Assembly: GCA_019309115.1 (NCBI GenBank)
Contig: JAFDGW010000013.1
Coordinates: forward strand, 1-64,000
DNA: 64,000 nucleotides
Direction: 5' to 3'
Source: Deltaproteobacteria bacterium
GTDB taxonomy: Bacteria > Desulfobacterota > Syntrophobacteria > Syntrophobacterales > Thermodesulforhabdaceae
Shown: one piece after another, positions 1-64,000 of the stretch
Position numbering within the stretch: the first letter of the stretch is position 1
How the letters are laid out: every line of letters starts with the position of its first letter
Translations under genes and position numbers: made by a program
The notes under the pieces: generated by a model
What the model was told of the DNA's origin: nothing
The model's database searches: none
Seen by the model: only the letters and a program-made list of their open reading frames with translations

Positions 1-114
1 ATATTCATATCTTCCGTTAGAGAGTCTTAAGGCTTTTATTTTACCATCTTTCCTCAACCTTCTTAAAGTACTCCTTGATATTCTCAAAACTTCCATTGCT
101 TCTTTGGGCTTCAT
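1..114 (-). CDS. N-terminal fragment of IS607-like serine resolvase or HTH excisionase (cut by window edge)
   Basis: Reading the minus strand from the ATG at 114 gives 38 codons that stay open to the window edge. The peptide starts MKPKEAMEVLRISRSTLRR and continues with a basic KDGKIKA segment and a NGRYEY turn. This is the MerR-like helix-turn-helix layout found at the N-terminus of IS607-family serine recombinases, which precede tnpB in those elements. Only the DNA-binding head is visible, so an ordinary excisionase-type HTH protein cannot be excluded. No clear Shine-Dalgarno sequence precedes the ATG. The gap 115-186 is AT-rich and shows nothing else. Confidence 0.45.
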   Translation of the reverse strand, partial: MKPKEAMEVLRISRSTLRRLRKDGKIKALRLSNGRYEY

Positions 115-186
115 GGCAAGTAAAATGCAACTATTTGACTATGTTTTGTCAAGAATTTCCAAAAATTAAACTCTATATCCTTGTTT

Positions 187-813
187 TTAAATATCCCGTT
201 GACCCACCGGACAATCTTGACAGATCGCTTCTTTCCTGCAAAAGCTTTTTCCCAACTTCACCACAAGTGCATGGTATTCCTGAAACAATGGAACGTCTGG
301 TTTCAGAGCATTCATGAAGAGGCTTTGTAGTCTTTCATAGTCGTAATGGCCGGAATACAGACCGTGCCTTGTCATCAGCCGATACGTGTATCTATCAACG
401 ACAAAAATGGGTTTTTCTGCAGCGTAGAGAATTATGCTATCAGCCGTTTCGGGACCTATGCCGTACAGAGATAGCAATTCCCGACGCAACTCGGGGAGAG
501 GCCGGCTCAGAAAGGCGTCAAGATCCCCAGACCAATTATGTATTATGTGGTCTGCAAAAGCCTTTAGCTTCTTCGTTTTCTGGTTGTAGTAGCCAGCAGG
601 TCGTATGGCCGTACATATAGTTTTGTTGTCGGCTTCAAAAAGAGCCGGCAAACTGAGGAGCCCTGAATTTTTAAGCGCAGCTATGGCCTTTTCCACATTA
701 GACCAATTTGTGTTCTGGGTGAGTATTGCTCCCACAATCACTTCGAGCTCGCTTTCCGCAGGCCACCAATTTTGGGGGCCAAAGGCGGAAAACAGCACGT
801 CAAATATTCCCAT
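187..813 (-). CDS. Endonuclease III-like (HhH-GPD) DNA glycosylase, MagIII-like
   Basis: This is a base-excision-repair glycosylase of the HhH-GPD superfamily, 208 aa from the chosen start. The helix-hairpin-helix LYGIGPETAD lies near residues 116-125 and the catalytic Asp in VVDRYTYR near 140. The lysine used by bifunctional EndoIII (GRKTA) is replaced by Glu (GPETA), which points to a monofunctional glycosylase of the 3-methyladenine (MagIII) type. Only three C-terminal cysteines are visible (CRKEAICQDC), so an intact four-Cys iron-sulfur site is doubtful. I chose the ATG at 813 because AAGGA lies just upstream and the protein then begins at the usual family position. ATG 828 and the longer frame to 888, which overlaps the upstream gene, are alternatives. 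It is the last gene of the ilvD operon. Confidence 0.85.
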   Translation of the reverse strand: MGIFDVLFSAFGPQNWWPAESELEVIVGAILTQNTNWSNVEKAIAALKNSGLLSLPALFEADNKTICTAIRPAGYYNQKTKKLKAFADHIIHNWSGDLDAFLSRPLPELRRELLSLYGIGPETADSIILYAAEKPIFVVDRYTYRLMTRHGLYSGHYDYERLQSLFMNALKPDVPLFQEYHALVVKLGKSFCRKEAICQDCPVGQRDI

Positions 814-838
814 CAGGATCCTTCGCATGGCTGAAAAC

Positions 839-1849
839 TCAGTCCCACACTCCTGCAATAAGGGTATTACACTTCTTGCAGCGGCCACCGTGAAGGTTAA
901 GTACCTGAGTTGAAAAACCCAGGCGCCTTATAAGTATTGTTGAACATTCCGGGCAATAGGTGTTTTCACCTTCATCACCGGGCACATTACCCGTGTACAC
1001 AAATCGTAATCCCTCTGAAAGTCCTATTTCTCTGGCTCTCCGAAGGGTTTCAAGAGGCGTTGGTGGTATGTTCAGCACACGGTAAGCCGGGTGAAAGCGG
1101 CTTATATGCCAGGGAATATTGGGATCGACAGATTGGAGAAATCTTGCCAATTCCCTGAGTTCGGAAGGGTCATCGTTCAGACCCGGTATTAAAAGAGTAG
1201 TCACCTCTACCCATACGCCCTGTTTTTTCAGAAGCTCTATATTTCTCAGTACTGGCTCAAGGCGGCCCCCACACTGTTCTTTATAAAAACGGTCGTTAAA
1301 AGCCTTGAGATCCACGTTTATGGCGTCGAGAAATCCCCGCAACAGCTCAATCGTTTCCTCGCTCATATACCCGTTGGAAACAAACACATTGTAAATACCT
1401 CGTTCTTTAGCCAGCTTCATGACATCGTATGCATACTCCAAAAATATGGTTGGTTCAGTATAGGTGTACGAAATGGTTTTACATCGGTGTCTCAGCGCGT
1501 CTTCCACCAACGTGGTTGGTTCCACTTCTTCACCGTATATTATCCCCTGCTCTCTGGGCATCTGGGAAATGTCGGCGTTCTGGCAAAAGAGGCATCTAAA
1601 ATTACATCCAACTGTGGCAATGGAATAGCTGAAGGAAGCCGGGAAGAAGTGGTATAAAGGCTTTTTCTCTATGGGATCAATGTTTCGCGCTATTAGTTTT
1701 TTGTAGTTCAACGCATAAAGTACGCCATTTACATTTTCCCGAGTGTAGCAAATCCCTCGTTTGCTTTTAGAGATAACGCACTTATGGGCACAGGTGAGAC
1801 ATTGAACCTTTCCGTCTTTCAGCTTTCTGTACAAAATTGATTCTTTCAT
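839..1849 (-). CDS. amrS: AmmeMemoRadiSam system radical SAM enzyme
   Basis: This is the radical SAM member of the AmmeMemoRadiSam triad, 336 aa. The cluster motif CNFRCLFC (Cys 82, 86, 89) binds the SAM [4Fe-4S] centre. A cysteine-rich head (CLTCAHKC near 17-24, then a further Cys) and a C-terminal CPEC plus CKKC pair are typical of this PflA-related family. The ATG at 1849 has AAAGGAAAG upstream. An in-frame ATG at 1891 lies only 2 nt after an AGGAGG and is less likely. The start overlaps the end of the methyltransferase gene by 68 bp, which suggests translational coupling. Its expected partners, Memo and AMMECR1, are fused in one gene at 10380. The substrate is unknown for the family. Confidence 0.88.
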   Translation of the reverse strand: MKESILYRKLKDGKVQCLTCAHKCVISKSKRGICYTRENVNGVLYALNYKKLIARNIDPIEKKPLYHFFPASFSYSIATVGCNFRCLFCQNADISQMPREQGIIYGEEVEPTTLVEDALRHRCKTISYTYTEPTIFLEYAYDVMKLAKERGIYNVFVSNGYMSEETIELLRGFLDAINVDLKAFNDRFYKEQCGGRLEPVLRNIELLKKQGVWVEVTTLLIPGLNDDPSELRELARFLQSVDPNIPWHISRFHPAYRVLNIPPTPLETLRRAREIGLSEGLRFVYTGNVPGDEGENTYCPECSTILIRRLGFSTQVLNLHGGRCKKCNTLIAGVWD

Positions 1850-2621
1850 ACCACTTTCCTTTTCGAATTCGTTGTATAGTAATGTTTCCATAACCTCCTG
1901 GCACCACAAAGGGTTTCTCCAAGCTAAAGATCAGGTCTCTTATTCTTGCGGTTATTGCTTTGTCTATCCGTACCATTATGAGAGGAGCGAAAAGCGTTTT
2001 GAACGGGATGTGTTTCCAATTCCTGCCACCAGTCCAGATGGGCTCGGTCTTGATTTTTACAAGCTGTTTCGCTGAATCCATAGCTGCTCTTTTTATGCAA
2101 CCAATGGGCATGGAAGGTATCGGTGGTATGTGAGTTTTCTTCACTTGAGATTGAATTCGCAGGTTCCAGAGTGCCGGGGAATACGGATTCAAGATAATCG
2201 CAATAATTCCAAGCCTGGCCACCCTAAGAGCTTCTCGAACAGCCTGTGCAGGTTCATGAACGTACTCAAGCCCGAAAATGAAAAAGACATAGTCAAAAGA
2301 TGAATTTGCAAAGGGGAGCTTTTTGGCTTCTCCTCTTACTATTTCTACCCTAGGCGGAAGGCGTTTCCGGGCTTTAACAACAAGTTCTTCAGATATTTCC
2401 AGACCTGTGGCATGATGCCCCTTCCTGTCGAGCCATACGAGAAAGCGACCTGATCCACAGCAGACTTCTAGAACCCTGCAGGCCGCATGAGGCTTCCAGG
2501 ACGAATTCAAGCTCCTTTCGACTGCCGAAGCCAGTCCCGTAGGCTTGAGAAATGAATACTCAAACCACATGTCTTCCGGGCAGCCGAATATATAACCCTT
2601 TAAAGACTTTCCAGCTGTCAA
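1782..2621 (-). CDS. Class I SAM-dependent methyltransferase
   Basis: This is a 279-aa Methyltransf_11-type protein. Motif I is VLEVCCGSGRFL near residues 49-60, with the acidic end of the next strand at GLEIS and a motif IV-like stretch FDYVFFIFGLEYVHEP. The substrate cannot be read from sequence; the family includes quinone and small-molecule methylases. The start appears to be TTG at 2621, 3 nt after the ilvD stop, with GGAGG inside the end of ilvD. An ATG at 2570 (MWFEYSFL) is the main alternative. It sits between ilvD and the AmrS gene in a tightly packed minus-strand operon. Confidence 0.75.
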   Translation of the reverse strand: MTAGKSLKGYIFGCPEDMWFEYSFLKPTGLASAVERSLNSSWKPHAACRVLEVCCGSGRFLVWLDRKGHHATGLEISEELVVKARKRLPPRVEIVRGEAKKLPFANSSFDYVFFIFGLEYVHEPAQAVREALRVARLGIIAIILNPYSPALWNLRIQSQVKKTHIPPIPSMPIGCIKRAAMDSAKQLVKIKTEPIWTGGRNWKHIPFKTLFAPLIMVRIDKAITARIRDLIFSLEKPFVVPGGYGNITIQRIRKGKWYERINFVQKAERRKGSMSHLCP

Positions 2622-2624
2622 CCG

Positions 2625-4298
2625 TTACATAGCCTCCAGTTTTTTCAATATTGCACCTCTGCTACCCGACGTTACCATTGATGCGTACCTTGCGAGGTAG
2701 CCTTCCGTGATTTTGGGCGGATGAGGCTTCCAAGAAGCTCGACGCCTGTTCAAGGTTTCTTCATCAACGAGAAGTTCCAGCCGCTTTGCCGGGATATCTA
2801 TCAGAATTTCATCACCTTCTTCCACCAGAGCTATGGGTCCTCCCGCCGCCGCTTCGGGTGATACATGGCCGATTGCCGCCCCTCTGGTCCCACCGCTGAA
2901 GCGACCGTCCGTTATAAGAGCTACCTCTTTGTCCAGACCCCGACCGACTATAGCCGCCGTTGGAGTGAGCATCTCCTGCATGCCAGGGCCACCTTTCGGC
3001 CCCTCATACCGGATAACAACCACATCCCCTGGTTTTATCTCACCCTCGAGAATGGCTCTGGCCGCGTCCGGTTCACTGTTGAATACGCGGGCGCGCCCCT
3101 TGCGGGTCATCATTTCAGGGGCAACAGCCGATTGTTTTACCACCGCGCCATCAGGTGCGAGATTTCCTTTTAATATGGCGATACCTCCCTCCGGATGATA
3201 TGGGTCGTCCACAGGGCGGATCACACTATGATCAAGGATGTTCACAGACTCAACAATTTCTTTCACGCTTTTCCCTGATACAGTCAAAATATCAGTACGA
3301 ATGAGATTTGACCGTGCCAGTTCTTTCATCACTCCGGGGATTCCGCCAGCGCGATGCAGGTCCTCAAGAAAGTGAGGGCCTCCAGGGCGAAGGGAACAGA
3401 GATGGGGTGTTTTTTTGCTGATGGTGTTGAAGATCTCGAGGTCAAGTTCTATCCCTGCCTCGTTGGCAATGGCAGGGACGTGAAGAACGGTGTTCGTAGA
3501 ACAACCAAGAGCCATATCGACGGCTATGGCGTTTTCAAAGGCTTCCATAGTGGCGATATCCCTGGGTTTTACGCCTTCTTCGATTAGTTTCATTATACGC
3601 ATGCCGGCATATTTGGCCAGTCTTATCCTTGCCGCATGTACAGCTGGTATTGTGCCGTTTCCGGGCAAAGCTAGTCCTAGTGCTTCCGACAGGCAGTTCA
3701 TTGAATTGGCCGTGAACATTCCGGCACATGAGCCACAGCCGGGACATGCTTCGTCTTCCAATGCTTTCAGTTCCATATTATCAATCTTCCCCGCCTTAAA
3801 ACTCCCAACCGCCTCAAAAACAGATATAAGATCCACCGGGGTGGAACCAACCCTGCCGGCAAGCATCGGCCCTCCACTTACGACAATTGCAGGGATATTA
3901 AGCCGAAGTGCAGCCATAAGCATTCCTGGAATGATCTTGTCGCAATTTGGTATAAGTACCAATCCATCAAAGGGATGAGCCATTGCCATAACTTCTATGG
4001 AATCTGCTATAAGTTCCCTGCTTGCGAGTGAATACTTCATGCCGGTGTGGTTCATTGCAATGCCATCGCAAACTCCGATAACTGGAAACTCTACCGGCGT
4101 ACCTCCGGCCATTCTGATACCCGCCTTAACCGCTTCGGCTATACGATCCAGATGGATATGGCCTGGAATGATTTCATTTGCGGAATTTACAACGCCGACT
4201 ATAGGTCGTCCTAGTTCTTCATCGGTATATCCCATTGCTTTGAAAAGAGATCGATGAGGAGCCTTTTCAACACCGCTTTTCATTTGATTACTGCGCAT
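2625..4298 (-). CDS. ilvD: Dihydroxy-acid dehydratase
   Basis: IlvD dehydrates 2,3-dihydroxy-isovalerate and 2,3-dihydroxy-3-methylvalerate to the 2-oxo acids that precede valine, leucine and isoleucine. The 557-aa length is normal. Cluster and active-site motifs are intact: [28 protein letters not shown] and the C-terminal [20 protein letters not shown]. The ATG at 4298 follows a strong AAAGGAGG at good spacing. It is the first gene of a four-gene minus-strand operon and diverges from merR, so the 293-bp gap upstream holds promoters for both directions. Confidence 0.97.
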
Positions 4299-4487
4299 GT
4301 ATCATTTCCTCCTTTATGAAGTTATTCCAAATTGAGCTCGTAAAATGAATTATCTTCCTTTTCGCTCTGCCTAGCAAGCGACTCTTTTGGGTTCTTCGAA
4401 AGTGTTTGTCCCTAACATGGCGTACTTTACCCTGCACATTTCACCTACACAGCAGGGTTGATGTTAATTACTCACATGATATGCTTA

Positions 4488-4516
4488 TTGACAAGTTAAG
4501 TTTACATGGCTATGGT
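4488..4516 (+). promoter_or_regulatory. Candidate sigma70-type promoter of merR
   Basis: A perfect TTGACA at 4488-4493 is followed after 17 nt by TATGGT (4511-4516), about 75 bp before the merR ATG. MerR-family regulators often act on such promoters, sometimes their own, but no clear operator palindrome is seen here. The rest of the ilvD-merR gap (4299-4591) contains the ilvD Shine-Dalgarno and nothing else I recognise. Confidence 0.4.
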
Positions 4517-4591
4517 CATGTTCAATTCAGATTAGTAAGTGGGGAAATATTGTTATCTAATGCACAATTATACAAAAGGGGGACATCGGCG

Positions 4592-5017
4592 ATGAAAGAC
4601 ATTGATCCTTATCAGCCCCTTTATCCAATCGGGGTGGTGGCAGATATTCTTAAGATTCATCCGCGGACACTCAGGGTTTACGAACAAGAGGGTTTGATTA
4701 AACCGGCCAGACGTGGTGGAAAGAGGTATTATTCCAACAGCGACCTCCAGTGGCTTCAGTGCCTGAGAAAACTTCTTACCGAAGAAGGGCTAAACATTGC
4801 GGGTGTGAAGAAGCTACTGTCTGTTGCCCCTTGCTGGCAGATTCGTAACTGTGATGAGGAAACCAGAAAAAAATGTCCTGCTATTTTGAATTTTCCCATT
4901 CCATGTTGGGAACTGAAGCCGAAATCGTGTATAGAAAAAGGGCTCAAATGTGAAGAGTGCGATGTATACAAACAGAAAAGGGCGGCGGTAATATCCACCA
5001 AGTGTTGCAATGAATAG
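4592..5017 (+). CDS. MerR-family regulator with C-terminal two-CW-like cysteine domain
   Basis: The first 75 residues form a MerR winged helix (YPIGVVADILKIHPRTLRVYEQEGL, then KRYYSNSDLQWL), most like HspR-type regulators. The tail is cysteine-rich: CWQIRNC, KKCPAI, PCWEL, then C-x6-C-x2-C followed by DVYKQ. This resembles the two-CW domain often found in Desulfobacterota proteins, so the protein may sense metal, redox or an iron-sulfur state; that is inference. The ATG at 4592 is preceded by AAAAGGGGG; the longer frame from 4406 lacks family similarity. The stop codon overlaps the start of the next radical SAM gene, indicating coupled translation and a linked function. Confidence 0.85.
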   Translation: MKDIDPYQPLYPIGVVADILKIHPRTLRVYEQEGLIKPARRGGKRYYSNSDLQWLQCLRKLLTEEGLNIAGVKKLLSVAPCWQIRNCDEETRKKCPAILNFPIPCWELKPKSCIEKGLKCEECDVYKQKRAAVISTKCCNE

Positions 5018-5984
5018 GAACTACATGAAAAAGAACAACTGGCCAATCGTCTTCGGTCCGGTGCCATCACGCCGACTGGGGCGTTCGCTGGGAATTGACC
5101 TCACGCCACCCAAAACCTGTTCTTTTGATTGCATTTACTGTGAATGCGGGAAAACCACGAGACTGTCGATAAAGCGAGAACTGTTCCTTGATCCGGACAA
5201 AGTCATTTGGGAAGTTGACGGGTTTTTTAATCATTACGACCCATCTCTGGTGGATGCTATAACCTTTTCCGGCGCTGGTGAGCCAACCCTTTATTCCGAA
5301 CTTGGAAGCATCATTGCTGCTTTGAAAGCCAGACATCCAGAGATTCCCGTCGGAGTATTGACCAATGGCTCCTTGCTGTGGGATTCCACTGTCAGAGCTG
5401 ACCTCGGTCTTGCCGATTTTGTAATCCCTTCCCTGGACGCTCCCAACGAAGAGCTTTTTCGCACCATTAATCGGCCTCATAAAGAGTTGAAGTGGGATCA
5501 GTATCTGGACGGATTGCGCCGGTTTATTGAAGAATACAGAGGAGACTTCAGGCTTGAGATCCTTTTTGTGAAGGGGGTTAATGATTCTGACAAAGTGATA
5601 AGTGAATTCAGAAATCTTTTGCAGTGGCTTAATCCGAAAATTGTCGAAATAAATACTATATCGAGGCCGGGAACAAAGCCCCATCTTCAGGGCCTTCCTC
5701 AAGAGCAACTGTTAAAAATAGCCCGGACGCTGGCACCTGTAAGATGTAGAGTGGTTAGCGGGTATAAAAGCAAGAACAAATACATTTCCTATTCCGAATC
5801 GAGGATTGATGAGCGCATTATTGCCCTTTTAATCAGGCGTCCCTGTGTAATTGAAGAAATGGCAGACAGCCTTGCCATACCTTCTGACGTACTAAAGGTC
5901 CACTTGAATAAGCTTGTGAAAGACGGAAAGATATGTTTTCAGCACGGTTTTTACCGCGCCGTTTCGCCATTGCCCACGTCTTGA
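5010..5984 (+). CDS. Radical SAM protein (COG0731-like) with C-terminal winged helix
   Basis: This 324-aa protein begins with FGPVPSRRLGRSLGIDL and the radical SAM motif CSFDCIYC near residues 37-44, followed by SGAGEPTLY, the usual signature of the COG0731 group related to wyosine-type enzymes. The last 60 or so residues look like a winged-helix module (EEMADSLAIPSDVLKVHLNKL). The function and substrate are unknown. The ATG at 5010 overlaps the merR stop; ATG 5025 is also possible. The 3' end runs 34 bp into the convergent M16 protease gene. Confidence 0.8.
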   Translation: MNRNYMKKNNWPIVFGPVPSRRLGRSLGIDLTPPKTCSFDCIYCECGKTTRLSIKRELFLDPDKVIWEVDGFFNHYDPSLVDAITFSGAGEPTLYSELGSIIAALKARHPEIPVGVLTNGSLLWDSTVRADLGLADFVIPSLDAPNEELFRTINRPHKELKWDQYLDGLRRFIEEYRGDFRLEILFVKGVNDSDKVISEFRNLLQWLNPKIVEINTISRPGTKPHLQGLPQEQLLKIARTLAPVRCRVVSGYKSKNKYISYSESRIDERIIALLIRRPCVIEEMADSLAIPSDVLKVHLNKLVKDGKICFQHGFYRAVSPLPTS

Positions 5985-8710
5985 GGTATTGTCTGAACCA
6001 GAAGCCATTTGGAGAAAAGCTTCCTGGCCAGTTTAAGAACATCCAATGGTGATACTTCTTTCAAGCTGTCCCTGTATTTTGCATCGTAGTTCCAACCCAG
6101 GCCCAGTACTTCGTTAATAGCCGAATTTCTGGCCTGTGCTTCGATTGATTGCAGGGATATGGTTTTCATGGTGAGTATCATGTCCTTTGCCACCTGAATC
6201 TGCTCCCGAGACAGAGGCTTTTGCTGGAGTTCCTTCAACTTGTCGAATATGATGGCACACACTCTCTCCCTGTTCTCCGGCGTGGTTTGCGCCATAATTC
6301 CAAAGTATCCTGCATTGACGCCATAGAAGGGAAAGGCGTGAATGACATAAACCAGGCTGCGTTTTCCTCCTCGAAGGGCTTCATAGAGCATACCTGATGG
6401 GTATCGTATGCCTGAAAGAACTGCATCTAGAACGTCGAGGGCAGGCCTGTGGGAACTTTTCAAATCGAGACCACCGGTGCCCAGGAATATACTGACAGCA
6501 CTTTTTTTGTTTCTTTCAATAATACTTTGCGTTGGGGACGTTGGTTTCAATTCAACGGGGAGACGCTTGCTGAAAGATATGTTTTCGTTATTTTTCCAGG
6601 TTGAAAGTTTCTTCACGAGAAGTTTTTTAACATCGGCTGGGTCAACGTCTCCGTAAACGGCAAGGACTGAATTCTGTGGCACTACCATTTTTTTGTAAAA
6701 GTTCAGTATTTCCCGCCGTGTTATTCGCTCAACGGAGGATTCCGTTCCGAGAATACTTCTCTTATATGGATGTTTCGAAAAATAATGAGAGTGAAAAATA
6801 AGTATCAGTTCTCGTTGCCAATCCTCCCTAGACCGCTTTAATGCAAGCAGGGTATCTTGCCGTTCTTTTTCCAATTCTTCCACGGGAAAGGTGGCGTCTT
6901 GAACTATTTCCGAAAGCACGCCCACAGCCCTTTTGAAATCCTCCTTGAGCACCTGAATCGATATGAAATAGGTATTTCTGCCCGAACCAACACTTATGCT
7001 CCCCCCGACGTCTTCAATCCGTTCGATAAGTTCCTGTTTACTGTGCTTTTTCGTGCCTGCCGTGAGCAGGGAAGCAGTTAGGTGTGCAAGACCGGGATTG
7101 TCGCTAGGCTCAAGTATTTGTCCGCCAATCCCGTAAAGCTGAATTGTTATTATTGGAAGCTGGGTATCCCGCTTCACGAGAACTTTAAGGCCGTTAGATA
7201 GCAAGAAAAATTCGGGTTTCCCGGGACTATGAAGATTTTGACGTGCCGTTGTGGTCGTTGTGACTTGCGTTTGTTCCCGTTTCTGTGGCGTAACCCTTGC
7301 GATTGTTGCATACTTCCACTTCATATATTGCTTTGCTACTCTGACAACATCCTTTTTCGAAACTTTGTTTATCTCTTCTACGTAAGTGCGATCGAAATAA
7401 GGATTTCCCGTTTCGAGAAATGAGTTTGCAAGGGAAGATGCCTGTTCAAACGCCGTTTCCTTGCTGAATATGAAGCTGGCAATGACGTTTTTCTTTGCCT
7501 TTTTCAGTTCTTTGTTGCTTATGCCTTTTTGTTTAATCCGATCCACCACGGTTTTTATGGCCTTTTCAATGGCCCTTTCGTCCTGACTTTTTTCTGTAAA
7601 AGAAATGATGAACTGACCTCTTACAAAGGATGGCGTCCAGTTAAAAGCAGATATGTGCGACACAAGCTTTTGCTTTTCCTGAATTTCTGTTACGAGCCTG
7701 CTTGTTTTACTGCCTCCTAGAATGTAGGCCAGCACGTCCAGAGGGTACATGTCCAGATCAAAGAGGGTAACCGATGGAAAGCCTATCATGGTGCGTGGCT
7801 GGCGTACGAAAGGAAGGCTTTTTTCAATGCGTCTCGTACCAGTTGGCAAGGGTTCTTCCGGAAGAGGGGGCTCCTCGACGGGCATGTCTGTCCAATTTCT
7901 TGTTTTGGTTACGACAAAGGATAACACGTCGTTAGCTTTCACATTTCCAGCCACGGCAAGAACCATGCGGGACGGTTGATAAAAGGTATGGTAGTAATCC
8001 ATCAGGGCCTGTCGGGTCTGTTTTTTGAAGATGTCTTCCCTGCCTATTACGGGATACCTGACGGGATGGACCCTGTAGGCATTTTCCATAAAAAGATACC
8101 ATAACTGTCTGGCAGGACTGTTTTTCCCAAGCTGAAATTCTTGAAGGATAACCCCCTTTTCGCGGGAAACCTCACTTTTTCGGAAGACGCAGTCACTAAC
8201 ATACGATAACAGTAGATCCAGTGCTTCCCTGTAAAAATGGGAGGATGTAGTGATGTAATATCGAGTGCTGTTGTACGAAGTAGAAGCGTTGGTCGCACCG
8301 CCTATTCGATTTAACCGCTTTCGTGCCTCTTCTTCCGTGAAATCTGTCGTTGTCCCGCCTGATACCACGTGTTCAAGGTAGTGAGAAAGCCCCGAAAGGG
8401 GTGGTTCGTATATTGAACCAACTCTGACTATCACAATGGCAGAGAATACGTCGGAGCCTGGAAGTTCTCTTATTAGTACGGTCAGCCCGTTTTTCAACCG
8501 CACAAAGGTATCTCCAGGCTTCGATGGAAGCCGATAAGATATTATGGAAGAGTTGTAAGTCTCGTTCTCAATTGTGGTAGACGCTTTGGCTTTTACCTTC
8601 CCGAAAATCAGCAGAATGCTGATTATCAGGATAAATGCCCACAGCCTTAGCATGCTGGTGGCCATTGAGCCATTTCCGGCCGATTCTGGTTCACCGCCTC
8701 TGTTTTTCAA
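5951..8710 (-). CDS. Tandem M16-family zinc metalloprotease, exported
   Basis: This 919-aa protein contains two pitrilysin/M16 halves. The first carries the inverted zinc motif HYLEH near residue 109 and a downstream acidic ligand region (EVSREKGVILQEF). The second half (from about 500) aligns in layout but has HLTAS where HxxEH is expected, so it is non-catalytic, as is common for paired M16 subunits. A hydrophobic segment near residues 22-40 looks like a signal peptide or anchor, placing it in the periplasm or at the membrane. The start appears to be TTG at 8710 because GGGAGG precedes it at about 9 nt; ATG 8665, just before the signal, is the alternative. Confidence 0.88.
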   Translation of the reverse strand: MKNRGGEPESAGNGSMATSMLRLWAFILIISILLIFGKVKAKASTTIENETYNSSIISYRLPSKPGDTFVRLKNGLTVLIRELPGSDVFSAIVIVRVGSIYEPPLSGLSHYLEHVVSGGTTTDFTEEEARKRLNRIGGATNASTSYNSTRYYITTSSHFYREALDLLLSYVSDCVFRKSEVSREKGVILQEFQLGKNSPARQLWYLFMENAYRVHPVRYPVIGREDIFKKQTRQALMDYYHTFYQPSRMVLAVAGNVKANDVLSFVVTKTRNWTDMPVEEPPLPEEPLPTGTRRIEKSLPFVRQPRTMIGFPSVTLFDLDMYPLDVLAYILGGSKTSRLVTEIQEKQKLVSHISAFNWTPSFVRGQFIISFTEKSQDERAIEKAIKTVVDRIKQKGISNKELKKAKKNVIASFIFSKETAFEQASSLANSFLETGNPYFDRTYVEEINKVSKKDVVRVAKQYMKWKYATIARVTPQKREQTQVTTTTTARQNLHSPGKPEFFLLSNGLKVLVKRDTQLPIITIQLYGIGGQILEPSDNPGLAHLTASLLTAGTKKHSKQELIERIEDVGGSISVGSGRNTYFISIQVLKEDFKRAVGVLSEIVQDATFPVEELEKERQDTLLALKRSREDWQRELILIFHSHYFSKHPYKRSILGTESSVERITRREILNFYKKMVVPQNSVLAVYGDVDPADVKKLLVKKLSTWKNNENISFSKRLPVELKPTSPTQSIIERNKKSAVSIFLGTGGLDLKSSHRPALDVLDAVLSGIRYPSGMLYEALRGGKRSLVYVIHAFPFYGVNAGYFGIMAQTTPENRERVCAIIFDKLKELQQKPLSREQIQVAKDMILTMKTISLQSIEAQARNSAINEVLGLGWNYDAKYRDSLKEVSPLDVLKLARKLFSKWLLVQTIPQDVGNGETAR

Positions 8711-8913
8711 CTGTATTTTCCTCCCGTTGTCTGGTTGTTAACCTTTCTGTATTTTCCTGCATTGGTGTAAAAAGCCTGTCAAAAGAGTCAAAATAGTGCA
8801 AGATTTTCATTAGTGAAAGAAAGAATAGCTCGCCTTTTAAGAAATCCATTCAGGTTAGGAGGGTAGAAGAATCTTGGACATCCAAAATACAATGCATGCA
8901 GGGGGAAGGTTTT

Positions 8914-9276
8914 ATGAAGCTTTGCGATTTGATAGAAAAGGTTAAGAAACGATGTGATTACAACAGGGTTGGCATGATTGTGTGTCATAACGGCGTGGTT
9001 AGAGGCACCACGAGGGACGGTAAGCCGGCGGTTAAACTCAGAATTAAGAAAAACAAAACCGCCTGGGATAAAGTACTTGCAGAAGTGCGCAGTATGCCGG
9101 GAATCTACGCCGTGGAAGCGCATCTTCATGAAGGTGAACGATTGGTTGGGGATGATGTGCTGCTAGTGGTGATAGCCGGTGATATTCGCGAACATGTTTT
9201 TCCCGCCTTAGAAAAGGCAGTTAACGGTTTAAAGGCAGAAGCTGTTGAGAAAGAGGAAGAAATCGGCAAAGCATAA
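8914..9276 (+). CDS. moaE: MoaE-like molybdenum cofactor biosynthesis protein
   Basis: This is a 120-aa protein with HNGVVRGTTRDGKP in the first third and GDDVLLVVIAGDIREHVFPAL near the C-terminus. That layout matches the short Desulfobacterota proteins named MoaE, the catalytic subunit that adds sulfur to precursor Z to make molybdopterin. It is divergent from the E. coli protein, so the catalytic role is inferred from family naming. I chose ATG 8914 because GGGGGAAGG precedes it; ATG 8896 has no ribosome site. No other moa gene is adjacent. The upstream gap 8711-8913 shows no gene. Confidence 0.7.
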   Translation: MKLCDLIEKVKKRCDYNRVGMIVCHNGVVRGTTRDGKPAVKLRIKKNKTAWDKVLAEVRSMPGIYAVEAHLHEGERLVGDDVLLVVIAGDIREHVFPALEKAVNGLKAEAVEKEEEIGKA

Positions 9277-9308
9277 TTCAGAGAGTCAAATAGAAGGGAG
9301 GGGTTTAA

Positions 9309-10295
9309 GTGAGTCGTGCTCACGAGATTCTGGAGGAATTACGAGAGTTCATGAAAAACCGTGTTGTTCTCACTGCTGCCGAACTTGGTTTGTTCGATTT
9401 GCTCGTTGAAAAACCAGGCCAAAAGGCAGTTGATATCGCAAAGGCTAAAGGGCTGAACGAGAGGGCTTTGAGCCGTCTTATGGATTGTTTGGTTGCACTG
9501 GGATACCTCGAAAAAGAAGATAATTCCTATTTTATCACAGAAAAAGGTGAATTCCTCTCATCTGGTCACCAAGAAACAATCCTCCCCATGGTTCTTCACT
9601 ATGTTCACCTCTGGGATAACTGGTCTGGTCTTACCGATTCGGTGAAACTTGGTTACAATCCCCGCAGGATTGGGGTTATGGCCGATCCTGAGAGGCAAAA
9701 AAGTTTTATAGGGGCTATGCACGTAGTAGGACGCGACATGGCGAACGAAATAGCAGCTTTTTATGATGCGAGTGATAGGCAAATATTGCTGGATGTAGGA
9801 GGCGGTTCCGGAGTTTATACTATAGCATTCCTCAAAAGGCATGAAAATTTAAGGGCCGTGCTCTTTGACCTTCCCGATGTTATTCCTATTGCCAGACAGT
9901 ATGTAAAGGCCGAAGGTTTAGAGGATCGAGTAGAGTTTGTTGAAGGAGATTTTTATGGTGATCCACTTCCCAGCGGGAGTGACCTGGTGCTTTTGTCTGC
10001 CATTATCCACCAGAACAGCCCTAGTGAGAACATTTCATTGTACCGCAAGGCTTACGATGCACTGGTGCCAGGAGGAAAGCTTTTAATTCGAGATCATGTA
10101 ATGGACAAGAATCGCACATCACCACCAGCTGGTACCCTTTTTGCCCTAAATATGCTCGTTTGCACGCCAGGCGGTGATACTTACACGTTTCCTGAAATCA
10201 AAGCACATCTCGAAAAAGCTGGATTCTCTAGGGTTAGACTCCTTCGAAAAGGGCCCAAAATGGATTGCCTGGTGGAAGCGGAAAAGGAACGGTGA
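9309..10295 (+). CDS. O-methyltransferase-like protein with winged-helix dimerisation domain
   Basis: This 328-aa protein follows the plant/bacterial O-methyltransferase plan. Residues 1-90 are a winged-helix dimerisation domain (LTAAELGLFDLLVEKPGQ). From about 155 there is a SAM-binding fold with LDVGGGSGVYTIAFL and the later GGKLLIRDHVMD strand. Relatives act on acetylserotonin, bacteriochlorophyll or carotenoid hydroxyls, but the substrate here is unknown. The start is GTG at 9309 with GGAGGGG at close spacing. It lies between MoaE and the Memo fusion on the same strand. Confidence 0.82.
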   Translation: MSRAHEILEELREFMKNRVVLTAAELGLFDLLVEKPGQKAVDIAKAKGLNERALSRLMDCLVALGYLEKEDNSYFITEKGEFLSSGHQETILPMVLHYVHLWDNWSGLTDSVKLGYNPRRIGVMADPERQKSFIGAMHVVGRDMANEIAAFYDASDRQILLDVGGGSGVYTIAFLKRHENLRAVLFDLPDVIPIARQYVKAEGLEDRVEFVEGDFYGDPLPSGSDLVLLSAIIHQNSPSENISLYRKAYDALVPGGKLLIRDHVMDKNRTSPPAGTLFALNMLVCTPGGDTYTFPEIKAHLEKAGFSRVRLLRKGPKMDCLVEAEKER

Positions 10296-10379
10296 TCTTG
10301 CTGCAAGGCAAAAGTGCTTCACTCAATAAGTACCATGTGTTACAAAAACAAATCAATCGCGCTTGGGGGTGAATGGGGT

Positions 10380-11771
10380 ATGCAAAAGGTTAGACGGTCT
10401 GTTATTGCCGGCACGTGGTATCCTGGACGTCCTGAAGCACTTCGTCGGGAAATTGCAGGATATGTCGGCAATGTTAAGATAGACGACATTCCCGGCAGGC
10501 TGGTGGCACTTATTTCACCACATGCCGGTTATATCTATTCGGGGCAGGTGGCGGCGTATGCTTATAAACTGCTGGAGCGTCACAAGTTCCGGCGGGTTAT
10601 CGTAGTTGCTCCAAGCCATCACGCTTACTTTCAAGGAGTTAGCGTTTACACACAGGGTGGATATGAAACACCCTTCGGAGTGGTTCCGCTTGATGAAGAA
10701 ATAGTTTCAGCCCTCATGGCAGCAAGTCCTGTAGTCCAGGATATTCCAGAAGCCCATTCGAAGGAACACTCACTGGAGATACAGCTTCCATTCCTTCAAT
10801 ATTTTCTGGGTAACAACTTTTTACTCACTCCTGTTGTAATGGGCGTCCAATCATACAATACCTGTGTCGAACTCGCCGAAGCTATTGTCAAGGTCTGTGG
10901 GGATAGGGACGTTTTACTCGTAGCAAGCAGTGATCTTTCTCATTACCACTCCGATAAGGAAGCGCGAGTTCTCGACGGACAGCTACTTAAAAGGGTAGAA
11001 GCCTTTGACCCAGAAGGATTGTATGAAGACCTCAAGGCGGGGAAATGCGAAGCCTGCGGTGGCGGCCCCATGATTGCTGTTATGCTTGCGGCCAAACGGC
11101 TTGGAGCCAGCAAAGCAAGGGTGCTTTGTTATGCCAATTCCGGCGATGTTACCGGTGACCGGTCAGGAGTGGTGGGTTACATGGCCGCCGCATTTTTTGA
11201 TAACCCTGGCGGTCGTAAGAAGGTAGGCGTGGATCTTGGCCTTTCAGACGAGGAAAAAAAGGTGCTGAAAGAACTAGCTTACAGAACTATTGAAGCAGAA
11301 TTGGAGGGGAAACCTCAGCCTGTGCTGAAAAACCCCACAGAGAAACTGATGCAAAGACGTGGAGCTTTCGTCACCCTGCACAAGCAGGGACAGCTAAGGG
11401 GTTGCATAGGCATGATAGAGGGATTTAAGCCTTTGTGGGAAACCGTAAGGGATATGGCGATACAAGCGGCTTTTCACGATCCGAGATTCTCGCCGCTTCA
11501 AAAGGAAGAACTTCCAGAGGTTGACATCGAAATATCAGTTCTAACACCACTTAAGGCCATATCCAGCATGGATGAGATTAAAGTCGGTCTCCATGGGTTG
11601 GTGGTAAGAAAAGGGCCGTATAGTGGGCTTCTTTTGCCACAAGTTGCTGTCGAACACAATTGGGATGTTAAAACCTTTGTTGAATGGACCTGCAGAAAGG
11701 CTGGTTTAACCCCCGATGCGTGGAAAGACCCTGATACGAAGATTTATGTGTTCTCGGCGGATGTTTTCTAA
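10380..11771 (+). CDS. AmmeMemoRadiSam proteins B and A fused (Memo-AMMECR1)
   Basis: Two domains of the AmmeMemoRadiSam system are joined in one 463-aa protein. Residues 1 to about 275 are a Memo domain (AGTWYPG, PHAGYIYSGQVAAYAY, ASSDLSHYH), a metal-dependent extradiol dioxygenase relative. Residues from about 285 are an AMMECR1 domain with the hallmark LRGCIG and HDPRFSPL. Its radical SAM partner AmrS is encoded at 839-1849 in the opposite orientation. The triad's reaction is not established. ATG 10380 starts at the Memo family position; the longer frame from 10314 adds unrelated residues. A small ferredoxin follows after 17 bp and could feed the radical SAM enzyme. Confidence 0.93.
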   Translation: MQKVRRSVIAGTWYPGRPEALRREIAGYVGNVKIDDIPGRLVALISPHAGYIYSGQVAAYAYKLLERHKFRRVIVVAPSHHAYFQGVSVYTQGGYETPFGVVPLDEEIVSALMAASPVVQDIPEAHSKEHSLEIQLPFLQYFLGNNFLLTPVVMGVQSYNTCVELAEAIVKVCGDRDVLLVASSDLSHYHSDKEARVLDGQLLKRVEAFDPEGLYEDLKAGKCEACGGGPMIAVMLAAKRLGASKARVLCYANSGDVTGDRSGVVGYMAAAFFDNPGGRKKVGVDLGLSDEEKKVLKELAYRTIEAELEGKPQPVLKNPTEKLMQRRGAFVTLHKQGQLRGCIGMIEGFKPLWETVRDMAIQAAFHDPRFSPLQKEELPEVDIEISVLTPLKAISSMDEIKVGLHGLVVRKGPYSGLLLPQVAVEHNWDVKTFVEWTCRKAGLTPDAWKDPDTKIYVFSADVF

Positions 11772-11788
11772 GACGGGAGAGTCAGGAT

Positions 11789-11992
11789 ATGGCCTTAAGG
11801 GTTATGGTGAATCAGAGCAAGTGTTCAAGTGCTGGTATTTGCGTTAAGGAATTACCAGAAATCTTCCGATTTCAGCCGGGTAGCAAGAGGGCTGAAGTGA
11901 TTGTGGACATCGTGCCAGAAAGGTTTGAAGAACAATGTCGTAAGATAGCTGAAAAATGTCCCAGTCAGGCGATTATTATGGAAGAGTGTTAG
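11789..11992 (+). CDS. Small ferredoxin, probably [3Fe-4S]
   Basis: This 67-aa protein has a single-cluster ferredoxin pattern. The first motif is CSSAGIC (Cys 12 and 18), with Ala at the position that is Cys in [4Fe-4S] ferredoxins, and the last ligand sits in KCPSQAI near residue 60. Three-cysteine ferredoxins of this type usually bind [3Fe-4S] or use a non-Cys fourth ligand. An additional Cys at about 54 is present. It sits 17 bp behind the Memo-AMMECR1 gene, which suggests it serves that system, though this is inference. Confidence 0.85.
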   Translation: MALRVMVNQSKCSSAGICVKELPEIFRFQPGSKRAEVIVDIVPERFEEQCRKIAEKCPSQAIIMEEC

Positions 11993-12017
11993 CACAACTT
12001 GTTGAGGAGGCAGAGTG

Positions 12018-12848
12018 ATGAGTCAGAAAAATGGGAAAAAGGCTAGAAGCTTTGCCGAACTTTTTGATATTGAAGAACGCAAGGAAATCCTGAAAAAGTA
12101 TTTGTACTTTCTTGCGTGGGTCGAAGTGCTAATCTTTGTCGGATGTTGGATATATCAACTTGGATCGGAAACTTACGACCGTACGGGAATAGCCGTTGAC
12201 ATACCTTTTCCATGGAAAGCTTATTTCACCATATCCTTTCTTGCCCCTCTGGCCATAACTTTTATTATTGGTACCATCATCGTGGGATTTAATCGTTATC
12301 TTGGCGATGTTGCAGCGGAAGCCGGGTCTGTAGCCGATTTTTTAGGAAGATCTGGTGAGACGACGGGGGAAACAGAAACCGGATCTGACCGTATAAAAAA
12401 ATTGTACCGAATAGTTCGCTGGTTTCAGCATGTCCCGTTTCTGGGGCTTTTGCTTTTGCTTGGGATTGGTGTGGGCATATTCTACAAGATGGACTCTATT
12501 CTGGCACTGATCGGGCATTTTGGGCAGGAATCACTAAAAACACTGCTCATTATCGTCCTGGCCGTTATTGGTATCATTTCCATGTTCGTCATGGTTCTTA
12601 TCTTCTTGAATTATCGCCTCAGGAAACGTTCAATGGAATACCAGTATCGAAGCGAAATTGCTGAACGTTTTGGGCTCATAATCCTAGAAGATAACACGGT
12701 CATAGACAAGGAAGGAAAACTTTTGGTGCAGGGCAAAAAATGGAAAAAGGCTTTACCGAGGTTCCAGGACGTGGACAAAAAACAACAACAGGAAGAAAAC
12801 AAAGCCCTTCCGTACACGGCGACTCCATCTCATGCATCAAACGAGTAA
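12018..12848 (+). CDS. Hypothetical four-helix membrane protein
   Basis: I do not recognise this 276-aa protein. Four hydrophobic segments lie at about 30-48, 68-92, 138-160 and 172-198, separated by a polar loop rich in Gly, Glu and Thr (about 105-125). The C-terminal 75 residues are hydrophilic and end with a Lys/Gln/Glu-rich tail, probably cytoplasmic. The ATG at 12018 follows GAGGAGG with 7-nt spacing; a GTG directly before it is a weaker option. The end overlaps tilS by 17 bp, so the two are probably co-translated. Confidence 0.75.
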   Translation: MSQKNGKKARSFAELFDIEERKEILKKYLYFLAWVEVLIFVGCWIYQLGSETYDRTGIAVDIPFPWKAYFTISFLAPLAITFIIGTIIVGFNRYLGDVAAEAGSVADFLGRSGETTGETETGSDRIKKLYRIVRWFQHVPFLGLLLLLGIGVGIFYKMDSILALIGHFGQESLKTLLIIVLAVIGIISMFVMVLIFLNYRLRKRSMEYQYRSEIAERFGLIILEDNTVIDKEGKLLVQGKKWKKALPRFQDVDKKQQQEENKALPYTATPSHASNE

Positions 12849-14265
12849 GACCGGCCTTCATCCCCTGGAAGAAAAAGTTTTTCTGGAGTGCAAAAACCAT
12901 GACCTGATCCTTCCAGGGGATTTTGTTATCGTAGCAGTGTCTGGTGGCCCCGATTCTATAGCCCTTTTGTATTCACTTTATAACCTCAGAAGCTTGCTTA
13001 ACATTTCAAAGCTTGCCGTGGCTCATTTCAATCACAAGATCAGACCTGAGGCAGAAGAAGAAGAGAAATTCGTCCAGTTCACTGCAGGAAAACTTGCACT
13101 TCCTTTTTATCGTGAGGAAGCCGATGTAAAAAGAGTATCGACTGATGAAGGACTGTCGTTGGAGATGGCCGCTCGCCGATGCCGATACGATTTTTTGCTC
13201 GGTTTGAAAGAAAAGTTGGGTGCCAATCGTGTTGCTCTAGGTCATACGGCAAGTGATAAGGCTGAGGAAGTTTTGCTTAGGATAATCAGGGGCACGGGTA
13301 TTCGTGGCCTGAGTAGCATATCACGAAAGGGAGATAATGGAGTAATTATTCGTCCTCTTCTGAGTATATACAGAAAGGAGATTTTAACTTACTTGAACGA
13401 GCTGGGAATTTCTTTTAAGTTAGATAATAGCAACGAAAGCCCCGCTTTTCAAAGAAATCGTGTGCGCCATGAAGTCCTGCCTCTTCTTAACGATATATCC
13501 GGCAGGGATGTTGTCAGTCTCCTGAACCGCCTCGCCGATGTTGCCGAGGACGAGGAGCAAGTGTGGCGCAGTCTTATTTCGAAATGGTGGCGTAAGGTCT
13601 GCTTAAAAAACGGTGGGGAAGGCGAAATCGTGTGGGATCGAAAGATTTTCGCTTCTGTGCCGGTGGCTGTTCAAAGAAGGCTTATATTCAAAGCAGTGGA
13701 AGAGCTTGCGGGCTCCTCTTATGGTTTTTTCTTCGAGCGTGTTGAAGCAGTACGTGATTTGATCCTGAATTCTCAGTCGGGCCGATTTATCAGGTGGCGA
13801 AACCTAGAAGTGCTGGTGGATGGGGGTAATGCAGTCTTTAAACTAGCAAAACACAATGGAGATTCTTCTGAATTCTGTTATTTGCTTCCGGAACCCGGAG
13901 AGTACTGGTTGGATGAACTGGGTGCCTTTATTAGCATATCTGAAGTCACAAAATATGCTACTTTTCCAAAAAACCCCTTTGAAGAGCTTATCGATGCGGA
14001 TTCACTTACGTGGCCCCTAAGGATTCGCCCGTGGCAAAAGGGAGATAGATTTATTCCGCTGGGAATGAGAAAATTCAAGAAAATTCAGGATTTTTTTGTT
14101 GATGAGAAAGTGCCATTAAGACTTCGTCGGAAGGTCCCAATCCTTGTCGATAGAGACAAGGTTTGCTGGATAATAGGCTATAGGCTCGACGACCGCCTCA
14201 AGGTGAAGCCCTCTTCCCGTAAGGTTTTTAAGTTATCCTTATCTTTTCGGAGATCCCCATGCTAA
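12832..14265 (+). CDS. tilS: tRNA(Ile)-lysidine synthetase
   Basis: TilS attaches lysine to C34 of the CAU-anticodon tRNA(Ile), which switches decoding to AUA. The N-type ATP pyrophosphatase loop SGGPDSIALL lies near residues 36-45. HFNHKIRPEA and the RRxRYDFL and LGHTASDKAEEVLLRIIRGTG blocks are characteristic. The C-terminal third contains the TilS accessory domains ending near IGYRLDDRLKV. The length of 477 aa is normal. It begins inside the end of the upstream membrane-protein gene. Confidence 0.95.
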   Translation: MHQTSKTGLHPLEEKVFLECKNHDLILPGDFVIVAVSGGPDSIALLYSLYNLRSLLNISKLAVAHFNHKIRPEAEEEEKFVQFTAGKLALPFYREEADVKRVSTDEGLSLEMAARRCRYDFLLGLKEKLGANRVALGHTASDKAEEVLLRIIRGTGIRGLSSISRKGDNGVIIRPLLSIYRKEILTYLNELGISFKLDNSNESPAFQRNRVRHEVLPLLNDISGRDVVSLLNRLADVAEDEEQVWRSLISKWWRKVCLKNGGEGEIVWDRKIFASVPVAVQRRLIFKAVEELAGSSYGFFFERVEAVRDLILNSQSGRFIRWRNLEVLVDGGNAVFKLAKHNGDSSEFCYLLPEPGEYWLDELGAFISISEVTKYATFPKNPFEELIDADSLTWPLRIRPWQKGDRFIPLGMRKFKKIQDFFVDEKVPLRLRRKVPILVDRDKVCWIIGYRLDDRLKVKPSSRKVFKLSLSFRRSPC

Positions 14266-14301
14266 AAAAGCCTGGCTCGCATTTGGTAAGGGAGGTTACT
14301 C

Positions 14302-16587
14302 TTGGATGTGGAGAAGTTAGTTAAATGCTTGGATTTTCTCCCCGTGGGTATCATTCTTGTCGGGGAAGACAAGATTATTAGATGGGCCAATCGCGAAGCT
14401 GTTAGGATTTGGGGAAGCGACAATCCCGAAGAGCTTCAGGGAAAGCCCTGCAGGGATAATTTTTGCCCTTCTGATTCTTGCCCAATCCTAGAGGAAGGAC
14501 AGAGCTTTGATCGATCTTCGAGAATCCTGATCAGAAAGGATGGTAGCTTCGTCCCTGTCCTGAAAGCCACAAAGATTCTGGATCTCAATGGGGAAAGGCT
14601 CATCCTTGAGGCTTTCCAGCTTGTGGGGGATGACCTCTACAAAAGATACTTCGAGGTTGTCTCAGAGAACACAGGGGCCATGGTCCTCATGATAGAGAAG
14701 GATCTGAGCATCTCCATGGTAAATTCGGCTTTTCTTGAGCACACGGGCTACAGCCGCAAGGAGCTCTTGGGAAAACCCGTAACTATGCTATTGCACCCCG
14801 AAGACCTCCCGGTGGCTCTTGAAAGACACAAAGCCCGCCTGAGAGGAGAACCTGCGCCCTCAGCTTATGAAATCCGCGTTATCACCAAGGACGGACGGGT
14901 CTGCTGGGCCTTAGTAACCCCTACAGTGATCCCTCAGACGCATCAAACCATCATTTCCGCATTAAACTTTACCAAAGAAAAAGAAGCCAGGGATCTTCTC
15001 GAAAGCATTTTCCTAAGCGCCCCCATTTCTATGTGGCTCGCTCAGGACGGCCGTTTCCGGCTGGTAAACCCCAGACTAATCTTGAACATGGGATATAGCG
15101 AAGCCGAATTTGCGGAGATGCACCCGCTTGATCTCGTGTACCCAGAGGACAGGGAAAAAGTAAGGCGGGCAGCAAGAGAAATGCTCAAGGGCAGGAGGAC
15201 AGAGCCTTACGAGTTCAGGGCCGTCAGGAAGGATGGTTCCATCACCTGGGACTTAGGCATGGTTACCTCCGTGACCTTCGAGGGGAGGCCCGCGGTCCTG
15301 GGCTACATCATGAACATAGAACGACAAAAGAAACTCCAGGAGCAACTAGCCCTGGAGAAGGCTCGAGCAGAGGCCCTGATAGAGAACGCCCCCCTCCTGG
15401 TCGTAGGCCTTGGTGTAAGATCGAAGATTTTGCTTTTCAATCGTTATGCCGAAAAAGTGACAGGCTACCGGAGTGAAGAGGTCCTGGGAAAAGAATGGAT
15501 AGAACTGTTCATAGCTGAGGAGCTTAGGGAGGAAGTATATGAAGTGTGGAAGCAAGTGGTCCAGCGCAAAGCTGTGGTCCACGAGTATGAAAATCCCATT
15601 GTTACTAAGGATGGCTCCCGGCGGATAATCAAGTGGTACAACAAGGTAATCACTGAAGGGAGTGAATTCTGGATGGTCCTATCCATGGGAGAAGATATAA
15701 CCGAAATACGCAGACTCGAAGAACAGAGGCAAATGATGCTCGAGGCCCTTCCCAACCCGGCCTGGCTCATCTCAAAAGATCGAAAGATTGTGGCACAGAA
15801 CCAGGCTGCTCGAGAGATCTTCAAATCGGAAGAAGGGCAATGGTGTTGGGATGGGATATGGAGTGCCAGGTTTCTTCCCGAGGAGCAGAAACGCTTCTAC
15901 AGGGAAACGGGCCACCCTATGCCCGGGACTAGGTGCATCTTTTGTGAGGCAGATCAGGCCCTTCGAGAAGGAAAGCGGTATAAGAAGGAAGTTGAGGCGG
16001 ATGGGACATTCTGGGAGGGCTGGTGGGTGCCGGTATCCAAGGATTTTTACGTTCATTATGCTGTTGACATAACCCATCACAAGCGAATGGAGAAGGAACT
16101 TTACAGCCTCTCCATTACTGATCCCTTAACCGGAATTTACAACCGGAGGTACTTTCAGGAGAAGCTAGAGGAAGAAATAGAAAGGGTAAGAAGGGGCGGA
16201 GGGGTCTTTTCGGTGGTTATGTTTGACATAGACCACTTCAAGACCATAAACGACCAATTCGGTCACCAGGTAGGCGACACCGTTCTGAAAACCCTGGTAA
16301 AGATCGTCAAAGATAGGATCCGCAGGATCGACATCTTGGCTCGATGGGGAGGAGAAGAGTTCGTGCTCCTTTTGCCAAATACCACCTTGGAGAATGCGAA
16401 GGGTTTGGCTGAAGAACTGAGGCGGAAAATAGAGACTCTCTGGATTCCCAGGGTGGGGAAATTCACTGTGAGTTTCGGGGTTACGGAGTACCGTCCCCAA
16501 GATGATCCCGATACTCTCGTCTTCAGAGCAGACGCTGCGTTGTACGAAGCCAAGAGAGAAGGGAGAAATAGAGTAAGGGCAGCATGA
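14302..16587 (+). CDS. Multi-PAS diguanylate cyclase
   Basis: This 761-aa protein has four or five PAS-type segments (about 1-110, 110-235, 235-350, 350-475 and a divergent one at 475-590 with cysteines CIFCEADQALREGKRY), followed by a GGDEF domain. The active-site loop is RWGGEEF, so it should make cyclic-di-GMP, and RRID five residues before it is the product-inhibition I-site. No transmembrane segment is seen, so it is probably cytosolic. The start is TTG at 14302 with GGGAGG upstream. Sampled stretches inside the gene are about 60-63% G+C against about 38% in sampled neighbouring genes, which suggests recent transfer. It has no operon partner. Confidence 0.9.
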   Translation: MDVEKLVKCLDFLPVGIILVGEDKIIRWANREAVRIWGSDNPEELQGKPCRDNFCPSDSCPILEEGQSFDRSSRILIRKDGSFVPVLKATKILDLNGERLILEAFQLVGDDLYKRYFEVVSENTGAMVLMIEKDLSISMVNSAFLEHTGYSRKELLGKPVTMLLHPEDLPVALERHKARLRGEPAPSAYEIRVITKDGRVCWALVTPTVIPQTHQTIISALNFTKEKEARDLLESIFLSAPISMWLAQDGRFRLVNPRLILNMGYSEAEFAEMHPLDLVYPEDREKVRRAAREMLKGRRTEPYEFRAVRKDGSITWDLGMVTSVTFEGRPAVLGYIMNIERQKKLQEQLALEKARAEALIENAPLLVVGLGVRSKILLFNRYAEKVTGYRSEEVLGKEWIELFIAEELREEVYEVWKQVVQRKAVVHEYENPIVTKDGSRRIIKWYNKVITEGSEFWMVLSMGEDITEIRRLEEQRQMMLEALPNPAWLISKDRKIVAQNQAAREIFKSEEGQWCWDGIWSARFLPEEQKRFYRETGHPMPGTRCIFCEADQALREGKRYKKEVEADGTFWEGWWVPVSKDFYVHYAVDITHHKRMEKELYSLSITDPLTGIYNRRYFQEKLEEEIERVRRGGGVFSVVMFDIDHFKTINDQFGHQVGDTVLKTLVKIVKDRIRRIDILARWGGEEFVLLLPNTTLENAKGLAEELRRKIETLWIPRVGKFTVSFGVTEYRPQDDPDTLVFRADAALYEAKREGRNRVRAA

Positions 16588-16683
16588 TAGGTCATCCTTT
16601 GTAATAGCTCAGTGTTGTGGCTTGGGTTAGCTTTTGGGGGATGATTTGGTTAGTAGTTGGCTTGCTGCGAAATAAAATAGCAC

Positions 16684-17595
16684 CTACCGGGCGAGAAAAC
16701 CGCAATCTATTACATCGCCATGTTTTCCGAGCTCAAGGTAAAACGTAAAGGGTACTGATCCGTTTCTCAGAACCTGCCAGGTACTCACAAATCGAAGGTC
16801 TCCAATAATCTTTATGTTTGACGCTTCATGCTCACGCAAAATCACTGGATAATCAGCAAACCACAAAAAGGTATCAAGGTCCCGACACTTGTAAACCATG
16901 TTTTCAAGCCTTTCCTTCTGTGCCTGCCTGAACTTCACTGCTGGCAAGTCCGAAACACAATTTAAAAGAGATATCTTTCTTAGTGAGTAATTGCTACCAT
17001 CCTGGCAAACCTCTTTCCAGATAAAGGGTGTTCCCAATTCGGGAAGACAAAAACAGTCCCTGCCATTTTTCGCATCCAGAATGAGCTTAATCGCCCCACA
17101 AAGCACGGGATACGCAAAAATAATGATAATACCAGAGGTGATAATTTTCTTTCTTCTTTTTCGTCCGACGGCCCAGAAGGCGACCAATAATACCGTAAAA
17201 AAAGGGTCCACGATAAATAGCCAGTCCAGACGGTAGCGATATCTGGAAAAAGGGTAGGCGACTTGGGTGCCGAACGATGTTACGAGATCGAGAAAGATGT
17301 GAGTTAATAACCCTGCAAAAAGTGCCACGAAAGCTCGGCCGGCTTCGGCACCATCAGAAAGATGTCGATACACAATGGTGACCATCACACATGAAACGAA
17401 AGCAAACAACAAACTGTGTGTTATTCCCCTGTGATAAAGCAGGTAAGCCTTCGTCCCAAAAAACCTAACCACATTATCAACATCGGGTAACATGGCGCCG
17501 GCAAAAGCAAGCCACGCTGTAAGGTCGTTAAAATTTCGCTTACGTAATTCATCTTTCAATAGCAAACCACTAAAAGCGTGAGTCATCGGGTCCAT
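16684..17595 (-). CDS. YdjM-like membrane-bound metal-dependent hydrolase (DUF457)
   Basis: This 303-aa protein starts MDPMTHAFSGLLL and contains LPDVDN, YHRGITHSLLFA and GLLTHIFLDLVTSFGTQV, the conserved His/Asp blocks of the YdjM/YbcI family. Several hydrophobic segments in the first 180 residues indicate an inner-membrane protein; the C-terminal 120 residues are soluble and probably outside. The substrate is unknown. The ATG at 17595 has AAGGA at 9 nt, while the longer frame to 17646 adds an atypical head. Confidence 0.8.
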   Translation of the reverse strand: MDPMTHAFSGLLLKDELRKRNFNDLTAWLAFAGAMLPDVDNVVRFFGTKAYLLYHRGITHSLLFAFVSCVMVTIVYRHLSDGAEAGRAFVALFAGLLTHIFLDLVTSFGTQVAYPFSRYRYRLDWLFIVDPFFTVLLVAFWAVGRKRRKKIITSGIIIIFAYPVLCGAIKLILDAKNGRDCFCLPELGTPFIWKEVCQDGSNYSLRKISLLNCVSDLPAVKFRQAQKERLENMVYKCRDLDTFLWFADYPVILREHEASNIKIIGDLRFVSTWQVLRNGSVPFTFYLELGKHGDVIDCGFLAR

Positions 17596-17703
17596 GCCGT
17601 TACGTCCTTGCCAGAAAAACTTCTCTTCCTTTTGACACCATACCAAAAGAATGGTTTATCTTAATCTTTCATATGATACCTGATATGAAAGGAGTTGGTT
17701 ATA

Positions 17704-18993
17704 ATGAATCAAAGTAGTGATCGCTTCCAGCCTGTATATGACCTTCTCAGGGGAACCCCGGCAGAAAATGTGTGTTTGAAATACGGAATTGGTAAAAAAG
17801 AATTAAACAAGCGGCTTGCTGAATACCAGCAGTACGCACGCCAAGTTGCAATGATAGAAGAGTTGCCCGCTCACAGAATTTCCAGAAACGCACCTTGCCC
17901 CTGCGGATCGGGCAAGAAATACAAAAAGTGTTGCCTTCCCGTGCATGAAAGTATTCGCAAAAACATGCCCCAGGATTACTGGCTCAAGAAACAAGAACAG
18001 GCAAAACAAAAACAATTTCTTGAGAAAGAAACCGGAAGAGCTTTTGATTTTCTGGCAGAATTACAATTCCATAAGGCGAGGAAATTAGCGGAAAAACTTT
18101 TGCAAACCTTCCCAGAAGATGACAGATTGCATGATGTGCTTTATACGACCGCAATTGTTGACGAAAACTACGATGAAGCTTTTTATATCGCCAGGAAGCG
18201 ATGGCAGGTGGCTTTAGAAGAAAAGGACTATTACCAAGAGCATGGTCGGCACAGACGCGAACAGCAAGGGCATATAGCTCTGTTTTATTCTCCAACGACC
18301 TGGCTGGAAAAGTTCTGGGTTGCCCAGAGAGCCCGGCATTATGCAAAGGAATTTCCAAAAGACGGGAATACAGAACTCCAGAGACTTGCCACTTCTCTTC
18401 TAGAGGCAAACAATAAGCAAAAATACACAGCTACGCAGGAAGCAGGCTTTGAAGAACGTCGAAAAGCCCTGAAACCGGTCATCGACGCCCTTATAGGCCA
18501 AGGGGAACGTTCGATTCCTTACGTACTTCCCCTTGCCTACTGGTTTAACTGGGCTAGCCTGTTTGTTCCTGAAATAATTGCTCATTCCGGTTCGGAAAAA
18601 GCAACGCGTCTTTTAGCGGAACTTTCCATGTTTCGCTATCCCTTTTTTGCACAGCTATGCTTGAAAGAGCTTGAACGCTTCGGATCTTCCATCGTTCCAG
18701 TTGTGGCTGATGTTATAAACGATCACAAGGCCTTTGATGAGCTTAAAGTAGGTTTAATCTTATTGCTGGGTAACATTGGCACCGAGGAAAGTTTTTCAAT
18801 ATTGGTTCGTTTGACGGAACATGAAAGTCCATACGTGGTAAATTGGGTTGCCCAGGCTCTTGCAAAGCATCGGGATCCACGCGCCTTAGAATATCTAGAA
18901 AGGGCTAAGGAAAGGTTAGGTGAACTTAGCAAGATTGCTGGTGCGATACGGGAACTGGTGGAACTGAAAGAGTCTCATGAAACGGGGAACTGA
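17704..18993 (+). CDS. SEC-C motif protein with HEAT-like repeats
   Basis: Residues 62-78 carry [17 protein letters not shown], the zinc-binding SEC-C motif also found at the end of SecA (see 47225-49744). The middle is helical and TPR-like, and the last 140 residues look like HEAT repeats (VVADVINDHKAF, EESFSILVRLTEHESPYVVNWVAQAL). The function is unknown; SEC-C modules bind zinc and partners such as SecB or ribosomes in SecA, so a protein-quality or translocation role is possible. ATG 17704 follows AAAGGAG. The 3' end overlaps the next methyltransferase gene by 17 bp. Confidence 0.78.
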   Translation: MNQSSDRFQPVYDLLRGTPAENVCLKYGIGKKELNKRLAEYQQYARQVAMIEELPAHRISRNAPCPCGSGKKYKKCCLPVHESIRKNMPQDYWLKKQEQAKQKQFLEKETGRAFDFLAELQFHKARKLAEKLLQTFPEDDRLHDVLYTTAIVDENYDEAFYIARKRWQVALEEKDYYQEHGRHRREQQGHIALFYSPTTWLEKFWVAQRARHYAKEFPKDGNTELQRLATSLLEANNKQKYTATQEAGFEERRKALKPVIDALIGQGERSIPYVLPLAYWFNWASLFVPEIIAHSGSEKATRLLAELSMFRYPFFAQLCLKELERFGSSIVPVVADVINDHKAFDELKVGLILLLGNIGTEESFSILVRLTEHESPYVVNWVAQALAKHRDPRALEYLERAKERLGELSKIAGAIRELVELKESHETGN

Positions 18994-20401
18994 ACTTACA
19001 CTGAGAATCGACAGGCTTGCCCTTGGTGGGAAAGGCATAGCATCCGTTAATGGCTTTGTGGTTTTTGTTTCTAGAGGCCTTCCAGGTCAGCTTGTCCGGG
19101 TTCGCATTACCAAAAAAAAGAAAAACTATGCTGAAGCGGAGGTTCTTAAAATTTTGGAGCGGTCTCCACATGAATGTGAACCACGGTGCGCCCACCAGGA
19201 TTACTGTGGCGGCTGCATCTGGCAAAGGTTGAAATACGAAAAGCAAATTGAGTGGAAATTACGTCATGTTAGAGAAGCCTTGGAACATATTGCCGGCATC
19301 ACTTCTACTACCATTCACGACATAACTCCTTCACCCCAGCAGTGGTATTATCGAAACAAAATGGAATTTACCTTTTCGGCCCACAGGTGGTATCGGCCCG
19401 ATGAAATTCAAAACACGTCGCACACCCTTACCAGAGGCTGCGGGCTAGGGTTGCATGTTTCAGGAACCTTTGATCGAGTTTTTAACCTCAATGAGTGTCA
19501 CTTGGAATCCCCAGCGGCCGTAAAGATATTGAAGAAGGTTCGAGACTTTTGTCTGATCAGTGGTTTTTCGGCGTATCATATCCGAAAGCATACGGGATTC
19601 TGGAGATTTTTGGTTATACGGGAGGGAAAACGAACGGGCGAGAGGATGGTTTATGTTATTACAACGTCCTCCGGGGAAGGCCGCCAGGCGGTGGAAAGAC
19701 TCGCTCACTATCTGGAGCAGGATCCACAAATCGGACCGGAAATTACGACCTTCGTACACGGCATCAATGATTCAAAAGCTCAGGTGGCCACTGCTCAAAC
19801 CAGAGAAGTACTCTGGGGAAATGGAACCATCTCAGAAAAACTTGGAAATCTTATTTTTTCTATATCTCCCAATTCCTTTTTCCAGACCAACCCACTAGGG
19901 GTAGAAAAGCTTTACGACCGTGTTCTTTCCTGTGCTGATCCCTCTGGCAGTGAAATCATTTGGGATCTCTACTGCGGAACCGGCTCCATTACGCTTTATC
20001 TGGCAAAACACTGCCGTAGAGCTATAGGAATGGAAATAGTAGAAGATGCCGTAATTGACGCCTATAAAAATGCAGAACTCAATGGCATTGATAATTGTTC
20101 TTTCCGGACAGGAGATATTAAAGATCTGCTAAAGGAAGGTAAGTTACCGGAACCTGACATTGTTGTAACTGACCCACCCCGAGCTGGTATGCATCCTACT
20201 GTGGTGAAGGCGCTGCTGGAGCTGGAGCCGAATCGGATTGTTTTTGTGTCCTGCAATCCAGCAACCCTGGCAAGAGATGTGGGGATGCTTTCAGAAAAAT
20301 ATGAAGTGTCCAACATATACCCTTTTGATCTGTTCCCTCATACCCCTCACATAGAATGTGTTGCCCTACTGAAACGGAAACATTCTCGGTTTATGTCATG
20401 A
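18977..20401 (+). CDS. rlmD: 23S rRNA (uracil-5-)-methyltransferase, RlmD/RumA family
   Basis: This 474-aa enzyme transfers a methyl group to C5 of uracil in RNA. It has an N-terminal TRAM domain (LTLRIDRLALGGKGIASVNG), an iron-sulfur cysteine set (CEPRCAHQDYCGGC near residues 67-80), the SAM-binding WDLYCGTGSITLYLA and the catalytic region DPPRAGMHP plus VSCNPATLARD with the nucleophilic Cys. The exact target uridine (U1939, U747 or a tRNA) cannot be decided from sequence. It is coupled to the SEC-C gene by overlap. Confidence 0.9.
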   Translation: MKRGTELTLRIDRLALGGKGIASVNGFVVFVSRGLPGQLVRVRITKKKKNYAEAEVLKILERSPHECEPRCAHQDYCGGCIWQRLKYEKQIEWKLRHVREALEHIAGITSTTIHDITPSPQQWYYRNKMEFTFSAHRWYRPDEIQNTSHTLTRGCGLGLHVSGTFDRVFNLNECHLESPAAVKILKKVRDFCLISGFSAYHIRKHTGFWRFLVIREGKRTGERMVYVITTSSGEGRQAVERLAHYLEQDPQIGPEITTFVHGINDSKAQVATAQTREVLWGNGTISEKLGNLIFSISPNSFFQTNPLGVEKLYDRVLSCADPSGSEIIWDLYCGTGSITLYLAKHCRRAIGMEIVEDAVIDAYKNAELNGIDNCSFRTGDIKDLLKEGKLPEPDIVVTDPPRAGMHPTVVKALLELEPNRIVFVSCNPATLARDVGMLSEKYEVSNIYPFDLFPHTPHIECVALLKRKHSRFMS

Positions 20402-20433
20402 GCAAGCCAAAAGACGAATACGGATGAAGAATT

Positions 20434-22734
20434 ATGCCAAAAAGAAGCGTATTAAAAATCATTCTTATCTTGTTGCTTTTGATGTCTCTTTTGATTTTCG
20501 GTGTATATAGCTACTTTTCTTTCAAAGTGGAAAAGCGCTTTTCGGGGCGACTCTGGAGCATTCCATCTTACATATTTTCTGAAACAGTCATTTTATACAC
20601 CGGGCAGAAAATAGATGTTGAAGATCTTGCTCAGATGCTGAACACTCGGCTCTATAGACAGGTCAAGACCAGGCCTACTTGTCCGGGAGAATATCACATC
20701 GCAGGAAGCAGAATCGACGTCTGGTTCAGACGTTTTGACTTTCCAGGAAAGCTGATTCCATCCTGTAGGGTATCATTTTACTTTTCCAATGGCCAGTTGA
20801 GAGAAATCAGAAAGTATGACGAGAAAACGCCTGGCGTCTTTAAAAAAGTTGTATATTACGAACTCGAACCGGTAGAATTATCCAGGTACTATGGCACTAA
20901 CAAGGAAAGCAGAATACTAGTAAAGATTGACCGTGTGCCGGAACATTTAAAAAAGGCCGTTATTGCCGTCGAAGACCGCCGTTTTTATGATCACAGTGGG
21001 GTTGACATTGTCGGAATCTTGAGAGCTCTCTGGGTGGATATTCGCGCAAGAAGAGTCGTTCAGGGCGGTTCTACTATCACCCAGCAGCTTGTAAAGAATT
21101 ACTTTCTTAAACCAGAACGCACATTAAAGAGAAAAATCCTCGAAGCCGTAATAGCCATTGTTCTGGAAACAAAATACGAAAAAGACCAGATCCTCGAAAT
21201 GTACCTTAACGAAATATACATGGGGCAACGGGGAGCTGTTGAAATTCACGGCATGGGAGAAGCGTCATGGTACTATTTTGGCAAAAATGTGGAAGACCTT
21301 ACACTTGCGGAATCAGCTTTACTTGCCGGTATGATCCGGGGACCCAATTACTACAATCCCATTCTTCATCCAAGACGAGCCAAGGCAAGGCGAAACACTG
21401 TGCTACAAATCATGGTATCGCTGAAAATGATTTCAGATGTGGATGCCCAGCGGGCAGCTCAGGAACCCATCAAGGTCATCACTACCTTACGGCCGTTAAA
21501 GAGAGCTCCTTACTACGTTGACACCGTATTCCATCAACTTAAACAACTCTACCCACCTGAAGTGTTGGAAAAAGAAGGCCTTGTCGTTTATACTACTTTA
21601 ATGCCGGAAATGCAAAAACAGGCTGAGGTATCTCTCCGCACTGTGCTTCAGAAACTCGAGAAGGTTCATCCCATCCTCAAAAGGCAATTACCCACCAAGC
21701 GCCTTCAGGGTGTCGTCATAGGCATTCAACCGAAAACCGGGGCAATTAGGTTTCTCATAGGTGGAAGAGATTACGCCACGAGCACCTACAACAGGGCACT
21801 TTTGGCGAAGCGTCAACCAGGATCGGCAATAAAACCATTTATTTACTATACGGCCATTCACGAAGGCTGGACCCTTACAAGCTGGCTGGAAGATTCCCCC
21901 TATGAAGTTTCCGTAGGCAATACGATCTGGAAACCGAAAAACTACGATCACAAATTTCGCGGCAGAGTGACTTTAAGGCAGGCTCTGGAACAATCGCTAA
22001 ACGTTCCGACCGTTCGGCTTGCAATGGCTGTTGGTCTGAACCGCATAATTGACACACTTCACAAATTTGGATTCACATCTCCTATGAAACCACTGCCTTC
22101 TCTTGCCCTAGGAGCTTTTGAGGTTACCCCAATCGAACTGGCTTCAGCTTACACGGTTTTTGCCAACGAAGGGGAAAAACCTTTCATTATTGCCATTAAG
22201 GCCGTCTATGATTCGCAAGGTCGGCAACAACAAAGGAAACATATTGAATGGCAGAAGGTTACCACTCCGGAAGAGGCTTTTTTGATTACCAGCGTTCTGG
22301 AAGGCGTTGTGCAGCGAGGCACGGCCCGTAGCCTTAGCAGGTTTGGTGTGAATTTTCCGTGCGCCGGAAAAACTGGAACCACCAGTGACTATCGCGATTC
22401 CTGGTTTGTTGGCTACACTACAGACCTGGTCGTTCTGGTCTGGATTGGTTTTGATAACGGCGATTCAACACACCTGAGTGGGGCATCCGGAGCTCTGAAG
22501 GTCTGGGCTCATTTAATGAATCACATAGGTCAGTGGATTCACCCTCAGCCGTTTTATCCGCCACCGCACATTATCTCGAGGAAAATCTGCGCTACTTCCG
22601 GAGCGCTGGCAACTCCTAATTGCCCGGAAACGGTAACAGAATTCTTCATAGAGGGAACCGAGCCTACTTATCAGTGCCCTATTCACAAATCTAGGGGGTT
22701 AATTCCACGGTTTCTTCTAAATAGGAGGCGCTAA
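20434..22734 (+). CDS. Bifunctional class A penicillin-binding protein (PBP1B-like)
   Basis: This 766-aa protein polymerises and crosslinks peptidoglycan in the periplasm. It has an N-terminal anchor (about 8-28) and a UB2H-like region (about 60-160), as in PBP1B. The glycosyltransferase domain has its catalytic Glu in AVEDRRFYDHSG near 178 and GGSTITQQLVKNYFL. The transpeptidase domain contains SAIK (about 463), SLN (about 520) and KTGTT (about 645). The start lies 33 bp after the rRNA methyltransferase gene and a TPR lipoprotein follows almost without a gap, similar in arrangement to PBP1B and its lipoprotein activator. Confidence 0.93.
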   Translation: MPKRSVLKIILILLLLMSLLIFGVYSYFSFKVEKRFSGRLWSIPSYIFSETVILYTGQKIDVEDLAQMLNTRLYRQVKTRPTCPGEYHIAGSRIDVWFRRFDFPGKLIPSCRVSFYFSNGQLREIRKYDEKTPGVFKKVVYYELEPVELSRYYGTNKESRILVKIDRVPEHLKKAVIAVEDRRFYDHSGVDIVGILRALWVDIRARRVVQGGSTITQQLVKNYFLKPERTLKRKILEAVIAIVLETKYEKDQILEMYLNEIYMGQRGAVEIHGMGEASWYYFGKNVEDLTLAESALLAGMIRGPNYYNPILHPRRAKARRNTVLQIMVSLKMISDVDAQRAAQEPIKVITTLRPLKRAPYYVDTVFHQLKQLYPPEVLEKEGLVVYTTLMPEMQKQAEVSLRTVLQKLEKVHPILKRQLPTKRLQGVVIGIQPKTGAIRFLIGGRDYATSTYNRALLAKRQPGSAIKPFIYYTAIHEGWTLTSWLEDSPYEVSVGNTIWKPKNYDHKFRGRVTLRQALEQSLNVPTVRLAMAVGLNRIIDTLHKFGFTSPMKPLPSLALGAFEVTPIELASAYTVFANEGEKPFIIAIKAVYDSQGRQQQRKHIEWQKVTTPEEAFLITSVLEGVVQRGTARSLSRFGVNFPCAGKTGTTSDYRDSWFVGYTTDLVVLVWIGFDNGDSTHLSGASGALKVWAHLMNHIGQWIHPQPFYPPPHIISRKICATSGALATPNCPETVTEFFIEGTEPTYQCPIHKSRGLIPRFLLNRRR

Positions 22735-22735
22735 G

Positions 22736-23290
22736 GTGAAACGATTGTTCCCCTGTATCATGATGTTGATATGCGTGTTTGTTATCTCATGCAGTCCTGC
22801 TTATTATACGTTACCATCTTACCCACAGCCTCCTGAGATTCAGAAATCTCAACAGGGTGATCGGGCCTTGTCCCGGAAATCAAAGATACCAAACTTGAAT
22901 GCTTCCAAACCGGAAAGAGCTCAAACGGAGCGACCACAACAGGAACTAATACCGGAATCTTCATCTCCTCAGAATGTGGCTTCTGCGGAATTGGTTAATC
23001 AGGCTAGAGAACTTGCCCTGGCAGGTAGGACGGAAGAAGCTCTCAGGAGACTGGAACGGGCAGTCGAATTAAACGCATACAATGGAGATGCCTTTTACGA
23101 AATGGCACGGTGTTGGGAAATTAGAGGAGACCACGAAAGGGCTTTGACTTTCATAAACAGGGCGATTGCGATATTCAGGGGCAAGCCTTCTAAATTGAGA
23201 CCAGCGTATCTCTTCAAAGCGGCTATATTAGAGAAGCTGGGCAGAATAAGCGAGGCTGCGGAAATAAGGGAAATGGCCAGGAAGCTATGA
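22736..23290 (+). CDS. TPR-containing lipoprotein
   Basis: This 184-aa protein begins with a lipoprotein signal (hydrophobic core, then VISC with Cys near residue 19). A Pro/Gln/Ser-rich linker follows to about residue 75, and then tetratricopeptide repeats (ALAGRTEEALRRLERAVEL, HERALTFINRAIAIF). The start is GTG at 22736, 2 nt after the PBP stop, with AGGAGG at good spacing. By position it may be an envelope lipoprotein that assists the PBP, by analogy with LpoB; there is no sequence similarity to prove this. Confidence 0.85.
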   Translation: MKRLFPCIMMLICVFVISCSPAYYTLPSYPQPPEIQKSQQGDRALSRKSKIPNLNASKPERAQTERPQQELIPESSSPQNVASAELVNQARELALAGRTEEALRRLERAVELNAYNGDAFYEMARCWEIRGDHERALTFINRAIAIFRGKPSKLRPAYLFKAAILEKLGRISEAAEIREMARKL

Positions 23291-24393
23291 AAAGTCCTTC
23301 TGAAACCCCACGAGATTACAGGGCATTCCTGCTAGTCTTACTCTTTGCAAGTCTTTATTTTTCATACCTGATCTTTAAACCTTTTATTCATGCCCTTCTG
23401 CTGGCTTTTCTCGTAGGCTCTCTTTGCGCACCACTCGCCCAGTCGTTGAAGAAGCCTTTTGGTGGCCGCAGCAACCTTTCCGCTCTTTTGGTGGTGATGA
23501 TCATTTCTGTTGTGATTGTCGTACCTATGTTGTTCCTTTTATCAGCCCTTGTCACTCAAGCCTTCGATACCATAACTAAAATTAACGAATGGATAAAGTC
23601 AGGGCAATTTCATAAACTACTCTCACACCCCAAAATTCAGTTTTTGCTAACCCACTTCCAGAAATGGACAACACACCTCGGCTTCAGCGGCAGAATATCT
23701 CTGGATGCTAAGCTAACAGACCCGTTGATAAAAGCAACTCAATACGTCGGTCAGTTTATAGTATCTCACGGCTCGGCGTTGCTTGGTAACATGTTGAATC
23801 TGGGTCTTCAATTTTTCGTCTTCGTTTTTGTCCTCTTTTACGTGGTCCGTGATTATCCAACCATAATCCGCCGTATCAAAGACATTTCGCCGTTGAGAGA
23901 AGAACAGGAAGATCAGATTCTCGAAAGAATCCGTTCTGTAGCAAAATCTGCTCTCTTGGGCAGCTTGGCCACATCTATAGCCCAAGGAGCCGCTGGTGCA
24001 GTTGGGCTGGCGATAGTTGGCATTCCGGCGCTTTTTTGGGGTACGATTATGGCGTTCGCTTCCCTTATTCCCATTGTCGGCACTGCTCTTGTTTGGGTTC
24101 CGTCAGTTATTTATCTTCTGTTGGTAGGTAAATGGAAAAGCGCAATCTTTTTTCTGTTATGGTCAGTGATTGTCGTAGGTTCTATAGACAACTTCCTGAG
24201 GCCTCTGTTTATGAGAGGTGCCGGTCAGATGTCTTCTTTTTTTGTATTTCTTTCGATAATGGGAGGAGTTCAGTATTTCGGCTTCTTAGGAGTGATTTAC
24301 GGTCCTCTGGTGCTGGCCTGTGGGCTGGTGATGCTCTACATATATGAAGCAGAGTACGGAGATGCTAAACCTAAAAATGACAGAAGGAATTAA
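23287..24393 (+). CDS. AI-2E family transporter (PerM/YdiK-like permease)
   Basis: This 368-aa protein has about eight hydrophobic segments. Conserved family blocks are visible in the second half: the helix near FVFVFVLFYVVRDYPTIIRRI, GIPALFWGTIMAFASLIPIVGTALVW and the GGVQYFGFLGVIYGPLVLA stretch. Members export small molecules or are of unknown function; some act as sodium-proton antiporters. The ATG overlaps the lipoprotein stop (ATGA), so it is co-translated. The gap to the convergent GGDEF gene is short and has no clear terminator. Confidence 0.87.
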   Translation: MKSPSETPRDYRAFLLVLLFASLYFSYLIFKPFIHALLLAFLVGSLCAPLAQSLKKPFGGRSNLSALLVVMIISVVIVVPMLFLLSALVTQAFDTITKINEWIKSGQFHKLLSHPKIQFLLTHFQKWTTHLGFSGRISLDAKLTDPLIKATQYVGQFIVSHGSALLGNMLNLGLQFFVFVFVLFYVVRDYPTIIRRIKDISPLREEQEDQILERIRSVAKSALLGSLATSIAQGAAGAVGLAIVGIPALFWGTIMAFASLIPIVGTALVWVPSVIYLLLVGKWKSAIFFLLWSVIVVGSIDNFLRPLFMRGAGQMSSFFVFLSIMGGVQYFGFLGVIYGPLVLACGLVMLYIYEAEYGDAKPKNDRRN

Positions 24394-24447
24394 ATTTAGC
24401 ATAGCTGCCTGATTCTCAGTAAGAAAGCCAAGGCTGTAGGTGGAAAT

Positions 24448-25545
24448 CTATTGAATTTTGCTAACCGCGAGGGGGGGGGGGGGGGGGGGAGAGTGGGTGG
24501 AGCGCTCGTTGTTTACTGTACCATGAGTTTTTTCCTCCACTTTTGTATCAGAAACAACCTCAAATACTATGCGCCCTTTTCGGGATACCGCCTTTACGAC
24601 GCGATTTCGCCCTTGTTTTTTAGCTTCATAGAGCGCTTCGTCCGCTAATTTTATAACCTCATCTGGGCTTTTCCCGCCATGAGGATAGGCCGCCACTCCG
24701 GCAGAAAATGTTATTCCTTCTATATACCTTCCCTCAATCGGTATAAGAGTTCTCGAAAAAGACCGCCTTAAGGAATCAGCTCGAATCGCTGCAACATCAA
24801 CATCAGCCCCTGGAAGGATTATGAGAAACTCTTCACCCCCATACCTGAAAGGAATGTCACTTGCGCGAATACTTTTCTTAAGAAACGTTCCTAGATATTG
24901 AAGCAAGTAATCACCCGCAACATGTCCGTAATGATCGTTAAACTGTTTAAACCGGTCAATGTCAAACATGATAACACTCAAAGGACGGTTTTCTCTAGTT
25001 GCTCTGTGCCATTCTCGATTTATAGTTTCCTGCATGAAGCGACGGTTAAAAAGACCTGTCAATGGATCTCGAATAGACATATCCTTGAGCTGATCACGGA
25101 GACTCACGTTGCTCAGAGCGCTACCAACCATGAGAGAAACAATGGACACAACGCTACTCAAAAATTTTTCCTGCCTGCGGTATGATGAATTTAATGCTCC
25201 TTGAAAATGGCGAAACCTAACGGTTAACACTCCAAAATGTTTCGAACCGGCTATCACTGGAGAGCATACTCCAAAATAACCCTGACCAACGAGTTTCTTC
25301 AAGTAAGAACAAAGACATTCCGACTGAAAACCACACTGGACAACTTTACCAGTCCTCAATGCCCAGCACTCTTGGGCATTGACAAACTGACACTCATCTA
25401 GGCTCTCACCCCACATTGCCACAGGTTTCAATGTCCTGACGTCTTCCAACAACCGCATTAATGTTCCATCCGCTTCCTGAAATATTCTAGGAGCAAAGAT
25501 TTGAAATCCCCGGAAAATCTCTTCCTCTGCATTGGTGGCCATCAA
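24448..25545 (-). CDS. GAF-GGDEF diguanylate cyclase ORF (C-terminal piece of broken gene)
   Basis: This 365-aa frame is open from the ATG at 25545. Residues 5-165 are GAF-like and contain an unusual cysteine group (CQFVNAQECWAL then CGFQSECLC). Residues 175-335 are a GGDEF domain with RYGGEEF and an intact I-site RASD five residues before it, so the cyclase could still work if translated alone. The start is probably internal to the original gene, since the natural upstream frame is lost. The C-terminal tail crosses a 19-base C run (gene sense) that codes for consecutive prolines, so its length would vary with slippage. Confidence 0.7.
   Translation of the reverse strand: MMATNAEEEIFRGFQIFAPRIFQEADGTLMRLLEDVRTLKPVAMWGESLDECQFVNAQECWALRTGKVVQCGFQSECLCSYLKKLVGQGYFGVCSPVIAGSKHFGVLTVRFRHFQGALNSSYRRQEKFLSSVVSIVSLMVGSALSNVSLRDQLKDMSIRDPLTGLFNRRFMQETINREWHRATRENRPLSVIMFDIDRFKQFNDHYGHVAGDYLLQYLGTFLKKSIRASDIPFRYGGEEFLIILPGADVDVAAIRADSLRRSFSRTLIPIEGRYIEGITFSAGVAAYPHGGKSPDEVIKLADEALYEAKKQGRNRVVKAVSRKGRIVFEVVSDTKVEEKTHGTVNNERSTHSPPPPPPLAVSKIQ
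24471..24489. repeat. G19 homopolymer tract
   Basis: Nineteen consecutive G's on the plus strand lie inside the last codons of the GGDEF gene (C19 in the coding sense, encoding six prolines). Such tracts slip readily during replication. Here a change of one base would replace only the last few residues and move the stop codon, leaving the GGDEF domain intact. Confidence 0.95.
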
Positions 25546-25869
25546 AGTGAGATTGAGCTGATTGATTTTTCTTCCAATTCCTGTACCTGAGCGATGAGCT
25601 GCTTTCTAGAAGCAACAAGGTTTTCTTCAAGCTCTCTTTGCTCCGTCGTATCGATACCAGTACCAATAACGTATTCTGGCTTTCCATCGCCTCCTAAAAC
25701 AACCGCATTGGACCACAAGATAAGACGCTTATCCCCGTCTTTCGTTATCCAGTAACCTTCATAGGCATTGGGTAGAGCTTGGTTAATCGAGTCAGAAAAC
25801 ACTCCTTTAGCTAAATCCTTTTGGTCATCTGGAATCAGGAAATCAAATATCCTTCTGCCAACTACTTCA

Positions 25870-26784
25870 TCAAAGGAATAACCAGTTACTTCCTGACAAG
25901 CCTTTTAATATGGTTTTTAGGAAAGTTTGTTCATGTTTGAGACGTTTTTCAAGCTCTTTTCTCTTTTCTACATCTCTCAATGAGATAACTATGCGATTTT
26001 CAGAGTCCTCAGCATGGCGGACATTACCCCCTGCCGCTTCAAAATAGTGCCAGCGCTCTTTTGCAACTTTCAAGCGCACCTCAACGCGCACAGATTCACG
26101 CCCATCCTGGCCTCCAAAATTCCCCTCAGCAAGAGCATTGAACATTCTCTTGACTCTGACAACATCGTCTGGATGCACCCAATCTATCCAGTGTGTTCCA
26201 ATTACGTCGTCAACATTAAAATCACTTAAACGTTCCACAGCAGGCGATATGAAATGTATCCTCCCGGAAGAATCTACAATTACCAATATGTCCGAAATAG
26301 TATTGATAAGAATTTTGTATAGTTCCTGACTCTCGGTGAGGTGCTTTTGCGCTTTCTTCAGATCTGTTATGACCTTTTCAAGCTGACAATTACGTAAGAA
26401 ATCCTGTGTCACGTCCTGAATGATAGTAAGAGTCCCACCAATACCAGATTCCTGAATGATTGGGAAAATCTTTACATTCTGAATCATGTAGTCAATGCCT
26501 TCATGTTCTACAACCGAAGGAAATAGGAAAAAATTCTTGTTTACATGGTGGGAAATAACCACATGATTACCTTGAAGGGCAACTGAATAATACGATAGCT
26601 TATTGTTTCTCTTTAACTCGGGAAAAACTTCTTCTATACTTCGACCGGCTACATCTTCGAGGCAGTGGCCGGTAAAAGTTTCGATCCATCTATTGACGAA
26701 GATTATCTTCAGGTGCTCGTTTGTGGCAATAACTCCCTGATCAACATAATCACATATAGTTGCGTCTAATACAGCTCTTTCCAT
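25870..26784 (-). CDS. PAS-PAS protein ORF (N-terminal piece of broken sensor cyclase)
   Basis: This 304-aa frame contains a PAS domain at about 10-130 and a second at about 145-285 (ISDILVIVDSSGRIHFISPAVERLSDF, ISLRDVEKRKELE). It ends a few residues after LKTIL, where a third PAS domain should begin. The ATG at 26784 has AAGGA upstream. Without the GGDEF output it is probably a non-functional remnant, or at most a soluble sensor fragment. Confidence 0.6.
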   Translation of the reverse strand: MERAVLDATICDYVDQGVIATNEHLKIIFVNRWIETFTGHCLEDVAGRSIEEVFPELKRNNKLSYYSVALQGNHVVISHHVNKNFFLFPSVVEHEGIDYMIQNVKIFPIIQESGIGGTLTIIQDVTQDFLRNCQLEKVITDLKKAQKHLTESQELYKILINTISDILVIVDSSGRIHFISPAVERLSDFNVDDVIGTHWIDWVHPDDVVRVKRMFNALAEGNFGGQDGRESVRVEVRLKVAKERWHYFEAAGGNVRHAEDSENRIVISLRDVEKRKELEKRLKHEQTFLKTILKGLSGSNWLFL

Positions 26785-27108
26785 AGTCAGGGATCCTTAA
26801 TTTTAATCCCCACATCAACTCAACACCCGTATGGTCGTTTAAATGATAAAATGGTGTTAAGGTCAACCCAAAATGTGGAACTTCTGGGAAGAAAGTTCAA
26901 TTCACGTGACTGTTATCAAGGCCCGAGGCAAGCAACAAACATGACATACGGAGAAAGCAATCATGCTTCTGTAAATTTTATCAAAAAAGCCTCTTGATTT
27001 CAGAGGAGCACTACACTATGCCATTGAGGATTTACATAATCACGCTTGCTGAAGGTGACTTGCATGTATGCAATTCAAGAAAAACCTTACATCTTGAGGA
27101 TATGAATT
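26785..27108. other. Intergenic region between the broken cyclase gene and PiT
   Basis: These 324 bases separate divergent genes and must hold promoters for both. The final part carries GAGGA ahead of the PiT ATG. I find no convincing ORF, RNA structure or strong -35/-10 pair. Confidence 0.5.
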
Positions 27109-28335
27109 ATGGAATTTTGGATCCTGATCGCTGGTTTCCTGGCCGGCATCTACATGGCCTGGAACATCGGAGCCAATGATGTTGCTAACGGCATGGCTTC
27201 AGCCGTTGGTGCAAAAGCTATTACTCTCAGACAAGCAGTTTTAATAGGTGGTTTGTTGGATTTTGCTGGAGCGGTGCTTCTGGGTTCCCACGTGGCTACA
27301 ACTATTCGAAAGAACATCCTCGATGCTTCTCTCATCACTAATGATCATCAAATTATGATGCTTGGCCTTCTATCGGCCTTACTGGCCGCTGCATTCTGGG
27401 TTTTTTTTGCAACCTGGAGCGAATTTCCTGTGTCCACAACTCATTCTATCGTGGGTGCTATTGTGGGTTTTGGGCTGATTGAAGGGGGGATAAGGGCAAT
27501 TCACTGGGGAAAGCTTCTAGCAATTGTGCTGAGCTGGATCATATCCCCTATCTTCGCCGGATTTCTAGCCTTCATCTTTTTCAATTTTATAAAAAAGCAC
27601 ATACTTGAGAGCAGCAAAAGATTTGCTACCGCATTGCGTCTGGCACCTTATTTAGCTGCTCTAACCTTCTTCCTTGTTGTGCTCTCACTGCTCTTAAAAA
27701 CACCCCTGGGATCAAAGTTAAAAATATCGCTATTCACCGCCCTGGAAATGTCTTTATTGATCTCCATCATTATAGGATTTCTGGCGTATTTCTGGATAAA
27801 GATAACCGTACCATTCGACGATGAGAAGGGTGTTGAAGAAATTTTCAGGCGTTTTCAGATTTTTACATCCTGCTATGTTGCCTTTGCTCATGGAGCAAAC
27901 GACGTCGCCAATGCAATTGGGCCCGTAGCGGCCATATATGCAATTTACCAAACACACACTGTTTCCCCAAATGTACCGGTTCCGATGTTTATACTGCTAG
28001 TGGGAGGGGTATTCATAGCATTGGGTGTTTTCACGTGGGGGTATAAGGTTATAGAAACGGTCGGTAGCAAAATCACGACGCTAACAAACACACGCGGTTT
28101 TTCTGTTGATTTTGGCACGGCTACTTCGGTACTCCTTGCATCAAAGCTGGGGCTTCCGGTATCTACGACACATGCAGCGGTCGGAGCGGTTATAGGAGTT
28201 GGCCTCGCAGGCGGAGTGTCAGCCGTCGATTTTGGTGTAGTTTGGCGCATAACGCTTTACTGGCTCATTACCTTGCCACTTGCGGCATTGCCAACTATTA
28301 TTATTTTTGAGATACTAAAGTTTCTTTTTATGTAA
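27109..28335 (+). CDS. pit: Inorganic phosphate transporter, PiT family
   Basis: This 408-aa membrane protein imports phosphate (as metal-phosphate or with cations). The two inverted halves each carry the family signature: GANDVANGMASAVG near residue 21 and GANDVANAIGPVAA near 261. About ten hydrophobic segments are visible, and STTHSIVGAIVG and STTHAAVGAVIG repeat in the two halves. ATG 27109 follows GAGGA at 8 nt. A DUF47/PhoU-like gene lies immediately downstream, the usual pairing for PiT carriers. Confidence 0.95.
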   Translation: MEFWILIAGFLAGIYMAWNIGANDVANGMASAVGAKAITLRQAVLIGGLLDFAGAVLLGSHVATTIRKNILDASLITNDHQIMMLGLLSALLAAAFWVFFATWSEFPVSTTHSIVGAIVGFGLIEGGIRAIHWGKLLAIVLSWIISPIFAGFLAFIFFNFIKKHILESSKRFATALRLAPYLAALTFFLVVLSLLLKTPLGSKLKISLFTALEMSLLISIIIGFLAYFWIKITVPFDDEKGVEEIFRRFQIFTSCYVAFAHGANDVANAIGPVAAIYAIYQTHTVSPNVPVPMFILLVGGVFIALGVFTWGYKVIETVGSKITTLTNTRGFSVDFGTATSVLLASKLGLPVSTTHAAVGAVIGVGLAGGVSAVDFGVVWRITLYWLITLPLAALPTIIIFEILKFLFM

Positions 28336-28359
28336 AGATGCATGGGAGGATTCGGGTCA

Positions 28360-29028
28360 ATGAGGTCGGCATTATTAAAGCTTTTTCGACAATCGCCTTT
28401 TCCGCTATTGCTCAAGCATGCAGAGGTGGTGCGAGAAGTAGCTCCGGTCTTCAGATCGGCAGTCATTGCATATCTTGACGGAGACATGGGAGATTTTGAG
28501 AAATACCATAATCAGACGATAATGCTAGAATCTCAAGGAGATTCCATAAAACGCAACCTAAGAGGCCATCTTCCCCGCGGTGTCTTGCTGCCCATGGATA
28601 AGTTCAAACTTTTTGCTTACATTAGAGAACAGGATAAAGTTCTGGATTCAGTGCAAAATGTGCTACACTGGTTATCTTACCATAATACCAAAGTACCCGA
28701 CCCCATTGTGGATGATCTTCTCCTACTGGTTGACAGATCTCTGTACTCACTCAAAGCGGTACACCCGATGGTTTCAGCGGCCGAAAGTTATTTCGATTCA
28801 TTTTCGGAAGAAATGAGACAGGTCGTTAAAGAATCGATTGCTCAAATTCGGGAATACGAATTTCAGTCAGATCAAGTGGAAAGAAAGTTGTTGGCTGATT
28901 TGTTTGCTTACCCATTTGAAAACCCCATCGAGGCATTCCACTTGATAAGAACCGTCGAATTGCTTGGGGACATTTCCAACCATGCCGAAAACGCTGCTGA
29001 CATGATGAGAGCAATGATTGCTCGTTAA
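28360..29028 (+). CDS. PhoU-like DUF47 (TIGR00153) phosphate transport regulator
   Basis: This 222-aa all-helical protein (RSPFPLLLKHAEVVREVAP at the start, EYEFQSDQVERKLLADLF and LGDISNHAENAADMM near the end) belongs to the DUF47 family, relatives of PhoU that control PiT transporters. The conserved E/D-rich motifs could bind metal. ATG 28360 has GGGAGG upstream at good spacing; the ATG at 28342 does not. Its stop is 3 bp before hrpA begins. Confidence 0.88.
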   Translation: MRSALLKLFRQSPFPLLLKHAEVVREVAPVFRSAVIAYLDGDMGDFEKYHNQTIMLESQGDSIKRNLRGHLPRGVLLPMDKFKLFAYIREQDKVLDSVQNVLHWLSYHNTKVPDPIVDDLLLLVDRSLYSLKAVHPMVSAAESYFDSFSEEMRQVVKESIAQIREYEFQSDQVERKLLADLFAYPFENPIEAFHLIRTVELLGDISNHAENAADMMRAMIAR

Positions 29029-29031
29029 TTC

Positions 29032-32000
29032 ATGAAGCCGTCCGAATTGAGAAAACCCTTTCCTGACTGTTTTAACTACCCCGACGACTTGCCCATAATA
29101 GGGAAGCGGGAAGAGATAATAAAAACTCTTAATAATCACAGAGCTGTTATCATAGCGGGCGCAACGGGCTGCGGTAAAAGCACCCAGCTCCCTAAAATGT
29201 GCATAGAAGCTGGTTTAATAAAAAAGGGAATTATTGGATGCACCCAGCCAAGAAGAATCGCTGCCATATTCCTTGCTAACAGGGTTAGTCAGGAACTTAA
29301 GACACCGCTTGGGCAGTTGGTTGGGTTCAAAATCCGCTTTCAAGACAAAACCAGTCCTAATACTCTTATTAAGTATATGACCGACGGAATTCTGCTCGCA
29401 GAAGCCCAGCAGGATCGCTTTTTCCGCGCCTATGATGTAATCATAATAGACGAGGCACACGAAAGAACACTCAACATCGATTTCCTGCTGGGTATGCTTC
29501 AGAACCTTGTCGCTGTTCGAAATGACCTTACAGTTGTAATTTCTTCCGCCACGATCGATCCTGAAAAGTTTTCAAAAGCCTTTGATGGAGCTCCAATAAT
29601 TGAAATTCCTGGAAAAACCTATCCCATTGAAGTCCTGTATCGCCCACCTGAAAACGAAGACGACGAAGAGTACACTTACGTTGATCAGGCCGTCGACGCA
29701 CTCGAGGAACTGGTAAAGAAAAGAATCAGGGGCGATTTTCTAATTTTCATGCCTACCGAAAGAGACATACGAGAAACGGTACAGCGCATAGAAGAAAGAA
29801 CTCTGCCAAATATGCAGCCCTACCCGCTCTATGCAAAAATGGCCGCCTGGCAACAGGAAAAGATATTCGCACCTACGGATCATCACAAAATAATCGTTGC
29901 CACCAATGTAGCAGAAACTTCGCTCACTATACCCAATGTTAAGGTGGTAATTGATACGGGACTTGCGAGAATATCCGTCTATAGCCCCAGAACAGGAACG
30001 CAAGGTCTGCCCATACTTAGAATTTCAAAAGCCAGTGCCGAACAGAGAAAAGGTCGCTGTGGCAGAACATCGCCAGGCATTTGTGTGCGGTTATATAGCG
30101 AGGATGATTTTGAAAACATGCCCGATTTTACGCTCCCGGAAATTAAACGGTCGAACCTGGCGGAAGTCATATTAAGAATGATTTCACTCCGCCTAGGCGA
30201 TGTTTCAACCTTTCCGTTTATTGATCCACCATCAAAAAGAGCCATCAGCGAAGGATTCGCCACTCTTCGTGAACTGGGAGCCATATACGAAAAGAACGGG
30301 GAAATCAGGCTAACCCAGATTGGCTATAATATGGCCAGGCTGCCACTTGACCCAAGACTATCACGAATTCTCTTAGAATCTCTGAAACAGGGAGCCTTCC
30401 ACGAAGTACTGGTAATCGTTTCGGCACTAAGCATACCAGATCCTAGAGAACGCCCCTTTGGACAAGAAGCCATGGCCGACTCCGTACACAGGCAATTTGC
30501 TGATGAACGCTCTGATTTTTTAACCTTGCTTAACATCTGGCGAAGATATCAGGCTAAGGTACAGGAGGGAATGAGCAGATCCAAACTGAAGAAATGGTGC
30601 AAAGAACACTTTTTATCTTATCGTCGCATGCAGGAATGGATCTCCGTTCATGATGAGATTTTGGAAATCGTAGAGGAATTTATGGACATACTGCCGGTCA
30701 GCCAGCCAGCTGACTATGAAGCCGTCCATAAAAGTATATTGGCCGGGTTCCTGGGCAGAGTGGCAATTCACGAAGGAAAAGGAAAATACAGAGGAGCAAA
30801 AGGGCGTGAGATCTATATATTCCCGGGCAGTTATGTCAGAGGAACCCCAAAATGGATTATTTCAGCCGAAATAGTGGAAACATCAAGAACTTTTGCTCGC
30901 ACCGTTGCGGAAATAGATCCTGCGTGGGTTGAAGAAGTGGGTGAACATGTTTGTATCCGCACTTATTCCAATGCAAGATGGGATTTCAAAAAAGGAAACG
31001 TTATCGCCAATGAACGCGTCACGGCTTTCGGATTGCCTATTGTGGAATTAAGACCCGTTATCTATGGCAGGATTAACCCACAGGAAGCCAGAAAAATCTT
31101 TATAAAGCAGGGGCTCATCGACGGAGCTGAGCGTCTGGATTTTGATTTTATCAAACACAATCAGGCCCTGGTCAAGGAGGTACTGGAAACAGAAGACAAG
31201 CTCCGGAAAAAGGGTATAGTGCCAATTGATGAAATTTTGTATCGCTTTTACGATGAAAGGATACCTGGCTATATCTGGAGCCTCTGGTCACTGAAAAAGT
31301 TTTTGCGAAAGGGCGGTCGTGAAAATCTTTTGAAAATATCGAGAGAAATTCTGCTTAGAGAACTTGTAACAGAAGATCTGGATAATTTGTATCCGGGTCA
31401 TATCGAGGTTAACGGGGAAATATTACCACTGAAGTACAGCTTCAGTCCCGGAAGTGACGAAGATGGAGTCACGGCCATTGTTCCAATTCAGCTTTTATCA
31501 TCTCTTCCCAAGGAACCCTTCGACTGGCTCGTCCCTGGCTATTTGGATGACAAAATCCAATTCCTATTGAAACAGCTTCCCAAACCGATCCGGCGCAAAT
31601 TGATACCAATAAACGAAACCGTCAAGAATGTCATAAGCAAACTTGAGTTTGGCCGGGGAAACTTTTTCGAAGCCCTATCAAAAGCAGTGGAAGCCGTTAC
31701 CGGCTTGTGGGTTGATCCAGAAACATGGACAACCAATTCAGTTCCCGACTACCTCCGCTTCAGGTTTGAAGTTATCTCTCCTGACGGTAAAGTGGTGGCT
31801 TCCGGGAGGAACATAGAAGAGTTAAAAAAGTCCGCCCCAGATAGCTACGAAGATGATCTATGGAAAAAGGCAAAGTTGAAATACGAAATAGAAGATCTTC
31901 AAAATTTTCCGACAGAAGATCTAGAAGAAAAGGTTTTTATAGGGAAGGACGCAAACAAAAGGGAGCGATATGGTTACAGGGCTTTTGTCCCGGAAAATAA

Positions 32001-32727
32001 AGGAGTTTCTATAAGAATTTTTCCCTCCCTGCAGGAAGCACGAGAAACCAATAGGCATGGTACGCTGGCTCTTGTTTTCAAACTACTTGGAGAAAAGATC
32101 AAAAAGGTAGGAAAACACTGGACAATCCCGCCAGAATTGCTTCCTGCTTCCTTTTTTATTGGATCGGCCAGCAAAGTGCACGAAAAAATCATCAACTTCA
32201 TAATTCGTGATGTCTTTCAGCTCCATCATCCAATTCCATTTGAATTGAAGTCTCTAAGGAAGAAGTTTGACTATGTCAGGAAGAACTTTTATGTCCTCGG
32301 CCAAGAACGGTACGAAGCTATTTTTAATATATTAGCAACTAGAGAAAAAATTCGTATGAAAATCGATCGATACATGAAAAAGTGTGGTTTCAAACACCAC
32401 CCGGCAATGGAACGTATGCAAGCCATGATGGTGGAACTGAATGAGTTGGTTCCACGTGATTTCTTGGATATCTACAGCTTTGAAGACCTCAGAAGATGCG
32501 AACATTACCTGAAGGGACTGGAACTCCGGATTGACAGGGCTTATTCTTCACCCGAAAAGGACAGACTCAAGGAAGAAAAACTAAGAGAAATGGTCCAGAA
32601 ACTTCGAAAAGAACATAAATTTAAAGATGACAAAAAGACTACGGAGCTCTTATGGCTAATTCAGGATTGCAAAATGGCCGTGTTCGCCCCGGAGATAAAA
32701 CCACTGAGAAAATTAAAAACTTTTTGA
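29032..32727 (+). CDS. hrpA: ATP-dependent RNA helicase HrpA
   Basis: This 1231-aa DEAH-box helicase has Walker A GATGCGKST near residues 43-51, DEAH followed by ERT near 140, SAT in motif III and QRKGRCGRTSPGICVRLYS as motif VI. The helicase core is followed by the HA2 and OB regions and a long DUF3418 C-terminal domain, giving the length usual for bacterial HrpA. It acts on RNA in the cytoplasm; E. coli HrpA has a role in ribosome rescue and mRNA processing. The last 76 bp overlap the downstream NUDIX gene. Confidence 0.95.
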   Translation: MKPSELRKPFPDCFNYPDDLPIIGKREEIIKTLNNHRAVIIAGATGCGKSTQLPKMCIEAGLIKKGIIGCTQPRRIAAIFLANRVSQELKTPLGQLVGFKIRFQDKTSPNTLIKYMTDGILLAEAQQDRFFRAYDVIIIDEAHERTLNIDFLLGMLQNLVAVRNDLTVVISSATIDPEKFSKAFDGAPIIEIPGKTYPIEVLYRPPENEDDEEYTYVDQAVDALEELVKKRIRGDFLIFMPTERDIRETVQRIEERTLPNMQPYPLYAKMAAWQQEKIFAPTDHHKIIVATNVAETSLTIPNVKVVIDTGLARISVYSPRTGTQGLPILRISKASAEQRKGRCGRTSPGICVRLYSEDDFENMPDFTLPEIKRSNLAEVILRMISLRLGDVSTFPFIDPPSKRAISEGFATLRELGAIYEKNGEIRLTQIGYNMARLPLDPRLSRILLESLKQGAFHEVLVIVSALSIPDPRERPFGQEAMADSVHRQFADERSDFLTLLNIWRRYQAKVQEGMSRSKLKKWCKEHFLSYRRMQEWISVHDEILEIVEEFMDILPVSQPADYEAVHKSILAGFLGRVAIHEGKGKYRGAKGREIYIFPGSYVRGTPKWIISAEIVETSRTFARTVAEIDPAWVEEVGEHVCIRTYSNARWDFKKGNVIANERVTAFGLPIVELRPVIYGRINPQEARKIFIKQGLIDGAERLDFDFIKHNQALVKEVLETEDKLRKKGIVPIDEILYRFYDERIPGYIWSLWSLKKFLRKGGRENLLKISREILLRELVTEDLDNLYPGHIEVNGEILPLKYSFSPGSDEDGVTAIVPIQLLSSLPKEPFDWLVPGYLDDKIQFLLKQLPKPIRRKLIPINETVKNVISKLEFGRGNFFEALSKAVEAVTGLWVDPETWTTNSVPDYLRFRFEVISPDGKVVASGRNIEELKKSAPDSYEDDLWKKAKLKYEIEDLQNFPTEDLEEKVFIGKDANKRERYGYRAFVPENKGVSIRIFPSLQEARETNRHGTLALVFKLLGEKIKKVGKHWTIPPELLPASFFIGSASKVHEKIINFIIRDVFQLHHPIPFELKSLRKKFDYVRKNFYVLGQERYEAIFNILATREKIRMKIDRYMKKCGFKHHPAMERMQAMMVELNELVPRDFLDIYSFEDLRRCEHYLKGLELRIDRAYSSPEKDRLKEEKLREMVQKLRKEHKFKDDKKTTELLWLIQDCKMAVFAPEIKPLRKLKTF

Positions 32728-33455
32728 AAAGCAAGCTGGATTCCATGCTTAGCGCAAGTCTTGCTTTAATAAAAAAGGAAAATTCCAAGCAATACTCGTC
32801 AGTGATAATCCCGCTGTGCACAGATAGGAACGGGTCTATAAGACTTATGCTCAATAAAAGATCTCGATTTGTACCCCAGCCGGGTGATCTTTGTTACCCT
32901 GGAGGTGGTCCGGAACCCATGGACATCACGGCTGGCTGGGTCCTTCGCCTTATGAAACCGGGCATGTTTAAAAAGTTCGGTAATAAAAGCCCGTTAATTG
33001 CTTCACTCCTTGCAACGGCCCTTCGCGAAAGTTGGGAAGAGATAAAACTCAACCCGCTTGCCTTAGATGTTCTAGGCTTGCTACCTCCCCAGAATTTGCT
33101 AACGTTCAACAAAACTATAGTAGCCTTTGTTTGTTGGATCGATGAGCCAGTAAAAATAAGGCCAAACAAAAAGGAGGTGGAGAAGGTTATATGGGTCTCT
33201 CTTGATCATCTAATCGAGGAAAACAACCACGCTATTTTCCGCCTTCATGGGCACCCTGCTGATGATCATACGGATTTTCCTTGTTTTGTCATACAGGACG
33301 GCATTGCCGTAGAAATCCTGTGGGGAGCTACATTCAGGCTCACTATGAGGCTTTTAGCGGACATCCTCGGACTGATTCCCAGATTTAATCCTGCTCATTT
33401 GATCCACGGAGTTTACAATCCGAAGTACAAAAGCGGGTATGGACGGAGAAAATAA
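32652..33455 (+). CDS. NUDIX hydrolase with inserted loop in the Nudix box
   Basis: This 267-aa protein looks like a CoA-pyrophosphatase-type NUDIX enzyme. A PGGGPEP loop is followed by about 35 residues before the catalytic helix ATALRESWEEIKL. That helix supplies the REx2EE metal ligands, but Lys replaces the usual Gly. The core strands FVPQPGDLCYPGGG and LLPPQNLLTFNKTIVAFV are present. The substrate is unknown; a nucleoside diphosphate derivative such as CoA is likely. The ATG at 32652 lies inside hrpA with GGAG upstream. Confidence 0.8.
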   Translation: MANSGLQNGRVRPGDKTTEKIKNFLKSKLDSMLSASLALIKKENSKQYSSVIIPLCTDRNGSIRLMLNKRSRFVPQPGDLCYPGGGPEPMDITAGWVLRLMKPGMFKKFGNKSPLIASLLATALRESWEEIKLNPLALDVLGLLPPQNLLTFNKTIVAFVCWIDEPVKIRPNKKEVEKVIWVSLDHLIEENNHAIFRLHGHPADDHTDFPCFVIQDGIAVEILWGATFRLTMRLLADILGLIPRFNPAHLIHGVYNPKYKSGYGRRK

Positions 33456-33646
33456 GGGAAACGGTGTGAAAATGCTCCAGCGGAATAACACGGCAAAATA
33501 TTCTTGCCTACCGATTTTTTCAACATGTCTTCAGCACATCCTTGACGTTGCTTTTTTTTTCACATAAGAGATTTATTTGAGTTGTATTGTCTCTCCAGGA
33601 CTTGCTTTCTAAATGTAGCCTAAACCAGCAAAAATTGGGGGATTTC

Positions 33647-36400
33647 ATGAGTGGGTCAGAAGCAGCAAAAAATGTAGTTATCATTGGCGCAGGGGTTGCG
33701 GGCCTTAATGTGGCCTTGGACCTCGCTGATCAGGGATTTTCTGTTTACCTTGTGGAAAAGGGTTCAAGCCTAGGCGGGCTTATTCCCAAGTTACACAGAC
33801 TATATCCGATATGCAGTTGCTGCAAGGTAACCAATCGCACGATAGCCTGCCAGCAGCATCCCGGAATTACGGTGTTCACCGACACAGTTGTTCAAAGTGT
33901 TTCCGGTAGTGCACCGTCTTTTTCAATTCAGCTAGAGACCCCAGACGGAAACCAGACCGTAAATGCGGCCGCTGTCGTGCTTGCACCGGGACTGGAGCCT
34001 TTTGATCCTTCAGTTTACGACACCTATGCTTATTCAGCTTTCTCAAACGTAATAACGAGCCTCGAATTCGAATGGATGCAGAAACCCATAAGCGACAACA
34101 AAGGCGTAGTGGTTAGACCATCAGACGGTGAGGTTCCTAAAAAGGTAGCCTGGCTCCAATGCGTCGGTTCTCGAGACATTAACAAATGCGATGCTCCTTA
34201 CTGTTCATCGGTTTGCTGCATGTACGCCTTAAAGGAAGCTGTCCACTTTAAAGATGCCTGCCCGGACGGCGAAGCAGTTATATTCTTCATGGACATGAGA
34301 GCTCATGGAAAAGGATACGAACATTATCTTGAACAGGCAAAAGAGAAGGGCGTTCGGTTGGTTCGTACTAGGATACACAGCGTTGAAAAAAAGGCGGGAA
34401 GTGAAAACCTGGTGCTGGAGTATGTTGACGAAAACGGCGAGAAGAAAGAAGAGATTTTTGATCTGGTTGTTTTGTCCGTCGGGCTGAGACCGGGGGCTGA
34501 TGTTAAGGAGCTTGCTGAAAAGTTCGGAGTCAAGTTGAGCGAGCATGGTTATATAGCGACTTCGGAATTGGAGCCGGGAGAAACCGGTGTGGCCGGCGTT
34601 TTTGCCTGTGGTGCAGCCACTGGACCAAGGGATGTTTATCAGTCAGTTGTGGGTGCTCAGGCTGTCGCCGGAAAGGTGGCTGACTTCCTCAAAGAATCCG
34701 GCGCAAAACCAGAAGAAGTGGTCTTTCGAGACGTTTCTTCTGAAGAACCAAAAGTTGGCGTAGTTTTTAGCCTTTGCCCCGGTAAAACAGGAGATTTTTC
34801 AAAGCTCGTTGATAGCCTTGCTGCATACGCAAAAGGCCTCGATGGAGTAGCTTCCGTCGAAAGGATAGATCTCACTAACTCCGAAGCTTTCAAAAAACTT
34901 TCGGAATGGATCAAAGAATCGGGAATAAATAGGTTGGTCTATGCTAGCTGTAGCCCAATTATGCACCGCGAAATGGTTGAATGGGCATTGAAGCAGGCTC
35001 AATTAAATCCAACGCTGTATAACTTTGTGGACTTGAGGACACTTGGATCCGGAGCAGATGAAGAACAGCGGCTTAAGAGCTTGATTAAAGCCAGCGTCCT
35101 CCAGGTGCGGCTCACCGAACCGCTTCCTGTTAAGCAGGTTCCGATTGAGCAGTGTGCTCTCGTCATAGGTGGTGGTATTGCGGGAATGACTGCTGCACTG
35201 GCTATAGCAGAAGCAGGTAAGAAAGCAATAATTGTTGAGAAAAAAGACAGGCTTGGTGGACATGCTCATAAGGTGAAATCGACGTGGCAAGGCACTGATG
35301 TGCAGGCCTTTATGAAAGAACTCATAGAAAAGGTGGAGAACAATGCCAATATTGAAGTTCTTTTGAACTCAACGGTAAAAAGTGCAAGGGGTTTTGGCGG
35401 GCAGTATGAGTCGGTAATATCTCAGGACGGAACGGAAAAGATCATAAGACATGGCGTGACTATCATTGCCACCGGCGGGCATTCCATTCGCCCGAAGGAA
35501 TATTGCTATGGCGATCATGAGAGCATATACCGTTGGTCTGATTTCACAAAGCTCCTCATAGATAATCCAGATGCATTTTCATCGGCTAAATGTGGCGTTT
35601 TCATACAGTGTGTTGGATCTAGAGAACCCGATCATCCCTACTGTAGCAGGCTTTGTTGTACTTTTGCGGTTCAGACTGCTTGCGCATTGAAAGAAAAAAA
35701 TCCGGATCTTGATCTGTATGTACTTTACCGTGACATGAGAACCTTCGGCGAGAGAGAAATAATTTACAAGGAAGCTCGTGAAAAAGGAGTTCTTTTTATC
35801 CGTTATGATGTGGACAAAAAACCTGCTGTAACAGTGGAAGATGGGAAGATAAAGGTTGAAGTTTTTGATCCGATACTTGGACGCAGCGTGGTGCTGCAAC
35901 CTGATTTTATTTCCCTACAGTCTGCTATCTATGCAGAACCTTCTACCGCTGAACTCGCATCACTTTACAAGGCCAGCGTTTGCGAAGATGGCTTTATGCT
36001 GGAATCCCCGGCAAAAATGAAGCCGGTCGATGCTGAGGTAGAAGGTGTGTATTTCGCTGGTTTGGTAGCAGGCCCGAAGGGCGTCGAAGAAAGTGTTGAG
36101 GAAGCATGGGCGGCGGCTGAACGAGCTCTCAGGTTCCTGAAGCAAGGTTATGTGTTGACGGGTGGGGTCGTTGCAGAAGTCGATCCGGATCGTTGCGCGG
36201 TATGTTTAACCTGCGTGAGGACATGCCCGTTTGGAATTCCTTATATCGAAAGCGTCCAAGAAGCAGCATACATAGATCCGTCGCTGTGTCAGGGTTGCGG
36301 CATGTGCGTGAGCGAATGCCCCGGCAAGGCTATAATGTTCAGGAAGCTCAGTGATGACCATGTTGCCGCTATGACTGAAGTGCTGGTTCAGGAAGCTTAA
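33647..36400 (+). CDS. hdrA: HdrA-like FAD/iron-sulfur protein with two HdrA modules
   Basis: This 917-aa protein contains two complete FAD-binding HdrA modules in tandem. Module 1 starts VVIIGAGVAGLNVAL (about 10-24) and has CSCCKVTNRTIAC, WLQCVGSRD and CSSVCCMYALKEA. Module 2 starts LVIGGGIAGMTAALA (about 503) and has FIQCVGSRE and CSRLCCTFAVQ. Two [4Fe-4S] ferredoxin motifs end it (CAVCLTCVRTCP and CQGCGMCVSECP). HdrA is the electron-bifurcating flavin subunit of heterodisulfide reductases and QmoB-like proteins. An MvhD gene follows, but no HdrB or HdrC is nearby. ATG 33647 has GGGGGA upstream; the longer frame from 33587 lacks similarity. The 191-bp gap upstream shows no gene. Confidence 0.92.
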   Translation: MSGSEAAKNVVIIGAGVAGLNVALDLADQGFSVYLVEKGSSLGGLIPKLHRLYPICSCCKVTNRTIACQQHPGITVFTDTVVQSVSGSAPSFSIQLETPDGNQTVNAAAVVLAPGLEPFDPSVYDTYAYSAFSNVITSLEFEWMQKPISDNKGVVVRPSDGEVPKKVAWLQCVGSRDINKCDAPYCSSVCCMYALKEAVHFKDACPDGEAVIFFMDMRAHGKGYEHYLEQAKEKGVRLVRTRIHSVEKKAGSENLVLEYVDENGEKKEEIFDLVVLSVGLRPGADVKELAEKFGVKLSEHGYIATSELEPGETGVAGVFACGAATGPRDVYQSVVGAQAVAGKVADFLKESGAKPEEVVFRDVSSEEPKVGVVFSLCPGKTGDFSKLVDSLAAYAKGLDGVASVERIDLTNSEAFKKLSEWIKESGINRLVYASCSPIMHREMVEWALKQAQLNPTLYNFVDLRTLGSGADEEQRLKSLIKASVLQVRLTEPLPVKQVPIEQCALVIGGGIAGMTAALAIAEAGKKAIIVEKKDRLGGHAHKVKSTWQGTDVQAFMKELIEKVENNANIEVLLNSTVKSARGFGGQYESVISQDGTEKIIRHGVTIIATGGHSIRPKEYCYGDHESIYRWSDFTKLLIDNPDAFSSAKCGVFIQCVGSREPDHPYCSRLCCTFAVQTACALKEKNPDLDLYVLYRDMRTFGEREIIYKEAREKGVLFIRYDVDKKPAVTVEDGKIKVEVFDPILGRSVVLQPDFISLQSAIYAEPSTAELASLYKASVCEDGFMLESPAKMKPVDAEVEGVYFAGLVAGPKGVEESVEEAWAAAERALRFLKQGYVLTGGVVAEVDPDRCAVCLTCVRTCPFGIPYIESVQEAAYIDPSLCQGCGMCVSECPGKAIMFRKLSDDHVAAMTEVLVQEA

Positions 36401-36476
36401 TGCAAACAAATCCGGGGAAAGATCAGGGCAGTTCGTATCTTCTTTCCCCGGCAAAGAATAAGGAAGGAGTAAACTT

Positions 36477-36884
36477 ATGAGCACCTTTGAACCAAAAGTA
36501 ATTGCTTTTTGTTGCTCTAATTGTGCGTCAGCAGCAGCTCAGGTGGCCGAACAGGCCTGTTGGCAACTGCCGAGTAATGTGCGCATTATTCAGCTTCCTT
36601 GCACGGGCCGGCTGGACAGCCTGCATGTATTGAAAGCCTTAGAAAACGGAGCTGACGGAGTTTATGTGGCTGGGTGCATGCCCGATAGCTGCCAGTACAA
36701 AAGCGGAGTAGAGAAAGCCACGAAAAAAATAGCCTATGTCAAGAAATTGCTTGAAGATATTGGAATCGAACCAGAAAGGGTTGAGCTTTTTAATGTGGGA
36801 GCAGGGAAGGCACAAAGATTTATCGAAGTGGCGAATCAAATGGTTGAAAAGATTAAGGAATTGGGTCCAAGCCCCTTGAGGTAA
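36477..36884 (+). CDS. mvhD: MvhD-type hydrogenase iron-sulfur subunit (paralogue 1)
   Basis: This 135-aa protein (AFCCSNCASAAAQVAEQ, LPCTGRLDSLHVLKALENGADGVYVAGC, then CQYKSG and RKLLEDIGIEPERVELFNV-like end) is an MvhD/FlpD family [2Fe-2S] electron-transfer protein. MvhD normally links a hydrogenase or dehydrogenase to HdrA. GGAAGGAG precedes the ATG. It follows hdrA by 76 bp and ends before a strong terminator. A second copy is at 41438. Confidence 0.92.
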   Translation: MSTFEPKVIAFCCSNCASAAAQVAEQACWQLPSNVRIIQLPCTGRLDSLHVLKALENGADGVYVAGCMPDSCQYKSGVEKATKKIAYVKKLLEDIGIEPERVELFNVGAGKAQRFIEVANQMVEKIKELGPSPLR

Positions 36885-36915
36885 AGCTGAATTATTTTGC
36901 TACAAAAGCCACAAA

Positions 36916-36949
36916 AAACGGGTTCTCGAAAGAGAACCCGTTTCTTTTT
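36916..36949. terminator. Intrinsic terminator between mvhD and folD (likely bidirectional)
   Basis: A perfect 12-bp stem (AAACGGGTTCTC) with a GAAA loop is followed by CTTTTT on the plus strand, with A's on the other side for the minus strand. It lies between two convergent genes. Confidence 0.93.
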
Positions 36950-36967
36950 AAAAAATTATCTGTTTTT

Positions 36968-37858
36968 TCAGTCTTTTATGTTGTGATGAAGTTTGCAAGC
37001 TTTTACAGTATTTTTCATCAGCATTGTTATGGTCATCGGTCCAACACCACCGGGAACCGGTGTAATGGCACTGGCAACTTCTTTTGCCTCATCAAATGCA
37101 ACATCGCCTTTAAGTATGCGCTTACCGTCTGCCGTACGACCAACTTCGTTAACGCCTACGTCGATAACCACGGCACCTGGTTTGATCCAATCGCCTTTAA
37201 CGTATTCGGTGACACCAGCAGCAACTATGAGAATATCTGCCCGCTTCGTGTGGAAGGTAACGTCTTTAGTGCGCGTATGACACACAGTCACGGTCGCATT
37301 AGCCCCGGGTCCCTTCTGCATAAGCATAACGGCAATGGGTTTTCCAACAATATTTGAACGTCCAACTACCACCACTTCAGCGCCAGACGTTTCTACGCCA
37401 CTTCTGACGAGAAGTTCCTGAATACCGGCAGGGGTACAGGGAAGAAAGTCAGGCTCACCAATCATGAGCTTTCCCACGTTGAATGGATGAAAAGCATCGA
37501 CGTCCTTGCTTGGATCAATTGCATAGAGAACTCTCGTTTCGTTAATGTGTTTGGGAAGAGGAAGCTGTACGAGTATCCCGTCGATCTGCGGATCTTTGTT
37601 GTACTTATCTATCAGCTTCAACAAATCTTCTTCAGAAATATCTGCAGGCTGGTCATCCTGTACCGAATAAAAACCCAAGTCATGAGCTGCCCTTTGCTTT
37701 GCTCTCACGTAACTCTGAGAAGCTGGATTTTCTCCTACGAGAATCGTAACCAGACCAGGGGTTACCCCGTGTTTTTCTTTCAGGTGGGCAACCTCTTCGG
37801 CAAGCTCTTGACGAATCTGCTTCGAAATCTCCGTTCCTTTGATCAACTTAGCCGCCAT
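36968..37858 (-). CDS. folD: Methylenetetrahydrofolate dehydrogenase/methenyltetrahydrofolate cyclohydrolase
   Basis: FolD interconverts methylene-, methenyl- and formyl-tetrahydrofolate with NAD(P). The 296-aa length is standard. Signatures are ASQSYVRAKQRAAHDLGF, GILVQLPLPKHIN, DVDAFHPFNVGKL, the Rossmann VVVGRSNIVGKP and TPVPGGVGPMT near the end. A TTTTT-ended hairpin lies between it and fhs, so folD expression may depend on readthrough or its own promoter. GGAGG precedes the ATG. Confidence 0.97.
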   Translation of the reverse strand: MAAKLIKGTEISKQIRQELAEEVAHLKEKHGVTPGLVTILVGENPASQSYVRAKQRAAHDLGFYSVQDDQPADISEEDLLKLIDKYNKDPQIDGILVQLPLPKHINETRVLYAIDPSKDVDAFHPFNVGKLMIGEPDFLPCTPAGIQELLVRSGVETSGAEVVVVGRSNIVGKPIAVMLMQKGPGANATVTVCHTRTKDVTFHTKRADILIVAAGVTEYVKGDWIKPGAVVIDVGVNEVGRTADGKRILKGDVAFDEAKEVASAITPVPGGVGPMTITMLMKNTVKACKLHHNIKD

Positions 37859-37871
37859 AACTCACCTCCAT

Positions 37872-37905
37872 TAAAAACGGACAGGGCTTTCATCAAGCCC
37901 TGCCC
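37872..37905 (-). terminator. Hairpin between fhs and folD (terminator or attenuator)
   Basis: On the minus strand an 11-bp near-perfect stem (GGGCAGGGCTT pairing with AAGCCCTGTCC, one G-U-type pair) is followed by GTTTTTAA, then the folD Shine-Dalgarno. It would partly stop transcripts coming from fhs. Confidence 0.75.
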
Positions 37906-37941
37906 ACCATACATGTTTTTGAAAAATCACGACTGCCTATA

Positions 37942-39705
37942 CTAGAACAGCCCCATGACCTTGCCGGTCTTTACGTCAACATCGACCCTGCGGAATGCTG
38001 GATTCGAAGATGTACCGGGCATCAGGCTTATTGTACCGGCACATGGACACAGGAATTTGGCTCCGGAGTAAATCAAAACATCACGAATGGGCAACACCCA
38101 ACCTTTGGGCACGCCTTTAAGAGTAGGATCATGGCTCAGACTGAGGTGAGTTTTAACCATCATGGTCATGAAGTCATCGTACATTGGATCGGATTCAAGC
38201 ATCTTGGCCTTGGCTTCAGCTTCCGGAGTCCATGCAACACCGTCGGCTCCGTAAACTTCCTTAGCAATGATTTCAACCCGCTCTCTGAGCTTCATTTCGA
38301 GAGGATAGAGGAACTTAAACTCTGAAGGCTGCTCACAAGCTTCCATAACGGCATCAGCAAGCTCAAGAGCACCTTCACCACCCTTCAACCAGTGTTCGGA
38401 TACAGCACAACGAGCACCGGCTTCTTCGGCAGCTTTGCGAACAAGCTTAATTTCATCGGGTGTGTCAGTATGGAAGGCATTAATGCAAACAACCGGATTC
38501 ATGCCTGACTTGCGCACCGTATTGATGTGGTGGACCATATTTGCAAGACCTTTTTCAACAAGTTCAAGATTTTCCTTGCTGTATTCTTCGGGAAGCGGAA
38601 GACCGGGAACAACCTTAGGACCACCACCGTGCATCTTAAGAGCACGAATTGTGGTTGTCAAAACTGAAACGTGAGGCTTCAGACCACTAAGACGACACTT
38701 GACGTTCCAGAACTTTTCAAAACCAATATCAGCGCCGAATCCACTCTCTGTTATATGATAATCAAACAGCTTGAGACCAATACGATCACCTATAATTGAA
38801 GACTGTCCAACGGCAATATTGGCAAAAGGACCAGCATGGACCATAACAGGCTGATATTCAACAGTACAACAAAGGGTGGGATTTATCGTATTTCTCATCC
38901 ATGCGCACATGGCGCCATCAACTTCAAGGTCTTTTGTATAAATTGGTTTCCCTGTCCTATCGAATGCTAAAGTAATTTCCCCAAGCCTCTTCCTTAGATC
39001 GGCAAGGTCATTAACAATGGACAAAATTGCCATTAACTCGGAGCTTACAGCAATTCCAAACTTGGACTGCATCATGTAACCGTCATAACGACCACCAATT
39101 CCAATTATGACATTACGCAAAGCCTGGGCACAGAAATCAATAATCCATCCGAATTCAACTCTGGTAGGATCTACATTAAGACGCCTCATGCCGCTGAGAC
39201 GCTGAAGTTGCTCATCAGTATAGTTCCGCTCGTGCTGCATTCTAGCAGTCAGAGCCACCATGGCGAGATTGTGAGCGTTCATGATATCGTTAATATCGCC
39301 CGTAAGACCCATGGAGAATTCAGTCATGGGAATGAGAAGAGCGTTTCCACCACCGGCAGCAGTGCCCTTGATATTCATAGTAGGTCCACCAGAAGGCTGG
39401 CGTATACAACCACCAACACTCTTTCCTCTCTTGCCAAGACCCTCAATTAATCCCATTGATGTTGTTGTTTTTCCTTCTCCGAGAGGTGTTGGCGTTATGG
39501 CCGTTACCTCAATGTATTTCCCGTCTGGCTTATCCTTCAAACGCTCGATAATCTTCATGAAGTCCAGCTTGCAGATCCTCCCCATCGGGATGATTTCATC
39601 CTTCTCAAGCCCAAGCCGATCAACCCATTCTTCTGGAGTGGGCATGTTCTTTTCTGCTTCTTCAGCAATCTGCCAATCTTTTAATTTGGTCGGATCATAA
39701 GGCAT
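37942..39705 (-). CDS. fhs: Formate-tetrahydrofolate ligase
   Basis: Fhs makes 10-formyl-tetrahydrofolate from formate, ATP and tetrahydrofolate, the entry step of the methyl branch of the Wood-Ljungdahl pathway, and runs in reverse in acetate oxidisers. The 587-aa protein has the P-loop TPLGEGKTT near residues 72-80, the cofactor block [26 protein letters not shown] and [14 protein letters not shown]-like C-terminus. It is slightly longer than the usual 555-560 aa through an N-terminal extension. AGGAGG precedes the ATG. Confidence 0.97.
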
Positions 39706-40162
39706 TTGTTCTTCCTCCTACTACCTTCCTGTTTGTGCGTTCCCATACTCCCCGGAAACCTACACCCCGGGCAACCAACCCAATAAACCCCTGAATCAAC
39801 AAAGATATTTTCTTCACATTTTAGCTTAACCTAGCCAAAAAGAAACTCAGTGTCAAGCAACAAAGTAAAAGTGGCGGATAGTTAAAATTATCACAAGTTA
39901 ACCTACTCTGCTTGGTTGAAAATTTTGTCGATATGGTGTCGAAAGATTGTTCAAAACATTGTGAATTGTACAATACCAACCCCCTGCTATCGCACGTTCT
40001 TAACAATGTTGAAAAATTGTTGAAAAGTTTGTTGAAAATTTTTTCCTGGAATTCCAAACAGATAGTTATCTTCTAAACATTTAAACCTTCCTTATTGCGA
40101 TGATTACCCTTTTATGCAAATAAGGAAAATCAAAAGATTCACAGCACTGGAGGAAAGATCGA
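39706..40162. promoter_or_regulatory. AT-rich divergent region between fhs and dnaN with spaced TGTTGAAAA repeats
   Basis: This 457-bp gap has no convincing ORF. It contains TGTTGAAAA at 40007, 40018 and 40030, spaced 11 and 12 bp apart. Related words lie at 39914 (GGTTGAAAA), 39937 (TGTCGAAAG) and 39948 (TGTTCAAAA). The reverse complement TTTTCAACA is one base from the DnaA-box form TTWTNCACA. The region also has to supply the fhs and dnaN promoters; SD sequences flank both starts. Confidence 0.5.
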
Positions 40163-41269
40163 ATGAAAGTACGGATCGAAAAGAACAGACTAGCCAGGTA
40201 CCTATCACTTTTGCAGACAGTCACGGAGAGAAAAACTCTTCCATATCTTTCGCATATTTTGCTTAAAGCAATAGATGGCAAAATTTACATGGCGGCAACT
40301 GATCTTGATATTGCACTTGAGGTTCAAGACGATGTGGAAGTAATCGACGAAGGAGCTATGACTGCACCCGCAAGAAGGTTACTTGATGTGGTAAAAGAGT
40401 TCCCGGAAGAAGAAATTGAAATCAAAGCCAAGAATGGATCGTTTCTTTGTGTTACTACTGGCAATGCAAATTTTGAGCTTCCCAGTTTTGATCCTGAAGA
40501 CTTTCCTCTCCCCCCCCCTTCGGATGATTTAGAGTTTCAGACGTGTAATAGAGATGTGTTTAGGAATGCGTTGCGAAAAACGTCATACGCTGTACCTTCG
40601 GTGGAAAGTCCTCTAGGGGGACCAGGGCTTTATTGGTCTTTTGAAGGAGGCAACATTCACCGGTTCGTTGGTTGTGAACTGAATAGACTTGCTTCGTATA
40701 TGATAGTGGCCGACGAATTAGGTATGTCACAGTTGCCATTTAACGTGATGATTCCTCAAAAAGGCGTAAAAGAACTGCTGAAATTCACGGACGAGAACGA
40801 GTACATTGAGTTGTGTCTTACCGAATTGGGACTTTATGCCAGAAGTAACAAAATGAGGTTATGGGTTAAACTTTTAGAAGATTATTTTGGCTTTTACGAT
40901 GATCTAGTTTTACCCAAAAGATCTTATGGGGTAAATATACCATCTCAAGATTTCAAAAGAGCCTTGAAGCGCATGGCTATATTTACGGATCAGACCTGGA
41001 AGTATTTAAAAATGCACTTTGAAGATAATTCCTTGTTTCTGGAGGCAGGGAACCCCGAAATAGGAATGGGTAGAGAGAAGATTAATGTGGAATATGACCT
41101 TAAACCATACATAGCGTCTTTTGACCTAAGATACGTTATGGACGCAGTAGGCGTGATTCAAGGTGAATGGTTGCGTTTTGAATGGGACGAAGAAGCTCCG
41201 GGTGGGATTTTTCTGGATCTGGAAGACGAAGCATATCTTGCTCTGATAATGCCGTTAGTTGTGCCATAA
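40163..41269 (+). CDS. dnaN: DNA polymerase III beta subunit (sliding clamp)
   Basis: This 368-aa protein forms the ring that holds the replicase on DNA. It shows the three-fold clamp layout, starting MKVRIEKNRLARYLSLLQTV with LPYLSHILLKA, MAATDLDIALEV and APARRLLDVVKEFP, and ends in the clamp C-terminus LALIMPLVVP. GGAGG precedes the ATG. It is unusual that neither dnaA nor recF is adjacent: the neighbours are fhs (divergent) and an mvhD gene. Confidence 0.95.
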   Translation: MKVRIEKNRLARYLSLLQTVTERKTLPYLSHILLKAIDGKIYMAATDLDIALEVQDDVEVIDEGAMTAPARRLLDVVKEFPEEEIEIKAKNGSFLCVTTGNANFELPSFDPEDFPLPPPSDDLEFQTCNRDVFRNALRKTSYAVPSVESPLGGPGLYWSFEGGNIHRFVGCELNRLASYMIVADELGMSQLPFNVMIPQKGVKELLKFTDENEYIELCLTELGLYARSNKMRLWVKLLEDYFGFYDDLVLPKRSYGVNIPSQDFKRALKRMAIFTDQTWKYLKMHFEDNSLFLEAGNPEIGMGREKINVEYDLKPYIASFDLRYVMDAVGVIQGEWLRFEWDEEAPGGIFLDLEDEAYLALIMPLVVP

Positions 41270-41437
41270 GGCTTTGGAAAACTGGATTGTAATCTTTTGC
41301 ACATTTTCAAAACGATTTGACTTTGAACGACTATTACTATATGTGTCAAAGAGTGCTGGCAAATTGTGAAAAGGTTCGTTTGGCTTACTCTGGTTCGAGC
41401 GTGATCTGTTGTTATTTCCCGCGGAGAACGGTATTTG

Positions 41438-41863
41438 ATGCATTCTGAATCCGACACCTCTCCAAGAATCTTGGCCTTTTGTTGTATGTATTGTGCTTAT
41501 GCTGCTGCCGATGCGGCTGGTTCCCTCCGGCTTTCCTATTCGCCTAGCGTAGAAATTGTACTTGTACCGTGTTCAGGCAGGGTATCCATTTTGGACATAT
41601 TACGAGCTTTAGAACATGGGGCAGACGGTGTATTGGTGGCTGGGTGTGAAGAAGGTTCCTGTCATTTTTCCACAGGGAATTTCAGAGCCAAGAAGCGGGT
41701 TGAATATGTTTGTAAACTTCTTGAAGAAATAGGGATAGAACCGGAGAGAGTTCAGATGCATCATGTTAGTGCATCTCAGGGGGTTCGCTTTCGTGAAATA
41801 GTACAGAAAGTAACGGATGAAATTAGCCGTCTTGGTGTCATTAACTGGAATAAGAAGTATTAG
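41438..41863 (+). CDS. mvhD: MvhD-type iron-sulfur subunit (paralogue 2)
   Basis: This 141-aa protein matches the 36477 gene in layout: AFCCMYCAYAAADAAG, LVPCSGRVSILDILRALEHGADGVLVAGC, then CHFSTGNFRAKKRVEYV and IGIEPERVQMHHV. It should carry a [2Fe-2S] centre and pass electrons to or from an HdrA. It stands directly before metV and metF, the same company kept by MvhD in acetogen MetVF-Hdr clusters. ATG 41438 follows a TTG codon in frame; GGAG lies upstream. Confidence 0.9.
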   Translation: MHSESDTSPRILAFCCMYCAYAAADAAGSLRLSYSPSVEIVLVPCSGRVSILDILRALEHGADGVLVAGCEEGSCHFSTGNFRAKKRVEYVCKLLEEIGIEPERVQMHHVSASQGVRFREIVQKVTDEISRLGVINWNKKY

Positions 41864-41887
41864 CAAACCCAGAGGAGGAACCGGGGT

Positions 41888-42559
41888 ATGGTTGTTGCTG
41901 AAAGGAAACCAATTAAAGAAATCTTGGCTATGATGGCCGATTACAAGAAGATCCTTTTGGTAGGGTGTAAAGGATGCGTTACTGTGTGTTGTGCCGGAGG
42001 CACGAAAGAAGTGGGTATTTTGGCTTCAGCGCTCAGGATAGCCAAAAAGAAGGAAGGAAAACCCTTTGAGGTTATCGAAAAAACCCTCGAGCGCCAGTGC
42101 GATCCAGAGTACATTGAACAAGTTGCACCTATTGTGGAAGGTGAAGGAGTGGAAGCCATTTTGTCGATGGCCTGTAGCGTTGGACCTCAGTACCTTGCAA
42201 AGCGATACAACGTTCCCGTTTATCCGGCATTGAATACCACTTTTATAGGCGGTTCTCTTGAACACGGCGTTTGGGCTGAATTCTGCCAAGCATGTGGGAA
42301 TTGTATCATACATTATTTTGGTGGAATTTGTCCCATTGCCAGATGTTCAAAAAGTTTACTCAATGGTCCTTGTGGCGGATCAGCCGGTGGGAAATGTGAA
42401 GTCAGCCCTGAAATTGATTGTGCTTGGCACCTGATTTATGAACGTATGAAAGCCCTTGGAAAGCTGGACGAATTGACAAAAATCTTCCCCATTAAGGATT
42501 GGTCAACAAGTAGAGACGGTGGACCCAGAAAGGTTGTCAGGGAGGATATGAAGCTATGA
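41888..42559 (+). CDS. metV: MetV, zinc/iron-sulfur partner of methylenetetrahydrofolate reductase
   Basis: This 223-aa cysteine-rich protein (VGCKGCVTVCCAGG, FCQACGNCII, GGICPIARCSKSLLNGPCGG) is the MetV or MTHFR C-terminal-domain family. In acetogens MetV binds MetF and carries metal centres needed for the flavin-to-carrier electron step. It has a strong AGGAGG ribosome site. It overlaps metF by ATGA, and mvhD precedes it. Confidence 0.93.
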   Translation: MVVAERKPIKEILAMMADYKKILLVGCKGCVTVCCAGGTKEVGILASALRIAKKKEGKPFEVIEKTLERQCDPEYIEQVAPIVEGEGVEAILSMACSVGPQYLAKRYNVPVYPALNTTFIGGSLEHGVWAEFCQACGNCIIHYFGGICPIARCSKSLLNGPCGGSAGGKCEVSPEIDCAWHLIYERMKALGKLDELTKIFPIKDWSTSRDGGPRKVVREDMKL

Positions 42560-43482
42560 AAGCGGGAAGCAGGCTTGAAAAGATACTATCAAGTGGGCAA
42601 TTTGCCGTAACCGGCGAGTTGGGACCTCCGCGAGGTGCGGATGTGGAGGTTATCAAGAAAAAAGCAGAACATCTCAGAGGAATGGTTGATTCGATTAACG
42701 TTACTGACAACCAGACCTCTGTTGTTCGCATGTGTAGCATGGCTGTGTGCAAATTGCTGCTGGAGATGGGTCTTGAGCCCAATCTTCAGATGACGTGTCG
42801 TGATCGAAACAGAATAGCCATTCAAAGTGATTTGCTGGGGGCTTATGCCCTGGGAATAAAAAATGTACTATGCCTTTCCGGAGACCATAATAAGTTTGGT
42901 GATCATCCACAAGCGAAGAATGTCTTCGATATAGATTCAATGCAGTTGATACAGACAGTAAAGCAGATGCGGGACGATGGTAAGCTTCTTAGCGGTCAGG
43001 AGTGCGAAGGGGTTCCGAAGTTTTTTATCGGGGCTGCTGTGAATCCTTTTGGAGATCCATTTGACTTTCGGCCGGTTCGTCTTGCAAAAAAAGTTGCTGC
43101 CGGTGTTGATTTCATCCAGACTCAGTGCATTTACAACATGGATAAATTCCGCGAGTATATGAAACGAGTGGTTGACATGGGACTTGCTGAAAAATGTTAT
43201 ATTCTCGCGGGAATAACGCCTTTGAAGTCGTTGGGGATGGCTCGCTACATGGCCAGGTTTGTGCCGGGTTTGGATGTTCCGGATTACTATCTAAAGAGAC
43301 TTGCTGGGGTGGAGAAGAAGAAACAAGCTGAGGAAGGTATAAAAATAGCTGTTGAACAGATTCAGGAAATTAGAGAAATTGAGGGGGTTGCGGGTATCCA
43401 TCTGATGGCGATTGAGTGGGAACACAAGGTGCCAGAAATAATAAAGGCAGCCGGTCTTTATCCCAGACCAGAGGTTGAGTAA
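42556..43482 (+). CDS. metF: Methylenetetrahydrofolate reductase
   Basis: MetF interconverts methylene- and methyl-tetrahydrofolate, the last step of the methyl branch. The 308-aa FAD TIM-barrel protein has AVTGELGPPRGADVEV, the flavin-site region LCLSGDHN and FIQTQCIYNMDKFREYM. The ATG overlaps the metV stop. It is followed by a strong terminator. The mvhD-metV-metF order suggests an HdrA-linked, possibly bifurcating reductase. Confidence 0.95.
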   Translation: MKAGSRLEKILSSGQFAVTGELGPPRGADVEVIKKKAEHLRGMVDSINVTDNQTSVVRMCSMAVCKLLLEMGLEPNLQMTCRDRNRIAIQSDLLGAYALGIKNVLCLSGDHNKFGDHPQAKNVFDIDSMQLIQTVKQMRDDGKLLSGQECEGVPKFFIGAAVNPFGDPFDFRPVRLAKKVAAGVDFIQTQCIYNMDKFREYMKRVVDMGLAEKCYILAGITPLKSLGMARYMARFVPGLDVPDYYLKRLAGVEKKKQAEEGIKIAVEQIQEIREIEGVAGIHLMAIEWEHKVPEIIKAAGLYPRPEVE

Positions 43483-43500
43483 TAGGCAAACAAGAAGTTA

Positions 43501-43527
43501 AGAGCGGGCTAAGTCCCGCTCTTTTTT
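43501..43527. terminator. Intrinsic terminator of the mvhD-metV-metF operon
   Basis: AGAGCGGG pairs with CCCGCTCT across a 6-base loop and is followed by TTTTT. It overlaps the end of the convergent potassium-channel gene, whose stop codon lies in the loop. Confidence 0.9.
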
Positions 43528-44582
43528 GTTTTGCTGGTGAAATGACCGCATGAGCAAATATTGTGGTTTGGGTTGATATCCTTGGAAAGGTCTTGGACAA
43601 AGCGGTAAAGGTTGTCTTTGGGACCAATAGCTATGAGGGTATCTCCTGCTTGTAAAACCTCGTGAGGCACTGGGTTATAGACCATTGTTCCATCGGCCCG
43701 CTTTATTGCTATGATAATAAGATTGTAGCGATTTCGGATTTCGGACCTTATTAAGTCTTTTCCAACTAGATTGGCCTCTGGCAAAAGGCGGACTTCTTCC
43801 ATGCTAAGTTCCATACCTTCTCCGGAAAGAGCAAGCTCAATGAAATCGGTAACCGTTGGTCTTAGTATGTTTGACGCAATTCGCTTGGCCCCGCTTACGT
43901 AAGGGGATACGACCCTATCTGCACCAGCTTTTAGCAATCTTTTTTCGGCTCCAGCAGTACTTGCCCTGGCGCATATAAAGAGATCCTTATTTAAATCCCT
44001 GGCTGTCAATACTATAAAAACATTGTCCGTATCTTTACTAACGACCGCCACCAGTCCTTTGGCCTTTAAAATCCCGGCCGAAAGCAAAGTGTCTTCTTCT
44101 GTTGCATCTCCTATAATATGAGGAATATTGTTTTCTGTTAGCTTTACCCCTTCTTCTTCCGAATTATCTACGACAACAACTGGCACATTTTTCGATCGAA
44201 GTTCCTGAACTATAATTTTCCCCATCTGCCCGTATCCGCATATAATATAGTGGTTTTCTATTTTGCTCAGCTGTTTCCTCACTCTGTGCCTCCGATAAAT
44301 TTTTAGAAGTCGTCCGTCGATAATGTACTCACCCAAGTAAGCCAATTGAGAGAGCACAAAGGCCAAACCTGTCATGATGAGCAGAATAGTAAAAATTCTG
44401 CCCATTTCTCCTAATGGCCGTACTTCACCGTAACCTATAGTGGTAAGTGTAATTACCGTCATGTACAGGCCATCAAGGAACGAATAACCTTCCAAAATAA
44501 CGTACCCCAAGGTTCCGAAGAGAATAATTAGTAAGGAAAGAAGGGAAACAGAGATAAGTCGATTTTTGAAAAGATTACGCAT
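43509..44582 (-). CDS. Two-helix potassium channel with RCK (TrkA) domains
   Basis: This 357-aa protein has a two-transmembrane pore unit (about 10-30 and 62-85) with the selectivity filter TTIGYGE near 47. A TrkA-N domain follows with the nucleotide loop ICGYGQMG near 113 and a TrkA-C domain at about 245-335. It resembles MthK-type channels gated by ligand binding at the RCK ring. The last 20 residues add CSCGHF, of unknown role. The stop lies inside a terminator hairpin. The upstream lipoprotein gene ends 15 bp before the start. Confidence 0.9.
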   Translation of the reverse strand: MRNLFKNRLISVSLLSLLIILFGTLGYVILEGYSFLDGLYMTVITLTTIGYGEVRPLGEMGRIFTILLIMTGLAFVLSQLAYLGEYIIDGRLLKIYRRHRVRKQLSKIENHYIICGYGQMGKIIVQELRSKNVPVVVVDNSEEEGVKLTENNIPHIIGDATEEDTLLSAGILKAKGLVAVVSKDTDNVFIVLTARDLNKDLFICARASTAGAEKRLLKAGADRVVSPYVSGAKRIASNILRPTVTDFIELALSGEGMELSMEEVRLLPEANLVGKDLIRSEIRNRYNLIIIAIKRADGTMVYNPVPHEVLQAGDTLIAIGPKDNLYRFVQDLSKDINPNHNICSCGHFTSKTKKSGT

Positions 44583-44597
44583 TTACGGTTCCAATAG

Positions 44598-45071
44598 TTA
44601 CATGAAAGACCGTTCTTTAAGTCCTACCTCCTTCAAATCCACCACAATTGGCTTCCAACGCTTGAGAATTGTGTCAATGCGTGCATCGATGAGATATGTT
44701 CTTCCTGGCTTTGTATTTACTTCAAATACCATGGACTCCGTGGGTGTTTCACATATTTCTGGTCTCACTCCGCAATCAAGCCTGACTTCAACGATATGTT
44801 TTCCAGGATAAACCTCAATTTCTTGAAGAATTCTTCCCCGTTGGAAATATCTGGGCACCTTCTTTCCATCAATGGATATTATATAAAGGCCTGTTGTATT
44901 GGACGGTATTCCTTTCCATGGATACTTAAATGGCTTGATATTTGTAATGATCGATATGTAGTCCTTAGGGACTGGACCAAGGGAAAAGGTTTTTCCGTGA
45001 TAGTAACATGACGAAAGAAACATTATGGCCGGTAATGCGATAAAAAGCAGAAGAAACCACCTGTTTTTCAT
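44598..45071 (-). CDS. Hypothetical lipoprotein
   Basis: This 157-aa protein has a lipoprotein signal with the lipobox LSSC (Cys near residue 22). The mature part contains IISIDGKKVPRYF and PGKHIVEVRLDCG, which resembles PEGA-like beta domains, but I do not assign a family firmly. AAAGGAG precedes the ATG. It lies between the RluA-type gene and the channel on the same strand. Confidence 0.72.
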   Translation of the reverse strand: MKNRWFLLLFIALPAIMFLSSCYYHGKTFSLGPVPKDYISIITNIKPFKYPWKGIPSNTTGLYIISIDGKKVPRYFQRGRILQEIEVYPGKHIVEVRLDCGVRPEICETPTESMVFEVNTKPGRTYLIDARIDTILKRWKPIVVDLKEVGLKERSFM

Positions 45072-45121
45072 GGTTATCTCCTTTCTTTGCGTCAGTAATC
45101 ATAATCCTTTTTGCTGATTTT

Positions 45122-45808
45122 TCAAAATTTCACAAGCCTGAGTTGCCTGTACACTTCTGGGGCTTTTAGCCGGAGCTCCTCAATAAAATCTTCCGGAAAC
45201 CGGGCTTCTATTTCAAGAGATTTATTTGAGGGTAAGGTGACTTTGATTTTCAAACAGTGAAGCATAAGGCGTGAAAATCTTTCTTTGGCTTTTTTTCGGT
45301 TTCCGTACTTTAAATCCCCTGCCACGGAATGGCCGATGTGGTAAAGATGAGTTCTTATCTGGTGTTGTCTTCCCGTTATGGGAAGTACTTTAAGCAGGCT
45401 GAATTCTTCACCAGAGCAAATCCTTATAAAATAAGTGATACTAGGTTTTCCCTTACGAAAGTCTACCCCCATCCTGCCTGAACCATAACGCCTTATGGGG
45501 GCGGAAATTACTCCTTTTTCTTGTTTTACAGCACCGTGTACCAGAGCCACATATTCTTTATGAACCCTTCGTTTTTGAAATTGTTCGTTCAGGTATTTAT
45601 GAGCTTCTGGGTTTTTGGCCAGAATAAGAACACCGCTCACCGGCTTATCAAGGCGATGTACCACGAAAGGTTTGTAGCGTGTTTCCGCCGTGATAATAGA
45701 AATTACATCTTTGCCGGTTGGCTTTCTTTCCGGAATTGTGGCTACTTCTGCTGGTTTGTTCAACACCAGCAAGTCGCCATCCTCGTACAGAATTTCAAAA
45801 GACTTCAT
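45122..45808 (-). CDS. RluA-family pseudouridine synthase
   Basis: This 228-aa enzyme has the RluA catalytic block VVHRLDKPVSGVLILAK with the essential Asp, preceded by VLNKP-type start (LLVLNKPAEVATIP), and TGRQHQIRTHLYHIGH. It isomerises uridines in rRNA or tRNA; the exact site is unknown. It lacks an S4 domain. AAGGTAAAG lies just before the ATG. It diverges from the CvpA gene with about 100 bp between the starts. Confidence 0.9.
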   Translation of the reverse strand: MKSFEILYEDGDLLVLNKPAEVATIPERKPTGKDVISIITAETRYKPFVVHRLDKPVSGVLILAKNPEAHKYLNEQFQKRRVHKEYVALVHGAVKQEKGVISAPIRRYGSGRMGVDFRKGKPSITYFIRICSGEEFSLLKVLPITGRQHQIRTHLYHIGHSVAGDLKYGNRKKAKERFSRLMLHCLKIKVTLPSNKSLEIEARFPEDFIEELRLKAPEVYRQLRLVKF

Positions 45809-45906
45809 CTTTACCTTGCCTTTCCATAGAGAGCGTTGTTGACTTAGGACCTGAGAGGTTCGTAAAAACTGCTTACTTCGGAGTACAAATTACTTGGAGT
45901 GGTATT

Positions 45907-46461
45907 GTGCTGGCTAAATTGAGTTCGGTCAACGGATTAGATCTTTTTTTAATTGGAATTTGTTTGTTTTTTTTCGTGAGAGGCATTTTGAGAGGTGGTA
46001 TTTTTATTATTTTCGGTTCTGCTGGCTTTCTCGCCGCTTTTTTTGTGAGTTTACGTTACTACACCAATCTTGCTATAGTTATACACTCGATGGTACCACA
46101 GTGGAAACATCCAGATATTGTTGCTTTTGTTCTTCTTTTCTTCCTCACCTGGTTTAGCATTGGTGGTTTGGGACACTGGCTTGGTGGCTTGCTCAGGAGT
46201 TCCGGTCTTAAATTTCTGGACAGGTTCATTGGTGCAATTATAGGAACGGCTATTGGTGTTATGGTCAGCGCTTGTGTGGTTTTTACTCTGACCATATTTT
46301 TGCCGCCGAACAGTGACCTCCTTCGGACTTCCCGTCTTGCTCCGTACAGTATCTGGGCGGTTGAAAGGCTCTATTCCTGCGTTCCACCTGAAGTGAAAAA
46401 GAGCATCAAGGCTAAGCATCAAAAAATCAAAAAAATTTGGTGTCACCAGGAGGAGAAGTAA
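45907..46461 (+). CDS. CvpA family membrane protein
   Basis: From the GTG at 45907 this is 184 aa with four hydrophobic segments and the CvpA opening LDLFLIGICLFFFVRGILRGG. GGAG precedes the GTG at 9 nt; the longer open frame from 45718 overlaps the divergent pseudouridine synthase gene and is not used. CvpA proteins are linked to colicin V production and envelope stress; the mechanism is unknown. mazG follows after 2 bp. Confidence 0.82.
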   Translation: MLAKLSSVNGLDLFLIGICLFFFVRGILRGGIFIIFGSAGFLAAFFVSLRYYTNLAIVIHSMVPQWKHPDIVAFVLLFFLTWFSIGGLGHWLGGLLRSSGLKFLDRFIGAIIGTAIGVMVSACVVFTLTIFLPPNSDLLRTSRLAPYSIWAVERLYSCVPPEVKKSIKAKHQKIKKIWCHQEEK

Positions 46462-46463
46462 AT

Positions 46464-47111
46464 ATGGATAAGGGATGGTTTTGCCTGCATCAGATGTGGA
46501 ACATTATTGCCAGGCTTCGAGGCGAAAATGGTTGTCCGTGGGATCGACAACAGACTCCGGATTCGGTGAAAAACTACATTATTGAGGAGGCCCACGAGGC
46601 GGTAGCGGCAATAAGGCGTGGAGATAAGAAAGAGATCGTAGAGGAACTGGGTGATCTGATATTCATGACATTTTTTATGGTTTTTTTGTTTGATGAAGCG
46701 GGGGAGTTTACCCTGAATGATGTCTGCCACTTTGCTTGTGAAAAAATGATACGAAGACATCCTCACGTGTTTGGAACTGTTCACGTGAACAGTGCTGACG
46801 AAGTGAAGGAAAACTGGACGAAAATCAAGGAAAAGGAGGGCAAAAGGCAAGATCCCTCAGCGGTGCCTGCTACGCTTCCTGCCCTTATGAGGGCTTACAG
46901 AATGCTTGGGAGGGGATTTGACGTAGGAATCGACTATTTAAAAAACCCTGATGTTCTTGTTTCGGAAATTTCAAGAACCGTTTTCAAAATACGTGAGTTT
47001 CCGGAAGACAGGATGGAACTCCTCGGAAGGGCATTGTTGCTACTGGTTTTACTAGGAAAAATTTATGGTCTGCAGGCAGAAGAAGCCCTTCACAAGGCTT
47101 TGGACGGGTAG
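46464..47111 (+). CDS. mazG: MazG-like nucleoside triphosphate pyrophosphohydrolase
   Basis: This 215-aa protein is the N-terminal-type MazG: ARLRGENGCPWDRQQTPDSVKNYIIEEAHEAVAAI followed in that order by EELGDLIFM, giving the ExxE and ExxD metal motifs. A second half is shorter than in 260-280-aa homologues. It removes pyrophosphate from (d)NTPs. ATG 46464 follows AGGAGGAG; it lies 2 bp after cvpA. Confidence 0.9.
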   Translation: MDKGWFCLHQMWNIIARLRGENGCPWDRQQTPDSVKNYIIEEAHEAVAAIRRGDKKEIVEELGDLIFMTFFMVFLFDEAGEFTLNDVCHFACEKMIRRHPHVFGTVHVNSADEVKENWTKIKEKEGKRQDPSAVPATLPALMRAYRMLGRGFDVGIDYLKNPDVLVSEISRTVFKIREFPEDRMELLGRALLLLVLLGKIYGLQAEEALHKALDG

Positions 47112-47224
47112 TAAATGTTTTTAAGGTTGCCGGTGGTCATTGACCGGATGGCTGCGCTAGAATACAAAACAGCCAGCTTTGCTGTAACTGGTCTGAAAAT
47201 AATCAAGGAGGGCGCGCTGCCAAA

Positions 47225-49744
47225 ATGTTTAAGTCAATTTTTCGTAAGATTTTTAAGCCATACAATGAACGGTATCTTCAGGGGCTGGCCCCTGTCGTTG
47301 ATGAAATAAACCGCCTAGAAAGGGAAGTGCGAAAACTTAGCGACGCTGAATTAAAGGCGAAGACATGGCAGTTCAGAGATCGAATTGATCAAGGAGCCTC
47401 TCTGGAGGACCTTTTGCCCGAAGCCTTTGCTGTCGTGAGAGAAACAGCAAGGCGAGTACTAGGAATGAGGCCCTTCGATGTACAGGTGGTTGGGGGTATT
47501 GTTCTTCATCAGGGTAAAATCGCCGAAATGAAAACGGGTGAAGGAAAGACCTTGGTAGCTACCATGCCCGTTTACCTAAATGCCCTGTTGGGTAAAGGTG
47601 TACATGTAGTTACGGTGAACGACTATCTCGCAGGGCGCGACAGTGAGTGGATGGGAAAAATATATCGTTTTCTCGGTTTGTCTGTTGGATGCATTGTGCA
47701 TGGGCTGGACGATAAAGAGCGTAAGGAAGCGTATTCCTGTGACGTTACATACGGAACCAATAACGAGTTCGGCTTTGATTATCTCCGAGACAACATGAAG
47801 TTTCGTCTCGAAGACATGGTACAACGCGAGCTTTATTACGCCATAGTGGATGAGGTTGACAGCATCCTAATTGACGAAGCAAGAACCCCGCTTATAATTT
47901 CTGGTCCTTCAGAAAAATCCACGGAGCTTTATTATCGGATAAATCGCATAATCCCAAAACTAAGGCGAGATATTCACTTCAGTGTTGACGAAAAAAGCAA
48001 CGCGGTGACCCTCACCGAAGAGGGTGTTGCTCGGGTAGAGGAACTCCTTGGTGTTGAAAACTTGTATGATCCTCGAAATATAGATCTATTGCACCATGTT
48101 AATCAAGCTCTGAAAGCCCACCACCTTTTCAAGAAGGATGTTCATTATGTGGTGAAAGGTGGAAAAGTAATAATTGTTGACGAGTTTACCGGTCGCCTTA
48201 TGCCAGGAAGGCGTTATAGTGACGGACTTCACCAGGCGTTGGAAGCAAAGGAGGGAGTGCGCATAGAGAACGAGAACCAGACGCTTGCTACTATTACCTT
48301 TCAGAATTACTTCCGCATGTACGAAAAGCTAGCAGGCATGACAGGTACGGCGGAAACCGAGGCAGAAGAATTTGCAAAGATTTATAACCTTGATGTCATC
48401 GTGATTCCAACTCACAAGAAGATGATCCGAGTTGATTATCCTGATTGTATTTACAAAACGGAAAAGGAAAAGTTCAGGGCAGTTGTCAGGGAGATAAAAG
48501 AGCTTCACGAGCAGGGAAGGCCGGTTCTTGTTGGTACTGTAAGCATAGAAAAGTCTGAGCGACTCAGTGCAATGCTTAAACGGGAAGGTATTCCGCATCA
48601 GGTGCTGAATGCAAAGCATCATGAAAAGGAAGCTCAGATCATAGCAAAGGCCGGGCAACGGGGTGCCGTTACCATTGCGACCAATATGGCAGGCCGCGGT
48701 ACAGATATAGTGCTTGGTGAAGGTGTGGCCGAACTAGGTGGACTTCATGTGATCGGTACGGAAAGACATGAATCTAGGCGCATAGATAATCAGCTTCGAG
48801 GAAGATCTGGACGTCAGGGCGATCCCGGATCGTCACGATTTTATCTTTCCCTTGAAGATGACCTTATGAGGATATTTGCTTCCGACAGGATTGCCCGGCT
48901 TATGGACAAAGTTGGAATGGAAGAGGATGTCCCCATTGAGAACAGGCTTGTGACGCGTGCCATCGAAAATGCCCAGAAACAGGTTGAAGCTCACAATTTC
49001 AGCATTCGTAAGCAACTTCTCGAGTTTGACGACGTGATGAACCAGCAGCGCGAAGTGATCTACAACCAGAGAAGAGAAGCACTGGCTGGGGGTAACCTAA
49101 GGGAAGTAATACTTGATATGGTACATGATGTCGTGGATACACTAGTTTCCGAATATTGTAGCAACGAACTTTCTCCGGACGAATGGGACCTGGATCGACT
49201 TCAGAGAGAAGTTTATCAAACGTTCGGCATAATTCTGGATACGTCCAGACTCCAGGAACTAAGCAGCAGTGACGACGTGATGGATTTCGTTTTTCGTATG
49301 GCGGAGAACAGATACTGTGAAAGAGAAACGGAAATTGGTGAAGAGATTTTCCGTCAGCTAGAAAGTTTTATTCTCTTGCAGAACGTTGACAATCACTGGA
49401 AGGATCACCTGCTCAGCATGGATCACCTCAAAGAAGGTATTGGTCTGCGTGGCTATGGTCAGGAGGATCCTCTGGTGGCTTATAAACGAGAGGCTCATCA
49501 ACTTTTTGATGAGATGATCCAGCGAATAAAGTTTGATACGGTAAAAATGCTATATCATGTTCAGGTTCAGCGAGAAGAAGAGGTCAGAGAGCTCAGGCGC
49601 GAGCAGGAATCCCAGCCTATGTATTACGGTGGAGGGGAAGGTGGGGTATCGAAAACACCAGTGCGAAAAAAGAAGAAGGTGGGAAGAAATGACCCATGTC
49701 CATGTGGCAGCGGAAAAAAATACAAAAAATGCTGTGGTCGTTAG
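47225..49744 (+). CDS. secA: Preprotein translocase ATPase SecA
   Basis: SecA is the motor that drives secretory proteins through SecYEG. The 839-aa protein has Walker [10 protein letters not shown] near 102-110, the [19 protein letters not shown] block near 208 and [15 protein letters not shown]. The end is the SEC-C zinc motif [23 protein letters not shown] is 13 nt before the ATG, longer than usual. The last 56 bp are shared with the argJ reading frame. Confidence 0.97.
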
Positions 49745-50951
49745 GAAACCTTTCGTTATTGAGGGTTTTAGGGTTAACGCAGTTTCGTGCAATATGAGGT
49801 ACAGCGGGAGGCTGGATCTTGCCCTCATTGCTACGGAAAGATTTCTGAAGGTTCCTGTGGCGGCAGTGTTTACGCAGAATCTTTTCGCGGCTGCTCCTGT
49901 TGAAGTATCCAGAAGGCATCTGAAAAGCAGTGGGGGAATGGGTTGTGCGGTACTAATTAATTCAGGTATTGCCAACGCTTGTACTGGCGATAGGGGTATT
50001 AAACTTGCCGAAGAGACCTGCCGTAAGGTTGCAAAAGCAATTTCCGTTTCCTCTGAGTCGGTTCTAGTGGCATCTACCGGGGTTATAGGCCCTCACATAA
50101 AGGTTAAAGCCGTGGAAGGTGTGTTACCGGAACTCGTTAATGGTCTTGCCCCAGATAAGTGGGATTCCGTTGCAAAGGCCATAATGACAACTGACACAGT
50201 TCCAAAGAGTGCTTATGCTGAAATGATGGTAGGCGGTGAGACAGTGAAGGTTGGTGGAGTTGCCAAGGGATCAGGTATGATTGCTCCTAACATGGCAACC
50301 ATGCTTGCCTTTTTGTGTACCAATGTGCATGTTAATCAGAAAATTCTTCAGGAAATGCTTGCAAAGGCCGTTGACGAGAGTTTTAACCGCATAACCGTTG
50401 ATGGGGATACCAGCACTAACGATACTGTTATGATGTTTGCCGCAGGGCCGGATGGTGTTGCGAAGATTTTGACGGGGCGTGAGCCGGAGGCTGAGGTTAT
50501 CTATGAACTAATTTGTAATGTGTGTCAGGACTTAGCCTGTCAAATTGTGGAAGATGGAGAAGGGGCGACCAAATTTGTGGAAATAACCGTGACCGGCGCT
50601 GCTTCTAAAGAGGATGCCAAACGCATTGCAAAGTGCATTGCTGAATCTCCCTTGGTCAAGACGGCTTTTTATGGTGGCGATGCCAATTGGGGACGTATTG
50701 TTGCTGCTGCCGGCAGGGCAGGCGTTCGATTCGACCCCAAGAAGGTATCTCTTTATTTTGACGATCTTTGCGTCTTCAAAGATGGTGTGCCCGTTTTATT
50801 GCCAGATGTTGAGAAAAGAGCGTCTGAGGTTTTCGGTAAAGACAGGATCTTTGTTAAGCTGGTTTTGCGGGAAGGTATCGGAGAAGCGACGGTTTGGACG
50901 TGTGACCTTTCACATGGATACGTGGACATAAATGCAAGTTATAGAACATGA
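49689..50951 (+). CDS. argJ: Glutamate N-acetyltransferase/amino-acid acetyltransferase
   Basis: ArgJ moves acetyl groups between ornithine and glutamate in arginine synthesis. The precursor cleaves itself before the nucleophilic Thr in IMTTDTVPK (about 167). Other signatures are [35 protein letters not shown] and DTSTNDTV. The ATG at 49689 lies inside secA, where the argJ frame reads through the coding bases of the SEC-C tail. GTG 49734 is an alternative, so the start is uncertain. Confidence 0.9.
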
Positions 50952-50971
50952 AATCACTGTAGGGGATGTTG

Positions 50972-51034
50972 ACGTAAGACGTAAGACGCATCACGTATCA
51001 CGTATCACGCATCACGTATTACGTATCACGTTAA
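50972..51034. repeat. Nine tandem heptamers (ACGTATC-like)
   Basis: Nine 7-bp units run without a break between argJ and the DUF39 gene: ACGTAAG twice, then ACGCATC, ACGTATC, ACGTATC, ACGCATC, ACGTATT, ACGTATC and ACGTTAA. The ends of the tract have drifted. It creates a spurious short ORF. Confidence 0.92.
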
Positions 51035-51059
51035 AAGTTGATCGACGGAAGGGAAGCCA

Positions 51060-52217
51060 ATGGGAGTTGTCAAAAGTTACGAAGAGATTAACGAAAAAAT
51101 TCAGCAGGGTAAGGTGGTTGTGATCACTGCCGAGGAAATGACGCAAATTGTAAAGGACAGGGGCACAAAATATGCTGCTCAAGAGGTCGATATAGTAACC
51201 ACCGGAACCTTTGCTCCTATGTGTTCATCCGGGGCCTTTGTGAATTTTGGGCATACTCAGCCTCCTATTAAAGCTCATAGGGTATGGTTAAACGATGTAC
51301 CAGCCTATGCGGGTCTTGCCGCTGTGGATTTTTACATCGGAGCAACGGAACCTAGCGTGGACGATCCACTTAATAAGATTCATCCCGGATTATTTCAATA
51401 CGGCGGTGGCCATGTGATTCACGATCTGGTGAGCGGTAAACCTGTGAGACTAAAAGCAGAAGGTTACGGAACGGATTGCTATCCCAATCGATTCGTAGAA
51501 AAAACCGTGTACCTAAAGGATCTTCCCAATGCTGTTCTTTGCAATCCTCGGAATGCTTATCAAAATTATAACTGCGCTGTGAACTTGTCTTCAAAAACAA
51601 TTTATACCTATATGGGGGTTTTGAAACCTAAATTGGGCAATGCAAATTACTCAACGTCGGGTTGTCTAAGTCCTCTGCTGAACGATCCTTATTACAAGAC
51701 AATAGGGCTTGGGACTCGTATTTTTCTTGGTGGTGGGGTTGGGTATGTGGTCTGGCACGGCACGCAGCATAATCCCGGGGTTCCAAGAAATGAAAAAGGG
51801 GTACCTAGGGCTCCGGCAGGGACCCTTATGTTGCTGGGAGACCTTAAGCAGATGCAACCGAGATGGCTTGTGGGAGTCAGTATCCTTGGTTATGGCTGTT
51901 CCCTTGCCGTCGGGGTAGGAATTCCAATTCCAATTCTTAACGAAGAGATGGCATACTATACCGGTGTGGGAGACGAAGACATAGTGACACAGGTTAAGGA
52001 TTATAGCTTTACTGAAACGGAGCCTCTTGGGGAAGTGTCCTATGCTGAGTTAAAGAGGGGAGTCATAAAAGTTATGGGGAAAGAAGTCCCCACAGTCCCG
52101 CTGTCCAGTTACATCAGAGCGAAGGAAATTGCGGAAAGCTTGAAAACCTGGATTAAAGAAGGACGGTTCTTTCTTGGAAAGCCTCAGGAACTTCTTCCGT
52201 GTTCCACCGAAACCTGA
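51060..52217 (+). CDS. DUF39 homocysteine biosynthesis protein (aspartate-semialdehyde sulfurtransferase family)
   Basis: This 385-aa COG1900/DUF39 protein is the family that, in methanogens and sulfate reducers, makes homocysteine from aspartate semialdehyde using sulfide. Visible landmarks are the TTGTFAPMCSSGAF region, KIHPGLFQYGGGHVIHDL and STSGCLSPLLNDP. It lacks the C-terminal ferredoxin partner domain found in some members, and no NIL/ferredoxin gene is adjacent. GGAAGGGAAG precedes the ATG. The LarE-like gene begins 44 bp before its stop. Confidence 0.88.
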   Translation: MGVVKSYEEINEKIQQGKVVVITAEEMTQIVKDRGTKYAAQEVDIVTTGTFAPMCSSGAFVNFGHTQPPIKAHRVWLNDVPAYAGLAAVDFYIGATEPSVDDPLNKIHPGLFQYGGGHVIHDLVSGKPVRLKAEGYGTDCYPNRFVEKTVYLKDLPNAVLCNPRNAYQNYNCAVNLSSKTIYTYMGVLKPKLGNANYSTSGCLSPLLNDPYYKTIGLGTRIFLGGGVGYVVWHGTQHNPGVPRNEKGVPRAPAGTLMLLGDLKQMQPRWLVGVSILGYGCSLAVGVGIPIPILNEEMAYYTGVGDEDIVTQVKDYSFTETEPLGEVSYAELKRGVIKVMGKEVPTVPLSSYIRAKEIAESLKTWIKEGRFFLGKPQELLPCSTET

Positions 52218-53037
52218 CCTGGCGGTTAAATTTCGGCAATTAAAAAAAATTATGGAGGAACATAACCGCTGGTTTCTAGCCTATTCGGGAGGGCTTGATA
52301 GTAGTTTACTTCTGTCTTTTGCAGCTTTCGAGACCTTCATAAGAATTACCCCTGTTTTTGTCGACCACGAACTGGTGCCTTCTGGGGAAAGACAGCGGGC
52401 CAAGCGATTTGTCGATTTGCTCCGTGGATGTTTGGATTCTAAAGATAAGATTGATGCGCTTTTAACGGTTGATGTTTCGGTTTTGGACGTTCCGGAAGTG
52501 AAAAACAATTCCCGATCCAGATGCTATTTCTGTAAACTGATGATCATGAACAAAATTCTGGATATTGCGAAAAGTGAAGGTGGTTTGGTTTGCGACGGAA
52601 CCCTGGCAACAGACAATGCACTCCATCGACCTGGAATTAAGGCACTTAAAGAGCTCAGAATAAGAAGTCCTTTGAGTGAGTGTGGAATAACCAAGGGGGA
52701 TAGCATTGTTTTTGGCAATGTTTTGGTTGAGCAAACCGGGTTTGAATGGATGCGATTTGAAAGTTGTCTTGCCACCAGATTACCCTATGATTTTCCCATA
52801 ACTGTGGATTTACTGAAGGGTTTGGACACAGTCGAAAGAATTGTCAAAAGAGAGGTCCGGGGACCGGTACGGGCAAGGTACCATCCTGAGTACAAAATGG
52901 TAAGGCTGGAAATTGCTGTGGAGGAGTTCGGAATTTTTTTGAGAACTGATCTTGCCAACAGACTAGTTGATGAGGTGAAATCTCTGGGCTTTTCGAGGGT
53001 TGTGCTAGATCTTGAGGGATATCGAGAAGAGGATTAA
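52174..53037 (+). CDS. larE: LarE-like sulfur transferase (PP-loop)
   Basis: This 287-aa protein has the PP-loop AYSGGLDSSLLLSF near residues 36-49 and two cysteine sites: RCYFCK near 113-118 and ESCLATRLP near 195. The latter matches the conserved Cys of LarE. Three cysteines in CxxC plus C is the pattern reported for [4Fe-4S]-type LarE. LarE supplies sulfur for the nickel-pincer cofactor of lactate racemase, but no larB or larC is in the window. It overlaps the DUF39 gene, so it may serve a related sulfur step. Confidence 0.8.
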   Translation: MESLRNFFRVPPKPDLAVKFRQLKKIMEEHNRWFLAYSGGLDSSLLLSFAAFETFIRITPVFVDHELVPSGERQRAKRFVDLLRGCLDSKDKIDALLTVDVSVLDVPEVKNNSRSRCYFCKLMIMNKILDIAKSEGGLVCDGTLATDNALHRPGIKALKELRIRSPLSECGITKGDSIVFGNVLVEQTGFEWMRFESCLATRLPYDFPITVDLLKGLDTVERIVKREVRGPVRARYHPEYKMVRLEIAVEEFGIFLRTDLANRLVDEVKSLGFSRVVLDLEGYREED

Positions 53038-53118
53038 CATTGTTGAGTAGGATGATCCTAAGATTCTGAAAGTACTACACCTTTTGATTTTCATAAAGTC
53101 GATTGAAAAGGGGAGCTG

Positions 53119-54120
53119 TTGCGAGCAAGAAAGCGGTCAGTAAAGGGTATAGGATTGATTTCTGGAGGACTCGATAGCCTTCTTGCAGCCAAGATTTTGC
53201 AAGAACAGGGTGTGGATGTGCTTGGGATAACCTTTACTACGCCCTTTTGGGATTGTTCTGTTGCCTGCGCTTCAGCAAGGGACGCCTCGATTCCTGTAAG
53301 AGTAGTGGATATTTCTGTTGAACACTTGGAGGTTGTGAAAAACCCTGTATATGGTTATGGCTCAAATATGAATCCATGTATAGACTGTCATGGACTGATG
53401 ATCCGGATTGCTGGGCGTATAATGGAGGAAGAAGGAGCTGATTTTATTTTTACTGGTGAAGTGGTAGGTCAAAGACCCATGAGTCAGAGAATGGATGCTC
53501 TGAGAAGCGTGGAAAAATTGTCGGGTTACGGTGGTAGGGTTTTAAGGCCGCTGAGTGCAAAGCTTCTTCCAGAAACGGAAGTTGAAAAGTTAGGGCTTGT
53601 TGATAGAAGCAGGCTACTGGCTATTCAGGGTAGAAGCCGTAAAAAGCAGATAGAACTAGCCAGGCTTTTTGGGTTAAAAACATTTTCGCCACCTGGTGGA
53701 GGGTGTTTGCTGACGAAGGAGGGCTTTTCTAGTAAATTACGAAAACTACTTGGTAGTAGTCCCAACGTCAGTGTTCGCCACATAGAAATGTTGAAAGCTG
53801 GTCGGTTTTTCATTCTTCCCGGTAATAATTGTTTTTTTCTGGGGCGTAATCACATGGATAACATGCGACTTCAAGAACTTGCCGACCTGTACAGAGAAAC
53901 CCTCTTTGTTTGCAAAGGGGTTCCGGGTCCGAAAGGACTCCTTTTATCTACTTCCTCGGCCGAAGACGTTGTGAAACTTGCCGCCATAATTACTGCCTCT
54001 TTCAGTGATGCTTCTCCAGGTCAGGAAGTTATGGTAGAATGGCGCAATATTCAATGCAAAGATGTGTTTCAAATAAGGAGCCGTTCACGACAAGAATTTG
54101 ATGATTTAATGATTAGATAG
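53119..54120 (+). CDS. ThiI/MnmA-superfamily tRNA thiolation-like protein
   Basis: This 333-aa protein has the ATP pyrophosphatase loop ISGGLDSLLAAKIL near 13-26, followed by NPCIDCHGLMI and PGGGCLLT, giving a cysteine pair and a nucleotide-binding turn found in the ThiI-like tRNA sulfur-transfer family. The C-terminal 100 residues look like an RNA-binding module. Only a TTG start (53119) fits, with GGGAG upstream. Its exact tRNA target is unknown. It is the third sulfur-transfer gene in a row. Confidence 0.75.
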   Translation: MRARKRSVKGIGLISGGLDSLLAAKILQEQGVDVLGITFTTPFWDCSVACASARDASIPVRVVDISVEHLEVVKNPVYGYGSNMNPCIDCHGLMIRIAGRIMEEEGADFIFTGEVVGQRPMSQRMDALRSVEKLSGYGGRVLRPLSAKLLPETEVEKLGLVDRSRLLAIQGRSRKKQIELARLFGLKTFSPPGGGCLLTKEGFSSKLRKLLGSSPNVSVRHIEMLKAGRFFILPGNNCFFLGRNHMDNMRLQELADLYRETLFVCKGVPGPKGLLLSTSSAEDVVKLAAIITASFSDASPGQEVMVEWRNIQCKDVFQIRSRSRQEFDDLMIR

Positions 54121-54327
54121 TGTTTTTGGTAAAAGTTTGCTTTTCTCTTTGCTTTCTCTATAAGTAATGCATATATTTTTAAAGTTAAGTTCTAGTGTTT
54201 AGAAAATTTGTAGTTTTCATGGGGAAGGAGGAAATATGGTAGAATCGAGGCAGGTTTGCACCTGCGAAAAGTGCTGATTATAGAGGAGTCCTGAATTCTG
54301 ACATTCGGGGAGGTTTCAGGAGCGACA

Positions 54328-54693
54328 ATGAGGCGTGGTAATGGGGCAGGGGTACCAACTCACATTATTGTCTGTCCCTTTTGTGAAGCCGGTCTTCCTA
54401 TTCCAGACGATTTTGACGCTATTTACAGGTGTGAGTGTGGTGCCTGTTACAAGGTTTGCAGTGACAATATGCTTGAACGCGGAGTCTATGATATAGCAGA
54501 GGAATTGTGGACGGAGGAGGAACTGCATTTTATCCAAAATGTTCCCCTTGATGTTTGCAATATAGTGGTAGAAAAGGATTTCGACAGGTTGCTGGATCTC
54601 AGGCAATCAAGCGATGCTGCTATCCTTGAACGTTTCTGCAAGTATGACACCAGAGAACACCTCAGTTTGGTTTGGGTAAAGAGGCTTATCTAA
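54328..54693 (+). CDS. Hypothetical cysteine-rich protein (zinc-ribbon-like)
   Basis: This 121-aa protein has CPFC and CECGACYKVC in the first 45 residues, a pattern that suggests a metal ribbon. I do not recognise a family. The rest is acidic and helical (ELWTEEELHFIQ). AGGAG and GGGGAGG lie upstream. It starts a stretch with no clear partner. The 207-bp gap upstream (54121-54327) shows no gene. Confidence 0.6.
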   Translation: MRRGNGAGVPTHIIVCPFCEAGLPIPDDFDAIYRCECGACYKVCSDNMLERGVYDIAEELWTEEELHFIQNVPLDVCNIVVEKDFDRLLDLRQSSDAAILERFCKYDTREHLSLVWVKRLI

Positions 54694-54813
54694 ACCGAAG
54701 ACTTAAGTTGAGGTGAAGCATTTTTACTGTCGATTGGAGGTGGATAAAGCGAGAAAATAGCTTAACAAGGAAGGTTTGTTTATTGTGAGTTAACTTGAGA
54801 AGGAGGTACAAGG

Positions 54814-55818
54814 ATGAGGTTAAAAAAATTATTGCTTGGTTTATTAGTAGTAGCCGTTGCATTGGTGGGGTTTATTCCAGCTCAAGCCAAATTGGTTCCT
54901 AAAATTGACCATTTTGTTCTCTTTGTTGATCAGTCAGGTTCCATGTATATGACTCATAAGGTAATGAAGGATTTAAAGATAAGGCTGGTTAAAAAAGTTC
55001 TTTCCGATATGAATGAGCTTATACCCGAGCTTGGATATCATGGGTCTATTCAATTATTTGCTCCCCTTCAGCAGGTTCTTGGACCGCAGGAATACAAGCG
55101 ATCGGCTTTTGCCCAGGCTATTGGCACAATTCGTGAGGATCAGAAAATTTACGGCAGGCTGACTCCGATGGGGCCGGGTATATTAGGTTTGGATCCTCTT
55201 CTGGCTCAGATGACTGGTCGTAAGGCGGTTATTATTTTTTCTGATGGCGAAGCCAATAAGGGTTCAGACCCTGTTATGGAGTCTCAGGCCCTTTCCAAAA
55301 AATATCCTAATCTTTGCTTCCATGTGGTTTCCTTTGCAGAAACTTCAAAAGGAAAGGCTATCCTGGAAAAGATTAGCAAGATTGGCAGTTGTATTATGGT
55401 CGATGGTGTTACCCTGTTGAACGACAAAGAGGCTTTGGCCAAGTTCGTAAAAGATGTTTTCTACGAAGAAGTTCCCGAAGAGCGGATAGTACTTAGGGGT
55501 ATTCACTTTGATTTTGATAAGTACAACATTAAACCCGAGTGGATTCCAGTTCTTGACGAAGGCGTTGCGGTTCTGCAAAAGCATCCAGAAATCAAAATCA
55601 TTATTGAGGGTCATACCGATTCCATAGGTACGGAAGCCTACAACCAGAAACTATCTGAACGTAGGGCTAAAGCAGTTTTTGATTATTTTGTTAGCAAGGG
55701 TATTTCGCCAGATCGAATGAAGACAGTTGGCTTTGGTGAATTGAGACCAAAGGCTGACAATTCCACGGCTGAAGGTAGAGCAATAAATAGGCGCGTCGAA
55801 ATTAAGATTGTAAAGTAA
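54814..55818 (+). CDS. Exported vWA-OmpA family protein
   Basis: This 334-aa protein has a signal peptide (about 1-25, AQA cleavage), a von Willebrand A domain with the MIDAS DQSGSM near 43-48 and an OmpA-like peptidoglycan-binding domain at about 225-334 (GIHFDFDKYNI, EGHTDSIGTEAYNQKLSERRA). It should sit in the periplasm or outer membrane and bind peptidoglycan through OmpA; the vWA domain may bind a partner in a metal-dependent way. AAGGAGG precedes the ATG. A terminator follows. Confidence 0.88.
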   Translation: MRLKKLLLGLLVVAVALVGFIPAQAKLVPKIDHFVLFVDQSGSMYMTHKVMKDLKIRLVKKVLSDMNELIPELGYHGSIQLFAPLQQVLGPQEYKRSAFAQAIGTIREDQKIYGRLTPMGPGILGLDPLLAQMTGRKAVIIFSDGEANKGSDPVMESQALSKKYPNLCFHVVSFAETSKGKAILEKISKIGSCIMVDGVTLLNDKEALAKFVKDVFYEEVPEERIVLRGIHFDFDKYNIKPEWIPVLDEGVAVLQKHPEIKIIIEGHTDSIGTEAYNQKLSERRAKAVFDYFVSKGISPDRMKTVGFGELRPKADNSTAEGRAINRRVEIKIVK

Positions 55819-55845
55819 TAACCTGAAAAGAGGATGTTAAAAATA

Positions 55846-55883
55846 GAAACCCGCCTCGCAGCATGGCGGGTTTCACTCTTTTT
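55846..55883 (+). terminator. Intrinsic terminator after the vWA-OmpA gene
   Basis: GAAACCCGCC pairs perfectly with GGCGGGTTTC around a 9-base loop and is followed by ACTCTTTTT. It ends the vWA-OmpA transcript. Confidence 0.92.
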
Positions 55884-55896
55884 GGAGAGAGTGTTT

Positions 55897-56319
55897 ATGC
55901 TGGAAAGACCGGTGATATTATGTGAAATCCTACTGAGTCTTATGCTTTGTGCTGTTGCGGCTCATACGGAAGATAGTCTTTTGAAAACCACACGCTTCGA
56001 TGAATTTTCGAAACACTGGTTTGATATGTTGAAATCTAAAGGATGCTACAGCAAAGAACACCTGTGCTTCATTAAGGACCCGAGTGATCCAAAAAGGGTT
56101 ATTGCAGAATACAGAGAAATTAAGCGGATTATGGAGAAAAGGGTGAAAAAGACAGCTTCTGAAACAGTGCCTTATGTTGGGGTTCTAAAGTATTATGTGA
56201 TAACATATAGGGCTAGGGGTGATAGCAAAGAAGCCGCCAGCAAGGGCAAGTTTAAAATAACCGATCAGAGTATAACCACAGAAATATTTTATTATAAGAA
56301 CGGAGCCTGGGTGTATTAA
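55897..56319 (+). CDS. Hypothetical exported protein
   Basis: This 140-aa protein starts with a signal-like head (MLERPVILCEILLSLMLC, then AVAAH). The rest is charged and contains two cysteines (SKGCYSKEHLCF) and a C-terminal ITYRARGDSKEAASKG segment. I see no family. ATG 55897 has GGAG upstream. The longer frame from 55834 would start inside the terminator. Confidence 0.6.
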   Translation: MLERPVILCEILLSLMLCAVAAHTEDSLLKTTRFDEFSKHWFDMLKSKGCYSKEHLCFIKDPSDPKRVIAEYREIKRIMEKRVKKTASETVPYVGVLKYYVITYRARGDSKEAASKGKFKITDQSITTEIFYYKNGAWVY

Positions 56320-56338
56320 GGCTATTGACGGTTGATCC

Positions 56339-56797
56339 ATGCGCAGCCGCTGTGTCCTACCTTATCTTGAGATTTGGCTTTTTGTAATCGTTTTTGCTGT
56401 ACTACGTTTATCTTACGGATTTTCTAATGAATTTTGTGCTCAGAACGGTGGATTGGTTTTATGTGTTGAACCTATGGGAATTGCTCCAGCTTCAATGCTG
56501 ATACCCGAAGAAACATCCTCTGTCTCTTTTGGTATATTTAAACTAAAAATCCAAAACATTAGTGAGCAACCTATTCCGATATCCCCTGAGGACTTTTACT
56601 GTGTGACATTATCGGGAAGAGCGGTCGTTATCGACGCTGCGCTTTATGAAAAAATAAAATGGCCTGGAAAGCTTGAAAATTACCAACTGTTGCCGCAAGA
56701 AGGAATAGAGCGTTTCGTATTTTTCCCGAGTTCACGCGATTACATTAGGGCTATAATTCACCGAACTGAGCCGGTGGTAGAGGTTCGCCTTTTCTGA
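56339..56797 (+). CDS. Hypothetical exported protein
   Basis: This 152-aa protein has a hydrophobic N-terminal segment (residues 10-26), probably a signal or anchor, and two Cys near 33 and 42. The mature part contains FGIFKLKIQNISEQPIPISPEDF, which with the C-terminus suggests a beta-sandwich similar to DUF4352-like exported proteins, but this is weak. No good Shine-Dalgarno precedes the ATG. It lies 19 bp after the previous small gene. Confidence 0.5.
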   Translation: MRSRCVLPYLEIWLFVIVFAVLRLSYGFSNEFCAQNGGLVLCVEPMGIAPASMLIPEETSSVSFGIFKLKIQNISEQPIPISPEDFYCVTLSGRAVVIDAALYEKIKWPGKLENYQLLPQEGIERFVFFPSSRDYIRAIIHRTEPVVEVRLF

Positions 56798-56892
56798 GAA
56801 AATCTTGTAATTTTGCATAATTGTTATTAGGATCTGTTTGTGCCCTTGTTTATGAAACTAAACAACCGTAAATATAAATTACAACTGTAGAG

Positions 56893-57168
56893 ATGAAAAC
56901 AAAAAGAGCAATAGTCCTGGAATTAAACAACTTGACAGAAAAACAGCAGATAATACTGGGACACCTCACCTACCACGCCGGAAAGCTCTGGAATCAAGCC
57001 AACTACCTCGTAAAGAACAGATTAGCAAAACCTGACTATAGAGGCCTATACAACAAACTCAAAGACACATCCTTACACCTGCGTTTCTTGCAATCCCGTT
57101 CAGCTCAAATAGTTCTTGACGAACTATCAAGAGGGTGGAGCGGAGTAATTCACTGGAGGGGTAGTTGA
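56893..57168 (+). pseudogene. Truncated TnpB (IS200/IS605-IS607 type) remnant
   Basis: The first 80 or so residues match the TnpB N-terminal style: KTKRAIVLELNNLTEKQQ, YHAGKLWNQANYLVK and LQSRSAQIVLDELSRGW. The reading then leaves the family and ends at WRGS, overlapping the cheR start. No RuvC-type nuclease or zinc-finger part remains, so it is a dead remnant, and no partner resolvase is beside it. Confidence 0.82.
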
Positions 57169-58001
57169 TAGAAAAGGAACTTAGCGATTCCCTGTTCAGA
57201 AAGTTTAGCAGGTTGGTGTACGAGACTGCCGGTATTCATTTGCACGAAGGTAAAAAATCGTTGCTTCAGGCAAGGCTCAATAAAAGGCTAAGGGCTACGG
57301 GGATCAAAACTTATAAGGAATATTACAAGTACATTCAGGATAATCCCGGTGAATTTATAAATTTTCTGGATGCTATATCCACAAATCTTACGTACTTTTT
57401 TAGAGAACCGCAACACTTTGAATTTCTCAGTAAAGTTGCCTTGCCTGAGATTATTAGCCGAAAACAGGATCGGGGAGAAAGGCGATTGCGCATGTGGAGT
57501 GCTGCTTGCTCAACCGGAGAAGAGCCCTACAGCATGGCAATGTGCACATTGGAATACTTAGAAGAAAATACTCCAGGTGTGCGATGGGATTTCAAAATTC
57601 TCGCCACGGATATTTCAACAAAAGTGCTTCAAGTGGCGATTCGAGGACAATACTCGGAAGAGCGAGTGAGTAAAGTGCCACCCCATTTGCGCAACCGTTT
57701 TTTTAAAAAAGTAGTAGTTGACGGTGAAAAAGTTTACGATGTTTTACCTGAACTCAAGCAAATAGTGGCCTTCAGAAGGTTGAATCTGAAAGAGCCTTAT
57801 CCCTTTAAGGGTCCTTTTGAAGTTATCTTTTGCAGAAATGTCATGATATATTTTGACAAACCGACTCAGCAAGAAATCCTTGCTCGCATGGTTTCTTACC
57901 TTGCAGAAGGTGGTTACTTTTTTGTTGGTCATTCTGAAAGTTTGGCTGGTTTGAAACATGACTTGAAATATGTCAAGCCTGCTGTGTATCAGAAAAAGTA
58001 G
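57165..58001 (+). CDS. cheR: Chemotaxis protein methyltransferase CheR
   Basis: CheR methylates glutamates of chemoreceptors. The 278-aa protein has the N-terminal helical domain (FSRLVYETAGIHLHEGKKSLL) and the SAM fold with WSAACSTGEEPYSMAM, LATDIS and CRNVMIYF. The start is TTG at 57165 with GGAGG before it, overlapping the stop of the TnpB remnant. It is the first gene of the chemotaxis operon. Confidence 0.95.
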   Translation: MIEKELSDSLFRKFSRLVYETAGIHLHEGKKSLLQARLNKRLRATGIKTYKEYYKYIQDNPGEFINFLDAISTNLTYFFREPQHFEFLSKVALPEIISRKQDRGERRLRMWSAACSTGEEPYSMAMCTLEYLEENTPGVRWDFKILATDISTKVLQVAIRGQYSEERVSKVPPHLRNRFFKKVVVDGEKVYDVLPELKQIVAFRRLNLKEPYPFKGPFEVIFCRNVMIYFDKPTQQEILARMVSYLAEGGYFFVGHSESLAGLKHDLKYVKPAVYQKK

Positions 58002-58023
58002 CGTAAGGAGTATTTAGAGAAGG

Positions 58024-58506
58024 ATGGGGATTATTGTTATTAGTGTAGGCGATATGGCAGTTAGTGATAGGTCAGAGGATACCCTGGTTACCTATTCTCT
58101 TGGTTCTTGCATTGGGGTTGCGATATACGATCCCAGGGCGAAGGTTGGTGGTATACTCCATTACATGCTGCCAGAATCGAAGATTGACCCGGAGAAGGCC
58201 AAAAAAAATCCTGCAATGTTTGGCGATACTGGGATCCCGCTCCTATTCAAGTCTTGCTATGCACTTGGGGCTAAGAAACAGAATCTGATCGTCAAAGTGG
58301 CCGGGGGAGCAAATATTCTGGATGAAGATGGGGTTTTTAACATCGGAAAACGAAATTACATGATTTTGAAGAAACTTTTCTGGCGTAATAACATTCGAAT
58401 AGCAGCGGAACATGTAGGTGGTAAGGTGAATAGGACTGTAAAACTTGAGATAGGAACGGGTAAGTGTTTTTTAAAGGTTTCAGGGGAAGGAGAATTTGAA
58501 TTTTAA
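58024..58506 (+). CDS. cheD: Chemoreceptor glutamine deamidase CheD
   Basis: CheD deamidates receptor glutamines and can bind CheC or CheX-type phosphatases. The 160-aa protein shows the active site: Thr in TYSLGSC, the catalytic Cys of GSC and His in GGILHYMLPE. The ATG has only a weak nearby ribosome site; AAGGAG is 14 nt upstream. A divergent second CheD is encoded at 59378. Confidence 0.93.
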   Translation: MGIIVISVGDMAVSDRSEDTLVTYSLGSCIGVAIYDPRAKVGGILHYMLPESKIDPEKAKKNPAMFGDTGIPLLFKSCYALGAKKQNLIVKVAGGANILDEDGVFNIGKRNYMILKKLFWRNNIRIAAEHVGGKVNRTVKLEIGTGKCFLKVSGEGEFEF

Positions 58507-58538
58507 AAGAAACAAACCTAAAGTAGTGTGGGGAGGCA

Positions 58539-58958
58539 ATGTCGTATAACATACTTATAGTTGACGATTCTGCAACTATGCGTAAGGTAATAAAGAGAGC
58601 CTTGAAAATTTCCGGTTTTGACATAGGTGAAATATATGAAGCCGGCAACGGTAAAGAAGCTCTTGAGGTGCTTGATTCAAACTGGATAGATTTAATCCTC
58701 TCTGATATTCATATGCCTGTTATGGATGGGTTGGAATTCCTTAGAAAGCTGAAGGCGAAAGAAGAGTTTAAAGATATTCCAGTTGTTTTAATAACTACTG
58801 AGTCGAGCGAGGATAGTTTAAACGAAGCGATGGCTTTGGGAGCGCAAGGCTATATAAGAAAGCCTTTTCAACCGGATCAAATCAGGGAGTATTTATCTGG
58901 AATTATGGGAGAACCTGATTATGAACTTGGTGGATTTGACGAAGGCTTCGATTTCTGA
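58539..58958 (+). CDS. CheY-like response regulator
   Basis: This 139-aa single receiver domain has Asp 9/10 (IVDDSATMRK), the phosphorylation Asp 56 in ILSDIHMPVMDG and Lys in YIRKPFQP. It is acidic and has a short GGFDEGFDF tail. GGAGG precedes the ATG. The cheX gene begins inside its end, so the two are coupled. CheX relatives dephosphorylate CheY. Confidence 0.92.
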   Translation: MSYNILIVDDSATMRKVIKRALKISGFDIGEIYEAGNGKEALEVLDSNWIDLILSDIHMPVMDGLEFLRKLKAKEEFKDIPVVLITTESSEDSLNEAMALGAQGYIRKPFQPDQIREYLSGIMGEPDYELGGFDEGFDF

Positions 58959-59358
58959 AGTAATGGAAACGATGTTTTTTACTGTTCTGGAATTTCAGGG
59001 AGAAGAGGACAAAGCGATTAATGGTGGCTATTGTTCGTGGATTCGCCTTACGTCTGAAGACTCTCAATCTATTTTTTTTATCATAAAATTGGAGCCCGAA
59101 TTTGCAAAGCAAATAACGGCAGATTTTTTGGGGTTTATTCCTGATAATATAAGTGAAAATGAAATCGAAGATTGTGCCAAGGAATTGGCGAATATGTTGG
59201 GTGGTACGTTTATTGCCAAGGCAGGTGAAAGGTTCAATCTTGGCTTGCCGTCTTTTGGAAAATGCCCTGAAATAGAAGACGAAAGCAATTGTACTGAAAT
59301 ACCAATGTTTGTCATGGACGCCCGCGTTGGGACGGTGATTGTCTGTTCGTCGAAGTAG
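58921..59358 (+). CDS. cheX: CheX-like CheY phosphatase
   Basis: This 145-aa protein contains the single E-x2-N motif in KELANMLGGTFIAK near residue 84-97, which marks CheX/CheC phosphatases. Its upstream neighbour CheY-P is the expected substrate, so it would terminate the signal. The ATG lies 38 bp inside cheY. A second CheD gene follows, and CheD-type proteins are known to partner CheC. Confidence 0.88.
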   Translation: MNLVDLTKASISEVMETMFFTVLEFQGEEDKAINGGYCSWIRLTSEDSQSIFFIIKLEPEFAKQITADFLGFIPDNISENEIEDCAKELANMLGGTFIAKAGERFNLGLPSFGKCPEIEDESNCTEIPMFVMDARVGTVIVCSSK

Positions 59359-59377
59359 GAGGTGGCACTAGTATCAA

Positions 59378-60990
<1,613 letters not shown>

Positions 60991-61011
60991 ATATAAGGAG
61001 GTAGGTTTAGG

Positions 61012-61398
61012 ATGTCCAATTATAAAGACCTTACAGTACTAGTGGTTGACGATTTTGCTACGATGAGGCGTATTATTCGTAATATTCTTAGAGATCTTGG
61101 TTTTCAAAGAATATTGGAGGCTGAAGACGGTACAGCGGCAGTAGGTATACTGCAGACCCAGAAGGTGGATCTGATAATTTCCGATTGGAACATGCCCAAG
61201 ATGACAGGGTTGGAACTCCTTAAATGGGTCCGTTCCAACGAAGACACCAAAGATCTACCCTTTCTGATGGTTACTGCAGAAGCTCAGAAAGAAAACGTTA
61301 TCGAAGCCGTTAAAGCAAAGGTGAGCAATTACATTGTAAAGCCTTTTACTGCTCAGACCCTTGCGGAGAAATTGGAAAAAATTCTTCCCAAGGAATAA
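61012..61398 (+). CDS. cheY: Chemotaxis response regulator CheY
   Basis: This 128-aa CheY has the canonical set: Asp 13/14 (VVDDFATMRR), phospho-Asp 58 in IISDWNMPKMTG, Thr 88 and Lys 110. It is the form that binds flagellar motors in many bacteria, unlike the more divergent CheY at 58539. AAGGAGG precedes the ATG. Confidence 0.95.
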   Translation: MSNYKDLTVLVVDDFATMRRIIRNILRDLGFQRILEAEDGTAAVGILQTQKVDLIISDWNMPKMTGLELLKWVRSNEDTKDLPFLMVTAEAQKENVIEAVKAKVSNYIVKPFTAQTLAEKLEKILPKE

Positions 61399-61422
61399 CT
61401 AATTTACTGAGAGGTTTTAAAA

Positions 61423-63618
61423 ATGGCTTCCTCTGAAAGAAATTGTTCAAAGCAAGAATTACTTGATCTTTTGGCGACTAGCGTGATTGCTGGTACTGAT
61501 GATCTGGCCGGTATGGGGGATTGTTTAAATTTACTCGATGAATTGGAGAAATGTGAAGGAATAACCGAACGAGACAGACTACTGATTGAAGAAATAAGAA
61601 AGATTATAAACAGACTCATATTAGAAGAGTCTCCTGACCCTGAAAAGGACTGGAAAGCGGTTCAGGAGAAGATTGAGGTGCTATGCGAGAGGAGTACTGA
61701 ACCTGTCAGTAGTACGGATATATTGGACAAGGATGCAGAATTAGCAACAGAGGAACAAGAAGCGCTGGCTAAGATGCTGGAAGAGCCTAAAGAAGAAAAG
61801 AAGGAAGATAAGGAACCTGCAGAAATTGCAACTATGCCCGTAGAAGATCCAGAGCTTTTTAAGGATTTTCTTGATGAGGCGAGAGAGCACCTTGCTTCCA
61901 TTGAGCTTAACATGATTTCTCTTGAAGAAAATCCGGAGGACAAAGAAGTTATTAATGCAGTTTTTCGACCTTTTCATAGCATAAAAGGGGTTTCCGGTTT
62001 TCTTAATCTTATAGACATTCATGAGCTCAGCCACGATGTGGAAAATCTGCTTGATGGCGCTCGTTCTGGCGAATATCCAGTTACGGAATCGATAATAGAT
62101 ATAGTACTGCAAGCGGTAGATATTTTAAAGGAACAACTAGATCTGCTCGAAGAGGGACTAGCCAGAGGTGAAATACAATATAAGGGTAATCCTAGAGTTC
62201 AGAAGTTTTTGCAGTACATTAGAAACTTTGACCCAACCAAGGAAAATCCTCCTGTTTCTATTCCCAGGGTGGGCGAGCTGTTGAGTGAAAAAGGTGTCGT
62301 TAGCTCTGAAGTGCTCAATAAAGCTGCAGATGAGGCAAAGAAGGAAGGTTTGAAGATTGGCGAGAAGCTTGTTAAGGATGGGATTGTTGAGCCGAAGGAT
62401 GTTGCTCAAGCACTAAGGGAGCAGAGGAAACTCAAAGAAGCAGTAACATCCATCAGAGTGGACACTCGCAAGCTGGATAATCTGGTGGATATGATAGGCG
62501 AGTTAGTGATTGCTCAGTCTATGGTTTTACAAAATCCGCAGGTTCAAGACATAAAAGATCAGAAGTTTCAAAAAGATATAGTACAGCTCCGTAGAATCAC
62601 AGGTGAGCTGCAGAGAATAAGCACCTCCCTCAGGATGGTTCCTATAAAAAGCACTTTTCAGAAAATGATACGTCTTGTTCGCGACCTATCAAAGAAATCG
62701 GGAAAAGAAGTGGTACTAAAAATGTACGGTGAGGAGACCGAGATTGATCGCAACATGGTTGATCAAATATATGAGCCTTTAGTTCATATGATAAGAAATT
62801 CGGTAGATCATGGCATTGAATTCCCCGAGGAAAGGGTTAGAGCTGGTAAGCCACCTCAGGGAACAATAATACTTGCGGCTGAACAAAAAAGTGGCAACAT
62901 TGTCATAGACATACGTGATGACGGGAAAGGACTTGACGCAGCAAAAATAAGACAAAAGGCTATAGAGCGCGGATTAATCTCTGCGGATGAGGTTCTTGAT
63001 GAGAGGGCTATATACGAGCTCATATTCCGTCCCGGTTTTTCCACCAAAGATCAGGTGAGCGATGTGTCCGGGCGTGGAGTCGGGATGGATGTGGTCAAGA
63101 AGTGCGTTGAGGAACTCAGGGGCTCAATTGAAGTCAATAGTGTTCCCGGTCAGGGTACACACTTTCAGCTCAAGCTTCCGCTGACAATGGCCATCATTGA
63201 TGGAATGATAATTAAGATAGGCGATGAAAGGTATGTCGTGCCCACTATCGCTTTAAAGGAATCCGTGCGTCCGTCCAAAGACGACTATAGGACTGTGCAG
63301 GGACGTGGTGAAATGATAAATGTTAGAGGTTCTCTTATGCCCCTTATTAGGCTTCATGAATTTTTTGAAGTTGAGCCGAAGTATAGAAACCCCTGGGATG
63401 CGTTATTGCTGGTTGTGAGCGAAGACGGCAAGGATTATTGCCTGCTTGCTGATGAAATAATTGGCAGACAAGAAGTCGTTATAAAAAGCCTGGGAAATTT
63501 ACTCAAGCACGTAGTCGGAATTTCTGGCGGAGCCATACTGGGAGATGGAAAAGTAGCTCCTATCGTAGATGTAAAAGGTGTAGTGACGGTATTTCAAGGC
63601 AAAAAGAGCATGGCTTAG
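61423..63618 (+). CDS. cheA: Chemotaxis histidine kinase CheA
   Basis: This 731-aa kinase has the HPt domain with the phosphorylated His in PFHSIKGVSGF near residue 186. The segment from 280 to 345 (VGELLSEKGVVSSEVLNKAA) may be a spacer or an added domain. P3 dimerisation, the HATPase (MIRNSVDHGIEFP, GRGVGMDVV) and CheW-like C-terminus follow in order. The N-terminal 140 residues are acidic and could bind CheY or CheB. No separate cheW is visible in the operon. Confidence 0.95.
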   Translation: MASSERNCSKQELLDLLATSVIAGTDDLAGMGDCLNLLDELEKCEGITERDRLLIEEIRKIINRLILEESPDPEKDWKAVQEKIEVLCERSTEPVSSTDILDKDAELATEEQEALAKMLEEPKEEKKEDKEPAEIATMPVEDPELFKDFLDEAREHLASIELNMISLEENPEDKEVINAVFRPFHSIKGVSGFLNLIDIHELSHDVENLLDGARSGEYPVTESIIDIVLQAVDILKEQLDLLEEGLARGEIQYKGNPRVQKFLQYIRNFDPTKENPPVSIPRVGELLSEKGVVSSEVLNKAADEAKKEGLKIGEKLVKDGIVEPKDVAQALREQRKLKEAVTSIRVDTRKLDNLVDMIGELVIAQSMVLQNPQVQDIKDQKFQKDIVQLRRITGELQRISTSLRMVPIKSTFQKMIRLVRDLSKKSGKEVVLKMYGEETEIDRNMVDQIYEPLVHMIRNSVDHGIEFPEERVRAGKPPQGTIILAAEQKSGNIVIDIRDDGKGLDAAKIRQKAIERGLISADEVLDERAIYELIFRPGFSTKDQVSDVSGRGVGMDVVKKCVEELRGSIEVNSVPGQGTHFQLKLPLTMAIIDGMIIKIGDERYVVPTIALKESVRPSKDDYRTVQGRGEMINVRGSLMPLIRLHEFFEVEPKYRNPWDALLLVVSEDGKDYCLLADEIIGRQEVVIKSLGNLLKHVVGISGGAILGDGKVAPIVDVKGVVTVFQGKKSMA

Positions 63619-63630
63619 TGGAGGTAAGGC

Positions 63631-64000
63631 GTGGCAGAATTAATCGATTTATTACAAAAGATTGATGACCTTATTGCAAACCACGGCGAGGTGGATAGAA
63701 ATCAATGGGAAGCGACTATAAACGAAGCGATAGAAGTTTCGAAGGTCTCGAATTGTCAGAACATACTTTGGTTTCTCGAGAGCCTTAGGGAAATGTTCCC
63801 AAGTGCTAGTGAGGAGATGAGACAATTAATTCAGTACGCTCTGGCCACTGTTTTGGAGGAGGTCTCTGGCAGCGGTGATGATTTGTCCAAAGCAAGGCTT
63901 GCCGAAATTTATGATATTTTGGGGGTTGCATTTCCTGAAGTGACTTCCAATCAAGAGGATGATGGAGATGATATAAAAATTCTTGAATCAATAGTAGAAG
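63631..64000 (+). CDS. Partial gene downstream of cheA, function unknown
   Basis: A GTG at 63631 follows GGAGG, and 123 codons remain open to the right edge. The peptide begins VAELIDLLQKIDDLIANHG and continues with helical, acidic sequence (ESLREMFPSASEEM, EDDGDDIK). I do not recognise a family, and the rest of the gene lies outside the window. It is probably part of the chemotaxis operon because it starts 12 bp after cheA. Confidence 0.7.
   Translation, partial: MAELIDLLQKIDDLIANHGEVDRNQWEATINEAIEVSKVSNCQNILWFLESLREMFPSASEEMRQLIQYALATVLEEVSGSGDDLSKARLAEIYDILGVAFPEVTSNQEDDGDDIKILESIVE

Follow-up and report, generated by a model that had tools for sequence, protein, structure and literature searches.

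Phase variation through poly-G and poly-C runs at homopolymeric contingency loci is reportedly the theme of the phasome papers on Campylobacter and Neisseria. Slippage at runs of this kind has long been known to act as a switch, as stated in the available part of one account (PMC3711429) and reportedly also in a second (PMC6321876). Tracts of poly(C) and poly(G) longer than 2 bases are generally under-represented in prokaryotic genes according to the available part of the survey by Orsi et al. (2010; PMC2831843), which lays the stress on poly(A) and poly(T) at the 5' ends of genes. A looser parallel comes from Pseudomonas aeruginosa, where intergenic homopolymer indels are tied to the tuning of c-di-GMP (PMC8115180, likewise from the available part).

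The locus described herein resembles homopolymeric contingency loci in having a long, pure G:C run within a reading frame, which would be expected to slip. It differs from them in three respects: slippage of the run is unable to turn the enzyme domain on or off, frame damage has already broken the gene, and the homologous loci inspected are without the tract. Long homopolymers within reading frames are not switches by themselves; where the frame outcomes fall needs to be checked.

Position and rarity of the G19 run

A pure run of 19 G (G19) occupies positions 24471–24489 of the + strand of the window, that is, of the whole stretch of 64,000 nucleotides that was analyzed; the exact length is uncertain, as the assembly is a draft. 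The run is located where two genes converge, between their 3' ends. On one side is a gene for an AI-2E family transporter (PerM-like; 23287–24393, + strand; PF01594, 1e-46), and G19 starts 78 bases past its stop codon, on the sense strand of the transporter. On the other side is a GGDEF gene on the − strand, and on its coding strand the run is a C19. The preliminary description had considered the run exceptional in the window and had it encode prolines near the end of the GGDEF protein. Both statements were confirmed. The run contributes six proline codons to the tail of the minus-strand ORF 24448–25545, 23 bases short of the end of the frame, and the next-longest homopolymers in the window are a C9 (40510–40518), within a coding sequence that presumably corresponds to a DNA polymerase sliding clamp, which it resembles, and a T9 (33552–33560). 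None of the remaining G runs in the window exceeds 6 bases.

The chance expectation was obtained from a first-order Markov model, with the composition taken from the window and applied to the 2,512,959-base genome. In this model, only 2.6e-5 G or C runs of at least 19 bases are expected per genome (2.51 Mb). For runs of at least 9 bases, the expectation is 16.7 versus four present genome-wide, namely a G11 (contig C9, from 33001), a G10 (contig C66, from 2547), G19 itself, and the C9 run that starts at position 40510 of the window. Long G/C runs are rarer in this genome than the model predicts, and G19 is an outlier: as at a contingency locus, the repeat is pure and far above the background. 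The scarcity of runs of at least 9 bases, and the occurrence of the homopolymer in a coding gene, are in line with the survey of Orsi et al. (2010; PMC2831843). Unlike the tracts emphasized in the available part of that survey, G19 is a poly(G)/poly(C) run, is far longer, and is found at the 3' end of the gene.

Damage to the GGDEF gene

The GGDEF gene had also been described as damaged, and comparison with relatives bore this out, revealing three frames and two lesions. An intact homologue of 808 aa was found in another genome of the same family (locus L007, genome G002). The window gene aligns to residues 17–304, 324–437, and 444–782 of this protein in three pieces, which are in different frames. 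Residues 305–323 and 438–443 of the relative (19 and 6 residues, respectively) have no counterpart in the window gene, and the frame changes at each of these sites, whose counterparts in another relative (L010) are 20 and 5 residues long. In place of the intact sensor-to-GGDEF frame of the relatives, the window therefore contains three fragments, all of them on the − strand.

The N-terminal fragment (25870–26784; 304 aa) carries PAS domains, matched in two stretches (Pfam PAS, 2e-15). The middle fragment (25542–25802), in a different frame, corresponds to the third PAS region of the relative and had no Pfam match when searched alone. The C-terminal fragment (24448–25545; 365 aa), composed of a sensor-like region and a GGDEF domain, ends in PPPPPPLAVSKIQ. 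GGDEF is the sole Pfam domain in this ORF (residues 158–315, 1.4e-49), with a score of 168 bits versus 162 in the intact relative. As would be expected for a diguanylate cyclase, the domain retains an active-site motif, RYGGEEF, with RASD (RxxD) just upstream; we take RYGGEEF/GGEEF and RxxD to be motifs of the GGDEF domain. The TGA that terminates the middle fragment (25544–25542) shares its A with an ATG (25542–25540) in the frame of the C-terminal fragment, and the GGDEF fragment might still be translated from this overlapping ATG. The window gene is similar to PAS-containing GGDEF diguanylate cyclases in having the domain order of L007 and in keeping GGEEF and RxxD, and unlike them in being divided among three frames, with 19 + 6 residues of the relative unmatched.

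The tail behind the GGDEF domain, where the run is located, is poorly conserved in an alignment of three sequences. No G/C run of at least 9 bases was present at the homologous loci L007–L010, all of which are from other genera, and a tract kept in relatives while its length varies, as at a contingency locus, was accordingly not seen among them.

Slippage outcomes and origin of the run

The consequences of slippage were simulated in silico for tract lengths of 8 to 29 (22 lengths). The GGDEF domain was untouched at 22 of the 22 lengths, the ORF ranged from 357 to 385 aa over the whole series, and no off state was found among these lengths. What changed was the tail behind the prolines, which is set by the tract length modulo 3 and reads RG, LAVSKIQ, or SRLAKFNRFPPTALAFLLRIRQLC (2, 7, or 24 residues). 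The protein has 361, 365, or 382 aa at 20, 19, or 18 G, respectively, and the earlier expectation that slippage would change the tail, and possibly the length, of the protein was right. According to the simulated reading frames, a change of one unit does not switch the gene, and a contingency switch at G19 is unsupported, because no simulated length reaches the GGDEF domain or gives an off state.

Local slippage growth in the weakly constrained tail of a decaying gene is the simplest account of the run. A short run would have been extended to a long G:C homopolymer by replication slippage, at a site between converging gene ends where the non-conserved 3' tail of the decaying PAS-PAS-PAS-GGDEF gene would tolerate it. 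Slippage probably alters the length of the run often, and each slip would exchange only the terminal residues (2, 7, or 24) that follow the prolines. Because slips would change nothing but the tail, selection would neither remove the run nor exploit it as a switch, and the run would be highly mutable and nearly neutral. We consider it fairly probable that G19 grew by slippage and is tolerated, presumably as an unstable run, in a 3' end that is not essential to the decaying gene; the run would probably be a mutable scar, and not a genetic on/off switch. The preliminary description had left the choice between a contingency tract and a decaying locus. The decaying locus gains from the two lesions, the three frames, and the lack of any G/C run of at least 9 bases at L007–L010, while the contingency tract loses from the 22 simulated lengths without an off state. 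As it stands, G19 cleanly illustrates how a run that looks hypermutable can lie in a dead-end tail. Against decay, the GGDEF domain is intact in the C-terminal fragment, which extends over 365 codons and has an ATG in its frame, so that the fragment may still be made and its tail may matter. Also, a single near-neutral run of 19 bases is odd in a genome that is poor in G/C runs.

Two-colour sequencing chemistry yields G runs at the ends of reads, and the run, or its length, could be an artefact of this chemistry or of a false join, an explanation that we disfavour as unlikely. The T-to-G substitution artefacts of two-colour sequencing described in the available part of PMC13218037 are loosely relevant here. 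In a survey of 394 genomes of the phylum (at least 85% complete), tracts of at least 15 G were present in 69, and of the 30 tract loci opened (L149–L178), 17 were no more than ~120 bases from the end of a contig, frequently in smears that mix G and C, and 13 were internal. G19, however, is located 24 kb inside a 112-kb contig and is neither at a contig end nor part of a mixed smear, and the 300 bases on either side of it are unremarkable, with a GC content of 0.43 and 0.46 and G/C runs of at most 3 bases. The four G/C runs of at least 9 bases in this assembly all keep clear of contig ends, by 2.5 kb in the closest case. A false join would be consistent with the arrangement in genomes G002 and G001, where the homologues of the transporter and GGDEF genes are on separate contigs, the latter with other neighbours, and where the stretches fetched share no further gene order spanning the tract, which is in an unconserved stretch between the two genes. 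The transporter, for its part, retains its upstream neighbour gene in 4 of the 4 relatives examined. The joining of reads that end in G would nevertheless be expected to produce G and C on opposite sides of the join, and not a single pure G run.

Signalling genes, tail variation, and RNA folding

All three tracts of at least 10 bases in this genome are in or beside signalling genes, which counts against the account of G19 by slippage and decay. In a crude model with an assumed gene count, 75–120 assumed signalling genes, and a category chosen post hoc, the chance of finding three of three such tracts at signalling genes is 2e-4 to 9e-4, and that of finding at least three of the four tracts of at least 9 bases there is 9e-4 to 3.5e-3. 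This distribution would fit a family in which long G:C runs serve as contingency switches for signalling genes, and not for surface antigens, with G19 as a third and partly decayed case; we consider such a use quite unlikely. If true, slippage would switch sensors and second-messenger enzymes instead of surface structures, a proposal that is testable.

The G11 (L145, 5002–5012; genome G000, contig C9, 33001–33011) immediately follows an ATG, and a second ATG in the same frame comes just behind the run; by eye, the run is in the Shine-Dalgarno position for this second ATG. The gene is downstream of one for a methyl-accepting chemotaxis protein and encodes a hybrid histidine kinase of 965 aa with the Pfam domains SBP_bac_3, PAS, HATPase_c, and receiver. 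Among the five lengths from 9 to 13, the frame of the first ATG gives 965 aa only at G11, and 11–36 aa at 9, 10, 12, and 13. A start at the second in-frame ATG could make the kinase independent of the length of G11. The G10 (L021, 1501–1510; genome G000, contig C66, 2547–2556) is between the converging ends of the genes for an HD-domain response regulator and an ABC transporter ATPase.

In a sister genus (genome G003), a G16, C16 on the coding strand (L043, 1501–1516; contig C1, 549545–549560), is inside a FIST/histidine-kinase gene and is the sole tract of at least 9 bases in that genome. Pfam matches above the cut-off were FIST and FIST_C before the run and HATPase_c after it; those to PAS_4 and HisKA, also after the run, fell below the cut-offs. 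The run length modulo 3 sets the frame, which comprises 800 aa at a length of 15 and 801 at 18 and is truncated to 483 at 16, 549 at 14, and 550 at 17, and the C16 of G003 is a better candidate for phase variation than G19. No close relative of the FIST part was found in the 20 other genomes searched (best match, 27% identity); a match of any kind to this part was observed in 8 of the 21 genomes, G003 included. A word search of the literature returned no paper joining a poly-G tract, phase variation, slipped-strand mispairing, and a histidine kinase, and published cases may exist.

It is very unlikely, in our estimation, that G19 is a contingency tract through which slippage picks among three C-terminal tails and thereby tunes how stable or active the surviving GGDEF fragment is. 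The tract is indeed within the ORF, its three frames yield distinct tails, and the GGDEF core is intact. Nevertheless, an off state is absent over the whole range of lengths 8 to 29, the upstream part of the gene is broken, the tract is missing from L007–L010, and L007 and L010 show no conservation in their tails.

We also regard as highly improbable a role for G19 as an RNA element, in which a four-layer G-quadruplex in the 3' UTR of the transporter would affect stability or termination between the converging genes. The energy predicted by ViennaRNA for the sense strand was −82.8 kcal/mol with G-quadruplexes on versus −34.6 kcal/mol with them off, and that for the complementary strand was −18.2 kcal/mol with or without them; this result carries little weight, since any G19 is expected to fold as a G-quadruplex in the model. 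The G10 on contig C66 is also between converging gene ends, with the sense strand of the + gene carrying the G, and G19 is followed by weak terminator-like hairpins (24491–24510, + strand) in a sequence scan. Such matches are, however, near chance (two in 24200–24800 vs. a shuffled mean of 0.6, sd 0.9), and the homologous loci inspected are without the tract. A scan for sigma-70-type promoters around G19 gave zero matches. Loss of mismatch repair as the cause of G19 appears unsupported, and a general repair defect would not be needed, because domains of both MutS (MutS_I, in an open frame of 935 codons; present in 40 of the 40 genomes searched, including this one) and MutL (DNA_mis_repair, in an open frame of 571 codons; present in 5 of the 5 genomes of the family) were detected in this genome.

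For the internal tracts of the phylum survey, Pfam was run on 20 neighbouring ORFs at 12 of the 13 loci, L171 being without a 90-aa ORF near the tract; two ORFs each at L160 and L163, and one each at L154, L162, L169, and L175, were left out. A sensor-type gene was present at 2 of the 12 loci (L157 and L163), and the chance of at least 2 of 13 is 0.19–0.37 in a crude model. Outside the family, this count is about that expected by chance and does not support long G tracts as general markers of signalling genes. Judged by eye, no signalling-like genes were found at the G/C tracts of 13–14 bases at L036–L039 and L046. The long G/C runs near contig ends in assemblies of the phylum are likely a sequencing artefact and constitute a trap for homopolymer surveys.
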